Source: Kluyveromyces lactis (lineage: Eukaryota > Ascomycota > Saccharomycetes > Saccharomycetales > Saccharomycetaceae). Taken from it: a DNA stretch of 64,000 bases. Every line of letters begins with the position of its first letter. Positions within the stretch are counted from its first letter, which is position 1. Position numbers and translations under genes: made by a program. The stretch is taken from NCBI RefSeq assembly GCF_000002515.2, contig NC_006038.1, positions 310,001 through 374,000 on the forward strand. The letters run 5' to 3'. The notes below the pieces were generated by a model, which was given only the letters and a program-made list of their open reading frames with translations, was not told the origin of the DNA and did not search any database. This document shows, one piece after another, positions 1-64,000 of the stretch.

Positions 1-1199
1 CGGCATGGTTTTTCGTTCAGTCAGTTCAAGATTATGTTCAAACGGTTCCAAATGGAGAAAGCATCTTGAAGGAAAGGGTCTCAAGAAGATTCCCTAAAGA
101 TGACCGTTACATTCAATGGACTGACCCAGAGGCTTTCAGTTACGAATCTACTATTGAAGATATTCTCTATGAAATCGTTTCGAGACATGCCAAAGGAATC
201 AAGTATAGAGAAGCAAATGCCGGCCCAAACCTTGATAGAGTTATGAAGGATGAGGGTTTCAACGTTGAGGTGAAAGTCGACTGGACAAATGGATTAATAT
301 TTGGTGGATCACAGTCAAACTGTGGTACCTGGATGGACAAAATGGGTGAAAGTGAGCTAGCTGGCTCAGTTGGTATTCCAGGGACACCAAGAGATGGTGC
401 TGCTATTGAAATCAACGGGTTATTAAAAAGTTGCTTGAGATTCTTAAGTGAGTTACACGAGAAGGGACTCTTTAAATACGATCATGTCGAAAAGCCCAAT
501 GGAGAAAAGGTTTCGTTAAAAGAATGGAATGATCTAGTCTTAACAAACTTCGAGATGAAATTCTACGTTCCATCTTCTGAAGATGAAGATGATCGATATG
601 ATATCGATGCCAGTTTAGTGAACAGAAGAGGAATTTATAAGGATTTGTACAGATCAGGTAAACCATACGAAGATTATCAATTGAGACCAAATTTTGCCAT
701 TGCTATGACAGTGGCGCCAGAACTTTTCACCCCTGACTATGCATACAATGCGTTGAACATTGCAGATGAAGCCCTACGGGGCCCTGTTGGAATGAGGACG
801 TTGGATCCAACGGACTATAACTATAGACCGTACTACAGAAATTCCGAAGATTCGACAGATTTCCACACCGCGAAAGGCAGAAACTACCACCAGGGCCCAG
901 AATGGGTATGGTGCTATGGTTACTTTTTGCGTGCATACCATCACTTCCATTTCCTCTCAAACCCATTAGCTCAAAATCCTTCAAAGACCTTGCCATCGTC
1001 GTACCTCTACCAACAGCTATACAAGAGATTAGACGGACACCGTAAATGGATTAGAGAAAGTGAATGGGCGGGATTAACAGAATTAACAAACAAAGACGGG
1101 GATATTTGTCAGGATTCATCTCCTACTCAAGCATGGAGTACTGGGTGTCTCCTAGACTTTTTCTACGATTTATGGGACCGATATGAAGATTCGCCTTAA
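1..1199 (+). CDS. GDB1: Glycogen debranching enzyme, C-terminal part (5' end outside window)
   Basis: The frame is open from base 3 (first codon GCA, Ala) to the TAA at 1197-1199, so about 399 C-terminal residues of a protein that is about 1,536 residues in S. cerevisiae are present. The sequence matches the C-terminal amylo-1,6-glucosidase half of Gdb1; diagnostic stretches are GGSQSNCGTWMDKMG and GTPRDGAAIEI. The enzyme removes branch stubs during cytosolic glycogen breakdown, with a 4-alpha-glucanotransferase half that lies outside the window. The next gene downstream is ATG13, as in S. cerevisiae YPR184W-YPR185W. The true start codon cannot be seen. Identity is by recognition of the family and by synteny. 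Confidence 0.95.
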   Translation, partial: AWFFVQSVQDYVQTVPNGESILKERVSRRFPKDDRYIQWTDPEAFSYESTIEDILYEIVSRHAKGIKYREANAGPNLDRVMKDEGFNVEVKVDWTNGLIFGGSQSNCGTWMDKMGESELAGSVGIPGTPRDGAAIEINGLLKSCLRFLSELHEKGLFKYDHVEKPNGEKVSLKEWNDLVLTNFEMKFYVPSSEDEDDRYDIDASLVNRRGIYKDLYRSGKPYEDYQLRPNFAIAMTVAPELFTPDYAYNALNIADEALRGPVGMRTLDPTDYNYRPYYRNSEDSTDFHTAKGRNYHQGPEWVWCYGYFLRAYHHFHFLSNPLAQNPSKTLPSSYLYQQLYKRLDGHRKWIRESEWAGLTELTNKDGDICQDSSPTQAWSTGCLLDFFYDLWDRYEDSP

Positions 1200-1809
1200 T
1201 AATTTACTTTTCTCTGCCTAACCACTTACCCTTAAGATTATAAAACAGATAAAAACAATAAAAATCATAAGAAATATATATATGTATATATATGCAAGAT
1301 CATAGCCAAACTCATACTCATCATACTTATATATTATGCATTTTAAATTTACAAATAACCGAAAACTGCCCCTCCGGTTCTGTTGTCTGGAAATCTTCCT
1401 CTTAACCACAAGGAACTGTGGTTCTTTCTCCACTGTCATCCCAAATCTAACGGTTTTCGTTTGTTGATAGTAAAACAAGCCAGAGAAATCCTAAAAAATA
1501 AAATAACAAAATAGATAATAAGGAATTTGGATATAAATAATAACTACGTAAATAAGGGAAACCCCTTGAAAGTTGGAACATTGTGAGTCATTAAGCACCA
1601 GTTATTTGCCAAAGCAAGTTTTCACATAGAGAGAAAGCTTTTACAGGACAAAACGGTGGAGAGAAAGCTTTTGTAAGTGGTAGGTTCAAATGAACAGAGC
1701 GGCTTGAATAAGACATTTTTACATTTGGTTTAATATTAGAGTGAAAGAGATTAGTTGTTCTTACTGCTTTAATAACACTGACCATAAAAAAGAACAGGCA
1801 AACTTCAGG
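1200..1809. other. Intergenic region GDB1-ATG13
   Basis: This 610-base tandem gap holds the GDB1 3' end and the ATG13 promoter. It contains an AT-rich TATATA-type run near 1276-1293 and a 14-base direct repeat at 1629-1642 and 1659-1672. No convincing gene is seen. Confidence 0.7.
1629..1672. repeat. Two 14-bp direct repeats, 30-bp period
   Basis: The sequence GAGAGAAAGCTTTT occurs at 1629-1642 and again at 1659-1672, exactly 30 bases apart, about 140-180 bases upstream of the ATG13 start. This is seen directly; function is unknown. Confidence 0.8.
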
Positions 1810-3864
1810 ATGTCAGAAGGTGAAGTTCAGGTGATAGAACTCATAAATAACTTCTTTCTTAAGTCTGCGCTTCTACTTGAGCAGTCCAAGGTAGCACATA
1901 ACTTTGATACGGAGGAGGCGCTGAGGGATGGGAATCATTTGTTTAACATTGAAACTCGCGGCGACCCTCTGTTGGAGGCTCAGATCCAGCCCTGGATCAC
2001 GTTTGATGGAGTGAAGACAATGCCGCCATTAGTAATAGAAACGTACTTGGATCTACGAGCTTTGCAACCCAACCATATGGTGTATCTTCATGACGCGGAT
2101 GGTAATCCATGGATGGTTTGTAAAGGGGGCAAGAAAACTGAGATTGTACTGGAAAGATGGCTTGTAGAACTTGATAAGCAGACGATAGATGACTCCATCG
2201 ATTCAAATGATCCTGAAAACTTGCATAAACAATTGGTATTGTTGTTCCGCTACTTGTACACGCTTACCCAACTCTTACCTGCCAACGACATCATTACCAA
2301 GCCACACAATTCACAACAGCCCGCACTTATAAATGTTCAAACTAGACTACTTGACGGTTCTAAGCCTATTCTCTCTAAGGGGAGGGTCGGTTTAAGTAAA
2401 CCTATTATTGCATCATATTCCAACACAATGAATGAAACAAACATTGCTTCACATCTAGAACAACGAAAGATTACACCGATAAAAACTACATTTGGCTCGT
2501 TGCGTATCACGGTGTCTTATAGAAAAGATGTCGACTTTTATGTTATTGATTCAGATGATTTACAAAAACGATACATGACACCATCCTTATCTAATGAAAC
2601 TACCACGGTACCTGATAGAAGGGCTTCATCCAATTGTAGCAGATCTATGTCAGTTTCCCCCAAGACAAATACCATCAATGCGACGCTTTTTCCCCTAGAA
2701 GGTTCATCGGCAAGAAGGCAATCCATCTCTTCTAAACTGCAACCTTTTAAAGTTGGATCAGTTGGGAGTGGCTCGTTTGTACAGAGTGGCAGTGCCCAGT
2801 CGACTACGAGTCTTGTTCCAAGTTTATCAAGGAATGTTTCGAGTTCATCAGTGGTTGCTGCGTTGAAAGTTCAACGTGGTAGTGCCGGGTCTACTATAGT
2901 AAATGGTGATGTACCACCAGAACTTTCTAGTGTTGGTAGCGGATCGAAATATTCTTCATCTTTTGGCAGGATCCGCCGTCATTCTAGTATTAGAAGATCA
3001 GAAAGTTTTGACAGGACCGCTAAACCAAGGAAATCCACTGAAAACCCACCGGAAGATTTGTTAGAGTTTGTGAAACTCTTGGAAGACAAGAAAGAGTTGA
3101 ACATGAAACCTAATACAATATTGCCGCAACAAGATATCTCAAACTCATTGATGCGATTTCAGTCCATGAAAAGTAATAACGATGCTCTTAGCGATAACCT
3201 TTCGATGAGTATGTCCATCGACCAGCCTAATGTTAGGTTTGGCTCAAATTCACATTCTCCAATACCTTCATTTTCACCAAATTATGGTTCCATTCCCTCC
3301 AGGCTATCTCAAGGTAGTAGAAACAATAGTAATGCGGAATTGATTACCAGCAGGAAAAGCTCATTGGATAGACACAAGCATAATCTATTGAGCAGAACTG
3401 GAAGCAACGTTGACATAAACAGGAGAGGTTCTGTAGGAACTATGGAAACGACTAATGAAGATTCTAAAGAGGACGAACAGTCTCACATGAAAGGAATGCA
3501 CTTCAGCAATGAAGCAACCATAAATAAAGATGACGATGAGGATGAAATGTTAATGAAACGTTCATTTAACGCTGGAACATCTACTACTGAGCAGGTTATG
3601 GGGTCGCCCAGATCTATAAGAAGTATTTCTGTAAGTTCTTACCCAAGAAACCAGCTTCCATTGAAACATCTCAACCTCTCTCACCCTACAACATCGGCTA
3701 CCACTACCCATGCAAAATTTCATAAGAGTGAAATGAGCCCCGACCCACTGCACACAGAAGGAGCACAACCGCATACTAGCTCGCAACATCATAATAGCTC
3801 TCAAAAAAATGATGAAGATGATGATTTGTTATTTGTTATGAGTGATATGAATCTAACCAACTAA
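1810..3864 (+). CDS. ATG13: Autophagy regulatory subunit Atg13
   Basis: This 684-residue protein is the adaptor of the Atg1 kinase complex that starts autophagy and the Cvt pathway and is held in check by TORC1 phosphorylation. The N-terminal ~260 residues match the Atg13 HORMA domain, including PPLVIETYLDLRAL, LVLLFRYLYTL and the DGSKPILSKGR-VGLSKPII region. The rest is long, serine-rich and disordered, with an acidic region near the end and the terminal DDDLLFVMSDMNLTN. The frame is open upstream to 1741 without an ATG; the ATG at 1810 gives the MSEGEVQ start that aligns with the start of S. cerevisiae Atg13, so it was chosen. Position after GDB1 and before PZF1 matches YPR185W. The gene looks intact. 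Confidence 0.95.
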   Translation: MSEGEVQVIELINNFFLKSALLLEQSKVAHNFDTEEALRDGNHLFNIETRGDPLLEAQIQPWITFDGVKTMPPLVIETYLDLRALQPNHMVYLHDADGNPWMVCKGGKKTEIVLERWLVELDKQTIDDSIDSNDPENLHKQLVLLFRYLYTLTQLLPANDIITKPHNSQQPALINVQTRLLDGSKPILSKGRVGLSKPIIASYSNTMNETNIASHLEQRKITPIKTTFGSLRITVSYRKDVDFYVIDSDDLQKRYMTPSLSNETTTVPDRRASSNCSRSMSVSPKTNTINATLFPLEGSSARRQSISSKLQPFKVGSVGSGSFVQSGSAQSTTSLVPSLSRNVSSSSVVAALKVQRGSAGSTIVNGDVPPELSSVGSGSKYSSSFGRIRRHSSIRRSESFDRTAKPRKSTENPPEDLLEFVKLLEDKKELNMKPNTILPQQDISNSLMRFQSMKSNNDALSDNLSMSMSIDQPNVRFGSNSHSPIPSFSPNYGSIPSRLSQGSRNNSNAELITSRKSSLDRHKHNLLSRTGSNVDINRRGSVGTMETTNEDSKEDEQSHMKGMHFSNEATINKDDDEDEMLMKRSFNAGTSTTEQVMGSPRSIRSISVSSYPRNQLPLKHLNLSHPTTSATTTHAKFHKSEMSPDPLHTEGAQPHTSSQHHNSSQKNDEDDDLLFVMSDMNLTN

Positions 3865-4014
3865 TAATGACATCAATAATTAATATTAATACAATGGTTT
3901 CACGACCTCAAACCATTCTTTCAAAAATGCATTTTATAAATAATTTATACTTGAATATATATATGTGTATATATATAGATATAAACATCACATACAAACT
4001 TCACCTGAAATTTT

Positions 4015-5433
4015 TTAAATCTTCCTAGCGTGGTCATTCTTAGAGGATTTTTGGTTCTCGTCCTCAAGAATCTTCATCTTTAATTCATGAATCTTGTGCT
4101 TTTCAATATGAGTATCGAATTTTTCTTTTGATTTGAATGTTCTGTTACAATTGGTATATGGACATTTTCTTTTCTGACCCACTGTATTCAATAACAATGA
4201 TTTGGTTGTCTTCCCTGACTCAATATACTTCTTTATCTTTATTTCTGCTTCAACTGATCCAAGCTCGTCAACTTTCCGTTTCTTTGAGAAAGAGGGGAAA
4301 TCAAGTAACGTTTTTTTCCCTGAACTAAAACTGTCCTCCGTTTCTGATATCTTTATATCTGTATTCACTTTAATATTCGTATCTTCATCAGCGTCCGTCG
4401 GCAGTAATAGCAATTCTGGATCTACATCTTTGTGACTTTCTTCATAATGTTGTACTAGCTGAGTTTTCTTCGCAAATGATGTATCTGGACATGAAGAACA
4501 TTTCCAATTCTTAGTGACCAAACTCTCGTCATGAATCATCATATGATTCCGTAAACCTGATTCAGCAACACAAGGTTTCCCACAAATAGGACATGGTAAT
4601 TTCGGATGGCATTGTTTAATATGTTGTTGTAAAGAAGACCAAGTGGAAAATACGTCGGTACATGAAAGAAAGTCACATTGGTACATTCCGGTAGATTCTG
4701 GGTTGTGATGCTTATCTATGTGATTCTTCAATCGATAAGGCCTTTGGAACGTCTTGTTACAGTGAGGGCAGGTAAGTTTCTTTTCGTGAACGGACAAGAT
4801 ATGCGATCGGAGTTGTGGATGTTTGTAGAATGATTCGTTACATCCCTCATATGAACAGTGGAAGGACTTCGTATGTGTAATTTCATGTCTCTTTAACTGT
4901 TGTCTGGTTGTGACACCTTTCCCACATATAGAACATGTGAAAGGTTTATCATCTGTATGAGAGAACATGTGTCTATTCAGATGCGATTTTTTCGCAAATT
5001 CTTTGCCACAAGTGTCGCATTTAAACGGTTTGATTCCATGATGCACGGTGAGCTGATGCTCCGTGAGCAAACTCGGTCTTGTGAACGATTTGTTACACCC
5101 TTGATAATCGCAGAAATATACTTTAGAACGCTGTGACGATGAAACTGACACAGTGCTAGTCACACTGGCCATACTCATAACACTATCCATGGACTCTGAT
5201 CTGGTTAGCGGCGGTGTAGGTACACAACATTGTTGATCATCATCGTTTTCACCAACAACATTCTGCCGTACCTCATTTTCCTTATTGTATGTCGGCGCGA
5301 CCATCACAGATTCATCAGTAGCTACTACAACGTTGCCTAAATAGTCCATAACTCGGTTGGGTATTCCGTGTATCGGCGTGAATCTCCTTACCCAATCGCA
5401 CCTCATCGCCTGGGTTTTTTCTATGAATTTCAT
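4015..5433 (-). CDS. PZF1: Transcription factor TFIIIA, nine C2H2 zinc fingers
   Basis: The protein (472 residues) is the 5S rRNA gene-specific factor that binds the internal control region and recruits TFIIIC. Nine C2H2 fingers are visible. Eight lie close together from about residue 105 to 345, starting with FCDYQGCNKSFTRPS, and a ninth (KCPYTNCNRTFKSKEKF) lies near residue 423 after a spacer of roughly 75 residues. The same 8+1 arrangement with a long spacer is known in S. cerevisiae TFIIIA. The frame runs upstream to a TTG at 5457; the first ATG is at 5433, with a second in-frame ATG at 5406 that could also serve. It shares a divergent promoter with RPO26. Synteny matches YPR186C. Confidence 0.94.
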   Translation of the reverse strand: MKFIEKTQAMRCDWVRRFTPIHGIPNRVMDYLGNVVVATDESVMVAPTYNKENEVRQNVVGENDDDQQCCVPTPPLTRSESMDSVMSMASVTSTVSVSSSQRSKVYFCDYQGCNKSFTRPSLLTEHQLTVHHGIKPFKCDTCGKEFAKKSHLNRHMFSHTDDKPFTCSICGKGVTTRQQLKRHEITHTKSFHCSYEGCNESFYKHPQLRSHILSVHEKKLTCPHCNKTFQRPYRLKNHIDKHHNPESTGMYQCDFLSCTDVFSTWSSLQQHIKQCHPKLPCPICGKPCVAESGLRNHMMIHDESLVTKNWKCSSCPDTSFAKKTQLVQHYEESHKDVDPELLLLPTDADEDTNIKVNTDIKISETEDSFSSGKKTLLDFPSFSKKRKVDELGSVEAEIKIKKYIESGKTTKSLLLNTVGQKRKCPYTNCNRTFKSKEKFDTHIEKHKIHELKMKILEDENQKSSKNDHARKI

Positions 5434-5832
5434 TTGAATCTTATTTTGTATTTTCAATTAGGGACGTAAAACTGTAATAATCATACAGAATAGACAGGGA
5501 AAAGAAGCAGCTACCACCTCCTTCTGAGAACTTCAGTAACTGTGTACTACTAGCGATTCTCAAAGGTAATGCAAGCAAGACAAATAGGATACCATAAATG
5601 GGCTGAACCAGTAACATATTCATACAGTTCACCACCTCATCTCGAAAAGTGTTGATAATCGTTTCTTTTACTGTCACAATCGATTTTTGAAAAATTTGGA
5701 AAAATTGGAAAAAGCTTCAAATGAAAATGAGCTAGCGAGTAACACAGTAACACGATGTGGACGATAAATTGTCTTATCCAGGTCTTTATTGTTGATCAGC
5801 GGCATCAAGGATTAGCATCTTGATAGATAAAG
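5434..5832. other. Divergent promoter region PZF1-RPO26
   Basis: This 399-base region separates two genes for the RNA polymerase apparatus. It holds an RRPE-like element at 5689-5698. The short overlapping frames in it look like chance. Confidence 0.6.
5689..5698. promoter_or_regulatory. RRPE-like element (TGAAAAATTT)
   Basis: TGAAAAATTT matches the ribosomal RNA processing element found upstream of ribosome-biogenesis and RNA polymerase I/III genes in Saccharomycetaceae. It lies 135 bases upstream of RPO26 and 256 bases upstream of PZF1. The match is exact; use is inferred. Confidence 0.5.
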
Positions 5833-6440
5833 ATGTCAGACAACGAGGGAGCGTATGTTATAGCGATTTAATAGGTGTTTTTCCCTATTATTTCTTCGTA
5901 GAAGTTGTCTTCATGAATAGTTTTACTAACTAGATGAGTATGCGTTGCTGAATGTCAATTCAAGCACAAACTATCTAATACAGATTTAATGACGGTCCAG
6001 AGAACTATGAAGATTTTGACCAAGAGCATTTCTCAGATTACGACGGATTTGATGAGGGCGAGGGTAAGTTTGGCGATGAGAACGGATTAGGCACAGATGA
6101 AAACGGGAACACGATAGTTGCTGGAGGATTTGGTCCAGAAGAGTTCCAGCAACAGGAGGCTCGTCGGAGAAGAACTTTGAAGGAGAAGGCTATCGCCAAG
6201 GAAGATAGAACTACAACACCATACATGACAAAGTACGAAAGAGCCAGAATTTTAGGTACCAGAGCCTTGCAAATATCTATGAACGCACCAGTGTTCGTTG
6301 ACTTGGAAGGTGAAACCGACCCATTGAGAATCGCTATGAAAGAATTAGCAGAGAAGAAGATACCATTGGTCATCAGAAGATATCTTCCTGATGGATCGTT
6401 CGAAGATTGGTCGGTTGAAGAACTTATCGTGGACTTGTAG
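5833..6440 (+). CDS. RPO26: RNA polymerases I/II/III shared subunit Rpb6/ABC23, spliced
   Basis: There are two exons: 5833-5852 and 5984-6440, giving 158 residues (S. cerevisiae 155). Exon 1 encodes MSDNEG plus two bases of the next codon. The join makes GCA, then [12 protein letters not shown], which aligns with the S. cerevisiae protein. The acidic N-terminal tail is followed by the highly conserved RPB6 fold, with [18 protein letters not shown] and ends in [10 protein letters not shown]. The subunit holds the polymerase clamp in all three nuclear RNA polymerases. The intron position, just after the first codons, is the same as in S. cerevisiae YPR187W. Neighbours PZF1 and MLC2 are as in that genome. 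Confidence 0.96.
5853..5983 (+). other. RPO26 intron
   Basis: This 131-base intron begins GTATGT (5853-5858), has a perfect TACTAAC branch sequence (5924-5930) and ends CAG (5981-5983), about 54 bases after the branch A. Removing it joins exon 1 in phase with the conserved frame. Confidence 0.95.
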
Positions 6441-6551
6441 AGAGCATACCATAGGCATCTTTAAAATAGAAAACCCCAGAAATATTAATAGTAATATATG
6501 TGTATATTATATATGAAAAGACACTGTAAATTTAGATATATCCACTGCGAA

Positions 6552-7016
6552 TCATTCACTGATAGATTGAACGAACTTTTCTCCCTTAAATACTCTTCGG
6601 CCAGATACTTGTTTCGCAGAAAAGTGTGCCAATACACGATCCAGTTTCGCAGGGTCTTCCAATCCGACGTCCTTTAGACATTGTTCAAGCTCAGCAGAGT
6701 CACACAAGAGCTCTTCATTATCTGAGAATGCCTTAAGTGCTTCTCTGATCTCGGTTGGGTCTGGCATTTCACCCATACATTCGCTCATTAACGACAGATA
6801 CGCTGGAAATGTTAAAGTTTCGTCAGGAGCTAAGCTTAACATTTGTTCCACATCTTCTTTATTATCTGGTTTACCCAATCCTCTCAACATCTTTGCAAGA
6901 TTTGATTCTGATATCATTCCATCTCCATCGTCATCTATTAGTTGGAATGCTTCCTGCATTTTCTTGATCTGCTCTTGTGTAAACTGGGAAAAAGTGACCG
7001 AACTACTCTTATTCAT
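6552..7016 (-). CDS. MLC2: Myosin regulatory light chain
   Basis: This 154-residue EF-hand protein corresponds to the light chain that binds the second IQ motif of the type II myosin Myo1 at the bud neck. One well-formed EF-hand loop is visible near residues 28-39 (DDDGDGMISESN); later EF-hand units appear degenerate, as is usual for regulatory light chains. The frame extends to a GTG at 7070, but the first ATG is at 7016 and gives MNKSSSVTFSQFT, close to the length of the S. cerevisiae protein (163). Position between RPO26 and SKI3 matches YPR188C. Identity rests on the calmodulin-like fold together with synteny. Confidence 0.88.
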   Translation of the reverse strand: MNKSSSVTFSQFTQEQIKKMQEAFQLIDDDGDGMISESNLAKMLRGLGKPDNKEDVEQMLSLAPDETLTFPAYLSLMSECMGEMPDPTEIREALKAFSDNEELLCDSAELEQCLKDVGLEDPAKLDRVLAHFSAKQVSGRRVFKGEKFVQSISE

Positions 7017-7408
7017 CGCGAAGCTAGTAAACTTGTTCTCACTATTCCAATGTATATAAAGATCCAACACTGACCTTTATTTGCTAAAGTACCCGTTGTC
7101 TCTGTAACGAGATGCTATTCTGTGTTTTTTGGTTCAGATGCATATGTCTAAAACGTAAATAGTGAATAATCTTTCTAACTTTTCTAGATTTCGAACAAAA
7201 AACTAAGCAGAGCCAATCTACAGAATTCAATTGACTACATGATATTAGTAAAAGTCAAGAGAAAAGATACCTAAGCTACTGCATACCATCGTGAAACTGA
7301 CCCATTTATAACATCAATATCCTGATATAGACTTCTTGGCGATTAATTGAGTACAAAGTTTTTGATTAACGACAGATTTGGGATAGTTTTCCAGTAAATC
7401 AGAAAACG
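7017..7408. other. Divergent promoter region MLC2-SKI3
   Basis: This 392-base region carries no gene. No motif stands out on reading. Confidence 0.6.
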
Positions 7409-10400
7409 ATGTCAGCAGTGAAGAAACTGTTGAAGAATGCAAAGACTGCATTAGCAGATTCGGATTGGGAATATGCCATTGAGCTTTCCGAGGAAGTATT
7501 AGAAGAGGATAATGAGAACTACTTTGCATACGTTTTTCTAGGGAAAGCAAATGAAAGCATTGGTCAGAACGTAAAGGCAAAAGACAACTACCTTAAAGCC
7601 ATTGCCTTGGACGATACAAATGTGATTGCTTGGAAAGGTTTATTTGTGCTATTTAAAAATGCACAAAATTTGAGAGAGGTCGTTGAGTTTCCCAAGTATT
7701 TCAAACTTTGTGAAGATTACGCTGAAGTGCTACTTCAAAAGCAGTTATCCCTTATTGACCTGATAAACGATATCAGAGTGATAAGAAGAAAATACCCAGA
7801 ATCAGAAGAGATATTTTTGGAGAGTATCAAACCAGGTACCAAATTTGGTGAATTGATTGGCGGTGAAATTATGACTCCTCGTGAGATTCTACGGAAATTG
7901 TTAACACTAAAACAAAATTCTGAACAGCAAAAAGCTTCTAAGTTGATTAGCGCTACGCGTATGAAAATCAGTGTAAATGATCCAGATTATCATTTCAAAG
8001 TAAACTCTTCAGCATGGGAGGTCTACAAGGACTCGGAAGTTGATCAGTTATTTGAGCAGTTGATAAATATCACAGACGATGATAAAAAGAGAAGAGATCT
8101 TGAAATTTCATGGTTAGAGTATCGTATAAAATTGCTAAAGACGATGCCTAAAGAGATGAAACCATCCTTCTTCCCCGTAGTGAAAGAAATGGTGGATAAT
8201 ATGGTTATTGTCAAACACGATTCCCTTTTGGCTTGGACTTTATATTTTGACTGGAAAGACTACTCGAACGTAAATACTATGGAAATGGATGTGTGCCTGA
8301 GCTTTATACAGAAATTCCCAACAGAACCTTTGGCTATGGTAATATATGCATGGATATGCTCTAGTATCTCAAGTTACGATAGTGAACGTTTGAGTGTTGA
8401 TATTTTAAAATTCTCCGCGAACGAAGTGCAACTTGAATCAGCTGATGAAAATGAGCGTGATGATGATGAATCAGAAACTGAAAATATATCAAACATTATT
8501 GAAGTGGAAGATGAAGGCACGAATTGTATGACTGAGGCTAACGTATTAGAAGTATTGCAAGAGAATATTCTTAAATGTAAACAAAGCATATTGGCAAATA
8601 GAATCATTTCTCATTATTATGTTTCTCATAATGAGTTTCAGCTTGCGATTCCGTATATAAGATCTGGGACTTCCGCGGTAGCTTATGCAACGAGGGATCT
8701 TGGAGCATGGTTGAAAAATTCCAAATTTGATTTCACATTGTTATACGCCACTACATACACATACTTCGAGGCTCCAAAAAATCATAACATTGCACTTTCA
8801 TTATTTGACAAAGTGCTCTTAGAAGATCCCAAAAACGCACAGGCGAAGATGGGCAAAGGTTTGATCTTCATTGAGATGAAAAACTGGCAAGAAGCATGCA
8901 AATTTTTGAAGGATGCTGTTGTCGAGTTTCCCGATAATTGGGAGATCGTTTCAGCTTATGGGTGGAGCTTGTTACACACAGGAAACACTCAACAGGCAAT
9001 TAATAAATTTAGATTGGTGTTGGAGAAGGCGCCCAGTAATGACTTAAAATCAATTGAATTTAGGGCACTCAACTGTTGGAGAATAGCCAAGTGCTTGCTA
9101 CATGATGTCCATGATGCAAGTGATATCGAACTGATAAATGAAGCCTATCAGACTTTGATTCGTGCCTTAAAGATTTCAGATAGCTATGCTCCGGCGTATT
9201 CCTTATTGGGCTACATATATAACACTTATTACTCAGACGAAAGCAGAGCATTCAAGTGTTTCTTCAAAGCATTATCAATAGATTCCAGTGATATTGAAGC
9301 AGCCTTCTATATCGCAGAAAAGTATTGCGCAAAGGGTAACTGGGAAGCTGCGTCGGCTGTCTGCGAAAGACTTGTAAAGGTTGAGTACATTAAGAACGCT
9401 TTGCAATCTATAAGCTGGCCGTACAGGGTGTTGGGTATGAGTTGTTTGGAAAGGCAATTGTATGCTGAGTCCATTGAATGGTTTCAATCCTCTATTAGAG
9501 TTTCATCCTCTGACGTTGAATCATGGGTTGGTTTAGGTCAAGCTTATCTAAATTGTGGTCGTGTAGAAGCCTCAATCAAGGTATTTAAAAAAGTTCTTGA
9601 GCTAGACGAAAATCACCATTTCGCCTGGTATTTCCTCGCAATCGCTCTTTCAGCATTAGGAGAATTTGATAGAAGTATTGAAATTTTCGAGAGGTTAGTA
9701 AATACTGATGATTCTGAAGAATGTTTTATGGTCTCTGAGATATCTACACTCATAGATTATGCCACAGAACTATATTCCCGAGGATATTTGTTGAAAGCAA
9801 TTGATGTATCTTCTAAAGCCATTTCGAAAATTGAACATGTGATATGCTTAATATCTGCGAACTTACAGAATGTATGGATTTCTCTTAGTAAAGCGTTAAG
9901 AATATTTGTTATCATTGAATCTCAGCTCGATAATTTGCCTATTGATTCTCTCGTAAAGATCTTCAGCACTGTACCTATGTCAACTGAAGTTACTGAGCTT
10001 ACTCTTGATGGAATTTCGTTGGATACAATTTTGGCTGATGAATCTTCTGATAATATGACTATTGCCCTTAAGTTCGTCGTTCTATCTGCTAAGTACCCCC
10101 TTCTTATGGACAATTTCAATTCCATGTCTAAGACAGTTCATGCCGGTTTATGGTACAATCTCGGCTGCGCTGAACTGTTGGGACTATTAACCGTTTCGGA
10201 GGATAGTTTTCGTGATGCTGCTATTCATGCATTTAAAAGCTCGATTCGCTGCCAGTCGAATAACACAGAATCATGGATAGGTTTAGGTATCGCAACAATG
10301 AATGTCAGCTACCAGGTTTCCCAACATTGTTTCATAAAAGCAATTGCGCTAAATTCCAGAGAAACAGGAAGCTGGTATTGTATGGCCATGTTAGCTCTAA

Positions 10401-11614
10401 GCAATAACGACACTGATCTAGCCCGCGATATTCTCATGAAAGCCCAAAGCATCGCTCCTGAGGATTCTCAATCATGGCTAGGGTTGGCTTTGATATATGA
10501 AAAGGAAGGCCTGGCTACAGACAGTGCAAGAATGTTTGCCCACGCCTACATACTTGCCAATAGTAAATCGAAGGTTGCCCAACTATTATATGCCAAGAAT
10601 GTTTTAGGTAGAAGCATAGGCAATGGAGATAATGAGAGAGATATTATTGCACAGCAAGAGCTTTCGTCGGTGGTATTTGGGCTAAGCCAATACCTGAAGA
10701 AATCTCAGAATGATGTCTTTGCTACTCAGCTTTCGATTTTAGCATTGGAAAGACTTCATGATTTCACAACCGCAACTTCATTAGCGCAACATCTCTCCAC
10801 TTTAGTTGAAGAGAGATTTGAAAAGACCCAGGACGAGAGTGAACTACTCAACTTTGCTTTGCTTAAGACACAATTAGCCAGGCTCTATTTAGGATACGCA
10901 GATTATGAAAATGCCATTCAAGCTGCAACGTTCGCCTTGGGTATCATAGAATATGACGTTACTGCTACGGATATTACGAAGGCAGCTATTATTTCTAACC
11001 ACGTTGTAATTGGTCTTGCTTCTTTCTTTAGTTCCGATGTCGACGCTGCATTAGATCATTGTAATATCTTGCTTACCTTGTCACATGAGGTCAGTAATGT
11101 GGCAGTATTAATCTTCAAAATATTACATTCCATGCAATCCGAAGAAGCTTCTAATATTGGGCTCCAAGAACTACTTGATTATGTTGATACGCACGGAAAT
11201 GATTACACCATAACGTTAACTCTTGCAGCTTTCTTTATCTTGGAAAATCGCCCTGAAGAACTTGCAGAGCTAGCGAAACAACTGAAAACGTTTTCTCCCT
11301 CTGTATTGATCAAAGACACACATAAAGATATCTCTTTCTTGTTACAAGAAATTGATAAGCGTCTAGAGAAAAAGAAAGACATTACTTTCTTATGGCAGAA
11401 ATCTAGTTTCCTCTTCCCCAACAGTCCGAATGTTTGGGACAGGTTGTCATCAGAAATTGCTTGCAGAGTCTCATCATCTGGACAAAATAGAATAACTCCT
11501 CTTCATTTAAGTCAAAAGCTAGTCGTGTGTGACTCCTTGACGAAGGTACAAAAGGCAATCTTTTTGTGTCCATGGAATGCGGACGCTATTAATGCATTAA
11601 AAGGGTGTTTTTAG
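7409..11614 (+). CDS. SKI3: Superkiller complex TPR scaffold Ski3
   Basis: A 1,401-residue TPR-repeat protein (S. cerevisiae 1,432). It is the scaffold of the cytosolic Ski2-Ski3-Ski8 complex, which feeds mRNA to the exosome for 3'-5' decay and non-stop decay and represses double-stranded RNA virus expression. TPR-type helical pairs are visible across most of the length, for example AWYFLAIALSALGEFDRSI and SWIGLGIATMNV. An acidic insert occurs near residues 345-375. The ATG at 7409 opens MSAVKKLLKNAK, similar to the start of S. cerevisiae Ski3. Gene order matches YPR189W, and the gene is intact. It ends 61 bases from the convergent RPC82. Confidence 0.95.
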   Translation: MSAVKKLLKNAKTALADSDWEYAIELSEEVLEEDNENYFAYVFLGKANESIGQNVKAKDNYLKAIALDDTNVIAWKGLFVLFKNAQNLREVVEFPKYFKLCEDYAEVLLQKQLSLIDLINDIRVIRRKYPESEEIFLESIKPGTKFGELIGGEIMTPREILRKLLTLKQNSEQQKASKLISATRMKISVNDPDYHFKVNSSAWEVYKDSEVDQLFEQLINITDDDKKRRDLEISWLEYRIKLLKTMPKEMKPSFFPVVKEMVDNMVIVKHDSLLAWTLYFDWKDYSNVNTMEMDVCLSFIQKFPTEPLAMVIYAWICSSISSYDSERLSVDILKFSANEVQLESADENERDDDESETENISNIIEVEDEGTNCMTEANVLEVLQENILKCKQSILANRIISHYYVSHNEFQLAIPYIRSGTSAVAYATRDLGAWLKNSKFDFTLLYATTYTYFEAPKNHNIALSLFDKVLLEDPKNAQAKMGKGLIFIEMKNWQEACKFLKDAVVEFPDNWEIVSAYGWSLLHTGNTQQAINKFRLVLEKAPSNDLKSIEFRALNCWRIAKCLLHDVHDASDIELINEAYQTLIRALKISDSYAPAYSLLGYIYNTYYSDESRAFKCFFKALSIDSSDIEAAFYIAEKYCAKGNWEAASAVCERLVKVEYIKNALQSISWPYRVLGMSCLERQLYAESIEWFQSSIRVSSSDVESWVGLGQAYLNCGRVEASIKVFKKVLELDENHHFAWYFLAIALSALGEFDRSIEIFERLVNTDDSEECFMVSEISTLIDYATELYSRGYLLKAIDVSSKAISKIEHVICLISANLQNVWISLSKALRIFVIIESQLDNLPIDSLVKIFSTVPMSTEVTELTLDGISLDTILADESSDNMTIALKFVVLSAKYPLLMDNFNSMSKTVHAGLWYNLGCAELLGLLTVSEDSFRDAAIHAFKSSIRCQSNNTESWIGLGIATMNVSYQVSQHCFIKAIALNSRETGSWYCMAMLALSNNDTDLARDILMKAQSIAPEDSQSWLGLALIYEKEGLATDSARMFAHAYILANSKSKVAQLLYAKNVLGRSIGNGDNERDIIAQQELSSVVFGLSQYLKKSQNDVFATQLSILALERLHDFTTATSLAQHLSTLVEERFEKTQDESELLNFALLKTQLARLYLGYADYENAIQAATFALGIIEYDVTATDITKAAIISNHVVIGLASFFSSDVDAALDHCNILLTLSHEVSNVAVLIFKILHSMQSEEASNIGLQELLDYVDTHGNDYTITLTLAAFFILENRPEELAELAKQLKTFSPSVLIKDTHKDISFLLQEIDKRLEKKKDITFLWQKSSFLFPNSPNVWDRLSSEIACRVSSSGQNRITPLHLSQKLVVCDSLTKVQKAIFLCPWNADAINALKGCF

Positions 11615-11675
11615 ATGAGAATATATGCTAAATGGTATATAATCGACCTTCTTCAGCTGTCTATTAGGGATTGAA

Positions 11676-13649
11676 TCAGAATAATTTGAAGACTTCCCAT
11701 AATGAAAGTAGTCTATGTCTACGAACTAGTCCATTTAATTCTCTATCGTTTACCACTTTCAATTGATTGATTTCGCTTGCAAGGAGGAGTTCCATTTCTC
11801 GACCTTTTACATCATCCCTATTTGCTTTCTTCAAGAGCGTTGCATTTTCCTCTTTCAAGGTTTCCAATTTAGATATGAGCCTAGCAAGATTCCAGGTAAG
11901 ATTTAGTTTCATGGTATTGAAAGCGTGTTTTTCCTTGATTCGAAATAAGAATACAGCTCTTGAAGCAGCCCTATCTACAGTTCTTGGTACCTCTTGTATC
12001 TCTATCGCGTTATATTTGACCAAAGTACCGATGACAGTTCTAACGTCTTTCTCTCTCATAAGTGATGTAGTTGTAATTGTTCTTTCTGTACAAAGTCCAT
12101 TGTCTCTAATACATCTTAATACTCGATGTGATGATGGTCCCAAAGTCGATGCGATTATTGAATCATAAGTAGATGATTTCAATATTGGGATTAGAGATGA
12201 GTATGGGACGAAAAATTGACCGGGTTTTGATTCTTTGATAAACGGAATATTCGCAGTTAACAGTAATCGCAGATGGCCATTCACTAACGATACAGAACGA
12301 GGATCACTATCATCTTCGTCGAGATCTAGGTTGGCATCTCCTTCTTCATTTTCTTCCTCACTTTCTTCCATAACGGTTGGCAATGGTGGTACTACGAAGC
12401 CATCTTCTGTTTTGATTCTTTTCTCAAATTGAGGTGGTGATTGGTTATGCTTTTGTTTTCGTTTTAATGACTGGTTTGAGTGAACTAGAGTACCTCTTAA
12501 ATCCAAGTTGCTTGGGAGTCTTCTCGCCACATCAAGTGCAGTGAATGAAACACCTTTTACATTTTCTTCGTCAAGTTTGAGGTCTTCTTCCAAAGAAGTT
12601 CTTTCATCAAGGTCTTGGAAAAGGCCAGTCTTGGAAAGTGGATGACTCAACCCGTTGGAGTGTTGTTCTGTCATGGAAAGAGCTACAGCATAAATTTTGG
12701 ATGAAGTAGTTCCAATTCTTGATTTGGCAAACTGGACTAACTGGTTTGATCTTCTTGATTTCAAGTATCTCTCCAAATTGAAAGTCAAAGAAACAGATTC
12801 ATTAACTTTTTTGAAACCAGTTCCTGAATCTGTTAAAAAGATCTTACCATTTGAATCCTGGGATGGAGATGATACAATTCTGTTGAACTCCAACTTGGCC
12901 TTCGCTTTAGCCTCATTTCTTTTTTTCAAATCCGACTGTGTGGTGTTTTTCGGTAATTTCTTGTACTCTCGTAGATAAAGCATATTCCATAAATCAACGA
13001 TTGGTGTATAATGGATCCCTTGCAAGGGAACCAAAAATTCCAGATCAGCCAATCTGACGAAAGCTTGGTGGATATTGAAAATATCAGTATCATTGGAATT
13101 GGATTCAGACGCTAAATAATCTTTTACGGTAAGTGATCCAAGGGCGAGAACGTTATGAATAATTTGTTGTGCGATGTTGACCAAGTGTTGCTCCTCATCC
13201 TGGTTGAAATATTGAACAATTCTGTCGCTGATGTCACCCGCATATAACATAAGGAACAAACCTTCTTCGTTAAAGTAGTAATAAAGGGTCTTACGACCAG
13301 AGAGTGAGGTTTCTTCCAAATATTGTACGCATCTTAATTGAATCAAACTGACCAAAACGGTTTTAATACTGGACAACGAAAGTTCTGGTATGAAAGAATG
13401 AATTTCTCTCGTGGAGAGTCTTCCTTTGTTGACCAACACGGATAGAACAGTACTGGCTCTTTCACCAAGATGGGATCTGGCAAGTTCAGAGTATAAAAAC
13501 GAATCTGGGTTAAGAGTTCTCTGCTCTAATGAAGAGATATCGATTGGTTCTGGTGATGTGGATGTGGATGGTTCTGCGGCTGATACAACACTTGCACCAC
13601 CATTTGGAACAGCCGCATCGGGGATCAGGGCAGCTTGGGCAGCACTCAT
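11676..13649 (-). CDS. RPC82: RNA polymerase III subunit C82
   Basis: The 657-residue protein (S. cerevisiae 654) belongs to the C82/C34/C31 subcomplex of RNA polymerase III that opens promoter DNA at tRNA and 5S genes. It has the family's repeated winged-helix organisation: an N-terminal region near residues 50-130 (SELARSHLGERASTVLS, KGRLSTREIHSF), a middle region with an acidic linker at about 425-450, and a C-terminal helix-rich part. The ATG at 13649 starts MSAAQAALIPDA. A PAC box lies 82 bases upstream of this start, fitting regulation with other polymerase I/III genes. Synteny matches YPR190C. Confidence 0.95.
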   Translation of the reverse strand: MSAAQAALIPDAAVPNGGASVVSAAEPSTSTSPEPIDISSLEQRTLNPDSFLYSELARSHLGERASTVLSVLVNKGRLSTREIHSFIPELSLSSIKTVLVSLIQLRCVQYLEETSLSGRKTLYYYFNEEGLFLMLYAGDISDRIVQYFNQDEEQHLVNIAQQIIHNVLALGSLTVKDYLASESNSNDTDIFNIHQAFVRLADLEFLVPLQGIHYTPIVDLWNMLYLREYKKLPKNTTQSDLKKRNEAKAKAKLEFNRIVSSPSQDSNGKIFLTDSGTGFKKVNESVSLTFNLERYLKSRRSNQLVQFAKSRIGTTSSKIYAVALSMTEQHSNGLSHPLSKTGLFQDLDERTSLEEDLKLDEENVKGVSFTALDVARRLPSNLDLRGTLVHSNQSLKRKQKHNQSPPQFEKRIKTEDGFVVPPLPTVMEESEEENEEGDANLDLDEDDSDPRSVSLVNGHLRLLLTANIPFIKESKPGQFFVPYSSLIPILKSSTYDSIIASTLGPSSHRVLRCIRDNGLCTERTITTTSLMREKDVRTVIGTLVKYNAIEIQEVPRTVDRAASRAVFLFRIKEKHAFNTMKLNLTWNLARLISKLETLKEENATLLKKANRDDVKGREMELLLASEINQLKVVNDRELNGLVRRHRLLSLWEVFKLF

Positions 13650-13730
13650 GTCAGTGCTTGCAATAACAATTGTTTATTTTCCTACCTTTTCTACAGTCGA
13701 GCCACCTTGTTGCAGTAGTCATGCATGTAT

Positions 13731-13740
13731 GCGATGAGAT
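13731..13740. promoter_or_regulatory. PAC box upstream of RPC82 (GCGATGAGAT)
   Basis: GCGATGAGAT is an exact polymerase A and C box, bound by Dot6/Tod6 in S. cerevisiae. It is followed directly by a GAGATGAGAT repeat and sits 82 bases from the RPC82 start. Placement next to a polymerase III subunit gene supports function. Confidence 0.75.
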
Positions 13741-13838
13741 GAGATGAGATCAATTCAATTGATAGATTTTTTTTTTCTTTCAATACGAATGGATGGGTCT
13801 TTCAAGAAGATCGAAAGAAACAGGCAACATTATTGTAA

Positions 13839-13884
13839 GTCACGTGGTCACAACCACGTGACTTTTGTGTTTCTGTGTCACGTG
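13839..13884. promoter_or_regulatory. Three CACGTG boxes, two in a 24-bp inverted repeat
   Basis: CACGTG occurs at 13841-13846, 13855-13860 and 13879-13884. The first two form an inverted repeat with perfect 9-base arms GTCACGTGG and CCACGTGAC (13839-13847 and 13854-13862) around a 6-base spacer. The sites match Cbf1; Cbf1 is known to act at respiratory-chain QCR genes in yeast, so QCR2 is the likely target. Confidence 0.65.
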
Positions 13885-13903
13885 ACATCTCATCACTCAC
13901 GAA

Positions 13904-13908
13904 CCAAT
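13904..13908 (+). promoter_or_regulatory. CCAAT box, possible Hap2/3/4/5 site for QCR2
   Basis: CCAAT (in AACCAATCA) lies just downstream of the CACGTG cluster, on the QCR2 side. The Hap complex activates respiratory genes through CCAAT. The motif is short, so the call rests on context. Confidence 0.4.
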
Positions 13909-14535
13909 CATTTCTAAGAACCGTGTCCAACCATTTTTTCTTCAAATGGTTTACCAATACCCTTTCACAGTGCATTACGCGATTCCTGTCTGTTCCCTCT
14001 CACTCCCAGTACGTTCCGCTAAAACCCGATATCCCCTTCTTACTGTGACTCCAAGATGGTCTAAGCACGCTTCTCCTTTCTACAGAATCAGCTCGCTTCT
14101 TCTCTGATTCCTCTGTAGAGATCAGTCTTCACATCTCGAAATATCTTTTTTTTTTCAATTTTTTTTTTTTTTGTTAGTTATTGGATTTTATCGCATATAG
14201 CTTTATTCAATAGGTTCTTGAAAAATTTATAACAAAATATGACAATTCTACTTCAAAGTTTAGAGCTTTTTGTTTGAAGATTGGTTTTGATTACAGGTTT
14301 TGTAAAGATTTGTGATTGATATACTATTTTGATTACTTTGTTTTACTCGTTACTCTGTCAGTGTACTTTTTTTGCTCTGTTTCGATACTTATTTTGTGTG
14401 TGAGTAAATATTATTTGAGTTTGGACATTAAAGGAAAAGTAGAGGAAGACCTTTTGATTAACGCATAATTGATATTGATATTGATTGATATTCTGACTCC
14501 CAAAATTAAAAAGCCCATAAACATATAATATAAAG

Positions 14536-15618
14536 ATGTTGTCCAGTAGATTACAATTTGCCCAGCAAACTGCTAGAAAATTCAGTATTTCCGCTAAAGA
14601 CGGTTCCGGTAAACTATCCACTTTGGCTGTTAAGGTTCACGGTGGTTCTCGTTACGCCGACAAAGAAGGTATTGCCCACCTTTTGTCCAGATTCAACTTC
14701 CATAACACCGGTAACAAGTCTGCTTTGAGATTGGTTAGAGAAAGTGAATTGTTGGGTGGTAAGTTCGAATCCAGTGTTGACAGAGAATACATCACTTTGA
14801 AGGCTACTTTCTTGAAGGAAGATCTTCCATACTTCGTTAACGCTTTGGGTAACGTTTTGTACAAGACCAGTTTCAGACCCCACGAATTACCAGAATCTGT
14901 CTTGCCAGCTGCTAAGTACGACATTTCCGTTTCTGAAACTAACCCAATCAACAAGGCCGAAGACTTACTTTACAATGTCTCTTTCAGAAAGGACTTAGGT
15001 AACACAGTTCTATACAGAGGTGTCGAGAAGGTCACCTTGGATGATATCAAGGCTTATGCCAACAAGGTCTACACCAAGGAAAACATTGAAATTGTTGGTC
15101 AAGGTGTCAACGAAGCTGACTTGAAGAGATTTGTCAACGACTCTTTGATTGGTTCTTTACCAACTGGCTCCAAGTTGGCTGCTCAAGCTCAACCAAAGTT
15201 CTTCTCCGGTGAAGCCAGATTAAGTGCTCCAGGTGCCTCCGTTGCCGCTATCGCTGTTCCAGTTACTAAGGAACAGTTCGCTACCTACGAAGTCTTGGCT
15301 AAGTACCTAACCTCTGCTTTGTCCGAATTGTCTCCATTAATTGACTCAGCTAAGTTAGACAAGTACGCTAATGCCGGCTTGTTCTCTTTATACGTCAAGG
15401 GTGAGGATGCTTCTGTCGTTGCTGAAAACATAAAGAAGGTCGTTGATACCTTGAAGAAGGATGTCGACATTTCAGCTGCTAAGGAATACACTGCCTTGCA
15501 ATTATCTTTGGAAAACGCTCCAATCGATGTCTCTAATGTCAAGAATGTCAAGTTGGACAAATTCTCTTACGCCGCTGTAGGTAACGTCGCTAAGCTACCT
15601 TTCGCTGATGAATTGTAA
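14536..15618 (+). CDS. QCR2: Cytochrome bc1 complex core subunit 2
   Basis: The 360-residue protein (S. cerevisiae 368) is core protein 2 of ubiquinol-cytochrome c reductase in the mitochondrial inner membrane. It begins with a typical matrix-targeting sequence, basic and hydroxylated with no acids ([20 protein letters not shown]), followed by the two M16 metallopeptidase-like halves. No HXXEH zinc motif is seen, consistent with the non-catalytic core role. Codon choice is strongly biased to yeast-preferred codons (AAG, TTG, GGT, GCT), indicating high expression. CACGTG and CCAAT sites lie upstream. Synteny matches YPR191W and this is the last gene of the YPR block. Confidence 0.96.
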
Positions 15619-16870
15619 ATTTCATCACAGTTAAAAATAACTCACAGATTTTAACCTTTCTCCTACTAGCCAAAGTTACACACATAGTACTTTAAAACTG
15701 AAAAAAAAACAACAAACAAACACACATATTCATGAGAGATGACAGAATCACATCACTGAAATGTTTAGAAACGATATTACATTTCTATTGTACATATTTT
15801 TTATTATCTTTTACCTTTCGTGGCTTTTGGAAACATTGCAACCTAAAAGAAACCAATAAAATTCAAAAACAAAACTCTCTAAGATTCAAAAGAACACCTT
15901 TAACCTTTGGAAAAACTGGTGATGTTAAAAGAGAACCCGTCAATATCTTAATCTTTTGAAATGTGCAGAAGCCACTGATCAAATTCAACAGTTCTGTTGA
16001 TTCATACAATCCCCATCACTGCTCTTAAGAAAAACAATCAAACAGAGGTTGTGGTGATATTGCAAGAACGTTGGTTTAATACGTAGTGTGTCTTCTTGCC
16101 GAACCTATTTTTATTTTCACATATCATCTTAGAAACTTATCACTTATTTATTGAAGTATATATCTCTGAACAAATATCAGTTAACATATTATTGAGAACT
16201 AGCAAGTGGAAAGAATATCATAGATTACAGACAGAATAAAAAATAATAAATGATACATTTGGATAATTACTACAATTGACGTTCTAAAAAGAAAATCATA
16301 ACGGAAATAATAAATTAAGTTAAGTTAAGGTAAAGTTTAACTAAAGTCTTTAGTGAATACTGAATGATTAAAGAGGTTCGATAACAGTTCTCAAAACTCC
16401 ATTGGAAAAAGTAAATGATTACATTAAACATATGTAATCAAAGAAAAAAGATAAAAAGGCCATCCAACTTCTGAGAGCTCACAAACTGTCTTCGGTTGGG
16501 GAACAGGTAAGAATCATTCTAAAAGCTAGCACTAGAATATTACAATAAGGCATGAAAAACCATTATCCGTGCATTGGAAAATTGTACATTCGTACTTTGA
16601 AAAACGGTGATGTAAAGGCAATTGAATATTATAGTAACAACGATCGATTCCTGTTCAACTTTTTCCTGCAAATTAGATTCATATGAAAATGATAGAACAT
16701 GTTCTGAACGATAGTGGGGAAAAGCAGGAAACTAAATAAATACAACTGCGAATGGAGAATATGAGAATCAGTAGCATGGCAAAATTGGGATGTAATTATC
16801 TTAATTAGGTGAATGAAATAAAAAGATCAACCAAAAAATGTATAAAGCACTGATGTAAGATGAATTCGAT
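15619..16870. other. Long convergent intergenic region at the junction of two synteny blocks
   Basis: QCR2 and SCH9 converge on this 1,252-base AT-rich gap. It is much longer than the other convergent gaps in the window (19-179 bases). A 75-codon frame at 15732-15959 looks like chance. A short hairpin (TCAACAG-TT-CTGTTGA, near 15986) and TTAAG repeats near 16313-16330 are visible. I cannot identify a gene or RNA in it. Confidence 0.7.
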
Positions 16871-19075
16871 TTAGATTTCGAATCTACCATTAACAAATTC
16901 ATCATCCATGTGATGGTCGCCGTCATAGTCTACAGAAATACCACCACTTCCCTTCACAGCTGCAAGTCTATCATTATCCTCTTCCTCGTCATCAATAACG
17001 TCTTCGTCTGGAGGTAGGTTAGGATTACCAGGAATAAATGAACCGGGCTCCATGAAATATGAGTTTTGTAAAAACTTACGATTATTGTATGCATTGTTAT
17101 AATGCTCATCAATAGCAGATTCATCAACGAACGTAAATCCAACAAATTTGGCTTGCATTGCAGGCGAAAGCGGAGTAGCTGCAATCGGCTGCTTATTCAT
17201 GAAAGAGGTTGAGGTTTGGGTGAACTCAGGATCAAAGTTCGAAGTGTCAGTCTCAGAGATCAAATGAGGTTTGAATGGAGGTGGGATTTTCTTTTGTCTC
17301 ACAGCTTCCCAGTCGATGTCATTGAAAAATGGATGAGCTCTTAGTTCTCTTCCGTCATCTATGGCACCAAGTCTATGTTTAGGATTTCTATTCAACAATC
17401 CCTTAACAAAAGATCTACCTTCTGGTGATAAAACATCACGAGGGAACTTGACTTTACCGAACGCAATCTTTTGGTACATTTTTTGGTTATCAGATGCGAA
17501 GAATGGAGACCATCCACAGCACATTTCAAAAATTAGAACACCTAAAGACCAGAAATCGACCATTTTTGTGTATCCAGTTTCATCCATTAATAGTTCTGGA
17601 GCGAGGTATTCAGTAGTACCACAGAAGGTATTCGTTCTATCCTTAAGGTCAGCTTTCGAAAGACCAAAGTCGCAAAGAGCGATGTTGCCGTTAGCATCCA
17701 GCAAAATATTCTCCGGTTTCAAATCTCTGTAAACGATATCGTTATCATGTAGGTACTCTAAGGCAAGCACCAACTCTGCAATATAGAATTTTGCACGATC
17801 TTCAGTGAATCTTCCTTCTTTTTGTAAATGCCAGAAAAGCTCACCACCGCTCATGAAATCTGTGACTAAATACAAATCAGTTGGTGTCTGGAAAGAGAAT
17901 TTCAACCCGACAATAAATGGAGAAGATTTGGAAGCAGTACGAACCAAAATATTTCTTTCACCGATAGTATGAGCGATTTCGTTTTTCTTGACAATCACTT
18001 TCTTAGATAGAACTTTCATAGCATAGATTCTCATAGTGTCCTTCTTTCTAACTTGATAAACTTGTCCGAACGTACCCTTACCCAATAACCTCAAAACTTC
18101 GAAATCCTGTGGTCCATATTGTCTCTTCTTGGTAGAAGTATATTCCCAGTGAATCAGAATATCACCAGTGACATGTTCACCCAAAGCTCTTGATTTTAGC
18201 TTATGCCATTCACTATGAACACCGGGAGTGACAGCGTTCATATTTGGATGTAATCTTACTTGACCCAAGAACATGTCATCTTGGGCAGCGTCATAAATAG
18301 AGATGTCTAACTCAGAGTGAGTTCCTAGGACATCGAAAGTAGCTTCGTGTTCCCATACAGGATTAATGGAACCTCTCTTTAAGTTTAATTGGTTATTACC
18401 CAATTTATCCAGCTGAGAAGAGGATTGTCTAGTGTATAAAGGTCTCTTAAGTTTTTCGTTGGTATTAAGCAACCCTTTGCTCCATTGGTTATTGGAGTTA
18501 GCAGCTGAAATAGAAGGATATTTGTTATCCAAGGATTCAGGACCATTGGAAATGAACTCAGAACTTTCAAACGTACAAACAACGTAAGGTTGCGATGCAG
18601 AAGGCGATCTTATCGAAAGATTCAAGGCTTCTGCAATAACAATCCTAAGTTTGCCCCTGGGTAGCTGTCCATTACTATTGTTAGAATCTGAACGAGATGA
18701 TGTAGAAGATCCGTTGTCTGTGGTGCTGATTTCTGGTGCAGCAGCCATGCTAGGTTGAGCCGCATCAGAAGATTGCGCGTATTGCGGTGCTCGCTGCTGT
18801 TGCTGCTGTTGCTGCTGTTGCTGTTGTTGCTCTTGAATATTTGAATCCATAGAGGCCTTCATATGATCCAGAATGTTCTCCTGCTGCTGCCGATTCTGAT
18901 TAAGACCGGTAGTTCCCATAGCGTAGGAATGCTCACTGAGAGCAGTGGTAGGTGTCGCAGTCGCCGAATGCGAGCCTATGCTTGGAAAGAACCCAGCACC
19001 TGCAGTTCCCGCACTCTTCGGACGAGGTACAGCAGCATTGTTGCCCTCATTCTGGGACTTGAAGAAGTTCATCAT
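16871..19075 (-). CDS. SCH9: AGC-family protein kinase Sch9 (TORC1 effector)
   Basis: The 734-residue kinase is the S6-kinase-like target of TORC1 that drives ribosome synthesis, growth and lifespan control at the vacuole. Visible parts are an N-terminal low-complexity region with a 12-glutamine run near residues 83-94, a C2-like domain (about 140-300) with PYVVCTFESSEFISNGPESL, and a kinase domain (about 325-585). The kinase has GKGTFGQVYQV, YAMKVL, YRDLKPENILL, DFG and the activation loop NTFCGTTEYLAPE carrying the PDK1-type threonine. The C-terminal tail has turn-motif ATPLSP and hydrophobic motif FVGFTFVD, the TORC1 site. A TTG at 19090 extends the frame, but ATG 19075 gives MMNFF as in S. 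cerevisiae. Synteny matches YHR205W. Confidence 0.97.
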   Translation of the reverse strand: MMNFFKSQNEGNNAAVPRPKSAGTAGAGFFPSIGSHSATATPTTALSEHSYAMGTTGLNQNRQQQENILDHMKASMDSNIQEQQQQQQQQQQQQRAPQYAQSSDAAQPSMAAAPEISTTDNGSSTSSRSDSNNSNGQLPRGKLRIVIAEALNLSIRSPSASQPYVVCTFESSEFISNGPESLDNKYPSISAANSNNQWSKGLLNTNEKLKRPLYTRQSSSQLDKLGNNQLNLKRGSINPVWEHEATFDVLGTHSELDISIYDAAQDDMFLGQVRLHPNMNAVTPGVHSEWHKLKSRALGEHVTGDILIHWEYTSTKKRQYGPQDFEVLRLLGKGTFGQVYQVRKKDTMRIYAMKVLSKKVIVKKNEIAHTIGERNILVRTASKSSPFIVGLKFSFQTPTDLYLVTDFMSGGELFWHLQKEGRFTEDRAKFYIAELVLALEYLHDNDIVYRDLKPENILLDANGNIALCDFGLSKADLKDRTNTFCGTTEYLAPELLMDETGYTKMVDFWSLGVLIFEMCCGWSPFFASDNQKMYQKIAFGKVKFPRDVLSPEGRSFVKGLLNRNPKHRLGAIDDGRELRAHPFFNDIDWEAVRQKKIPPPFKPHLISETDTSNFDPEFTQTSTSFMNKQPIAATPLSPAMQAKFVGFTFVDESAIDEHYNNAYNNRKFLQNSYFMEPGSFIPGNPNLPPDEDVIDDEEEDNDRLAAVKGSGGISVDYDGDHHMDDEFVNGRFEI

Positions 19076-19890
19076 GGCGTTCGATGGCAACGTCAGATAA
19101 TGTGAACTGAAGCTCGAAGTATTAATTACAAAAAGTGAACCTTCCTCACTTAATTAACGATCTGCGATAACTAGCGTGGACCTTGACTCAGACCTTGAGA
19201 CCGGAATGGCGAATTGCAAGCACTTAAAACCAAAAAAAAATTATTAATCCCCCCCGATAAATTGGATCGATTAATCCACTCTTATATTACTAAAATAAAC
19301 CGATGAACCAGTAATAGAACGCTTCACGGGATTAAATAAAATGAGCTCGAATCAGAATACTTGGTCACTGATCTCACAAATATGAACCTTGCCTCAAGTT
19401 CTTATATTACACTCGATCGATTATCGATCCTTTTTTCGATTAAAATAAAAGATAATCCTTTGAAAGCACCGATAGAAAATCAATATATACCACCAGAAAC
19501 CTTACACGCCTCCGATCTTCACAAAGACTCTCTAGCGTAGCTTCAAAAACACCCTGTGCAGAAATATACCCGTTTCACTTGCAGAAGTATAACTACAGCA
19601 CAAACGAAAAGCCGCTTCCTTGTTTTCTGTTTCCTATTTCCTATTCAAGTTTCCATTCCTCATTTCTTATTCTTCGTTTCTTTATTTTCAGCATCTTGTT
19701 TCTTTATTCCATTCGAAACTCACTTTTCTCGATTTCCTTTCCTTTTTCCGAATTTCAAGTAGTGAACTGCGAGATTGCAAGAGCTGACGTCTTCGGGTTT
19801 GTTTAGATAAGAGGAAAAGGAAGGGCAGGAAAAAGAAATAGGCCGGTTGCCATCCTCGAGAATAGACGTACGGGTAAGATATGTATTATA
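19076..19890. other. SCH9 upstream region, ATG-free on the coding strand for 578 bases
   Basis: The gap between SCH9 and HTM1 (both on the minus strand) is 815 bases. Reading on the SCH9 strand, no ATG occurs from 19076 to 19653. The part near 19620-19760 is strongly pyrimidine-rich on the plus strand (purine-rich in SCH9 sense). ATCGATTA motifs occur at 19266-19273 and 19416-19423, with TCGATTA at 19436-19442, and CTTATATTAC is repeated at 19281-19290 and 19401-19410. The 3' end of HTM1 is at the far edge. Confidence 0.7.
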
Positions 19891-22185
19891 TTACAAAACG
19901 AAGATATTAGTTATTGGTATGCAGTTGATGAGCAGTTGAGATTTGCGATTTATCGAGATGTAGCTCTCTTTGCTCGAGTCATCGAAGAAGAGGCTTGATT
20001 TATTGACAACGACTACGTCGTTGTCACCAAGGTCAATGCCATCTATTGCGGTTACTGTGTAGGTATGTATGCTTGTATCGTCTTTGGGTTTACAGTTTTG
20101 CTTGTTCAAGACATCATATAGATCGAATTTCGAGTTAGGGTCCTGCACTTCAATAGAGTTCGGGTGCCATGTAAAATCGAGGAAAGCGATCTTGATACCG
20201 TAGATTGATTGGAACCGGTACATTCGAGCGTCAGAAGACCATTGGTGTGTCGATATCAGTGTTGAGTCCGGGTCTCTGCTTCCTATGGTTCCTTCGAATG
20301 CTTTTGTCAATGGGACCAGACAAATTTTCTGTTGGGAGAAAGACCAATGAGAGTATAGTTCTGGTGTTAGCTCGAAAGGTATGTATCCTTTGTTCCATGC
20401 AGGTTGTTCCAAGGTAGCCTGATATCTGAAATCTATTTCAAACAGTTTTGGATCGGATAGCACGTCGGAATCTTGGAAACCTTGTCTATTCGATTGTCTC
20501 TTGGTGTACGCCAGTTCAGGAGAAATACATTGGCCATCTAGTTTCTTCTTAGCATGGTTAATTCTCCTGTTAGGAGATTTGGTCCTTCTCATCCAGTTTT
20601 TCGCCTTTAGCAAATGGAACTGGTACATTTCTGTAGTAACATGAGGTGGGTCTGCTTCCCTCCTGTATGATTCGTAACGTCTCTTTAAACCCACATCGAT
20701 CCAGAATGGATGCGCTTCTGTACTGAAAATATGATTCCATAGCGTTGTATGCAATTCGTTATCCTCATCGAACAATAAATACAGATACTTCAACGTCTCC
20801 CCTAGGACAAATGATTCCATTCGGTCTTGAACTTCTCCAGTAGTCACATCCTGTAGCCCCGCAAATCCACACCTAGTCTTGAAGCGATGCTGTAGATCTT
20901 TTAGAATTCGAATACCGATATTCAAATAATAAACGTCTTTAGTGGCTCTGTAAAGGTAATACGTCGATTCAATGAACTCCGGTCTCAATGGATACCATTC
21001 TAAATCTATCGACAATGAGGGTGAGTCTAATTCTTCGGTGGTCGGTGGCGATTGCACAAAGTTCCATCTTTCTGGGATACCACCGTATGTAGACCATAGT
21101 TTGGAAAACATTATGTGTTTCTTCCTTGCATCTTCCAGCCTTCCATCTAAAGTCAGTAGACCAGGAAAGAAAGCACTTAACGAATCTATCCAAAGAACGA
21201 CAGTTTTACCATGAGATACTCCAACGTTACTGTAGAACCAATCTGTCTTTGAGTAAGAGTTAAGGGCGGATATTGCAGTTTCCCACACACTATAGAGCCA
21301 CGAATCATCGAATAAGATGGAACCCTTAAGAGCAGTTTCGTAAAATGAATCAATCGATGCACCAATACCTGTAACCTCGTTGTATATCGTGGTATCGTAT
21401 GGACTGAACGACATTGGAACGAGATTCAATTCTGATCTAAGATCCCAGGTTCTGTTGAATGAAAATTCAGAGACTTCGCGGTAAGTATCATTCAACGTCA
21501 ACATCGAAAGCAGCCTGAATTCAAACAATGGAGATGCTGTCGCAGCAGCATTATTCTCCTCAATAAGTTTGGGATCAATCCGAGTACCGTAACGGAGATT
21601 TATCCTGGGTACAGGTAAACCTGTGGGAGATAGGTATGCCATAAGCAACTTATCACCTAGGGCAATACATCTTCGTAGCAAAAATCCATCATAGTTATCT
21701 TTACCCAAGTAAACCTTGGTGCGTGGGTCTGTTGCATATATATGCGCAGACATCATCCCACCGAGTAATCGAATTGTAGTTTCAAACAATTGCACCGTAG
21801 AGTCAATATCAAAAGTTTCGGGCACCGTTTTATGAAATAAATTGATTGCATCAGCGAATCCCTTCTTATCGCCCAATACAGCGAGTGTCGTAAATGAATC
21901 GACTAAAGTGGTCGTGAAATTACCCAAGACATCGTTGGTATTGGTATCGTAAGGATCATCGAATCTCCGTTTCATAGGAACGCACGCGATGGGTAGTACC
22001 TCATCATACGGGTATCCATATTCTAAATAAGAATTGAATCCATGATAGAATAACTCCTTGACTTGGTCCTTATATTGGTTCAATTCGTTCTTGGTGAAAG
22101 AGTACGGCTCGGCTTTAAAACAGTCAACAGTTCTTACCAGAATGACCCATATGAAAAACCATAAAGAAATGAGATTCAGTTCCAT
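19891..22185 (-). CDS. HTM1: ER alpha-1,2-mannosidase of ERAD, GH47 family
   Basis: The 764-residue protein (S. cerevisiae Htm1/Mnl1 796) trims a mannose from N-glycans of misfolded glycoproteins in the ER, together with Pdi1, exposing the signal read by Yos9. An N-terminal hydrophobic segment (MELNLISLWFFIWVILV, then CF) is a signal peptide. The GH47 catalytic domain covers about residues 30-520, with FYHGFNSYLEYGYPYDEVLP-type start and NLRYGTRI, EFRLLSML and WYPLRPEFIEST motifs. The C-terminal ~240 residues match the extension specific to Htm1. The frame reaches a TTG at 22200; ATG 22185 fits the signal peptide. Synteny matches YHR204W. Confidence 0.93.
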   Translation of the reverse strand: MELNLISLWFFIWVILVRTVDCFKAEPYSFTKNELNQYKDQVKELFYHGFNSYLEYGYPYDEVLPIACVPMKRRFDDPYDTNTNDVLGNFTTTLVDSFTTLAVLGDKKGFADAINLFHKTVPETFDIDSTVQLFETTIRLLGGMMSAHIYATDPRTKVYLGKDNYDGFLLRRCIALGDKLLMAYLSPTGLPVPRINLRYGTRIDPKLIEENNAAATASPLFEFRLLSMLTLNDTYREVSEFSFNRTWDLRSELNLVPMSFSPYDTTIYNEVTGIGASIDSFYETALKGSILFDDSWLYSVWETAISALNSYSKTDWFYSNVGVSHGKTVVLWIDSLSAFFPGLLTLDGRLEDARKKHIMFSKLWSTYGGIPERWNFVQSPPTTEELDSPSLSIDLEWYPLRPEFIESTYYLYRATKDVYYLNIGIRILKDLQHRFKTRCGFAGLQDVTTGEVQDRMESFVLGETLKYLYLLFDEDNELHTTLWNHIFSTEAHPFWIDVGLKRRYESYRREADPPHVTTEMYQFHLLKAKNWMRRTKSPNRRINHAKKKLDGQCISPELAYTKRQSNRQGFQDSDVLSDPKLFEIDFRYQATLEQPAWNKGYIPFELTPELYSHWSFSQQKICLVPLTKAFEGTIGSRDPDSTLISTHQWSSDARMYRFQSIYGIKIAFLDFTWHPNSIEVQDPNSKFDLYDVLNKQNCKPKDDTSIHTYTVTAIDGIDLGDNDVVVVNKSSLFFDDSSKESYISINRKSQLLINCIPITNIFVL

Positions 22186-22992
22186 AACATGTATGCTCAA
22201 ATTGTTACCAATTGGGCAATACAGTATTAGAATCTAAACAACTTGAAAACCTCGCTTGAAGGTATATATGGGTCCTTCGGCTCATAATCATCGACTGGAA
22301 ACATTCAGAGATCTTCAAAAGGATGATATTTACATTTTCTAATCAATGCCAAATGCATACGCTAAGTACAATATAATGAACCCTGTTCGATTGTCATTTT
22401 GTAGTAATGTGGGACTGTTGTTCTACATCCTTACCCCTTGAAATGTGTCAAGAGTTTCAACACCCAGACATACATTCTATATTTTACAGAAATTTTAAAC
22501 TTCCGAATATAGTGTTTATAGTCACGTTTTTTCCCTTCGCTGATATTCCGAAATGGAAAATAGACAGCTCAACACCGCCAGCCAATTATTCCTTCCAGGG
22601 AGCTTGCGGTTTGGGCTCCTGGGCCTCTGCGAAGCAGTTGCTAGGCAGAGGGTTCCAGCCTACTGCTAGGCTCGACAGTTTCCCATACCTCTACCTACCT
22701 TTCTCACCTACTGCTTCAGCCAACCCGCTGCTCTGGATTCTTGATTCCCCTCCACAGCACGGCACTCTGGGAATGAGGTCTAGGTTCAGGCCTCGGTGAT
22801 TCTGTGTGTCTTTGAGTGTGTCTGCAATTTTGTAAAGATTTCGTTACTGGAAAAAAATCGAACTTAGTTGAAATATTATAGTTGAAGTTAGTTTTAATAC
22901 AAGAATACATTATAGTCTTCATAGATAGTTATTGATACTTTGTTTTGAAGGATTGTAGCTCAGAAGAACAGTAACTCCACAGATAAGCAAAG
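22186..22992. other. Divergent promoter region HTM1-RPS4
   Basis: This 807-base region contains a Rap1-like site at 22460-22472 and a locally GC-rich segment (about 22590-22800) that contrasts with the AT-rich surroundings. TGCTAGGC occurs twice within it (22639-22646 and 22664-22671). The 130-codon frame at 22407-22799 is probably chance, caused by the GC-rich stretch. Confidence 0.6.
22460..22472 (+). promoter_or_regulatory. Rap1-like site upstream of RPS4
   Basis: ACACCCAGACATA differs from the Rap1 consensus ACACCCRYACAYM at one position (G where a pyrimidine is expected). Ribosomal protein genes of this family are usually driven by Rap1 or related factors. It is 520 bases from the RPS4 start, rather far, so the call is tentative. 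Confidence 0.35.
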
Positions 22993-24215
22993 ATGGCTAG
23001 AGGACCGTATGTGATATGAACGAGAGGATGACAAACGAACGAAAGCTATTGGGAAAACACAGCTCAAGCAAAAGATATTGGAAATGGCAATCGAATGTGT
23101 GTTCAAATTATACCGGTGACATTAGAAGAACCTAAGTAATTACATGACATCCAAATAAGAACAGATTACTACCTGAAGTTGAACGGATTATAAGAGGCAG
23201 TTTGTTGAACTGGACTAACGTGTCAATTTCTAGTATGTTTATGGGAGATTGAATTCTGGAATTGATGTTAGATAGCAGACTTACAGTAACGAATATTAAA
23301 GTGATTAAGATAACATCATCATAACCTTCATGAACGCGAATCCATATCTGAATTGCAATAAGCTTTTCCCATGCTGCACACCTATGAAGCAACGATTTAC
23401 TAACATTGTATTTTTTGTCACTACAAAAAAATTTTAATAACAGAAAGAAGCATCTAAAGAGATTAGCAGCTCCACATCATTGGATGTTGGACAAGTTGTC
23501 CGGTTGTTACGCACCAAGACCATCTGCTGGTCCACACAAGTTGCGTGAATCCTTGCCATTGATCGTTTTCTTGAGAAACAGATTAAAGTATGCTTTGAAC
23601 GGTCGTGAAGTCAAGGCCATCTTGATGCAACGTCATGTCAAGGTTGACGGTAAGGTCAGAACCGACACTACTTTCCCAGCTGGTTTCATGGATGTTATCA
23701 CCTTGGAAGCTACCAACGAAAACTTCAGATTGGTCTACGATGTTAAGGGTAGATTCGCTGTCCACCGTATCACTGATGAAGAAGCTTCCTACAAGTTGGC
23801 TAAGGTCAAGAAGGTTCAACTAGGTAAGAAGGGTATTCCATACGTCGTTACCCACGACGGTAGAACCATCAGATACCCAGACCCAAACATCAAGGTTAAC
23901 GACACCGTTAAGGTTGATTTGGCTACTGGTACTATCACCGATTTCATCAAATTCGACACTGGTAAGTTGGTTTATGTTACCGGTGGTCGTAACTTGGGTA
24001 GAGTTGGTACCATCGTCCACAGAGAAAGACACGAAGGTGGTTTCGATTTGGTTCACATCAAGGATTCTTTGGAAAACACTTTCGTCACCAGATTGAACAA
24101 CGTTTTCGTCATCGGTGAACCAGGTAGACCATGGATCTCCTTGCCAAAGGGTAAGGGTATCAAGTTGACCATCTCTGAAGAACGTGACCGTAGAAGAGCT
24201 CAACATGGTTTGTAA
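22993..24215 (+). CDS. RPS4: 40S ribosomal protein S4 (eS4), spliced
   Basis: Exons are 22993-23006 and 23444-24215, giving 261 residues, the same length as S. cerevisiae Rps4. Exon 1 encodes MARG plus two bases of the proline codon; the join gives [18 protein letters not shown]. The full eS4 fold is present: N-terminal region, S4 RNA-binding part ([19 protein letters not shown]), central domain and the C-terminal KOW-like segment ([12 protein letters not shown]). Codon bias is extreme, as expected for a ribosomal protein. S. cerevisiae has two copies, YJR145C and YHR203C; here a single gene sits where both chromosomal series meet, as expected before genome duplication. The S. cerevisiae genes have an intron at the same place. 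Confidence 0.97.
23007..23443 (+). other. RPS4 intron
   Basis: This 437-base intron starts GTATGT (23007-23012), has TACTAAC at 23398-23404 and ends CAG (23441-23443). Ribosomal protein gene introns are typically this long in yeasts. Confidence 0.95.
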
Positions 24216-24363
24216 ATTTTTCTGGTGCAACTAATGTGACCCATAATTTTTACATCAACTATATAAATATTTCAATATAACTGTTTGCGATAATCTTTAG
24301 ATTAATCCACCTGTGTACATTTGTTATCAATATAATAACATCATATCATAATTCGCCGCAGTA

Positions 24364-26277
24364 TTATGACTGGTTTAGTGAGATGATATATCCACGAAGA
24401 AGATCCTTTATTGATGTAACACCATAAATTCTACAGTCCGACTCATTGAATGAGTGGTTCACGATGTTTTGATCTTCATTTAAGTCGTTCAAGGCTTGCA
24501 AAACGAAGGGCTGGATAAAACTAACATACACGAAATCAACTTTATCTTCATCTTCATCAACAATATCAACGGACTGTACAACGTTAGGAATCCTGTATTG
24601 ATGTTCACTGCGGTGTGCTGTGTCGTCGCCTTCACATCCAAGATCGTCGGATGTGGTATATCCTTTGGAGAGTGTTTTATCATCAACAAATGGACATTGG
24701 CGATGTTCTTTACCCACGGCGTTCAACGTCAGAATCGGACCCAGGCCATTTAAATATGATTCGACTTGTATCGCTAACCTCGCAGGTAATTGAATATAGT
24801 TCCATGAATTTGAGAAGGGTGAAATAGTATACTCAGTGTCAGCTGTGAAAGGGCCTTTATATAAGTCGTACCTGATTGCACCAGTATTTATCATTATTAT
24901 TCGGGAGGTTAACGATTCGTTGGCATCTGAATTTTCAGGCGCTAATCTAGGTAGCACTTTTTCGGTTAAAAGATGATAAATATTGTGCGGTGAGGAGAGG
25001 GGTTTATTGTACATGTAATAAGTGGAAGGTACATCACCATATTTGGTAGTTAAGTTCAAATATTCTCTTAAACGATCTAAACGCTGATTGACTTCGACGC
25101 CCTTTTCGGTGTCAAATTCCTTGGTGTTCCTGCTCTTTGAATGATGCAAGAAAGAATCTAAGTTGAAGTCAATGTATTTTCTTGACACAACAGGGGATTC
25201 CTTCGTAATGTCGTCAATTGATGCAAATCCTACAGTCTCACAGAATCTTCCACTTTGAAGAGCAGACGCCTTGTTGTCTAATTCTACAAAATCGCGGATA
25301 TGAGTGTGAGCACCGAAGTATTGGATGACAGTGTTCGGATAAATATGCCTTAACTTTGCATGTAGATGGTTGATCTCGCGATTTTCTGGGTCACTAATAG
25401 GCATATGCCCAAAAACCAATAAAATGTCAACCTCTTCCCTGGAGTAGTTTCCAGTAACTTCATTGAACCAAGGTTTTTTAATTTCTTTGGAAACCGGTGT
25501 TACTTGGGCTCTTTTGTTATACCTCTTGAAGTCGAATAGAAAGGATAATGCCAAGACTCTTAAACCGTGTTTCTCTGTTTTAAAGTAACGATACTTAGAG
25601 CCAAATGGCACAACTGATCCATCTTCTTTGATGAATTCCACATTGCTCGAAACATATTTATTGCTGAATTTGGGATTCATAACTGTTTCGTAATATTCCA
25701 AAACAGTATTGTCCTCAACGTATAATTCATGGTTTCCCAACGTCAATAAATCATAATCCAGTTCATTAAATATCTGAGTAGAGTTCAATCCATTTGGCTG
25801 GGTCGCATCACTGAACCCATTTCCATCGTGCTTGTCGCCTGTATCGATTATCAAGAGATCGTTGTCACGAACTACATTTCGCTTGAACTTATCAATAAAT
25901 GAAATGAGATCTCCCCATTTGGCATTATAATTGTCCTGGTTTAAATGAGAGCCTAACCAACCGTGAGTGTCCGTGGTGTGTAAAAAATTCAATTGTCCAA
26001 TGTCTAAATCTCTAAGTTTATCAGTTTCACGTTCTACTGTGGATAAAACACTTTGTTGTGGAGTGAAAGGTAAAACGGCCCCTAACGTACAGGATAGAAA
26101 AAAGGGAAGGGCATAAACTGCCAATACTACAACACTCAGTAGTTCAATCATCGTCGGTGGAAGAACACACCTGTATATCCTCCAAAAAGAAGTAGTAAAT
26201 TTCACGGTTCTTTGTTTGGCAATAAACTGCATAAAAGAGCTACCTTTCGTCCAGGGTACTCTGAGTTTGCTAAACAT
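24364..26277 (-). CDS. Calcineurin-like phosphoesterase of the 5'-nucleotidase group, YHR202W-type
   Basis: This 637-residue protein (S. cerevisiae YHR202W about 602) has a metallophosphoesterase domain with the metal-binding blocks HTTDTHGWLGSH, DTGDKHDGNG, LGNHELY, FGHMPI and FGAHTHIRDF. A hydrophobic segment near residues 43-65 (MIELLSVVVLAVYALPFFLS) looks like a signal anchor. The C-terminal half resembles the substrate-binding domain of 5'-nucleotidases, with NTGAIRYDLYKGPFT. Substrate is not known to me from the sequence. The frame extends to TTG 26292; the first ATG is 26277. It converges with RPS4 and has a tRNA gene 75 bases upstream, which is an unusually tight promoter. Synteny supports YHR202W. 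Confidence 0.88.
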   Translation of the reverse strand: MFSKLRVPWTKGSSFMQFIAKQRTVKFTTSFWRIYRCVLPPTMIELLSVVVLAVYALPFFLSCTLGAVLPFTPQQSVLSTVERETDKLRDLDIGQLNFLHTTDTHGWLGSHLNQDNYNAKWGDLISFIDKFKRNVVRDNDLLIIDTGDKHDGNGFSDATQPNGLNSTQIFNELDYDLLTLGNHELYVEDNTVLEYYETVMNPKFSNKYVSSNVEFIKEDGSVVPFGSKYRYFKTEKHGLRVLALSFLFDFKRYNKRAQVTPVSKEIKKPWFNEVTGNYSREEVDILLVFGHMPISDPENREINHLHAKLRHIYPNTVIQYFGAHTHIRDFVELDNKASALQSGRFCETVGFASIDDITKESPVVSRKYIDFNLDSFLHHSKSRNTKEFDTEKGVEVNQRLDRLREYLNLTTKYGDVPSTYYMYNKPLSSPHNIYHLLTEKVLPRLAPENSDANESLTSRIIMINTGAIRYDLYKGPFTADTEYTISPFSNSWNYIQLPARLAIQVESYLNGLGPILTLNAVGKEHRQCPFVDDKTLSKGYTTSDDLGCEGDDTAHRSEHQYRIPNVVQSVDIVDEDEDKVDFVYVSFIQPFVLQALNDLNEDQNIVNHSFNESDCRIYGVTSIKDLLRGYIISLNQS

Positions 26278-26332
26278 GGTTTCTGAAGACAATTTAGACC
26301 TTGGTTAATGTTCTTCCTGTTCACAAATCGTG

Positions 26333-26340
26333 AAAAAAAA
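26333..26340 (-). terminator. Pol III terminator of tRNA-Val
   Basis: Eight T residues on the minus strand lie 11 bases beyond the tRNA 3' end, a normal RNA polymerase III stop. Confidence 0.8.
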
Positions 26341-26351
26341 GTAAGGGGAAA

Positions 26352-26424
26352 TGTTCCAACTGGGGTTCGAACCCAGGACCTTTGCCGTGTGAAGGCAACG
26401 TGATAGCCACTACACTATTGGAAC
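26352..26424 (-). tRNA. tRNA-Val (anticodon CAC)
   Basis: The 73-base gene folds into a standard cloverleaf. The acceptor GTTCCAA pairs with TTGGAAC, the anticodon stem TTGCC/GGCAA holds the loop TTCACAC with anticodon CAC, and the T arm contains GGGTTCGAACCC. There is no intron. Box B (GGTTCGAACCC) is intact, and a T8 run follows. Confidence 0.96.
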
Positions 26425-26975
26425 AGCTCTTAACAGAATTTTCACTGAGTAGTTATATATATGTAAGAAATAAAATCATTTTGGTACCTCAAATCTCTCG
26501 TTGGTAATGAATAAACTTAAGTTGGTTGATGTAAGTAGACTAAAATGTAACCATTCATCTATTCTTTCAGGGTTTTGTTCACATTATTTACCATCTACTA
26601 GGAAAAAAATTGGGTATAGATACTTACGTATGTATTTCGAAGCAGCTTTCAGATTTTTGTCTTCAAAGTTGTTTTCAATGTTGATAATACTAATATAATC
26701 CTATTTAAAATTGTCGCTACTGGGTGACAGAAATATTGAATATAATAATCGGCACAATATCATCGTAACAACGCAGGCATTTCGATGCACCGAATTGATG
26801 ATTTCATATGTGTTATTCATTTGAACAGACCCAAATTATCTGCAGCCGCATAAACTGTCGAGTTCATAAATATAGCCACGAACATATAAAGCTTTAAAAA
26901 CGGTGCGTTTTGGTGCCAGTTTTTGAATTAAACGGACACAAATTGCAAAAACTCATACATCCTAACAAAAAGAAA
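26425..26975. other. Intergenic region between tRNA-Val and the unknown membrane protein gene
   Basis: This 551-base AT-rich region shows no convincing gene. A 65-codon frame at 26501-26698 looks like chance. No tRNA-associated retroelement repeat was seen. Confidence 0.6.
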
Positions 26976-27842
26976 ATGAGTATTTTATTCATAACGTTAG
27001 ATATGGCGACACATATCGTCACTTTGTGGATTCCATTGGTCTTAACACTGTCCACGATATTTGAAATAAATATCATATACAAAAGAACGATAAAGGGTTA
27101 TTATGAGACTCAAGAATTCAGATACCAAGGCGAGAAGGTTATAGATACCGAAGAAGAATTGGCAAAATTTCATAAAGGAATGCATAGGGTATTACAAAAA
27201 AATATATCGTTACATAGGTTTGGGTTGAAAAGATTACATTTATGTGAGTTTTGGTGTATTTATTGGATGTTGACATTCGCAATAAACGAGGAAATAGCAC
27301 CATTCGTGCAGCATATTGGTATACCGAAAGTTATCATTAAGGTACTTAAATTTTTGGCCCCATTTGCGTTGTATGTTTACGTCCATGAAAGACCAAGTCA
27401 CAAAAATTCCGAGCCTGAGAGGCCCTGGAGCTTCCCAAAATTGCTTGCGGAGTTATACAAATTTGGAATAATACCGGTAATAAAATCCGTATCCAACATT
27501 ATGATGTCAACAATAACCGAGGAAAAAGTGCACACTACGATTAAGCATGTAAACGGTACTATCGCTGCATCTGATTTCAATATGTTTGAAACAGAAAGTA
27601 AACCCATATTCTACTTCCAATCTTATTCCGAGAACAGTAAACAGCCAACGACTATATCGATTGCAAATATGATTGTAGAGCCGGATTCTGTAATCGCTTC
27701 GAGCAGAAGTTCATTGGTATCGCACATTTCACCAGTCGAAACTTTGTACAGAGAAAATTCAACTGAAAAGCCAAGATTGAAAACCGACTCTAGGCGTAAA
27801 ATAGTAATGCGGTTGAACGACCTTTTCCGCCATAAGAATTGA
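26976..27842 (+). CDS. Unrecognised membrane protein, 288 residues
   Basis: I do not recognise this protein. The frame runs from an upstream TTG at 26910, but the first ATG at 26976 (context GAAAATGAG) opens MSILFITLDM. Hydrophobic segments are visible near residues 11-35, 88-104 and 117-136, the last followed by VHERPSHKNSEPE. The remaining ~150 residues are hydrophilic and end in a basic tail (SRRKIVMRLNDLFRHKN). This suggests a small multi-pass membrane protein with a cytosolic or lumenal tail. It lies between YHR202W-type and MGM101 genes, an interval with no S. cerevisiae counterpart in either series that I know of. Its length without a stop in AT-rich DNA supports a real gene. Confidence 0.7.
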   Translation: MSILFITLDMATHIVTLWIPLVLTLSTIFEINIIYKRTIKGYYETQEFRYQGEKVIDTEEELAKFHKGMHRVLQKNISLHRFGLKRLHLCEFWCIYWMLTFAINEEIAPFVQHIGIPKVIIKVLKFLAPFALYVYVHERPSHKNSEPERPWSFPKLLAELYKFGIIPVIKSVSNIMMSTITEEKVHTTIKHVNGTIAASDFNMFETESKPIFYFQSYSENSKQPTTISIANMIVEPDSVIASSRSSLVSHISPVETLYRENSTEKPRLKTDSRRKIVMRLNDLFRHKN

Positions 27843-27995
27843 AGAAAATGGCAGTTAAACAAGTAATAGATGATTGATGATATTCGAGAACCTCGCCTTA
27901 TGTGGCACCGCTAAGCATATATTCATCTTCAGTAGGTACTTTATACAATGAGTAGAATAGAGTAAAGATGGGAAGGTAGTTTGCTCACTTGGGGT

Positions 27996-28784
27996 CTATT
28001 TGTAAGGATACTCTACTTCTCTATCTTTTCTTAGCCAAATCTTCTTCTTCTTTTTAGTAGTGACATGCTCCACGAATTTTTCGGTACAATGCTTCTTCTT
28101 ATATTGTTTGATAAATACGGGGTCCCAAAGTTCAGAACCAATACCCAGATCTTTACAACATCTCATTAACGCATTGGATTTGCAACCTTCAGTGGCAGTT
28201 GGAATACCTGTTTCGCTGAAGTAATCTTGTTCACCACGAGCTATACTGACCATTTGACCATGACACACCAAAGCATACTCCCTCGTTACCAATTTTGCAG
28301 TCACTATAGTCTCAGAGCGAGGAACTAAACCCCAGCCACCGGGTCCAAACGCTTTATTCAAAATTCTACGGTACTTAATCTCGGGCAAATAAATTAATCC
28401 ATCTGGTTTAATTTCAATATCGTCTGCGTTCAAAGCTGATGATAGAGCATTTTGTGTCTCATCTGAAAACGGCTTGGACCCAATTCCATGATAACTAGTA
28501 TACCAGTTGATTTCATTAGAAGATTGTGTGGCCTGAGTCTCCACAGGATTTTCTAAGATAGTGCCATTCAAAGAATCCTCTAACGTTTTGTTATACCCCG
28601 GAACCCTTTTAATAGTGGAGGGAGCAGATGCTGCCGCGGCAGAAGAAGCTGGTGGGACAACATTAGAAGTAGCAGAGCGAATTGCGTTACTATTACCTGA
28701 TGTAACAGTCTTTCTGACCATACTCGTACCGCTGGTAGCAAACCTCTTTGAAGTAGCCCTTATAACATGACGGAAGCCCAACAT
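27996..28784 (-). CDS. MGM101: Mitochondrial genome maintenance protein Mgm101
   Basis: The 262-residue protein (S. cerevisiae 269) is a Rad52-like single-strand annealing protein needed for mitochondrial DNA repair and inheritance. An N-terminal basic, serine-rich presequence ([18 protein letters not shown]) precedes a low-complexity linker. The conserved core runs from about residue 90 ([15 protein letters not shown]) through [12 protein letters not shown] and [24 protein letters not shown] to a lysine-rich end ([19 protein letters not shown]). The ATG at 28784 is clear. It converges with the unknown membrane protein and diverges from PMT4, as YJR144W does in the YJR series. Confidence 0.96.
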
Positions 28785-29423
28785 ACTTCAATTTAATGAT
28801 AAATATTCCTCAAACAAAAGAAGCTGAAAACAAGCCCAAACGTACAATTGCCAAGATATCGATAAACGAGGAGTTTCAGACTTGGAAAATGTGTTTAGCC
28901 AACGCTGTAAACTGAACATAAATGAAACCAAGTAATTTTTATTGCCTTCCTTTATGAAATGATGTTTTCTACTTAGCAAGTTTTAAATGTTGCGTCAAAA
29001 ATCCGAAAACTGAATACGCTATGAAATGTCATTTTACGTACTACAAACATTCTTGGCCCCAAAAACCACTATGGGCAAGTGTTTTGGGGGAGACATCAGA
29101 CAAGAGATATAAATAATATTACCCGCACAACACGAACATTTCCGGTTCCCCCAAAAGTATTATTTTGGGCGAGACCCTTCCCCCCAGAAGTTGGAAATAG
29201 AAACGATTGAGGTGTCCTTCTGATTTTCCTGGCGATGCTACTATTTCAATCATGGCACTTAACATGGATATAGTATATTTATACTGAACTCAAAGTGGAA
29301 TTCAGATATATTTGCCAATTGATCTGACTGTGCATACATTAATTTGTTGAGATAAAGTGGTTTATAAGCTGGACAAACAGAAGCAGTTTCTTCAATTCTG
29401 ATAACTTTCCAATTGGAAACACA
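28785..29423. other. Divergent promoter region MGM101-PMT4 with G/C-run repeats
   Basis: This 639-base region contains a cluster of G and C runs next to T or A runs: CCCC-AAAAA at 29057-29065, TTTTGGGGGA at 29082-29091, its perfect 10-base inverted copy TCCCCCAAAA at 29147-29156, TTTTGGG at 29163-29169 and six C at 29180-29185. No gene is seen. Confidence 0.7.
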
Positions 29424-31742
29424 ATGGTTGTGAGTAAAAGAAGTAAGACTCCGGCCTTTGCTGACAAGAAGGGAGACGTTGTTGAGAAGGACGAGATTGA
29501 CAAATATGTCAAGTCTGGCAAGTTCAACGAGGGTAAAGGTACCGGCATTGAATATATAGCCGAAAAATGGTTGTTGAGAAGTGCTCCAGATTCAGCTACA
29601 CTTTATAAGGTTATGAATTACCTTGTGACAGGCCTTGCACTTGTGTTGAGGTTATGGCGCATCAGCGAGCCTAGAGAAGTTGTTTTCGATGAGGTCCATT
29701 TCGGTAAGTTTGCATCGTACTATTTGGAACGTACATACTTTTTTGATGTGCATCCTCCTATGGCTAAGATGTTGATTGCTGCTATTGGATGGTTAACGGG
29801 TTATAACGGTAGTTTTAAGTTCGATGACATTGGGTACAGTTACGATACTTACTATGCGCCATTTGTTGCATATCGTTCGTTAAGTGCTGTGTTGGGTGTT
29901 TTGACAGTCTCTGTGGTGTTCCAGACCATGAAAGAGCTCAATTTCAAGGCTGTCACTTGTTTCATCGCTGCGTTCTTAATTGCTGTGGACAATGCTCACG
30001 TGACTGATACTAGACTTATCCTATTGGATGCTATGTTGATCTTTTCCATTGCATTGTCAATATACTGCTATGTCAGATTCTACAAGTTGCAATTAACTAG
30101 TCCATTCTCTTCTGAGTGGTATTTGTGGTTATATTTGACCGGATTTTCGTTGAGTATGGTTATGTCAACCAAGTATGTGGGTCTTTTGACATATTGTACC
30201 ATCGGACTGGCCGTTGTCGTGAATCTATGGCAATTGTTAGATATTCGATCAGGATTGAGCATGAGGAAAGTTGTCAAGCATACCTTGGTCAGAATCAATG
30301 GGTTAATTATTTTCCCATTTGTTGTATATTTGTTCTGGTTCTGGTGTCACTTTGCTATCTTGAACCAATCGGGTCCCGGTGATGCCTTCATGTCGTCTGA
30401 CTTCCAAGACACCTTACTAGATGCACCAGGCGCAGTGGAAATTAAAAGCATTAACTATCATGACATTATTACGATTAAACACAAGGCCACGGATGCTTTT
30501 TTGCATTCTCATTTGGCCAAATACCCAGTTCGTTACGAAGATGGTCGTATTTCATCAAATGGCCAACAAGTCACCTGCTACTCTCATGAGGATATCAACA
30601 ACCAATGGGAAATTTTGCCTCCAAGTGGTTCTAAATTCAAAAAGGGTGCTCCAGTGAAATTGGATGCTGACATCAGATTGAGACACGTCGGTACTAACAC
30701 ATACCTTTTGGCTCATGATGTCGCTTCTCCATACTATCCAACTAATGAGGAAGTAACTACAGTTTCTGAAGAAGAAGCTAATGGTGAAAGTTACGACTTC
30801 ACGTTGTTTCGTTTCCAACCAATTTTGCCTAAGAACTCTGGACGTGTTGCCAAGACAAAGAACTCGGCTTTCAGAATTTTCCACGTTCAAACAGCTGTTG
30901 CTCTTTGGACTCACAATGACAAATTGTTGCCTGAGTGGGGTTTCTCTCAACAGGAAGTGAATGGTAACAAAAAGGTTCAGGACCCTGAAAACAATTGGTT
31001 CGTTGACTCTATCGTTAATATGCCTGAAAACGACAGCAGAAGGATTTATACTCCAAAGGTTCCGACTTCAATGCCATTCTTCCAAAAATGGTATGAATTG
31101 CAGTTCTTAATGTTTGAACACAATAACAAGTTAAGTTCTGAACATCCATTCGCTTCTAATCCCCAAAGTTGGCCATTGTCTTTGAGTGGTGTCTCCTTTT
31201 GGACCAAAGAAGAAGGAAGAAAGCAAATATTCTTCACAGGTAACATCGTCGGTTGGTGGTTTGAAATTGTTTCTGTAGCCCTTTATCTGGGCCTTGTCGT
31301 TGCCGATCTCATCACCAGACAACGTGCTGTTTACGCATTGAACAAGATGGCCAGACAAAAGTTGTATGGACCAATGGCATTTTTAATTTTTGGATGGTGT
31401 ATTCATTACTTCCCGTTTTTCTTGATGGCCCGTCAAAAGTTCTTGCATCACTACCTACCTGCTCATTTAATTTTAGCGATGTTCTCTGCTGCCCTGTGGG
31501 AAATAGTCTTTACTGATAATCAATCTTTGGACTTTGACTTAGATGAAGAAGACTCCAAGAATCCACATGATGCTGAACCAAAGGTTTACACCATTGCATA
31601 CTATTTGTTCTGCCTCAGTGTCATCGTAAATGTTGGTGGATGCTTCATCTATTTTGCTCCTTTGGTTTACGGATTATCGATGACAGTGGACCAAATTAAG
31701 GCCAGACAATGGTTCGACATTAAATTGCAATTTGCCAAATAG
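29424..31742 (+). CDS. PMT4: Protein O-mannosyltransferase Pmt4
   Basis: This 772-residue ER membrane enzyme (S. cerevisiae 762) transfers mannose from dolichol-phosphate-mannose to serine/threonine of secretory proteins; Pmt4 works as a homodimer on membrane-anchored clients. The first lumenal loop contains the conserved FDEVHFGKFASYY block and PPMAKM. Several membrane segments follow (about residues 70-300), then a lumenal MIR region (about 340-530: DIITIKHK, LRHVGTNTYLLAHD, FRIFHVQTAVALW) and C-terminal membrane segments including HYFPFFLMARQKFLHHYLPAH. The ATG at 29424 starts MVVSKRSKTPAF. Synteny matches YJR143C. Confidence 0.96.
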   Translation: MVVSKRSKTPAFADKKGDVVEKDEIDKYVKSGKFNEGKGTGIEYIAEKWLLRSAPDSATLYKVMNYLVTGLALVLRLWRISEPREVVFDEVHFGKFASYYLERTYFFDVHPPMAKMLIAAIGWLTGYNGSFKFDDIGYSYDTYYAPFVAYRSLSAVLGVLTVSVVFQTMKELNFKAVTCFIAAFLIAVDNAHVTDTRLILLDAMLIFSIALSIYCYVRFYKLQLTSPFSSEWYLWLYLTGFSLSMVMSTKYVGLLTYCTIGLAVVVNLWQLLDIRSGLSMRKVVKHTLVRINGLIIFPFVVYLFWFWCHFAILNQSGPGDAFMSSDFQDTLLDAPGAVEIKSINYHDIITIKHKATDAFLHSHLAKYPVRYEDGRISSNGQQVTCYSHEDINNQWEILPPSGSKFKKGAPVKLDADIRLRHVGTNTYLLAHDVASPYYPTNEEVTTVSEEEANGESYDFTLFRFQPILPKNSGRVAKTKNSAFRIFHVQTAVALWTHNDKLLPEWGFSQQEVNGNKKVQDPENNWFVDSIVNMPENDSRRIYTPKVPTSMPFFQKWYELQFLMFEHNNKLSSEHPFASNPQSWPLSLSGVSFWTKEEGRKQIFFTGNIVGWWFEIVSVALYLGLVVADLITRQRAVYALNKMARQKLYGPMAFLIFGWCIHYFPFFLMARQKFLHHYLPAHLILAMFSAALWEIVFTDNQSLDFDLDEEDSKNPHDAEPKVYTIAYYLFCLSVIVNVGGCFIYFAPLVYGLSMTVDQIKARQWFDIKLQFAK

Positions 31743-31885
31743 AAACAGACATAGACACTACGCAGTTATATAAAACTATATTTCGTATTGGTTTAATTGA
31801 AGATCATAAGATAAATGACTTTACCGAGGTTTCTGCTGTTATCATTTTCATAGAGTGTACATAACAAACTGTCATAATATTTACA

Positions 31886-32914
31886 TTAACGCATTACGGG
31901 GAAAGGCAATTGTCTATGCATCCTTGAAATTATTTCTGTATAGTTTGGTTCGATCTCCGGAGTAATGTAACCATGCCTGATCAGAAATTCTACCATAATC
32001 AAAGCGCAATTGGGCTTGAATTCACCTCTTTTCAGAGCATCAACGACTTCTTGCAGGCCAAAAATGCCGAATTGCTCCACTTCACCGTCATTTGGGACTG
32101 GAATAACGTCCGGAGGAAGTTCAACGTCAAAGATGTATTCTACTTCACCAGTTATGAAGGCAGACTCATGTTCAAATCTTTCTTCCTCTATGTCTCCTTG
32201 GAAAAATAAATAAGATACACTACCGACAGACTTGATATTCTTCTCAATAACGTCGGCAGAAAGTGTTGCTTCTTCCATACATTCTTTGAGGACAGTTTCA
32301 TAGATTCCATGAGGGTGTCCAATACCGCCTGCTACTATATTGTCTAACATCGATGGCCATGTAGGTTTGGTGGCAGAACGACGCGGAATCCAGAACTTTA
32401 TCTCACCTGATGTGGAATCACGGAAAAATCCATTCACATGAACACCATAAGTGACAATTCCGAATGCACCTGCCAGACCTCGCTCTATAAGGACGTAGGG
32501 TTCATGTTCGACATAAACTGCATATTTTTCATCCCTCCATGTTTTAATGCATTCAAGTTTAGATTTTACCCTTAATAATTGACATAATTCTTCCGTTAAG
32601 TCATCTCTCTCTTGAAACGACGTTGGCTTGAAGCGAACATACATCGAATCATCATTTACAGTAAACAGGCGAGTGGCGAGATCACCGCAAACTTCTCTGA
32701 TCTCAAGTACGATCAACTTTAAAACGAATCCTATGTCAACGCCTGTATGTGATTTAAGCATGTATACATTCTTTTGGAAGTGTTCGTTATTGGCGTAGTT
32801 CCGAGGAAATACGTCAACCTTATCAATTATTGGAAGAAAGGAGAAATTGTTCAACTTATCTTTTTCAGATCTTATCAGAACCTCTCGTCCAGCAGTGGAA
32901 ATAACTTTGCTCAT
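31886..32914 (-). CDS. Nudix hydrolase, YJR142W-type (thiamine-phosphate related)
   Basis: The 342-residue protein matches S. cerevisiae YJR142W in length and order. An N-terminal domain of about 130 residues (the part usual in this fungal/plant Nudix family, next to thiamine pyrophosphokinase-like proteins) precedes a Nudix domain at about 150-300. The Nudix box reads GHPHGIYETVLKECMEEATLS, with a lysine where arginine is usual in REXXEE. Family members are reported to act on oxidised or damaged thiamine diphosphate forms; the substrate here is inferred from family. The ATG at 32914 opens MSKVISTAGREV. It is divergent from PPX1 and converges with PMT4. Confidence 0.87.
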   Translation of the reverse strand: MSKVISTAGREVLIRSEKDKLNNFSFLPIIDKVDVFPRNYANNEHFQKNVYMLKSHTGVDIGFVLKLIVLEIREVCGDLATRLFTVNDDSMYVRFKPTSFQERDDLTEELCQLLRVKSKLECIKTWRDEKYAVYVEHEPYVLIERGLAGAFGIVTYGVHVNGFFRDSTSGEIKFWIPRRSATKPTWPSMLDNIVAGGIGHPHGIYETVLKECMEEATLSADVIEKNIKSVGSVSYLFFQGDIEEERFEHESAFITGEVEYIFDVELPPDVIPVPNDGEVEQFGIFGLQEVVDALKRGEFKPNCALIMVEFLIRHGYITPEIEPNYTEIISRMHRQLPFPVMR

Positions 32915-33107
32915 GATGACGGTTGTAGTTTATGTTTTCTTTCTCATGTGCACTGGCTATAACCCATATTTTGATACATGATTTCAAACTTCCGTATTTA
33001 TTTCTCGAATCTCTCTCAACAATCACTCTGAGTTGAAGAAACAATGACTTCATAGAGAGAAAGCGAATTCCAAGCAAGAAGGCTGTTTGCGATAACGGAA
33101 GAGAACT

Positions 33108-34259
33108 ATGGTTGGCAGGCTTGTAAAGTTCTTAACACAATTAAAGGGATCGCATGTGAACGCACTGAAAAAATGCAGCAGTAAGGACAGTTGTTTCTTA
33201 AATATAGTCTGCGGAAACGAATCTGCAGATCTTGATAGTATTGTCAGCACTATAGCATATGCTTATCTCAGCTTCCTTAACGACCCGTCTGCTCTTCTAC
33301 TTCCAGTAATAAACATTCCAAAGGAAGATCTAAAACTTAGGAGAGATGTTTGTTACTTGTTAGACTCACACTCAATATCAAGTGATTTGCTATATTTTAA
33401 AGAAGATTTGCGTAATTGGAGCAAACTACCATCATGTGACATCAATTGTGTTCTTGTGGACCATAACGACATTCCACATACGAATAAGGATGTTTTACTA
33501 AATGTTGTTGGCATTGTAGATCATCATAAAGATGTTGGTTTACATACAGAATCAGTTGAAACATTCTCAGGACCAAGAATTATTCAAACTGCAGGTAGTT
33601 GCTCCAGTTTGGTGTTCGACTATTGGTTCAAAATTTCAAAGAGTAATGAACAAGCATGTGCCGCTATTAAAGATGTGGTTCCACTACTGCTTGGTGCTCT
33701 TCTAATAGATACTGATGACATGAAACATAAAGTAGAGCACATCGACACCGTAGCACTCGAGGAATACAAAAAGCTATCACAAGAATCTGTGGATACTAAT
33801 CGACTGTACCAAAAGCTAAGAGAAGCTAAAGATGATATAAACGGTCTATATTTTCATGATATCTTAAGAAAAGATTACAAGGAATTCAACTTTAATCCCG
33901 AAACACGTTGCGGTATAGCTTCGGTCGTGAAATCAATTCAATGGATTGAAAGGAGGTTCGATAAAGCAAATATTGAAAGTACCTGTACTAAGTATATCGA
34001 AGAAAATAGTCTTGACATTCTTGTTTTAATGACTAGTTTCACTGAGAATGATATCTTCTCGAAGCAAATTGCTTTTCAGATTAACCCCAACCGTGATCCA
34101 CAGCTGTTGAAATCATTAGTCAATGACTTGGCTCCGAAGCTGGATTTGGTTAAGATTGAGTCATTATCATCCAAGTGCTTTGAGTGCTATGATCAAAAAA
34201 ATACTAAAATGAGTAGAAAGCAAGTGGCTCCCTTTATCGAAGAGTTCATACATAAGTAG
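33108..34259 (+). CDS. PPX1: Exopolyphosphatase Ppx1, DHH family
   Basis: The 383-residue enzyme (S. cerevisiae 397) removes terminal phosphate from inorganic polyphosphate in the cytosol. DHH-superfamily motifs are visible: motif I IVCGNESADLDSIVS near residue 33, motif II VLVDHND, and the DHH block GIVDHHKDVG, followed by GSCSSLVFDYW and LLIDTDDMKHK; a DHHA2-type C-terminal domain completes it. The ATG at 33108 starts MVGRLVKFLTQL. It shares a 193-base divergent promoter with the Nudix gene and converges with IPA1 47 bases away. This gene belongs to the YHR series (YHR201C), inserted between YJR142W and YJR141W, which shows the interleaving clearly. Confidence 0.95.
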   Translation: MVGRLVKFLTQLKGSHVNALKKCSSKDSCFLNIVCGNESADLDSIVSTIAYAYLSFLNDPSALLLPVINIPKEDLKLRRDVCYLLDSHSISSDLLYFKEDLRNWSKLPSCDINCVLVDHNDIPHTNKDVLLNVVGIVDHHKDVGLHTESVETFSGPRIIQTAGSCSSLVFDYWFKISKSNEQACAAIKDVVPLLLGALLIDTDDMKHKVEHIDTVALEEYKKLSQESVDTNRLYQKLREAKDDINGLYFHDILRKDYKEFNFNPETRCGIASVVKSIQWIERRFDKANIESTCTKYIEENSLDILVLMTSFTENDIFSKQIAFQINPNRDPQLLKSLVNDLAPKLDLVKIESLSSKCFECYDQKNTKMSRKQVAPFIEEFIHK

Positions 34260-34306
34260 CGTAACTTTTCTGTTTCTTATATTGCAAATAAAACACCAAT
34301 TAATCG

Positions 34307-35371
34307 TTATTCGCAAGAGATATAACTAACCTTCCATTCATTTAAAAGCCTCAATTCTTCTGGAAGTTGTCTATTGACGCTTTCCAAGTGCTGAATGAAA
34401 TTGATAAGGGCGCTATTTTCTTCAACTTTTAGCTCTGCGATATTCTGATTCTTTTCTGATTCAGCAGGTTTTCCGTCTCTATAAAGAATCTTGAGGCAAT
34501 TGTTCAACATTCGCGATTTATCGAACTGGATACAAGAACCAATACCAAAAACCCATATAATGTATCTTTTGTCGTCTCCTTTTAAATGGAATAATCTGAT
34601 AGAATGTGCTTTAAGTTCATTGTATATCTGATACAATACATAATTTGAAGGATCAAACACATCCAAAAATCCTCCAATTTCAGCTCTTAAGTTCCATTTG
34701 CCAATTCTAACGGAACCTTCTTTTGTGAACGAGCCAATTACTGTGTTACAGGACCTGGAACGCACTAATTCTTCATCATAAATAAATTTCTCGGGGATCC
34801 AATCTTTGTTGATATATATGAAGCTGTCACTCAACATAATTTCACCGACTGCTGGGTTCAGCGGATTATTATAACGATGCAACAAAGTTTCCGATGCTGC
34901 GACATGGTGGCCTTTTTGATGAGGTTCCATATCCGGCTTATGACAGTGCCAGTAATCCATGAAGTCTGCCCAAAATTCTGATGGCATATCCCGTATCCTT
35001 TTGCAATTTATTGAAGAGATAACAGGAGTGTCACAATCCAGACAGTAGAAAACGAATGGATGCTTTACCAAATCTTTTCTCATCCATTTGGCAACCAACT
35101 TCTCCATAATATGATTCGAAGATCTATCAAAAGTTTTACCACTTTTCAATTCATTAAGTCTTACATTGAATAGTTTACCTCTTTGAACCTCCCCTTTCGT
35201 ATTTACATCAACAACACAAGGTAAGTTGATGGTGATTACCCTTTTGTTCCCAATTGTAACATTTATGTGCCTTCTATCGTGCGGAATCTCAGTTGCTATT
35301 GGTTGTCCATCGTTCTCTACCCACAGCTGAACAGCACCAATCCAATGGTGGTATTCAAAGAAATATTTCAT
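34307..35371 (-). CDS. IPA1: Ipa1-like protein for pre-mRNA 3'-end processing
   Basis: The 354-residue protein corresponds to S. cerevisiae YJR141W (347), an essential factor important for cleavage and polyadenylation and interacting with ubiquitin pathway enzymes. Visible features include YCLDCDTPV in the middle and HKGHHVAASETLLHRYNNP, a conserved-looking block; the family is related to the HECT-like UBE3D group, which I state from memory. The frame begins at a GTG at 35374, so the ATG at 35371 (MKYFFEYHHWIG) is chosen. Order between PPX1 and HIR3 supports the call more strongly than any motif. Confidence 0.85.
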   Translation of the reverse strand: MKYFFEYHHWIGAVQLWVENDGQPIATEIPHDRRHINVTIGNKRVITINLPCVVDVNTKGEVQRGKLFNVRLNELKSGKTFDRSSNHIMEKLVAKWMRKDLVKHPFVFYCLDCDTPVISSINCKRIRDMPSEFWADFMDYWHCHKPDMEPHQKGHHVAASETLLHRYNNPLNPAVGEIMLSDSFIYINKDWIPEKFIYDEELVRSRSCNTVIGSFTKEGSVRIGKWNLRAEIGGFLDVFDPSNYVLYQIYNELKAHSIRLFHLKGDDKRYIIWVFGIGSCIQFDKSRMLNNCLKILYRDGKPAESEKNQNIAELKVEENSALINFIQHLESVNRQLPEELRLLNEWKVSYISCE

Positions 35372-35634
35372 CACATCTATGTACCGCTGCAGACCCTTTA
35401 ACGGTACTGAGTTAATAAACCTGTGGAAACATCAGATGAGATGAGTTGAAATTCCGGTTTCAATTTCAATCACATTTGATTGCAGGTTCTGCTTAAGAAA
35501 AATTGCAGATAAATAAAATATCAACACAACGTAAATATAATGCATCGGATATCATAGTTTATTCTTAAGGTTTGAGCTTTTGCCACGATAAACGGTCTAT
35601 AGCTACTAGGTCTGAAAGGTCCAATTAGGTGAGC

Positions 35635-38600
35635 ATGTCATCATTTGCTGCACTCAATTTGAGTACCAACGAAAATGCTGATGAGTCGAAGGACCATAGT
35701 CGAGAATTGCAGGTTGAAGAGAGTTCGAAAATATTTCAATTGGCGTTAATTCAATTGAAGGCAAAACGTTTCGACGATGCTAAAGAGACATTTGACAGGT
35801 TATTTGAAATAGATGTCATCAAACCGAATAAATGGGGTCTATACGAGTATTCTTCACCTACTCTCGATTCGCTTCGATACCTTGCGTATAGAAATAGGGG
35901 AATACTACACTACCAATATGCGAAAGAGAATTTTAAGCAGATGGAATCCGATGATGTCGTAGAACACATACTGAAAACGCTTGAATGCTTATTGGAATCT
36001 TTACAACACGGCGAGGCGGATAATACGGTTACTCACTTACTTTTGAAGATTTTTTGGAGTTTCAACAGTACGAAATTGTCTAGAACCATTCTAGAATACG
36101 AACTTACTAGATCCCCAGAGGAGATACGTCTTCTATCATCATTGAGTGCCATGTTCAAAGATCAGAAAAGGGTCTTTAAACAATATTCTCAGTTACTTAA
36201 AAAATTGCATGTTACATCACTACCACAGAATATTCCAACGGCTGTCGAAGCAGTATTAAATTGTATCGAAACATGTGATGTAGAAGAAGGACAAATTGAG
36301 CCTTTACTCAAGGATATCAAAGCTATGAAAACTGAAGATGATGAAATACTAAAAGAATTAGACGGGTCAAATTTAAACCTCAATGAATTAAGCTGGGAAG
36401 AGCTGGGTGTAAGCTTAAGGAGCTTGGTTCCGAAAACAAAAGTGGTTAATATTCTCGGAAGAAAATCAGATACTTACAGTGATCTTGAGGCACCCATCGA
36501 ATATGTTTCTTTCACAACCGACGAATTTATGGAAAAGCTCAGTGATTCATCAAATGAATCTCCTGGGCATTCTCCTGAGCATTTTGAGGATGCTGTAAGT
36601 GTGATGCCTGAGACGAACAATATAGAGGTGTCAGTTGAAAGAGAACCTTCCGCGAAAAGGCAAGATTCAACCGACAGGCCAGCACAGAGATCTAGTAAGA
36701 GGTTTAAAGAGAGAGAAAAAGTCCAAGAACCCGACGTTGAACAACAGGTGGAATTTCATACTTACATTATAAATGAAATAAATCAATCGTTACATGTTTC
36801 AGGAATTGAGAAAGATATTTCGATCGAAGAACTTGATCCAAACAACGTAGCAAAGAGGCAAGAATTATGCATGTCAGACTTTTACGACTGCCTAACGTCA
36901 TGGACAAATAAACACACGGAATTTCTCAAGCAAGGTCAGGAAAATTTTTCAGTCAAAGGATCAACGGATGATTTTACTCAGCTAACAATGCTTTTGCGAA
37001 GCAGTATGTTTTCTGGTGATGTAGAGCCAACAGATTCCCTCTCGGAAATAGAGGCTGAGGACGTTAGGCGTTTCATACGGGATGTCAATGATAAGAAACT
37101 TCATTTTCATGCTGTACGTTTCCTTTTCATCAAAGAATTACTAAAACTGAGAGAAGACGGCACTTGTTTAGTTACAGATTATTTTTGGAGTCCAGCATTG
37201 TATGAGGTGGTGGAATTTTTCTCAATGGCCATAGAAGTGAATCTCTATCAAATGATAGAACCATCTACGGATGAATCAACTGTTTCAATAGCTGTATCAA
37301 TTTTTGAAATCATGACAAATATGATGGGAAATATCTGTAACGATCTTGCTAATAAAAAGGCGCAGGGGCAAAAATACAATGAACTTGAATCGCAACGTAA
37401 TAAATTACAGAGAAAGATAGTTAGATGGTATGAAATGCTGCTATCAAAACCTCTTTCTACGAAGTTAAAATTCAGGTTTCAATGGTCACATTTTTCTTGT
37501 TTACAGTGTACCACTGATGTCACGAACAGTACTCTCATAACGACCATCGAAGACATTGAAAACAGCCTTAAAGAATTTCCAGATTTTGGTACCGTAGCGT
37601 ACAGTAACTACAATAACATATCATCACTAAGCTTAAAGACAGTTCAGAGTCAATTTTCTAAAATCAAGATGTTACGCCGATTTACTATTGTAGATATCGA
37701 AAATGAAGATGAAGATAATACGCACAAAGACTATATCGAGCACTTGTACTGCATATTAAACCAAATACCTTGTGAGGGAACAGATTTCCAATCATTGTTA
37801 AGCTTTGTGAATACTTCACCATTCCTAATGAAACTTAAACTTTGGAAGCTGCTTCTCAACTATTTCGCCAGTAGAAAAGACCAACTTAGGTTCCAAAACT
37901 GTTTTTTCAGTTCGATCAAGTTTTTACTAGCTAGATTGTCCTCTGAAGAGTATCAAATACAATCACAACTTCAACGCCAGCAAACCCTTCTTTCTACGTT
38001 AACACACATCGGGGAGTTTTCAAAACGGTTCTTTCAAGTTCTATGTGATAACTGGGATATGTCATTAAAGAATCCTAGCAGAGACCAGCTACAGGTTTTA
38101 GTCTCAATTTTCAGGCTTCTATACCCTTTAGTTTTCTATGAAACGTTGACAGAAAAGAACGCATCATTGAAATCCTTCTTCAAGAAGGCAGTTAAATCTT
38201 CTATCACGATACAGGATATCTTCTTGACAGTGGCATCGCTCATGATCTTATGCCACAAATTCATTACATTAGAGAAAGAAAACGCAAAAGAAGAATTCAC
38301 TGGTAGCATTATTGACTTAATATCAGCTTTACATATGCTTGCTGGCAAGTTTGAGTTTTGTGATAGATTTGATGGAAACTTCTTAAAAGTACAAGAAAAG
38401 CTCTTATGCGAATTTTCCAACGATTCTGCTTTTACACACTTGAAACGCGAATTATGGTGTCGTTATCATATATCCATTGGCTTAGATAATCCAGAAGATC
38501 AACATCAAACGCATGCACAGCCAATGGTCAAAGCGAATGCTATAATGCTTTCAAATTACTTCATCAAATTCCAATACCAGGATAGGAATATTCTAGTTCT

Positions 38601-40590
38601 GAGCAATAACAGGTCAAACTTTAAGCAGTTCTTTGAAACGGTTATGGAGTTAATCGGCGATATAGATTACGAAGCAAATCACGTCCTATCTCGAAATGAA
38701 TACTTTTTCAATCAGTATTTCACTGCTCCAATAACGCTAAAGACCATACGTGATGCTTATGCAGGCGAATTTGAAATAGAATTCACCAGTCCCAACGATG
38801 ATTTACAATCCGGTGTTGATGGTGGATTGTTTTACGTGTCAGCAGTTCACGCCTTGAACCAATATAAGGCGAGAAAAAAGTCTATGCAAGCTCGTCCTTC
38901 GGAACTCGATGCCATTATCTCTACACTAACAACTGATATTTTATATAATACGAAAAGGTTTGAGAGTTGGTACTTATTAGGAAAGTGTTATTCATTCGTT
39001 GTCGAAGACGATTTAACATGGACCTCCGACAAACTTGCATCCAGGGATAAGAAACAGGCAACAGCATTTGCAGAAAAAAAGGCTATCTTATGCTATTTGA
39101 TGGCGCTTAGTCTCTACCTTTCAACCTTCAAAGAGACAACATCCGAACAAATGAAAAATGACAATAAAATCGTATTCAGAAACCTTTTAGAATCCCTTGG
39201 CAAGGAGATGCTTCAGGCATACGTAAAACCAATGAGTTCTATGAGCTATACATGGAAACTGAAACCCGTACTAGTATTAAAAGCAGATGGCAGCCTTGAA
39301 AACCTACCGATTAGCTACAAGCCCAGTATTTCTGAAACAAATATCCTCAGATGCATACTGATGATCCTCGCGAAGGCGGATACGCTATATAATAAAGATG
39401 AGGAAAGGAATTGGATGAATCCGTTCTATATTTCGAAAGTCCATTTCAAAACTGATAGGAAACTTTTTAAGGAAAGTGGCATATGCCTTTTACAAGATTC
39501 CTGTAGACTTGCGTTGCTCCAATCATCTGTCTCGGGTAGCGATAATATTTTAGAAGCACATTACGCATTGGTTAGTTACTGCTATAAATGCTTCAAGGAT
39601 AGAACATTCTCTCTTGCAGAAGCAATTTCTCACTTGAGAGAGGATAATGGTTTCTTTGGGCTTCCTGAAGAAGAATGGCAAGTAGAGGATGATAAATCAT
39701 TCTTCAACTTGATAATCAGACTTCTAAAATACATTTTGTCAAAAGATAAACAAAAGTGGCAACATAGACCAATTTACAGAATTGCTCAGATCAAATACAC
39801 TGAATTTGAAGATACGGATGGGGCTATGAAGGAGATGAATAAATTGCTAGCTCTGAAATCTGTAAACAAAAATGTTGTCAACATTTGGAAACCAGAGAAC
39901 GAACTTCCGGGTAAACATTTCGTGTATGCCTACCAATACGTGTTATTTTATATGGATCTTCTTAATGAGAAGCATGACTTCATGGCTATCGGAGGCATGG
40001 TAAAAAAACTAAGAAGGTTTGGGTCTGGGATGATCAACTCACAAGATGCCATTAATAAAGCTGTGGAACTTTTTGTAAATGGTGCAAAAGTCAAGTTATC
40101 TTTAAATGAAAAGGAACATGGAGAATTGTTAATGCAGCGCATTCCTTTCCCAGAATTTGTCGAATTGAGTGAAGAGCTATTTAATGCTTTCAAAAAGGGT
40201 GATTATCAATCAGATGTATTGGATGTCTTCTTACTTGCATACAACCTCAAAAAAGGTACAAACTCAATACAATTTGACGGTGTTTGCATTACAATATACT
40301 TCAAATATTTCTACTGTCCATTCGTAGAAAACAAGAAGCAATCTACTCCATATCCTGCACCAATAATCGAAGGAATCAGTGGACCTCAGCCAGAAAATTC
40401 ACCATCTCAACAACTACCTCAATCTCAGTCGCAGCCTCAGTTGCCCAGGTCACCTTCACCAAATACCGCGAACAATAAAGAAAAAACAGCAAAGACTCCA
40501 GTAAAAAACCCGACTAGCATCCGTAAAAGGGTCAGCAAGAGAGATGTCTTTGATAGAGTTGTGAAATTAATAGAGAAAAGGCTCTCGTGA
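35635..40590 (+). CDS. HIR3: HIR histone chaperone complex subunit Hir3
   Basis: The 1,651-residue protein (S. cerevisiae 1,648) is the large scaffold of the HIR complex, which deposits H3-H4 outside replication and represses histone genes. It is the CABIN1 counterpart. The sequence is mostly alpha-helical with TPR-like pairs at the N-terminus (ALIQLKAKRFDDAKETFDRL). A charged, low-complexity segment lies near residues 300-380, and a proline/glutamine/serine-rich segment near 1,575-1,625 precedes a basic end. The frame starts at a GTG at 35629; ATG 35635 gives MSSFAALN, similar to the S. cerevisiae start. Synteny matches YJR140C. Confidence 0.93.
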   Translation: MSSFAALNLSTNENADESKDHSRELQVEESSKIFQLALIQLKAKRFDDAKETFDRLFEIDVIKPNKWGLYEYSSPTLDSLRYLAYRNRGILHYQYAKENFKQMESDDVVEHILKTLECLLESLQHGEADNTVTHLLLKIFWSFNSTKLSRTILEYELTRSPEEIRLLSSLSAMFKDQKRVFKQYSQLLKKLHVTSLPQNIPTAVEAVLNCIETCDVEEGQIEPLLKDIKAMKTEDDEILKELDGSNLNLNELSWEELGVSLRSLVPKTKVVNILGRKSDTYSDLEAPIEYVSFTTDEFMEKLSDSSNESPGHSPEHFEDAVSVMPETNNIEVSVEREPSAKRQDSTDRPAQRSSKRFKEREKVQEPDVEQQVEFHTYIINEINQSLHVSGIEKDISIEELDPNNVAKRQELCMSDFYDCLTSWTNKHTEFLKQGQENFSVKGSTDDFTQLTMLLRSSMFSGDVEPTDSLSEIEAEDVRRFIRDVNDKKLHFHAVRFLFIKELLKLREDGTCLVTDYFWSPALYEVVEFFSMAIEVNLYQMIEPSTDESTVSIAVSIFEIMTNMMGNICNDLANKKAQGQKYNELESQRNKLQRKIVRWYEMLLSKPLSTKLKFRFQWSHFSCLQCTTDVTNSTLITTIEDIENSLKEFPDFGTVAYSNYNNISSLSLKTVQSQFSKIKMLRRFTIVDIENEDEDNTHKDYIEHLYCILNQIPCEGTDFQSLLSFVNTSPFLMKLKLWKLLLNYFASRKDQLRFQNCFFSSIKFLLARLSSEEYQIQSQLQRQQTLLSTLTHIGEFSKRFFQVLCDNWDMSLKNPSRDQLQVLVSIFRLLYPLVFYETLTEKNASLKSFFKKAVKSSITIQDIFLTVASLMILCHKFITLEKENAKEEFTGSIIDLISALHMLAGKFEFCDRFDGNFLKVQEKLLCEFSNDSAFTHLKRELWCRYHISIGLDNPEDQHQTHAQPMVKANAIMLSNYFIKFQYQDRNILVLSNNRSNFKQFFETVMELIGDIDYEANHVLSRNEYFFNQYFTAPITLKTIRDAYAGEFEIEFTSPNDDLQSGVDGGLFYVSAVHALNQYKARKKSMQARPSELDAIISTLTTDILYNTKRFESWYLLGKCYSFVVEDDLTWTSDKLASRDKKQATAFAEKKAILCYLMALSLYLSTFKETTSEQMKNDNKIVFRNLLESLGKEMLQAYVKPMSSMSYTWKLKPVLVLKADGSLENLPISYKPSISETNILRCILMILAKADTLYNKDEERNWMNPFYISKVHFKTDRKLFKESGICLLQDSCRLALLQSSVSGSDNILEAHYALVSYCYKCFKDRTFSLAEAISHLREDNGFFGLPEEEWQVEDDKSFFNLIIRLLKYILSKDKQKWQHRPIYRIAQIKYTEFEDTDGAMKEMNKLLALKSVNKNVVNIWKPENELPGKHFVYAYQYVLFYMDLLNEKHDFMAIGGMVKKLRRFGSGMINSQDAINKAVELFVNGAKVKLSLNEKEHGELLMQRIPFPEFVELSEELFNAFKKGDYQSDVLDVFLLAYNLKKGTNSIQFDGVCITIYFKYFYCPFVENKKQSTPYPAPIIEGISGPQPENSPSQQLPQSQSQPQLPRSPSPNTANNKEKTAKTPVKNPTSIRKRVSKRDVFDRVVKLIEKRLS

Positions 40591-40965
40591 TGTACTATTA
40601 TATTACATACACTTTTCAATTAACGAATTCTAGCATATAAATAAGAAGCTACATAATCTCTGTGGTATATGAAGGATAGATACAGAATGCATGCAACATA
40701 TGAAGCACTGAAGCCAATGTCTTCTGCTAAACCCCATATGTATACAGTTAGACTGAAGAGACATGATTTCTCTTACCAGCTTACTTTTGTTTATTCGTTA
40801 CCCTCATTGATGCCACAGTTTATGCTGCAAAAATGCATCGAGCATTAATGATTCACGCTTAAAAAATCACCACCATATCGAGGTTTGAATATCAATCACC
40901 CCTCCCATCTAGTCAATCACCATTGGACTATCAAATCAATAATAGATCTATCAACAGCGTTCAAT
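40591..40965. other. Intergenic region HIR3-HOM6
   Basis: This 375-base tandem gap includes TGATTCA at 40849-40855, a weak Gcn4-type half match (consensus TGASTCA) 111 bases upstream of HOM6. No gene is seen. Confidence 0.5.
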
Positions 40966-42175
40966 ATGTCTTCCAAAGCCGTCAACGTTGCTGTCATTGG
41001 TATGTTTGAGTAAAGATCCACCGTAAAGAATTTCATACTCAGAAATTGTTAGTCGTTCTGGCTATAATATCACAATGCTATGGGTTCAACAAGCCAATAG
41101 ATTACGTTTTTACTAACCATCCACAGGTACTGGTGTCGTCGGTTCATCTTTCTTGAAGCAACTGCTTTCTATCAAATCCCAAATTACTTACAATGTGATT
41201 TTGGTTGCTAAATACTCTAATGCCCTAGTTTCTAAAGATTACTCTCCATTGAAGCTAGACGCTTCTTCTTGGGAGGAAACTGTTAATGCTGAAGCAGGTA
41301 ACCCAATTTCTGTCCCTGAAATTTTTGAATTCTTGCAAAAATCCCCACTGCCAACCATTTTGGTCGATAATACCTCCAATGAAGAGATTGCCAACTTTTA
41401 CCCAAAGTTCATTGAAAGCGGTATTTCAATTGCCACTCCAAACAAGAAGGCATTTTCTTCGAACTTGGAATTATGGAACAACATCTTTTCTGCTAAACCA
41501 TCTAATGGTTTAGTTTACCACGAAGCAACTGTTGGTGCTGGCTTGCCAATCATTGGTCCGTTGAGAGACATGATCCAAACCGGTGACAAAGTTGTGAAAA
41601 TCGAAGGTATCTTCTCTGGTACCTTATCTTACATCTTCAACGAATTTTCTACTTCTACTCCAAACGATGTCGGTTTCTCTAGCGTTGTTAAAGTAGCAAA
41701 GGAACTGGGGTACACAGAACCTGATCCAAGAGATGATTTGAATGGTTTAGATGTCGCAAGAAAGGTCACTATTTTGGCAAGAATTGCTGGATTTAAGGTT
41801 GAATCTCCAACTTCTTTCCCTGTGCAATCTTTAATTCCATCTGCCCTTGAATCTGTCAAATCATCCGATGAATTCTTGCAAAAGCTACCAGACTACGACC
41901 ATGAACTCAAGCAATTGAAAGAAGAAGCCGCTAAGGAAAACAAAGTTTTAAGATTTGTCGGAAAGGTTGACTTCCCTTCAAATGTCGTTTCTGTTGGTAT
42001 TGAAAAGTACGATTACTCTCATCCATTCGCTTCATTGAAGGGATCTGACAATGTCATTTCAATCCAAACTGAACGTTATACCAACCCATTGGTCGTTCAA
42101 GGTGCAGGTGCAGGTGCCGACGTCACTGCTGCAGGTGTCTTGGCTGACGTTATCAAGATTGCAGAAAGATTGTAA
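40966..42175 (+). CDS. HOM6: Homoserine dehydrogenase, spliced
   Basis: Exons 40966-40999 and 41127-42175 give a 360-residue enzyme (S. cerevisiae 359) that reduces aspartate semialdehyde to homoserine in threonine and methionine synthesis. Exon 1 encodes MSSKAVNVAVI plus the first base of a glycine codon. Exon 2 continues with TGVVGSSFL, so the intron cuts the NAD(P)-binding GxGxxG loop. Further family blocks are ATPNKKAFSS, YHEATVGAGLPI, EGIFSGTLSYIFNEFS and LGYTEPDPRDDLNGLDVARK, the catalytic region. The second exon alone lacks a proper start and half the nucleotide loop, so the spliced form is well supported. S. cerevisiae YJR139C has no intron. The gene ends 19 bases from IML1. Confidence 0.95.
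41000..41126 (+). other. HOM6 intron
   Basis: The 127-base intron has GTATGT (41000-41005), a perfect TACTAAC (41111-41117) and CAG at 41124-41126. The branch A to the 3' splice site is only 10 bases. It is a phase 1 intron and contains in-frame stops, so retention would truncate the protein. Confidence 0.93.
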
Positions 42176-42194
42176 GTCTTTTGAATATACAAAA

Positions 42195-45100
42195 CTACGT
42201 ATATAGATTAAATGACTGGAACGAAGTATACTCGTCCAAATCAACCCTATTATCGATATGCTTTTCTTTAGCCTCTAAGAAGATATCTCTTAGCGATTCG
42301 TAATTTTCACAGGTTTTCCTAAAATTCAACATGATCTTTTGGGCATCTGAAGTGAATTTAAGATGCGATGATGCCTTACTACCTATATTACCAGTGTTCA
42401 TTCTAGAAATGTGAAGGTTGTTCGGAGCCAAAAAGAAATCTCCACTTTCTCTAATTTCAGCCATACATGATCCAGTATAATGGATATATTGTGCATATTT
42501 GAACATCGGCTTCCCCCACGAATATATGATTTGATAGCTGTTTGTTTTCTCCGATTGGAAGAATTTCGAAGCTCTGTTGTCAAGAAGGAAACCTGACTTT
42601 TCCAAGAGATAGATGTGGTAGAAAAATTTTTGTTCACGGAAAATAGTCTCGTCTTTGAATTCCAAATCTTGCCATGGGTTTATAGCCAGCTTGATGTTCA
42701 TAAACGAATGGAAGGGGTTGATTTTCGGTATGTTACAAAGTTCATCCCACGGAATTTCAACTAGTTTCAACCCATATCTTTCTGCCAACCTTGACCAGTT
42801 GCTAATCAAGTCGTCAATTAGCTTTGGAGTGGCTGTTAACCATTCCAAACGGATGTGGAAGCAATGATCTGGATTATGCACTCTGTCATAATGAGCTATG
42901 CAGGTTTCAAGTTTATACGACTTTCTACTTGGATCCAAATCCACAGTGACTGCATTACTTAGTAACACGGTAATACTATGTTCTTCAGGTTTGGTTATTT
43001 GGTCTTCTGATTGTTGATTACTCTCAACAGAAATCGTGGGGTCTATAGATTTTGCAGACTCGGATTTATTACTTGTCGAAATCTTTCTCATCAAATGACT
43101 TTCATTGCTATGCTTTGTGGAAGTCTTATAAAGAGTTTTGTTTTCTGTGGTAAATTCGGGATTTAACTGATAAAAATAATGCCCATCTAGAAAACCGTGC
43201 CTACTCTCAACGTGATGGAAAAGACCTTTATTCATTAATTCTTGTCCATACACCACAGCATCTTCCCTCGTATGAACGTCGGAGAAATGTTCTATCAACC
43301 AGTTTACCAATTCAAGTCCGATGAAACAGTTTTCATGCCGTTTCCAATGCCATTTTCTGTTGACTAATTTGATTTGATATACACCATGTTGGAGTTCGTA
43401 AGCTATTTTCGTTAGATCAGCATCTTTAGACAAAGTTTCAGCATCTTCCATGAAAATTGAATTCTTAACAGCAGCTCCCGAATTCTTTAGAAAATCATTG
43501 TGTTCTTCTATGAAGTCAAAGAGGTAGCCAGTATAGAAAAGTACTTCGGGCAGAATTTCTTCCTTATGTGACCTTTTGTCTTTTTTCTCATGTTCAGTTC
43601 TCAATCTGGATCTCGAAATGGAAGAAATGATCTTCCTTAAACCTTCTAACCTGATTTCTTCTGCAGTCAAAGTCTCTTTCCTGCCATTAATTGTTGATTG
43701 AAATGTGTTGGGTGGGATCTCCGCCGGAAGAATAACGAATTTGCATCTGAATCGTTTCTGCGTAGCTGGATCCATGATAGTATCATTAAAACCTGCTAGG
43801 ACTTGATCAATCTGATTCCAATTATAGCTTTCCCTTCTAGTTTTCACTGGATCCAAATCCAACTCTCTATATTCTACCTCGTACCTTGTTTTAACATAAG
43901 GTGTGTATTTTGCAAAACTCTGCAACAGTTTAGAATCGTCATGTTTTATATATTTTTGAACATCAATAGTCTCGTCAAAACAGACAATTCGGTGAATTTC
44001 GTTATCAATTCTCAAATAAATGCTAACATCCCTATAATTCTCTTTATTGATTAAATGTGTAATCCTAGATCCGTCTGTATCTTTATCTCTGGCCTTCTCT
44101 ACTCTTGTTACGTTCTTTCCCAAGCAAAATTGAAAGCCTGCCAACAATCTCACGTAAATCATATTTTGTAATAGGTCAAACACACTTTGCTGATATCCTT
44201 CCTGTTCAATATTCAAGGAAACAGTGTGATTTCTCAAGGAAAATTGGTGCTCAAAATCGAATGGTGTTGGGAACATGCTTGTGGTCAACGGAAGTTCTGC
44301 TGGGGTTGTAAAAGACCGCCACTTGGTGTACTTCTTGGCAACATATTTCGGGAAAACATCCTTCCAACGGTTGGGAATGAGGTAGCTAGCAAGTTCTGCG
44401 TCAACAGGAACGGATGGATTTTCTATTTCAATCCAACTATCACCTTTTATTCCATTTTTAGGCTTGTTATTTGGTTTGGATGTCTTGAGAGAAGTCTCAC
44501 TTAGTAAGAAATTTTTATCTTGTACTCTTTGGTTACCAGAAGACTGTGAACTCAGTATAGATGTTCCGCATGAAGCTTCTTTTTTGTTATCATCGAACAA
44601 TTGTTTCTGCTTGTGCAAAAGCTTTGGATTTGGGGACCTTTTATACTGAGATCCTGTATCACTCAAAGATGATGAAGAACCAGTCAAATCAGTAGGTTGT
44701 ATATTAGCTTTTTGGCGGAGGGACGATTGACTCTTTTTAATCGCCAAATCTGGGAATAGTTTAGAGATTATCTTCTGTGTCACACCGGAATTTGCATGAC
44801 TTAATCTTTTTAAAGTATTTAATGCCAAAGAATTCGTCGCCGTCATTTGGTTCTTGTATTCAAATTCAGTTCGTGGTAAATTAGAGTTCGGAGATGAAGA
44901 TAGCTGAGCGAACACCTTCTCTTTGAAAGCTGGTTGAAGGACAGCATTAGTGGATTTTGGTTTCATCCATGTGATAGTATCAATGTGGTTAGTATTCCCC
45001 TTGGACTTCGATACTGTACGTCTATTCCAATCATTCTTACTCTCTTTAGAAGAGCGGAACTCCGCAGCAAGAGCAGCATCCATATGCATTGAGTAAGGGC

Positions 45101-46871
45101 CACTCTGAACTTCGAAAGCAGCAGAATCGTAAGATTCCATAAAATCTGATACAGAGTTGCATTTGTCGTTTATTTTTATGGATTGTAAGGCAATTTCCTC
45201 TTTTAGTTCAGTTTCAGTTAATCCCATCATTAAAACGTTGTATATTTTACATCTGGGTCGCCATTCAACATTAGCTCTGGAAGAATCATTCCAGAAGGAT
45301 ATACTTAACCAGGTTGGCGTGCAATAATGTAATTGGTCTTTGTAGTCTCTATAACGTAACAACGGAACTATATGAAGCGGTGGACGTGATAGACAAATGA
45401 GGTCCATTGTAATCTCTAGAGACATTAATTTTTGAGTGGTAATTTTTAGTAGATCATAGTCAACATCGTATAAACCTGAACCAGCAGTAACGATGATGGC
45501 ATGTGTAGTCGTGTGCCGTAGATCATTTTGTTTGAAGGGATCGGTCACCAAAGTAGTTGCCAGATTAATTGTCTCCAACAAATTAGACTTTATGACAGAA
45601 GGAAGAGACCCTTTTATCACACTAACGTTTTCATTTAGCTTGACATTTCTGAGATCCTGTGCAATTCTTATAAACTCTTTCCTAAGTGTTTTCATGATTT
45701 CAACCCAGTGTACTATATTAACCTGGTCAACAACTGCTCGATAATAATCGTCAGTGTTCTTGAGCCTCTCTCCGGATGTGACATCATTGAATGATGAATC
45801 CGATCTGTCAATTGAAGCACAAAACATTATGGAAATGGAATGATGTGTGCCTATATTTTTCCACTTTCGGAATATTTTTGGAAAAAGAGAGTTAACCACT
45901 TTATGGAAAGTCTCCTCTCCATTCTCCTCAAAATGCCACATCTCGTCTGTTATTTGAATCATGAACAGTAGTTTTGCTGATTCAGATCGGAACACGATTT
46001 TAGTATTTTCATCGATATACCCAGAAAATATCTTCTTTCCATTTATGTATATCCCTTTAACCGTTGCCCTTACCGTTTCAATCAAACCAACTCGTTGCCC
46101 TAAAAAGACACACGAATCATGGAGCTGAGTAGAAAATTTCCACATATCGCCTCTGTTAACGTAACTATCTTTAACATGAAGCTCCACCAAATCAACAGCA
46201 AGCTGCTTCTTCTCTTTTAACTTTACCCACACTTTAGATCGTATTGGTAGGTCCAAAACTTGTTGTAGTTGCCCAGATAAAACTGAAATTTGGAAACTCT
46301 TCAATCTCCTTCTTGTTTCTGTATCAAAATCTTTCACTATGAAATATAACTTTTTATCTTTGGATCCGGGAGAAGTTCTGTAAGTTTTTAGTTCAGCCAG
46401 ATCACCTTCTTTGGCACCCTTAATGGATGATATGTCAACCATAACTTGTTCATTCGAAAACCTTGCTTCATGAAAAGCAAGTTCCAACTCGAGGGATCTT
46501 TTAGCTGTTCTCGCTTCTGCGTCACTATCATTATCCGCAATATTCTTACTATCCTGACAACCATCTTGTGATTGCGCCTGCAGGGCTTTAGATTGAGTAT
46601 TTTTCAAACCATTGGTCGATAACTGCATCCGAGGGCCGTTGAACGCAGATCCTTGCATTTGAGAGCTGACGCCGATACTCAAAGTATTATTTCTAATTGT
46701 AACATTCGTACCAGAAGTTGCATCAGATGAACCGGTACCTTGAAAGTTATACCTTGCAGAAGATTTGGTGCTGATGGCATCGCTTTGCACTGATGACAGG
46801 GCATCCCTGTCCCTTGGAACAGGCCTTGATCCTGACCTTAGGTTAGAAAATATAAGTTCCCCGGGAGGCAT
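42195..46871 (-). CDS. IML1: SEACIT/GATOR1 GAP subunit Iml1
   Basis: The 1,558-residue protein (S. cerevisiae 1,584) is the DEPDC5 orthologue. With Npr2 and Npr3 it stimulates Gtr1 GTP hydrolysis at the vacuole and turns down TORC1 when nitrogen is short. A long conserved N-terminal half (about residues 140-560) is followed by a serine-rich linker (about 640-790), a conserved middle block, and a DEP domain near residues 1,160-1,240 ([26 protein letters not shown]). The C-terminal domain is also conserved ([20 protein letters not shown]). The ATG at 46871 begins [26 protein letters not shown] box is 200 bases upstream (47073-47078). Synteny matches YJR138W. Confidence 0.94.
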
Positions 46872-47311
46872 GTCTTAAGGAAGACGACTAGGGATCCTTG
46901 ACAATTGATCAATTTCACTGCTTCTACAATGCAAACTGGAGAAAAAAAGTACAATGAGGTTGAGTGGATGAGTTTTCTTCATCCATATGTGTTTTGTCTT
47001 GTCTGCATCTTGATATTTTTCAAATTATTGGTTTTTTCGTAGATTATTGTTGAAAGGGTACAAAATATATATCACGTGAATAGGACAATGTTCATACATG
47101 GACATGTTCGAAGCTTAATAGTTAATACCATGAGAACTTGCAGTAAACCATGAACTGAAGTTGGCTTTCTCGATATTGGGAGAGGGTACAATATTAAGAA
47201 GTTGAGTTGTTAAAGGGCCATGTTATGACGATTTACTGGGTCATTAGTATACAGAATAGATACCTATATGAGACGGAGGTTGTTAAGAATGCGGAAGTTT
47301 AAAGGAATGAC
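46872..47311. other. Intergenic region IML1-RPN10
   Basis: This 440-base gap holds the IML1 promoter and the RPN10 3' end. One ATCACGTGA box lies at 47071-47079. Nothing else stands out. Confidence 0.5.
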
Positions 47312-48055
47312 TTACTCTGTCGAGTTTTGTCTTATGCGTTCCTGTCTTTCCTGTTCTTCTTGCATAGATAAGCGCAATGCCATTGCCAATTCAGGATCTA
47401 GGGATGGATCAACACCAAAGTCCATAAAATCGTCATTACCTCCCATTGAGAAGCCAGCCTCAGCAGCAGGACCTTCAAGTACAATAGGCGATGCTGCTAC
47501 ATGCTCGTAGAGTAGTTTGGGGCCTGCATCAATGTTCAAAAGAGTAGATTTACTATCCTCTTGCCCACTGTTGACCGTTTCTACGAATTCCTCCAATAGG
47601 TCAGCGTTCGTATCAGTTTCACCGAAATTGATAACATCAACCGCAATGCTATTTTTCTTCAACTTCTTTGCCATCTTAATCAAATCCTGTCTATCCTCAG
47701 TGATTGGACTACAAACGAATATAATAATCCTTTGACGCTGTACTCTATTTTGTCTATGTTTCAAAGTCAATGCAGCAATCTGTATGGCAGTGGCAAAATG
47801 GATGGACCCTCCAATATTGATATCATGTAGTCCGCTCAAGATCTTACCGAATTCGTTTGTGAATGTGGATAAAACTTTTGGGTTTGCCTCGGCAGCAGAT
47901 ACCAACCCTATAGTGTTCTCTGGATTACTGTTTCTTTTCGCCTGGAAAATATACTCAACGGCATCAACTTGTGCCACAAATCGAGTTCTTGGAAAGTCAC
48001 CGTTCCTGGCATATTCCGAGTTATCAACAACCAATACAGTAGCTTCTAAAACCAT
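47312..48055 (-). CDS. RPN10: Proteasome ubiquitin receptor Rpn10
   Basis: The 247-residue protein (S. cerevisiae 268) sits between the base and lid of the 26S proteasome and binds polyubiquitin. A von Willebrand A domain fills residues 1-190 (VLEATVLVVDNSEYARNGDF at the start, QRIIIFVCSPI inside). A single ubiquitin-interacting motif lies near 222-240, with the hydrophobic core LAMALRLSM. The short C-terminal tail lacks the glutamine-rich extension of S. cerevisiae, which accounts for most of the length difference. A PACE-like element upstream suggests Rpn4 control. The gene belongs to the YHR series (YHR200W). Confidence 0.96.
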   Translation of the reverse strand: MVLEATVLVVDNSEYARNGDFPRTRFVAQVDAVEYIFQAKRNSNPENTIGLVSAAEANPKVLSTFTNEFGKILSGLHDINIGGSIHFATAIQIAALTLKHRQNRVQRQRIIIFVCSPITEDRQDLIKMAKKLKKNSIAVDVINFGETDTNADLLEEFVETVNSGQEDSKSTLLNIDAGPKLLYEHVAASPIVLEGPAAEAGFSMGGNDDFMDFGVDPSLDPELAMALRLSMQEEQERQERIRQNSTE

Positions 48056-48537
48056 CTCTCTTTCCTTAATATATCTGTTCTAAAATGATTCCAAATAAGA
48101 GAATAATTCAATCAAAGACTACAAAAAATTATCTCGCTTTAAAATAGAATAGCGGTACGCAATCTTAATTGATATAGAATGGGTTCAGCAACTTAATTAT
48201 CCATTAGTTAACCTTCTTTTCCCTGGTGGCAACTGTAGCTAGGAACTACTTCTTTTCTCTATATTAAATATTAACCTAACTTTACTTTGAACCAAATTAC
48301 CCACTAGATTAATAAATCCGGGTAATAAAAATCCAATCTCTCTTTTTCTTCCCCTTCACGCAGATCAATCTGCAGGGCCTTCTGTCGTTCTCCGTATTAT
48401 GGCAGAAACTTCGCAAACTCTCTGTCAAAACCAAAAGTTAAGGTTTCGGATCTTTATATAAGTAAACAAACAGGTGAAATAATGAAGATCAAGCACTTGA
48501 GATTTTATCCGCCGAAGTGACTAATAGAGAAACAGTG
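48056..48537. other. Divergent promoter region RPN10-NBL1
   Basis: This 482-base region contains a PACE-like element at 48225-48233 and a 12-codon upstream frame at 48482-48520 ahead of the NBL1 ATG. No spliceosomal branch site was found that would add an upstream exon to NBL1. Confidence 0.6.
48225..48233 (+). promoter_or_regulatory. PACE-like element (GGTGGCAAC) for Rpn4
   Basis: GGTGGCAAC differs from the proteasome element GGTGGCAAA in the last base. It lies 170 bases upstream of RPN10, the usual distance for Rpn4 control of proteasome genes. Confidence 0.6.
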
Positions 48538-48786
48538 ATGAGTACCGGCGAAGATGGTTCCAAAAACGGGCAGCATATTACTGAAAAGCAACGAGAGAAG
48601 ATTCGAAGTGCGTTAATAACTCGCCAGGAAGAGAAACTGCAAGAGGCCCTGAATGAGATAGAGAGAGTGAAAGGTAACACCAAAGAGATGCTGGAATCTG
48701 TGATTTCTACGTGGAAAGAGAAGGCTAAATTGAGGGATGGAACTATCCAGGAAACCCTGGACCGTGAAAGGGCTGGTGATGTTTAG
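48538..48786 (+). CDS. NBL1: Probable Nbl1, borealin-like subunit of the chromosomal passenger complex
   Basis: This 82-residue, highly charged helical protein (for example EKQREKIRSALITRQEEKL) is predicted to form a coiled coil over most of its length. Its size and position next to RPN10, on the opposite strand, match S. cerevisiae YHR199C-A (73 residues), the borealin-like partner of Sli15 and Bir1 that anchors Ipl1 at kinetochores. I could not confirm sequence similarity from memory, so the name rests mainly on synteny and architecture. The frame begins at GTG 48517; the first ATG is 48538. S. cerevisiae NBL1 has an intron; none is evident here. A short upstream frame (48482-48520) precedes it. 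Confidence 0.72.
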   Translation: MSTGEDGSKNGQHITEKQREKIRSALITRQEEKLQEALNEIERVKGNTKEMLESVISTWKEKAKLRDGTIQETLDRERAGDV

Positions 48787-48850
48787 AAGTGCATTTAAAA
48801 TCGTTTAACCAAATCGAAGAACGGATGCCGGGGACTTCAGAACGAACTCC

Positions 48851-48973
48851 CACGTGACCATGCCTAAGATCGAAAGACTGTTTCCCCCCAATTCTGTGGT
48901 GATATTAAAGTGGGCGAGAAATCCAATTAGTGCTCCGGGTGATTAATAGTCACGTGTAATGATTTCCCACGTG
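48851..48973. promoter_or_regulatory. Three Cbf1-type CACGTG boxes upstream of MET5
   Basis: CACGTG occurs at 48851-48856, 48951-48956 and 48968-48973, and each is part of TCACGTG on one strand, the form bound by Cbf1 with Met4/Met28 at sulfur genes. They are 780-900 bases from the MET5 start and near the end of NBL1, whose tail they follow. Confidence 0.6.
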
Positions 48974-49216
48974 ATGTTTTTTTGTTGGTCAAGAAGTCTT
49001 ACCATACACAAACACCACGGTTTTCTTTTTTTTTTTTTTTTTGTTGTGAAAGAGTAATCCACTGTTATCTTACCAGTCAGCAGGTAAACATCTGATATTC
49101 CGGAAAAAAAAAAAGAACTTCCCTTAGCGTCCTCGCTAGCATTCAGTCTTACTCATTCTCGCATACACAGTTTGGACCAATGGTTCTAACTTTGCGTCCG
49201 TGTGATTACGCCTGCA

Positions 49217-49226
49217 CGCCACAACT
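49217..49226 (-). promoter_or_regulatory. Possible Met31/Met32 site (AGTTGTGGCG on the minus strand)
   Basis: The core TGTGGCG resembles the Met31/32 target AAACTGTGG(C). It lies about 530 bases upstream of MET5. Together with the CACGTG boxes it fits Met4-type control, but one degenerate match is weak alone. Confidence 0.35.
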
Positions 49227-49756
49227 GTGTGCGTTCCGGTAACTAAAAAAAATAGTTTGATTAGTATAGTCTTGATGTGCTTGATGAGCAGAGTAGCGAA
49301 ACGGGGAATATAAAGAAGTTGAAATATACGTTCTAAATAGCCTCCTGATACCCACTGTCTTGGAAGGAAGGCACTCTAAGTAGTACAAAAACCCAAGGTT
49401 CCTAGTTCTTATCCCTTGTATTTAAGAACTTAGTGTTGACTAGAAAGACATCGAAAGATATTCTCCAAACTGGAAGTTATCAATTCATTAAAGGATATCC
49501 TGTCCGTCCCCATTCGTTAACACTATCTTTTAATAGGCTTCCGATTCCATTCCAAAGGCGGGTCCTGGTTTAATTCTATTTATTTATTATCACTATTTTG
49601 GGCTTTGATAACTCCAGAATATTTTTGGCAATCCTTATACTCTTCTTTGTTATTGCAATTAAGGATTTCTATCCATTTGGTTAGTAAGGCTTAAAATATC
49701 AGTAAGTTTTTTGAACTGAGAAGCTGAAAGAATATTTTCAACAGAGGTAAGTGATT

Positions 49757-52700
49757 ATGACCGGTTACAGCTTGGCGCAAGTTTTGGCAGAAGCCAGTCG
49801 TTCTGTTGTTTCAAGAAACAACGTTTTCTATACAACTCCATCCAAATCTGAAAACTCCGGTATTTCCTTGGAACTTTCCAAAACCGATGCAATCAGGTTG
49901 CTTAACAGTAATGACCCATTCGCAACTATCTCTGAAGCTGCTTCCAAAGATGTATTTACTACAGTTTTTACAGATGATTCAACATTGCTGAAGGCTCTTC
50001 CTTACCTATACAGCTTGAAATCTCTTCCGGTTGTTATCAACGTGGAGTTGACATTGCAAGATTTTTCAATTATTCCTGCTTTGAAAGATTTGGATTATGT
50101 TAGTTTTGTCTCCAACAGTTTTGCTGATGCTAAGGCTGCTGCGGAGGTTTCATACAAGGTAGCTTCTACCTTATTACAGCCTGTGCTACATTTTATCAGT
50201 GTTCCTTATCACGTCGAAGGAATCGCTGAATTATCCTTTCAAAAAGCTGAATTTACAGAAGATGAAGAAGCTGAATCAGAAAGACTTGAAGATTTGCTCA
50301 CCGTTGAAAAATACAATTTCTATTCTCATAACAAGCTGCCTTCTACAGTCGTGATAAATTTATCGCCATATGCCCAAGAATTCTCGGAGTCACTACCAAA
50401 GGATACAGCATTGATAGATCTCAAGGTCTACAGACCTTTCGATTTGACTTCTCTTCTTGCAGAGATCCCAACATCTGTTAAAGATATTGTTATTGTTCAA
50501 AAATCTAACAGCAAGCCGGAGAATACCAATGGATTCGAACCAATCCAACTAGATTTTTTCTCTGATTTTAATTTACTTGTTGAAAGAGAGATCAAGCAAA
50601 TCGTTGTCTCTAACGTTGGGGAAATCACCGATTTTTCCAAAACTCTGCAACAGTTAATTTCCAACATCAAGTCAGACTCTCCCGATCTCTCTTTATACCT
50701 AGGAGAACGTGTTGAAACTGAAGCTACACAAGGTTTATCAATCTCAATTGCAGGTGCTCTTTCACTGGAATTCGCTTATGAAAAGGTCTTAAACCAACTC
50801 TTCAAATCGAACTTAGATGTATTGAACAAATACGACAACGAAAGTGTCAATGTCACCAACCCAGAATATGGATTTGGTCTATTTTTGAAGCAAAAGCAAG
50901 AACGTGATTCCTTGATTTCATTGGCCAATAAATCATTGAATGCTTCAGAATATACTTCAAGTGATGGTCAGAAAATTGTTGAACTTCTTGATCAATGGAT
51001 TAAGTTGAATAATGTTGCTCTAGAAGAGTCCACGATTGAAAAGGGAAACAAAGTTGCAGAAGAGCTATTCGAGTTACTACAAAACAACGATCATTCATCT
51101 ACTGCTCTCTCTCTATTGAAAAAAATTGGATCAGTGGAGGCGTTGAAATTTAAGTCTTCATGGCTTGTCGGATCAGATGCTTGGTCTTACGATCTCGGTC
51201 AGTCTGGTGTCCACCATGTGCTCGCTTCTAATGAGAATATCAACATTCTAATCATCGATTCCGATCCATATGATAAAGTAAAAGCCTCTGAGATTAAATC
51301 TAGAAAGAAAGACGTTGGTCTCTACGCTATGAACTTTGGTAACGCTTACGTCGCATCTGTTGCTGTTTATTCATCATACACACAGCTACTTACATCATTT
51401 GTCGAAGCTTCTAAATTTGTTGGACCATCAATCATTCTAGCGTACTTGCCATACAACTCAGAAAGAGACACTCCACTAGAAGTTTTAAAAGAAACCAAAA
51501 TTGGTGTCGAAAGTGGTTACTGGCCTTTATACAGGTTTAACCCTTACGAAGAACGCGACGACCAAGTTTTCAAATTGGACTCCTCTGTTATCAAACAACA
51601 ACTGAAGGACTTTTTAGACCGAGAGAATAAGCTCACTCTTCTAGCTCAAAAGTCCCCAGAGCTTGCCAGAAATTTGAAGCATTCCGCCTCAGATGCGATT
51701 CAATTGAAACAAGACAGAAGGGCTAAAGCAGCATTCGATCAACTCTTAGAAGGTCTCTCTGGCCCTCCTCTTCACATTTATCATGCTTCTGACGGTGGCA
51801 ATGCAGCTAATTTAGCAAAAAGATTGGGTACAAGGGCATCTGCTAGAGGTCTAAAAACTATTGTACTATCAATGGAAGACATTGTTCTAGAAGAGTTACC
51901 AGGTGAAGAGAATGTTGTATTTATAACGTCAACTGCTGGTCAAGGTGAATTCCCTCAAGATGGTAAGGCATTTTGGGATGCTCTGAAGTCTTCTACTGAC
52001 CTCGATTTAGCTTCTTTGAATTTCTCCGTGTTTGGTTTAGGTGACTCTGCATACTGGCCACGTAAGGAAGACGCCCATTACTACAACAAACCCGCTAAGG
52101 ATTTGTTCAAGAGATTAGAATTGCTTTCTGGTCAAGAACTAGTTTCTTTGGGATTGGGTGATGACCAGGATGCCGATGGTTATCAAACAGGCTATGCTGT
52201 GTGGGAAGCTCAGCTCTGGGAGAAACTTGGTGTTTCCGGTGCAACTGTCCCTGATGAACCAAAGCCGATCACCAATGAAGATATCAAAATTGCTTCCAAT
52301 TTCCTCAGAGATACAATTGTGGAAGGGCTACAAGATGAATCAACTGGTGCAATTTCTGCGTGGGATCAGCAATTAACCAAGTTCCATGGTATCTATATGC
52401 AAGATGATCGTGATATAAGAGACACTAGGAAGAGTCAAGGTCTTGAACCTTATTACATTTTCATGTCAAGAGTTAGATTACCAGGTGGAAAGGCCAATCC
52501 AGATCAATGGTTGATTCTTGATCACTTAGCAGACAAAACTGGTAACGGTACAGTTAAAATTACCACCAGAGCAACTTTCCAATTGCATGGTGTTGTTAAG
52601 CACAATTTAAAGCACACTATCAGAGCTATGAATTCCACCTTGATGGACACTTTAGCGGCGTGTGGTGATGTTAACAGAAATGTCATGCTTTCTGCTTTGC

Positions 52701-54058
52701 CTGCTAATGCCACGGTTCACAAACAAATTGCAGACGTTGGTACATATCTTTCTGAACGTTTCTTGCCTCAAACAACGGCGTATCACGAAATTTGGTTAGA
52801 GGGTCCAGACAAGGATGATGAAGATCCTTCTTGGCCAGAGACCTACGAGAAAAGACAAGAAGGTCCTATAAAGAAGAAGAAAACTCTTGTTGCCGGTAAT
52901 GCATTAGTTGATGCGGAACCAGTCTATGGTCCAACATACTTACCAAGAAAGTTCAAGATCAATATTACTGTTCCACCTTTCAATGATGTCGATGTGTGGT
53001 CCAGTGACGTTGGTTTGATTGCTATAATTGATGAACCAACTCAAACTCTAACAGGTTTCAATCTCTATGTTGGTGGTGGTATGGGGAGTACCCACAACAA
53101 CAAAAAGACATACCCAAGAACAGGTTCGTTGTTCGGGTATGTCTCCGTAGCAGATGTGGGAGATGCCATTGAAAAGGTGATGATTGTTCAAAGAGATCAT
53201 GGTGATCGTACCAACCGTAAGCACGCTCGTTTAAAGTACACTGTTGATGATTTGACCATTGAAGGTTACAAGCAGAAGGTCGAAGAACTATGGGGCAAGA
53301 AGTTTGAACCTGCTGCTGCGTATGAGATCAAATCAAACATTGATTACTTCGGTTGGGTAAAGGATGAAACTGGACTAAATCATTTCACTGCCTTCATTGA
53401 AAATGGTAGAGTGGAAGATACAGTAGAGCTGCCTCAGTAAACAGGTTTCAGGAAAATTGCACAGTTGATGAAGAAAGATAACTTCGGTCACTTCAGATTA
53501 ACCGGTAACCAACACGTTCTTATCTCAGACGTTGATGACGAGCATTTAGACGAAGTTAAAGCTATCATGAACAAGTACAAGCTAGACAACACGAACTTCA
53601 GTGGATTGAGGTTATCGTCTGCTGCATGTGTTGCTTTGCCAACCTGTGGTTTGGCTATGGCCGAATCTGAACGTTATTTGCCTGTTTTAATCACAAAGCT
53701 GGAGAATGCATTAGAAGAGTATGGGTTACGCCACGATTCTATTGTCATGAGAATGACTGGTTGTCCAAATGGTTGTGCTCGTCCATGGTTAGCTGAGGTT
53801 GCTTTAGTGGGTAAAGCCCCAGGAACTTATAATCTATTACTCGGAGGTGGTTATTACGGTCAAAGATTGAACAAACTATACAGAGCATCCATCAAAGAAG
53901 ATGAAATTTTAGCCACATTGAAACCTCTATTTAAGAGGTGGTCCTTGGAAAGACTCGAAGGTGAACACTTCGGGGATTTCGTCATTAGAGTAGGTGTTAT
54001 CAAACCAACCTTGGAAGGTAAATACTTCCATGATGATCTTCCAGAAGAAGCTCTATGA
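49757..54058 (+). CDS. MET5: Sulfite reductase beta subunit, interrupted by one in-frame TAA
   Basis: The reading frame encodes the large subunit of assimilatory sulfite reductase, which reduces sulfite to sulfide for methionine and cysteine synthesis. Over 1,433 codon positions (S. cerevisiae Met5 1,442) it aligns throughout: a pyruvate-ferredoxin-oxidoreductase-like N-terminus, a flavodoxin-like domain near 670-820 (SDGGNAANLAKRL, STAGQGEFPQDG, FGLGDSAYW), then the nitrite/sulfite reductase repeats. A TAA at 53438-53440 (codon 1,228) stands where S. cerevisiae has lysine in LPQKTG. The next 205 codons continue in the same frame and hold the siroheme/iron-sulfur cysteines (ACVALPTCG and TGCPNGCARPW). 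Termination would therefore give an inactive 1,227-residue product. Start: GTG 49751 precedes ATG 49757; the ATG is used. Synteny matches YJR137C. Confidence 0.9.
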
Positions 54059-54081
54059 GGGAGCCAACTCCTTTCATATGC

Positions 54082-54129
54082 TCCCACCTGGCCACCCACC
54101 CACACACACATACATACACAAACACAAAC
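54082..54129 (+). repeat. CA-rich microsatellite just after MET5
   Basis: CCACC and CACACA/TACATACACA units make up a short irregular CA-rich tract 24 bases after the MET5 stop. CACCCACACACA (54097-54108) matches the Rap1 consensus except its first base, probably through base composition alone. Confidence 0.6.
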
Positions 54130-54451
54130 GATTTGTTTATTTAAATATTTATTTTGTACATTGTCGCATAGAAAATGCATATTTATCTGACGTTCTTCTT
54201 CGTTACGCCCTTTCATGGTTTAAGGGATGACTCAATTTACACTATCCTGCAAGGTGCTACAACAATGTATTAGTCAGGTGATCGCAAATTGCATGGAATA
54301 TCCATGGTATCACCAAAGAAGTTTCAATCTTAAAGTCCTCTGGAAAACCTTTCTTACTGTGCTTTGAAAAGACCTTATTCGTATTCTTACCCTTTCAATA
54401 AATGACCGTGGTTTTTTTTTGTTATCGTTATAATATTAGACCATAAAATAT

Positions 54452-54465
54452 CGTTTACGTAAACG
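54452..54465. promoter_or_regulatory. Perfect 14-bp palindrome with TTACGTAA (Yap/bZIP-type site)
   Basis: CGTTTACGTAAACG equals its own reverse complement. Its centre TTACGTAA is a known Yap-family bZIP target. It is 110 bases upstream of the AIM46-like ATG, a normal promoter position. Confidence 0.55.
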
Positions 54466-54574
54466 GTCGACCTTGTCAACGAGAAAAAAGGAAACAAGTC
54501 CAACGTTATTCTAGAGGTAGCCTTCATAGTTTCAACTGGAACTACTCCAAATTATATTTTCAAACCTTCAAAGT

Positions 54575-55522
54575 ATGTTGAGGTTTACTCATGTGCTTAA
54601 TAATGGGGCGAAACGCTCTGCTCTTAGTTTAGGAAGAAGCTACTTGCGTGGTTTCGGTTCCATGCATGGACCTCGAGTTGCTGTTTCAACTTTAATCAAA
54701 AAAGACAAGAAACCTAATGGCTTTCGTGGTATGTTGGCTTTATTTGTAGGTATCGGAACACTCGCTGTAAGCGGGCTTTCTACAAACTTATACAATGATC
54801 AAAATGTTAAGGAAGATCCTTGGAAAAGTGTGTCTGTTGATAAGTCTATTGACCCGTTTCCAACTGAGTTAAAGGCTCCTGAGTTCCCCATTTCTACTGA
54901 ATATGTTATGTTAGGCTTTGGTATAAGGTCGGTTACTTTCATTAGTTTCAAAGTTTATGGGTTAGGTATCTATGCTGCAAAAGAGGATTTGGGATTAATC
55001 CCTAAAGTATTGGATTCAAACTTTCTTTCTACTGCGTTCATTGATTTCGACTCCAGTAAAAGTCATCAGGAGAATTTGAAGACTGCTTTAGACAACCCTG
55101 AAACTTCCAGAATTCTCATTAACAACTTATTGGATAGTGGAATCAGATTGGTCGCAAAAATCACACCTATCAGAAACACTGACTTCAACCATCTCAAAGA
55201 CGGTCTTGTGAAATCCATTCTTGGGCATCCGGATAGTAAAAAGGATGAAGATAGGTTAACGAATGGATTACAACAATTACGCGATGCTTTCTCAAGAAAA
55301 GGTTCAGTACCAAAGAATAACGATTTATTGATTGAATTGCAAGCCAACGGATATTTGCAAGTATCCTATTTCGATAGAAAAACAGGAGAATCCACCACAA
55401 TGGGACAGGTAAAAGAGACATTGATCGGTAAATTACTCTTCAGTCAATATTTAAGTGGACCTAAACCGTTAAGTCCAAGCACAAAAGATTCTGTGGTATC
55501 TAAATTAGTTACATTGGCTTAA
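54575..55522 (+). CDS. AIM46: Mitochondrial chalcone isomerase-like protein (Aim46/Aim18 type)
   Basis: The 315-residue protein matches the altered-inheritance-of-mitochondria pair Aim46 (YHR199C) and Aim18 (YHR198C), which have a chalcone isomerase-like fold in the mitochondrial inner membrane/intermembrane space and no known enzyme activity; heme binding has been reported for the family. An N-terminal basic presequence (MLRFTHVLNNGAKRSALSLGRS) is followed by a hydrophobic segment near residues 50-67 (GMLALFVGIGTLAVSGLS) and then the fold, with FPISTEYVMLGFGIRSVTF and FKVYGLGIYAAKEDL. S. cerevisiae has two adjacent genes here; this genome has one, so the tandem duplication is absent. The symbol is that of one of two co-orthologues. 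Confidence 0.88.
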   Translation: MLRFTHVLNNGAKRSALSLGRSYLRGFGSMHGPRVAVSTLIKKDKKPNGFRGMLALFVGIGTLAVSGLSTNLYNDQNVKEDPWKSVSVDKSIDPFPTELKAPEFPISTEYVMLGFGIRSVTFISFKVYGLGIYAAKEDLGLIPKVLDSNFLSTAFIDFDSSKSHQENLKTALDNPETSRILINNLLDSGIRLVAKITPIRNTDFNHLKDGLVKSILGHPDSKKDEDRLTNGLQQLRDAFSRKGSVPKNNDLLIELQANGYLQVSYFDRKTGESTTMGQVKETLIGKLLFSQYLSGPKPLSPSTKDSVVSKLVTLA

Positions 55523-55686
55523 GATTAAGGCCAATACATTCTATTTAACAAAAATCGCATTCATGAACAATAGGGTTACGAAATCAGTAAAGTTATACTA
55601 TATACACATCTTCCAAAAATCATTGACACATCTTAACAATCGGATTTTTATCATTACTTTAAATATATAAGATACATCCATTGAAA

Positions 55687-57903
55687 TCAAGGCAACTCTT
55701 TTAAATTCTTGCTGATAGTTTCTTTATCTTCTAGAGTAATTCTTGCTCCATATTGGGCTCTGTCTAATCGGTGTTTTCTCCTGGCTGGATCCTTCAGTTC
55801 CAAAAACTCTGGATCTATGGAGATCTCATTTAGCAAAATACCAACTAAAGTATCACCAGCGCCAGTGACACTAGTTACAGTTGTATTTCCAGCTGGAACC
55901 GCATGATGCTCTACAAGAACGCCTTGTTGTTGACCGCCAACATGTTCTCCGGTACAATACATTGAATAATCACTATATTTTGATATTAACTCAAGCGTTG
56001 CTGGATCAGTATCTTTCTCCATAGAAAATATGTAAATACCCTTTGAACCATGTTTAATCACCATCCTTGGGAAGTAAGGTAGTAAGAATGACGCAGTTTG
56101 AAATATTCCATTGTCCAATAGATATTTTAGTTCTCCTGTGGATGCCTTCTTATTCACTGATAAATTTCTATCGATCTTGAACGAGTCTAACACTGGAAAC
56201 CAATTATCTAAATCAAATTTGTTGTTTTTGTCCAAGGCTTCATATATTCCTTTAAGTTCCGTAACCGTTGGAGTGATCAAATCAAATCCATGGTTGGGAT
56301 AGACTTTTAAATTCTTTGCTTGGGCGATTTTCTGTGCTTTACATTCAGAAGTCGGCTCGAAAATCAACTTGAATCCCATTTTTTCTCGTAACGTAATCAG
56401 ATGTTCTAAAACTTCTACAGATACATTGGCATCTACCAAAACAACATTAGGTTTCAATGACTTCAATTTATTTGTTATATGTTTTATCGGTAGCTGAGTT
56501 ACGATATCCATATCAGAACCAGCGATGTATAGCTCCCCATCCCTAGAGTGGATTGAGATATACTGTGCTGTCCTTTCCGATTCGTTGATGTAAATACCAT
56601 CCGCAGACATTCCTAGCCCCGACAATATATGCTTTCCAGCAATGTCTTTGCCGACAGCACTGATTAGTGTGGTTTGATGTTGAGAGCTTCGATTACTGTA
56701 GTTTGCACTTAACGCAACGTTGTGTCCAACTCCTCCAATAGAGGTTGACGCTTTCCCAGGATTAGAATCACCTTGGTATATATGTGAAGAATTGAAAGTG
56801 CACTGAGTATCAAGAGCGACAGAGCCAATTACCGCAGATAGAACCTTTGTCTCCTTTTCATTGCCTGAAGTTTCCTGGCTTGTCATAGTTCCCCGTTGAT
56901 TTTTAGGCTCATATCTTGGAATAATGTTTTGCTTTAGTTTAGATAGAGAAGCCGCTATATTTGCTGCAATTTTACAGTTGTTCAGTACAAATGAAATATT
57001 ACATTTAACAGACGCTCCTGAAGTCTTTGAAGCTATCTCCCTGAGTAAAAAAGGTGTTAACTCTTTACCACTAATACCTGCTGCTGCTGCATTTTGGCAT
57101 GCTTGTTCTATTATATCGTTAATGAAGTTATCATCCAAAGCCACTTCTCTTGGAGGAGGGCAACAGAATAAGTAGCCCGAATTTAACCCAAATTCATTAC
57201 CATCTCGTATAATTTGTGCAGCTTCCAGATAAGAGTTAAAATTATAAGGAGATTTCACTCCTGAATCTCTAGTATAGAAACCTGGAACATTCGTCCCCGG
57301 GGGCCCCATTGTAGCTACCATGCATCCTTTAGTCTCTAAATATTCCATAGTTCTAGGGATATCCAATATTGCCTTTGGGCCTGCACACACCACGGATACA
57401 GGAGTTCTTCCTAATTCTTCTAAATCAGCACTAACATCAAGAGTTAGTTCACCGCCTTTATGAACGCCACCTAGTCCCCCTGTAGCAAATACTTCAATAC
57501 CTGCCTTGTGGGACAAGATCATCGTACTCGATATTGTAGTGCCTCCATAAAGTTTTTGAGCAATAGTATAAGATATATCACGTCGAGAAACTTTATTTAC
57601 CAGACCCTTCCTAGCATACTCTGCTAATTGTTCGATTTCTCTCGTCTTTAATCCAACTTTAGGGATACCATTAATGAAAGCTGTTGTTGCAGGTATGGCT
57701 CCGTTGTTCCTGATTTCTTGCTCCACCTTCAAGGCCATCTCTATATTTTCCGGGTACGGTAATCCATGTGATATTATGGTGGATTCCAATGCCACTACGG
57801 GCATTTTGGCATTCAATGCCTCCCGTATTTCATCAGAGACAGACAAATGCAGCCTTCGATGACCTATCCTTTGTACATGAGACCTCACTGAAGTTCGTAG
57901 CAT
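55687..57903 (-). CDS. Fused pseudouridine-5'-phosphate glycosidase and PfkB-family kinase
   Basis: The 738-residue protein joins two enzymes. Residues ~18-335 match PsuG (indigoidine synthase A family), with VVALESTIISHGLPYP, GGTTISSTM, FATGGLGGVHKG and the long conserved GTNVPGFYTRDSG. Residues ~350-730 match a PfkB ribokinase-type sugar kinase, with GGVGHNVALS and the catalytic GAGDTLVGILLNE motif near residue 680. In bacteria PsuK phosphorylates pseudouridine and PsuG splits it to uracil and ribose 5-phosphate. Fungal and animal fusions of this kind are known; the reaction is inferred from them. The first 17 residues are basic and might target mitochondria. No S. cerevisiae orthologue lies in the matching intervals, so it was lost there. 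Confidence 0.9.
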   Translation of the reverse strand: MLRTSVRSHVQRIGHRRLHLSVSDEIREALNAKMPVVALESTIISHGLPYPENIEMALKVEQEIRNNGAIPATTAFINGIPKVGLKTREIEQLAEYARKGLVNKVSRRDISYTIAQKLYGGTTISSTMILSHKAGIEVFATGGLGGVHKGGELTLDVSADLEELGRTPVSVVCAGPKAILDIPRTMEYLETKGCMVATMGPPGTNVPGFYTRDSGVKSPYNFNSYLEAAQIIRDGNEFGLNSGYLFCCPPPREVALDDNFINDIIEQACQNAAAAGISGKELTPFLLREIASKTSGASVKCNISFVLNNCKIAANIAASLSKLKQNIIPRYEPKNQRGTMTSQETSGNEKETKVLSAVIGSVALDTQCTFNSSHIYQGDSNPGKASTSIGGVGHNVALSANYSNRSSQHQTTLISAVGKDIAGKHILSGLGMSADGIYINESERTAQYISIHSRDGELYIAGSDMDIVTQLPIKHITNKLKSLKPNVVLVDANVSVEVLEHLITLREKMGFKLIFEPTSECKAQKIAQAKNLKVYPNHGFDLITPTVTELKGIYEALDKNNKFDLDNWFPVLDSFKIDRNLSVNKKASTGELKYLLDNGIFQTASFLLPYFPRMVIKHGSKGIYIFSMEKDTDPATLELISKYSDYSMYCTGEHVGGQQQGVLVEHHAVPAGNTTVTSVTGAGDTLVGILLNEISIDPEFLELKDPARRKHRLDRAQYGARITLEDKETISKNLKELP

Positions 57904-58179
57904 CTTGTCCAGCAGTCAATGCTATCAGTTACCAGAATCACAAAAACACTCTTCAGCGAAGAACAACACTATCAGATAGCCTCAACAGTTATCTTCTCTG
58001 TTCGACGACATTATATCTTCTTCCGATATCACATAGTTTTCAGATCCATTTATTTTATATGTCATATTTTTGAGAGCTCATCCCAAATTCAAGCATATTG
58101 ATGATCGTTACCAAGCCTTGCCGAAAAACCTCAAAATATAGCATTTCTAAGGCCAATCTAGAAGCCAATCGATTATACA

Positions 58180-59463
58180 ATGAATCAACATGTGTTGAAT
58201 TTTTTATTAAACCTTGAGGAAGACAAATTGAGTGTTCCAAGCAAAGATTCAGTAGAACAATTGATTATTTTCTATGATAAGAATATAAACGTTGAGAATA
58301 AGGAAGAATGGTTTACCAAAGGATTGGTCAGCTTGTCATACTTTTTGTTAAATGAACACTGGACAAGGTACGAGCAAAGAGATAGAGTAACACATCTTAT
58401 AGATAATTATTTGGACCGAGATCATGATTTGGTACATTCCTTCATTTCTGCATTGAAACCAATGTTAATAAAATCGACCGGGATCAATAATGATAATTTA
58501 ACCCCTTCAGGCCGCCGTAAGATTGAAAGCTCCAGACCTGGCCTACAGCCAAGATTAGGCTTTGAACAAACGTTTGGTGAATCAAGATGGAAAGAATGGA
58601 GGACTAATGGTGGATTACGAAGTATTGGGTTATTTTATATTATTTTGAGACACTTAGGGAAGCAGGAAATTTCTGCAAACCTACCCTGGATAAGTCCAGG
58701 AATACTTAATATAATTGATGACACTACATTAGGGCCAGAAAATGTGAGAGTTTATGGAATTATGTTGCTCTGCACATTACTAGAATCAGTGTTGAACAAG
58801 CGAGATACATATAATTTTAATTTCAAGGATACCGGGCTACAAAAGGTATACGAGCCAATATTGACAAACCTTTTATACAACTTACCACCATCCTCAACTC
58901 CAGAAGAGACGCTTCGCACATGGAAAGTGACATATCCTGCGTTACAGCTAATATTGAGAGTAGAAGCTTCAGATAACGATCAAGATTTTAGAGATAGATT
59001 AGGGCACATGTTTTCTGAGAATATATTACAACTTACTATTCCAAGAATCGGATTAGACTACCCTGGGCTCTCTTTGTGGATTCTTGGCTATTGTCAAGAT
59101 GTTGTTCTGATGTTGGGGAAAGAAACAACATTATATTTACAGCGTGTGATATACGTTCTTGGGGAATTCTATTTCAGGAATGCGTTCATGACATTACAAA
59201 TGCCAATTTTACATAAGTGTCTTGATCTATTGATATTACTCTGTGATCAATGTATTCCAGAGAGTATAGTCAATCAAAGGTATGATATCCTAGCTTGCAT
59301 TCTACTATGCTATGAAAAATGTTACAACGAGGGATCTTTAACAGCAGATGTCTTAGACAAATGTAAAGTATTATTAGCTAAACTCGAATCATTCGGATGT
59401 GATTTCAAAGAAGAATCAAAGAAACTGAAGGAGCGTAAATCTCTTACTAATTTATTTGCATAA
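58180..59463 (+). CDS. TTI2: TTT complex subunit Tti2
   Basis: The 427-residue protein (S. cerevisiae 421) is part of the Tel2-Tti1-Tti2 complex, an Hsp90 co-chaperone that assembles PIKK kinases such as TOR, Mec1, Tel1 and Tra1. The sequence is helical and HEAT-like, with the conserved blocks SRPGLQPRLGFEQTFGE and GLRSIGLFYIILRHL plus YPGLSLWILGYCQDVV. The ATG at 58180 starts MNQHVLNFLLNLEE. The 276-base divergent promoter with the PsuG/PsuK gene shows no clear motif. Synteny with MET5 upstream and TIM8 downstream matches YJR136C. Confidence 0.92.
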   Translation: MNQHVLNFLLNLEEDKLSVPSKDSVEQLIIFYDKNINVENKEEWFTKGLVSLSYFLLNEHWTRYEQRDRVTHLIDNYLDRDHDLVHSFISALKPMLIKSTGINNDNLTPSGRRKIESSRPGLQPRLGFEQTFGESRWKEWRTNGGLRSIGLFYIILRHLGKQEISANLPWISPGILNIIDDTTLGPENVRVYGIMLLCTLLESVLNKRDTYNFNFKDTGLQKVYEPILTNLLYNLPPSSTPEETLRTWKVTYPALQLILRVEASDNDQDFRDRLGHMFSENILQLTIPRIGLDYPGLSLWILGYCQDVVLMLGKETTLYLQRVIYVLGEFYFRNAFMTLQMPILHKCLDLLILLCDQCIPESIVNQRYDILACILLCYEKCYNEGSLTADVLDKCKVLLAKLESFGCDFKEESKKLKERKSLTNLFA

Positions 59464-59642
59464 ATACCTATCTAATTCATCACATAAAGAAAAATACTAA
59501 CCCTGTAACTTAGCAATCCGAAAATAAAACGAACCAGGGGCGGGGCTCACTGATATATGTACAAGAAGTGGAGTCACACAACGAGCTTTACAGGTTCAGG
59601 TTTAGCAGGCGCTACATTTTCTTTTCACATCGCGGAGTGAAA

Positions 59643-59906
59643 TTATTGAATAGATTGCAAACCCTTAACAATTCTGATATTTGTGTCCAAAAATCTGTTA
59701 ACACAGTTGTTTAGGCATTGTTCTTCTTGAGAAGACAAATCAGCATTTTGAACGTTGCTAATACAGTTTTTGAAACAAAGATTGGTGAACTGATGAATAG
59801 ACATCTGTACTTTTTGCTTGGAATTCTCGGATTCTAAAAAGGTCATGATTTCTTTCTTGGAACCATCATCCAAGTTAGATAAATCGTTTTGTGAGATAGA
59901 AGACAT
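59643..59906 (-). CDS. TIM8: Small Tim chaperone Tim8
   Basis: This 87-residue protein equals the S. cerevisiae length. It has the twin CX3C signature of small Tim proteins, at C44-X3-C48 and C64-X3-C68 (LCFKNC and QCLNNC). With Tim13 it shields inner-membrane precursors such as Tim23 in the mitochondrial intermembrane space. The ATG at 59906 gives MSSISQNDLSNLDDGSKK. Convergent with TTI2 and divergent from MCM22, as in YJR135W-A. Confidence 0.96.
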   Translation of the reverse strand: MSSISQNDLSNLDDGSKKEIMTFLESENSKQKVQMSIHQFTNLCFKNCISNVQNADLSSQEEQCLNNCVNRFLDTNIRIVKGLQSIQ

Positions 59907-60261
59907 TCTTTGTATATATGTGTGGCTCTTTCCAAACTGTAAAGCGGTGCTGGTAACTATAGGATTGGCGTATTGTTTAAAATTTATTGAAGGTTTCCAT
60001 CGCTATTTCGCTGTTTTGTTCTTTGTTCAATTCAGTTTTCAGCTTTTTTTTTCTTTTACTTTTTTTTTAGGCATTAAAGCTTTACAAGAAGGCAACCTCG
60101 ATCAACCAAAAGCCTTGAAATGAGGGAAACTTTATGCCCAGTCACCAGGAAAAAGGCAACTGCCTCGTCAGGAAAGTGTTATAGTACTTAAAATTGTGTC
60201 AGAATTTTTATGCAGAAAGAATGATCTAGTAATATCATAAAAAGTTGTCTGTTTATTTTAT
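59907..60261. other. Divergent promoter region TIM8-MCM22
   Basis: This 355-base region holds T-rich tracts (60043-60069) and no motif I can name. Confidence 0.5.
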
Positions 60262-60951
60262 ATGTTGAGGATGAATGCACAGGAAGAAGAGTCACCAATG
60301 GATACGCAACAACTGGCGTACATCGCAGCCCTTAAGAGAGAACTCACAGCTAAGGAGCAATTATTGAGACAGACGATACAGGCATGTAACAGAGCTGAAG
60401 CCAATTTAAATACAGACGTGGTGAATTACAGAGTTTGGGATCAATTGGCACAGAGGCAGATGTACACTTCGAGTAGATCTGATCCGATTGGGATTGCGTC
60501 ATTGAAGCAGAGTTTGCAAGTTGACAACAAACAATCAATATTCAATGAAACAGAGCAATTTCTAGTTGAGATGGTAAATAAACAGAAACAGTTTAATGCA
60601 GATATGTCGTCATTGATTGTGATGTTACAAGAACGTCTTCGTGATGAGAATCAATCACCTGAAAATGCCGGAGATCCAATTGGAATGATTCAAGAAATGA
60701 AGTCTAAAATTTTCGATCTAATTCGAAATCATATGGCCGTAGACATTTCCACACCAATATACTCTGCAGATATCGCTGCTGCAGACATGACAAACCTAAT
60801 GAGAAGGTTAATTAATGGTGATTCAACCCTAACAGTCCATGACTTCCAACCAGATTGTATGAATTTGTTTCGGATACTGGATACAGCGTATCTATTACAA
60901 AAGATAGATATGAATGGGACTATATATGTGAAATTAGAGGATTTGACTTAG
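60262..60951 (+). CDS. MCM22: Kinetochore CCAN subunit Mcm22 (CENP-K type)
   Basis: The 229-residue protein (S. cerevisiae 239) is helical, with coiled-coil character near residues 14-45 (AALKRELTAKEQLLRQTIQ) and a conserved-looking end (YLLQKIDMNGTIYVKLEDLT). By position between TIM8 and SGM1 it corresponds to YJR135C, a member of the Ctf3-Mcm16-Mcm22 complex of the inner kinetochore. Sequence divergence in this family is high, so synteny carries much of the evidence. The first ATG at 60262 is used; a second in-frame ATG three codons later and another at residue 13 are alternatives. It ends 25 bases from the convergent RIX1. Confidence 0.83.
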   Translation: MLRMNAQEEESPMDTQQLAYIAALKRELTAKEQLLRQTIQACNRAEANLNTDVVNYRVWDQLAQRQMYTSSRSDPIGIASLKQSLQVDNKQSIFNETEQFLVEMVNKQKQFNADMSSLIVMLQERLRDENQSPENAGDPIGMIQEMKSKIFDLIRNHMAVDISTPIYSADIAAADMTNLMRRLINGDSTLTVHDFQPDCMNLFRILDTAYLLQKIDMNGTIYVKLEDLT

Positions 60952-60976
60952 AGCTTGTTTTAATTTCGTTTCTCTA

Positions 60977-63307
60977 TCACTCTTCGTCGTCATCGTCATC
61001 GTTATCACTGACGTTGATGGTTGGAATTTCGATTTCTGAGTCTGAATCAGAATCTGGCTGCTGTGCGGTTTCAGTAGTTTCAACGGTTTGAAGAACCTGG
61101 GTTGGAACATTTGGAATTACCACAGTTTCCCCATTATTCTCGGTTTCTTCCGCAGAATCAGGTCTTTGACGTTTAGTCTCTTCCTCTTCTGATTCCGATT
61201 CTTCGACAGCACGTTTCCTGAAAATTTGGGATTCATCAGAAACGATTGATGTTAATGCAGATAGAGGTTTTTCAATAGAATTCTCTGGGCCATCACGATC
61301 CCGCTCAATGTCATTTGCAGTTACAATTCCGTTAGCATCCGATTGGTCAAGGACATCTTGTTGTCCAGTAACAATTGTTTCTTCCGTCTCGTCACTGTCT
61401 CCATTGGGCATTTTCAATGCATTTCTGATGTCCTTTCTGATGGAAGAAGACCCTGGATTTAGCAGACAGGAAAATGGCAATCTTGGGTTGCACAACACGT
61501 CGAATACTTTGTTGTCCATGTTCTTCAATAATCCGACCGCAATTGGCAAGATTGAGAGTCTTTCGGACCCAGGATACAAAACTATCGTAGTTAGAAGCTC
61601 TTCGAAGGATTCTGGTATGTTTCCAATTTGTTCGTTTAAGGTAATGGACATTACGGTAGCGTATTTGATTATATTGACTTGCTGAGTTGATGGTAGCTTC
61701 CAATTTTGAACTACTAATGACAAAAATTTGTTAGCCTCATCATACCATCTTAGTTCTGTCTTATTGACGAACTGCTTAGGGTGAGAGTAAATATCGGACA
61801 TTGCCCCGGCCATTTTGTTGTAATCTTTCTTTTGTTTAGTGGTCTGTTTAATTGACTTTGCATCATTTACGGTGGTGTAGAACTTGCCCAAATTAGATTT
61901 TTCCTCAACCAAACGTAAAGTTATGTCCGTTAATTTGGTGAATAGATCTAATTCATCTATCTTGTGTCCAAGATGGCCAGCTAAAGTGTTGATTAAAGAT
62001 AATAAATCGAAAACTTGCTCTTTCATTGACTCGACCTTCTCATAATCTATGGCATTTCCCCTTGCCTTAATTGGAATAAATAGTTCCAAAGACGATAGAA
62101 TGGAGGAATAATAGTACAGAATATCTTTTCCGTAGCACCTGGATATAGATTTAAGTACCACGATACCTTGATATTGTAGACTACGCAAAACGGTAATAAT
62201 AACAGCAGTGAGTTCTGTTTCACGACGTAGACCTCTTTTCAATGGTAGATAGTTTGTGCTCAACATCAGTAACGCTTGGCAGATGTCAATTATACCATGT
62301 AACGGGATTCTTAAAGGGAATGAGGTTGGCAATGAAATAAAGGAAATTAGCAACTGTGAAAGAACTTCGACCCGATAAGATATTTCCCATAAACTGAAGG
62401 ATTCATTCATATCAACAGATAATGGAGCAAATAGTTCGTCCTTAATTTCTCCCGTATCTTTCTTTGGAGTTGGCAATGAATCAATAAAATTTAACATCTC
62501 AGAATCTACAGAGAAGTCCAAAATATCACCACATAGCAAAATCAAAGGCTTGAATTGATACAAGACGGAAAGGATACTAGATCTCCAATTTTCATCCATT
62601 AAGGTTTTATGATGTTCTTGATTTTCTTCCAATTTTTGGGCATTCTGCTTTATCAAATGTAAATATGCAAAATTATCACAGATTAACCTTTGAGTGGTTC
62701 TGTCATACAATTGGAAATCTTTAGTGATCAACCTATTTAAAATAACACGGTACTTGTTAGCAAATGGCTTGAATGTCGTGGTATTCTGCAGCAAGAGCTT
62801 TTTCAAAATTGGAAGACATAACTCCGGTTCGTATTGACACAAAGTCATCAATAACGGAATGACAGCATTAAGTTTTGGTGTCAAAGCTTCTCTAGTCAAT
62901 GTTGGTTTGCCTCTGATTAGATCCATTAAGATATCCACAGTTCTGGTCAGAGTCTTTAGAGTTGTCAAACGAGCTGCTGACTGAGATGTTTCAACATAGA
63001 AATTAATAAATGATTCCAGTCTCGTATATAAAACGGTCAAAAATTGGTTTGCCTGTGAACACAATACAACAGGATTATTCGAACATAATACTGCTACGGC
63101 GTGGCATCCTTTCCAAATCTGGTATGGTTCGCTAGATCTTAAAAGTTTCAACAGTTTGGCAACGAATACACCAATGTCAGATTTCAACAAAGATTGGTTA
63201 ACATAGGTGGGAGATCTCAAAGTTTGCAGAATAGAACGGAATTGACTACCTTCTGATTCTTCAATTAGCTTGGCTAACGAACTTAATGGGACGGTAACTG
63301 TAGCCAT
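60977..63307 (-). CDS. RIX1: Pre-60S ribosome biogenesis factor Rix1
   Basis: The 776-residue protein (S. cerevisiae 763) is the scaffold of the nuclear Rix1-Ipi1-Ipi3 complex, which with Rea1 remodels the 60S precursor and supports ITS2 processing; it also acts in pre-replicative complex assembly. The N-terminal ~450 residues form HEAT-like helices, with KGCHAVAVLCSNNPVVL and LTREALTPKLNAVIPLL. The C-terminal ~120 residues contain a basic cluster (KRQRPDS) and a strongly acidic end (DDDDDEE), like the S. cerevisiae protein. The ATG at 63307 opens MATVTVPLSSLAKL. A PAC box lies 210 bases upstream. The gene belongs to the YHR series (YHR197W). Confidence 0.93.
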   Translation of the reverse strand: MATVTVPLSSLAKLIEESEGSQFRSILQTLRSPTYVNQSLLKSDIGVFVAKLLKLLRSSEPYQIWKGCHAVAVLCSNNPVVLCSQANQFLTVLYTRLESFINFYVETSQSAARLTTLKTLTRTVDILMDLIRGKPTLTREALTPKLNAVIPLLMTLCQYEPELCLPILKKLLLQNTTTFKPFANKYRVILNRLITKDFQLYDRTTQRLICDNFAYLHLIKQNAQKLEENQEHHKTLMDENWRSSILSVLYQFKPLILLCGDILDFSVDSEMLNFIDSLPTPKKDTGEIKDELFAPLSVDMNESFSLWEISYRVEVLSQLLISFISLPTSFPLRIPLHGIIDICQALLMLSTNYLPLKRGLRRETELTAVIITVLRSLQYQGIVVLKSISRCYGKDILYYYSSILSSLELFIPIKARGNAIDYEKVESMKEQVFDLLSLINTLAGHLGHKIDELDLFTKLTDITLRLVEEKSNLGKFYTTVNDAKSIKQTTKQKKDYNKMAGAMSDIYSHPKQFVNKTELRWYDEANKFLSLVVQNWKLPSTQQVNIIKYATVMSITLNEQIGNIPESFEELLTTIVLYPGSERLSILPIAVGLLKNMDNKVFDVLCNPRLPFSCLLNPGSSSIRKDIRNALKMPNGDSDETEETIVTGQQDVLDQSDANGIVTANDIERDRDGPENSIEKPLSALTSIVSDESQIFRKRAVEESESEEEETKRQRPDSAEETENNGETVVIPNVPTQVLQTVETTETAQQPDSDSDSEIEIPTINVSDNDDDDDEE

Positions 63308-63653
63308 GATGTAGATGAAGTTGAGTATTCCAAATCACAATCTGAATTTGGTTACAAGGTCTTCAACAATGTCAAGAGATTATTCCAACTTCTTGAACAA
63401 TGGTAGTAAATATAGAAGCCTACTTTCACCTATTCGCACTGATAACAACCGATAAATACTTATGATCAATTCAAGATTTTATCACTAGCTCTCAAGCCTT
63501 CTCTTCACAATGCAATGCGATGAGCTTCAAAGTTGATTTTTTCATTCTTCAATCGATTGGAGATTTCTTTTTACGTGGGTAGCGCATACACAATACATGT
63601 GATATTTGCTTTTTGGTATAGCAATTAAAATAATGCCGTATGTCAAGAATTAG
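63308..63653. other. RIX1 promoter up to tRNA-Lys
   Basis: This 346-base stretch contains the PAC box and nothing else that I can support. Confidence 0.5.
63517..63526. promoter_or_regulatory. PAC box upstream of RIX1 (GCGATGAGCT)
   Basis: GCGATGAGCT is an exact PAC element, 210 bases from the RIX1 start. PAC boxes mark ribosome-biogenesis genes, which fits Rix1. A T-rich stretch follows (63536-63543) that weakly resembles an RRPE. Confidence 0.7.
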
Positions 63654-63726
63654 GCCTTGTTGGCGCAATCGGTAGCGCGTGTGACTCTTAATCACAAGGT
63701 TGGGGGTTCGAGCCCCCCACAGGGCT
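63654..63726 (+). tRNA. tRNA-Lys (anticodon CTT)
   Basis: The 73-base gene has acceptor GCCTTGT pairing with ACAGGGC (one G-U pair), D arm with GGCGCAATCGGTAGCGC, anticodon stem TGTGA/TCACA around CTCTTAA with anticodon CTT, and T arm GGGTTCGAGCCC. There is no intron. It closely resembles the S. cerevisiae tK(CUU) genes. Confidence 0.97.
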
Positions 63727-63729
63727 TTC

Positions 63730-63737
63730 TTTTTTTT
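63730..63737 (+). terminator. Pol III terminator of tRNA-Lys
   Basis: A run of eight T begins four bases after the tRNA 3' end and is followed by further T runs. Confidence 0.85.
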
Positions 63738-63968
63738 ATTTTTTTTGTTCGTTCACTCTGATATTTCTGCGGTACTATGAATGTGAAGATAATATCTACA
63801 GTACCTAAAGAAAGAATCCAGATTTATTGTTTTAAGCTTAGTTTAGCGAAGTTGGCTCAAACGCCAATTGTTTGCAACTGAAACTCCTTCGTTCTAGTCT
63901 GTACCCACCCAAGTTAATTAGAGAGTTAACATTATTCATTGGTGATCGTTCGCCTTTTTCCTTGAATC

Positions 63969-64000
63969 ATGGAGAAACTTTCTGTGCAGGAACGTCTTTC
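63969..64000 (+). CDS. SGM1: Sgm1, N-terminal codons only (runs off the window)
   Basis: An ATG at 63969 opens MEKLSVQERL and the frame leaves the window. S. cerevisiae Sgm1 (YJR134C), a coiled-coil Golgi protein of the TMF type that binds the Rab Ypt6, starts with a very similar KKLSLEERLSL segment. Position after MCM22, in the right orientation, supports this. Only ten codons are visible, so the call is mostly synteny. Confidence 0.7.
   Translation, partial: MEKLSVQERL

Follow-up and report, generated by a model that had tools for sequence, protein, structure and literature searches.

A premature stop codon in the MET5 sulfite reductase gene of the Kluyveromyces lactis reference genome is probably a sequence error

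The MET5 gene in the 64,000 nucleotide stretch of DNA analysed here (the window) carries an in-frame TAA at codon 1228. A base-level error probably put it into the reference, and the MET5 gene of the living strain would accordingly encode an ordinary full-length hemoprotein subunit of 1433 residues. The fault would then sit in the reference sequence and not in the sequenced cells, and the strain would make an uninterrupted NADPH sulfite reductase hemoprotein subunit. Such a mistake is the most likely explanation because a nearly identical database protein lacks the stop, and because published reports describe the reference strain as growing well in minimal medium. Of the three options that an earlier note on this DNA had left side by side, namely a sulfite reductase null strain, a stop that is read through and a sequence error, these two observations support the last (or a mutation present in the sequenced DNA alone). 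The features concerned are listed in Table 1.

Table 1. Coordinates in the window of MET5, its two private changes, its cofactor cysteines and the upstream sites
Feature	Position	Strand	Remarks
MET5 frame, sulfite reductase (NADPH) hemoprotein/beta subunit	49757..54058	+	1433 codons and a final TGA; broken at codon 1228
In-frame TAA, codon 1228	53438..53440	+	Lys in 141/141 relatives compared
Open codons after the TAA (n=205)	53441..54055	+	Reading-frame scan, sulfite reductase model matches
Cys1291 and Cys1297 (CX5C)	53627..53647	+	Counterparts of E. coli Cys434 and Cys440 in the alignment
Cys1336 and Cys1340 (CX3C)	53762..53776	+	Counterparts of E. coli Cys479 and Cys483 in the alignment
Asp852 codon (GAT), the other private change	52310..52312	+	Gly in 141/141 relatives compared and in E. 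coli
Three CACGTG sites (putative)	48851..48973	+	906, 806 and 789 bases 5' of the MET5 ATG

The frame scan confirmed the TAA as the sole internal stop of MET5, as the earlier note had it: from the ATG at 49757, the frame meets this codon and the TGA at 54056-54058, and no others. The 205 codons between the two stops had been described as open and well conserved, and both properties were borne out. Stops number 17 and 16 in the other two frames of this piece, base shuffling left it open in 0/20000 trials, and each of the 25 other ORFs of the window meets its next in-frame stop no more than 56 codons past its end. Searched by itself, the piece also hits sulfite reductase models, and together these observations indicate genuine coding sequence and not a frame open by chance. 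Conservation past the stop equals that of the preceding catalytic part, with identity to the database protein P0003 of 193/205 versus 314/346.

Pfam domains NIR_SIR and NIR_SIR_ferr were found 5' of the TAA and a further NIR_SIR_ferr 3' of it, and the model NF010029 matches the pieces on either side. The domains of an assimilatory NADPH sulfite reductase (Met5/CysI) are therefore present, as are the four cluster/siroheme cysteines, all located 3' of the TAA, but the single uninterrupted frame that also defines the family is broken in the assembly at codon 1228. In the E. coli hemoprotein (PDB 6c3m and others), both half domains align with the MET5 product, and the cofactor ligands correspond, from the alignment, to the CX5C and CX3C cysteines that had been noted downstream of the stop. 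As all four aligned cysteines lie 3' of the TAA, a product ending at residue 1227 would be without the iron-sulfur/siroheme ligands. The E. coli protein, which carries Lys and Gly at the positions matching residues 1228 and 852, is without the N-terminal pyruvate-oxidoreductase-like and flavodoxin parts, and the match starts at residue 839 of the MET5 product. The yeast Met5 (Ecm17) proteins, the NADPH sulfite reductase beta subunits of S. cerevisiae, Lachancea and Zygosaccharomyces, share with this gene the flavodoxin and sulfite reductase domains, the length and conservation across the whole frame, whereas the TAA and Asp852 are private to the window among the 141 relatives compared. A DNA search of the genome (10,729,447 bases in 7 contigs) found a single copy of the MET5 stretch, and a NIR_SIR search of the genome found one sulfite reductase gene; no second one was found by either search.

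A database protein of 1433 aa without a stop, P0002 (from lgn and ena, with 9 members, compared by the representative protein), is identical to the MET5 product at 1431/1433 positions. The two differences are Lys versus the stop at residue 1228 and Gly versus Asp at residue 852. The 141 relatives were drawn from two overlapping listings, one with the top 120 of 2379 matches and one with the top 120 of 3031, and include many that are closely related to one another. All carry Lys at residue 1228 and Gly at residue 852, so that lysine is indeed the residue to be expected at the interrupted codon, as P0002 and the E. coli protein also indicate. The alignment of the relatives has 144 invariant columns, of which the window breaks two, those of residues 852 and 1228. 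Both differences from P0002 (2/2) thus lie in invariant columns (144 of the 1433 positions). This speaks against an error, since random errors would strike such columns only one time in ten each, though the stop was picked because it had been noticed. Each of the four cysteines is present in 140/141 relatives, the one gap being taken to belong to a partial entry, P0123.

The change to Asp852 is absent from the earlier note, which had called the gene otherwise intact; the full frame does stay open beyond the TAA, but that description leaves out this second private change. As Gly is found in every relative compared, Asp852 fits a faulty sequence and is a probable second error in MET5. No 1227-residue protein was found among the best 120 of 3031 database matches to the truncated form, which says little because the closest database protein to the MET10 product, P0143, is likewise without an NCBI source. 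Pattern scans of genome_contigs and viral_contigs found no other DNA copy. A lesion that makes a pseudogene would be common to other copies of the species, and P0002 is without the stop. Single-base errors occur in older reference assemblies, and the MET5 stop resembles them: it stands alone in a needed gene that is otherwise intact, and a near-identical protein lacks it.

Verduyn medium provides sulfur essentially as sulfate, and the sulfur metabolism of K. lactis is reportedly the subject of Hebert et al. 2011. CBS 2359 is equated with CLIB 210 as the reference strain of K. lactis (PMC9897184, in which 41 strains were mapped to it) and with NRRL Y-1140 (PMC4240471; PMC9077909), and we infer that the sequenced genome is this K. 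lactis reference, CBS 2359 = NRRL Y-1140. Mitochondrial-type tRNA genes are densely packed on its contig 7. The growth papers give a doubling time of 2.21 h for CBS 2359 in Verduyn synthetic minimal medium (PMC5838033), and a growth rate of 0.298 per h and a yield of 0.57 g per g glucose for K. lactis (given as CBS 2359) in a defined minimal medium, with supplements named for two other species only (PMC3711898). CBS 2359 was also included in a minimal-medium chemostat study, where a supplement is named for Eremothecium coryli (PMC4240471), and was cultured in defined media in two further studies, whose available text does not settle the sulfur source (PMC7033051, PMC2817671). Another K. lactis strain, Kl155 (ade2 his3 ura3), was raised on minimal medium with amino acids solely for its auxotrophies (PMC5483587).

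With its sole sulfite reductase deprived of the cofactor site, a strain would not be expected to grow as reported. Given the inferred strain identity, the growth therefore suggests that MET5, which the growth papers did not sequence, works in CBS 2359, and the failure to grow on sulfate that would mark a pseudogene is not seen in these papers. PMC3508617, PMC9897184 and PMC10664357 yielded nothing on MET5, and no paper naming the stop was found within the open-licence literature.

The other frames of the sulfate assimilation pathway were found to be open. The matches to ATP sulfurylase, PAPS reductase (two), APS kinase (two) and Cys/Met PLP enzymes (six) all lie in open frames with no stop inside, and the frame of the MET10 flavoprotein match is also open (1051). 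Over the 892 residues compared, the MET10 product has one difference from its closest database protein, and it breaks 0/180 columns that are invariant in the first 50 matches and 0/20 in all 120. Judged from these sequences, nothing among the pathway frames suggests a genome that has abandoned sulfate assimilation.

The main rival to an error in the reference is a genuine nonsense mutation limited to the colony or DNA preparation that was sequenced, the strain at large being wild type; the mutant sub-stock would have needed organic sulfur and have been raised on rich medium. It accounts for all the sequence results as well as an error does and, taken alone, the sequence evidence would appear to fit both equally. 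Asp852, at a column invariant in 141/141 relatives, could even be a second damaging change in a gene released from constraint. However, this explanation requires a mutant sub-stock of the type strain, for which direct evidence was not found, and MET10 breaks none of its 180 invariant columns. A mutation of this kind is thus considered unlikely, though it has a real chance of being correct.

Far less credible is that the strain truly carries the TAA and that readthrough is frequent enough to give a working enzyme. Readthrough would reconcile a real stop with the minimal-medium growth described in published reports and would also fit the conserved frame 3' of the TAA, but no stop interrupts the near-identical P0002, 5/25 neighbouring ORFs likewise end in TAA followed by A, and the RNA after the TAA folds no better than shuffled sequences (z = 0.80). 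The context of the TAA is not of a known leaky type, and it is very improbable that CBS 2359 truly carries it, decodes it outside the known leaky contexts and grows on sulfate with its sole MET5 interrupted. Two patterns for a TTA anticodon, the second devised because the first had a gap too long for some tRNAs, gave 35 and 16 matches versus 64 and 33 in reversed controls, and ARAGORN called no TTA tRNA in any of the 46 pattern-match loci examined (of 51) or in 30 tRNA loci; the tRNA family search from which the latter came gave scores for 63 of 772 candidates and a list of 64 matches. No ochre-suppressor tRNA was found in this partial scan, which is not exhaustive because intron-containing tRNAs would escape the patterns. 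A TTTG pattern, intended as a positive control, was weak, with 71 matches versus 44 reversed, and those of its matches to tRNAs that were checked (e.g. C1:785784, inside a tRNA match) were not anticodon matches. The readthrough option thus gained no positive support, the ochre patterns not being enriched and the RNA fold being unremarkable. One sequence (L063, 1500-1533) resembles the 3' half of a tRNA and adjoins a TA repeat, and no tRNA was called there by ARAGORN.

That sulfite reductase was lost naturally and the loss became fixed, in the strain or a population, is less probable still. The TAA would cut off the four aligned cofactor cysteines, and the searches gave no other sulfite reductase gene, but CBS 2359 is described as growing in minimal medium, an intact near-identical protein exists and the other pathway genes searched are without a stop. 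The null-strain option is contradicted, and a natural null was rejected, on the intact P0002 together with the growth in minimal medium given in the published reports. Least probable of all is an intron across the TAA, for which a GTATGT at 53137 and YAG triplets 3' of the TAA could serve, or separate production of the 3' part from the ATG ORF at 53468-54058; the intron was rejected because no exact TACTAAC occurs within 52401-53520 and all six in-frame donor/acceptor pairs found would delete 132-366 bases of conserved core, and the 205-codon piece starts within a ferredoxin-like half domain, which argues against a separate product.

If the stop is an error in the reference, the matter is one of database hygiene, as metabolic models and orthologue sets built from the assembly could list sulfite reductase as broken in a yeast in wide dairy and biotechnology use. 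Should the stop prove real, against expectation, it would point to a sulfur-auxotrophic sub-stock of the type strain or to an unusual case of readthrough.

The earlier note had also described the regulation of MET5 as fully preserved, which was weakly checked, by way of the three putative CACGTG sites; a scan with bacterial promoter and terminator models is meaningless in yeast. The three sites span about 120 bases, and a long upstream region separates them from the MET5 ATG. An 82-codon ATG frame with no Pfam match (48538-48786) lies between a VWA-domain gene and the MET5 upstream region.
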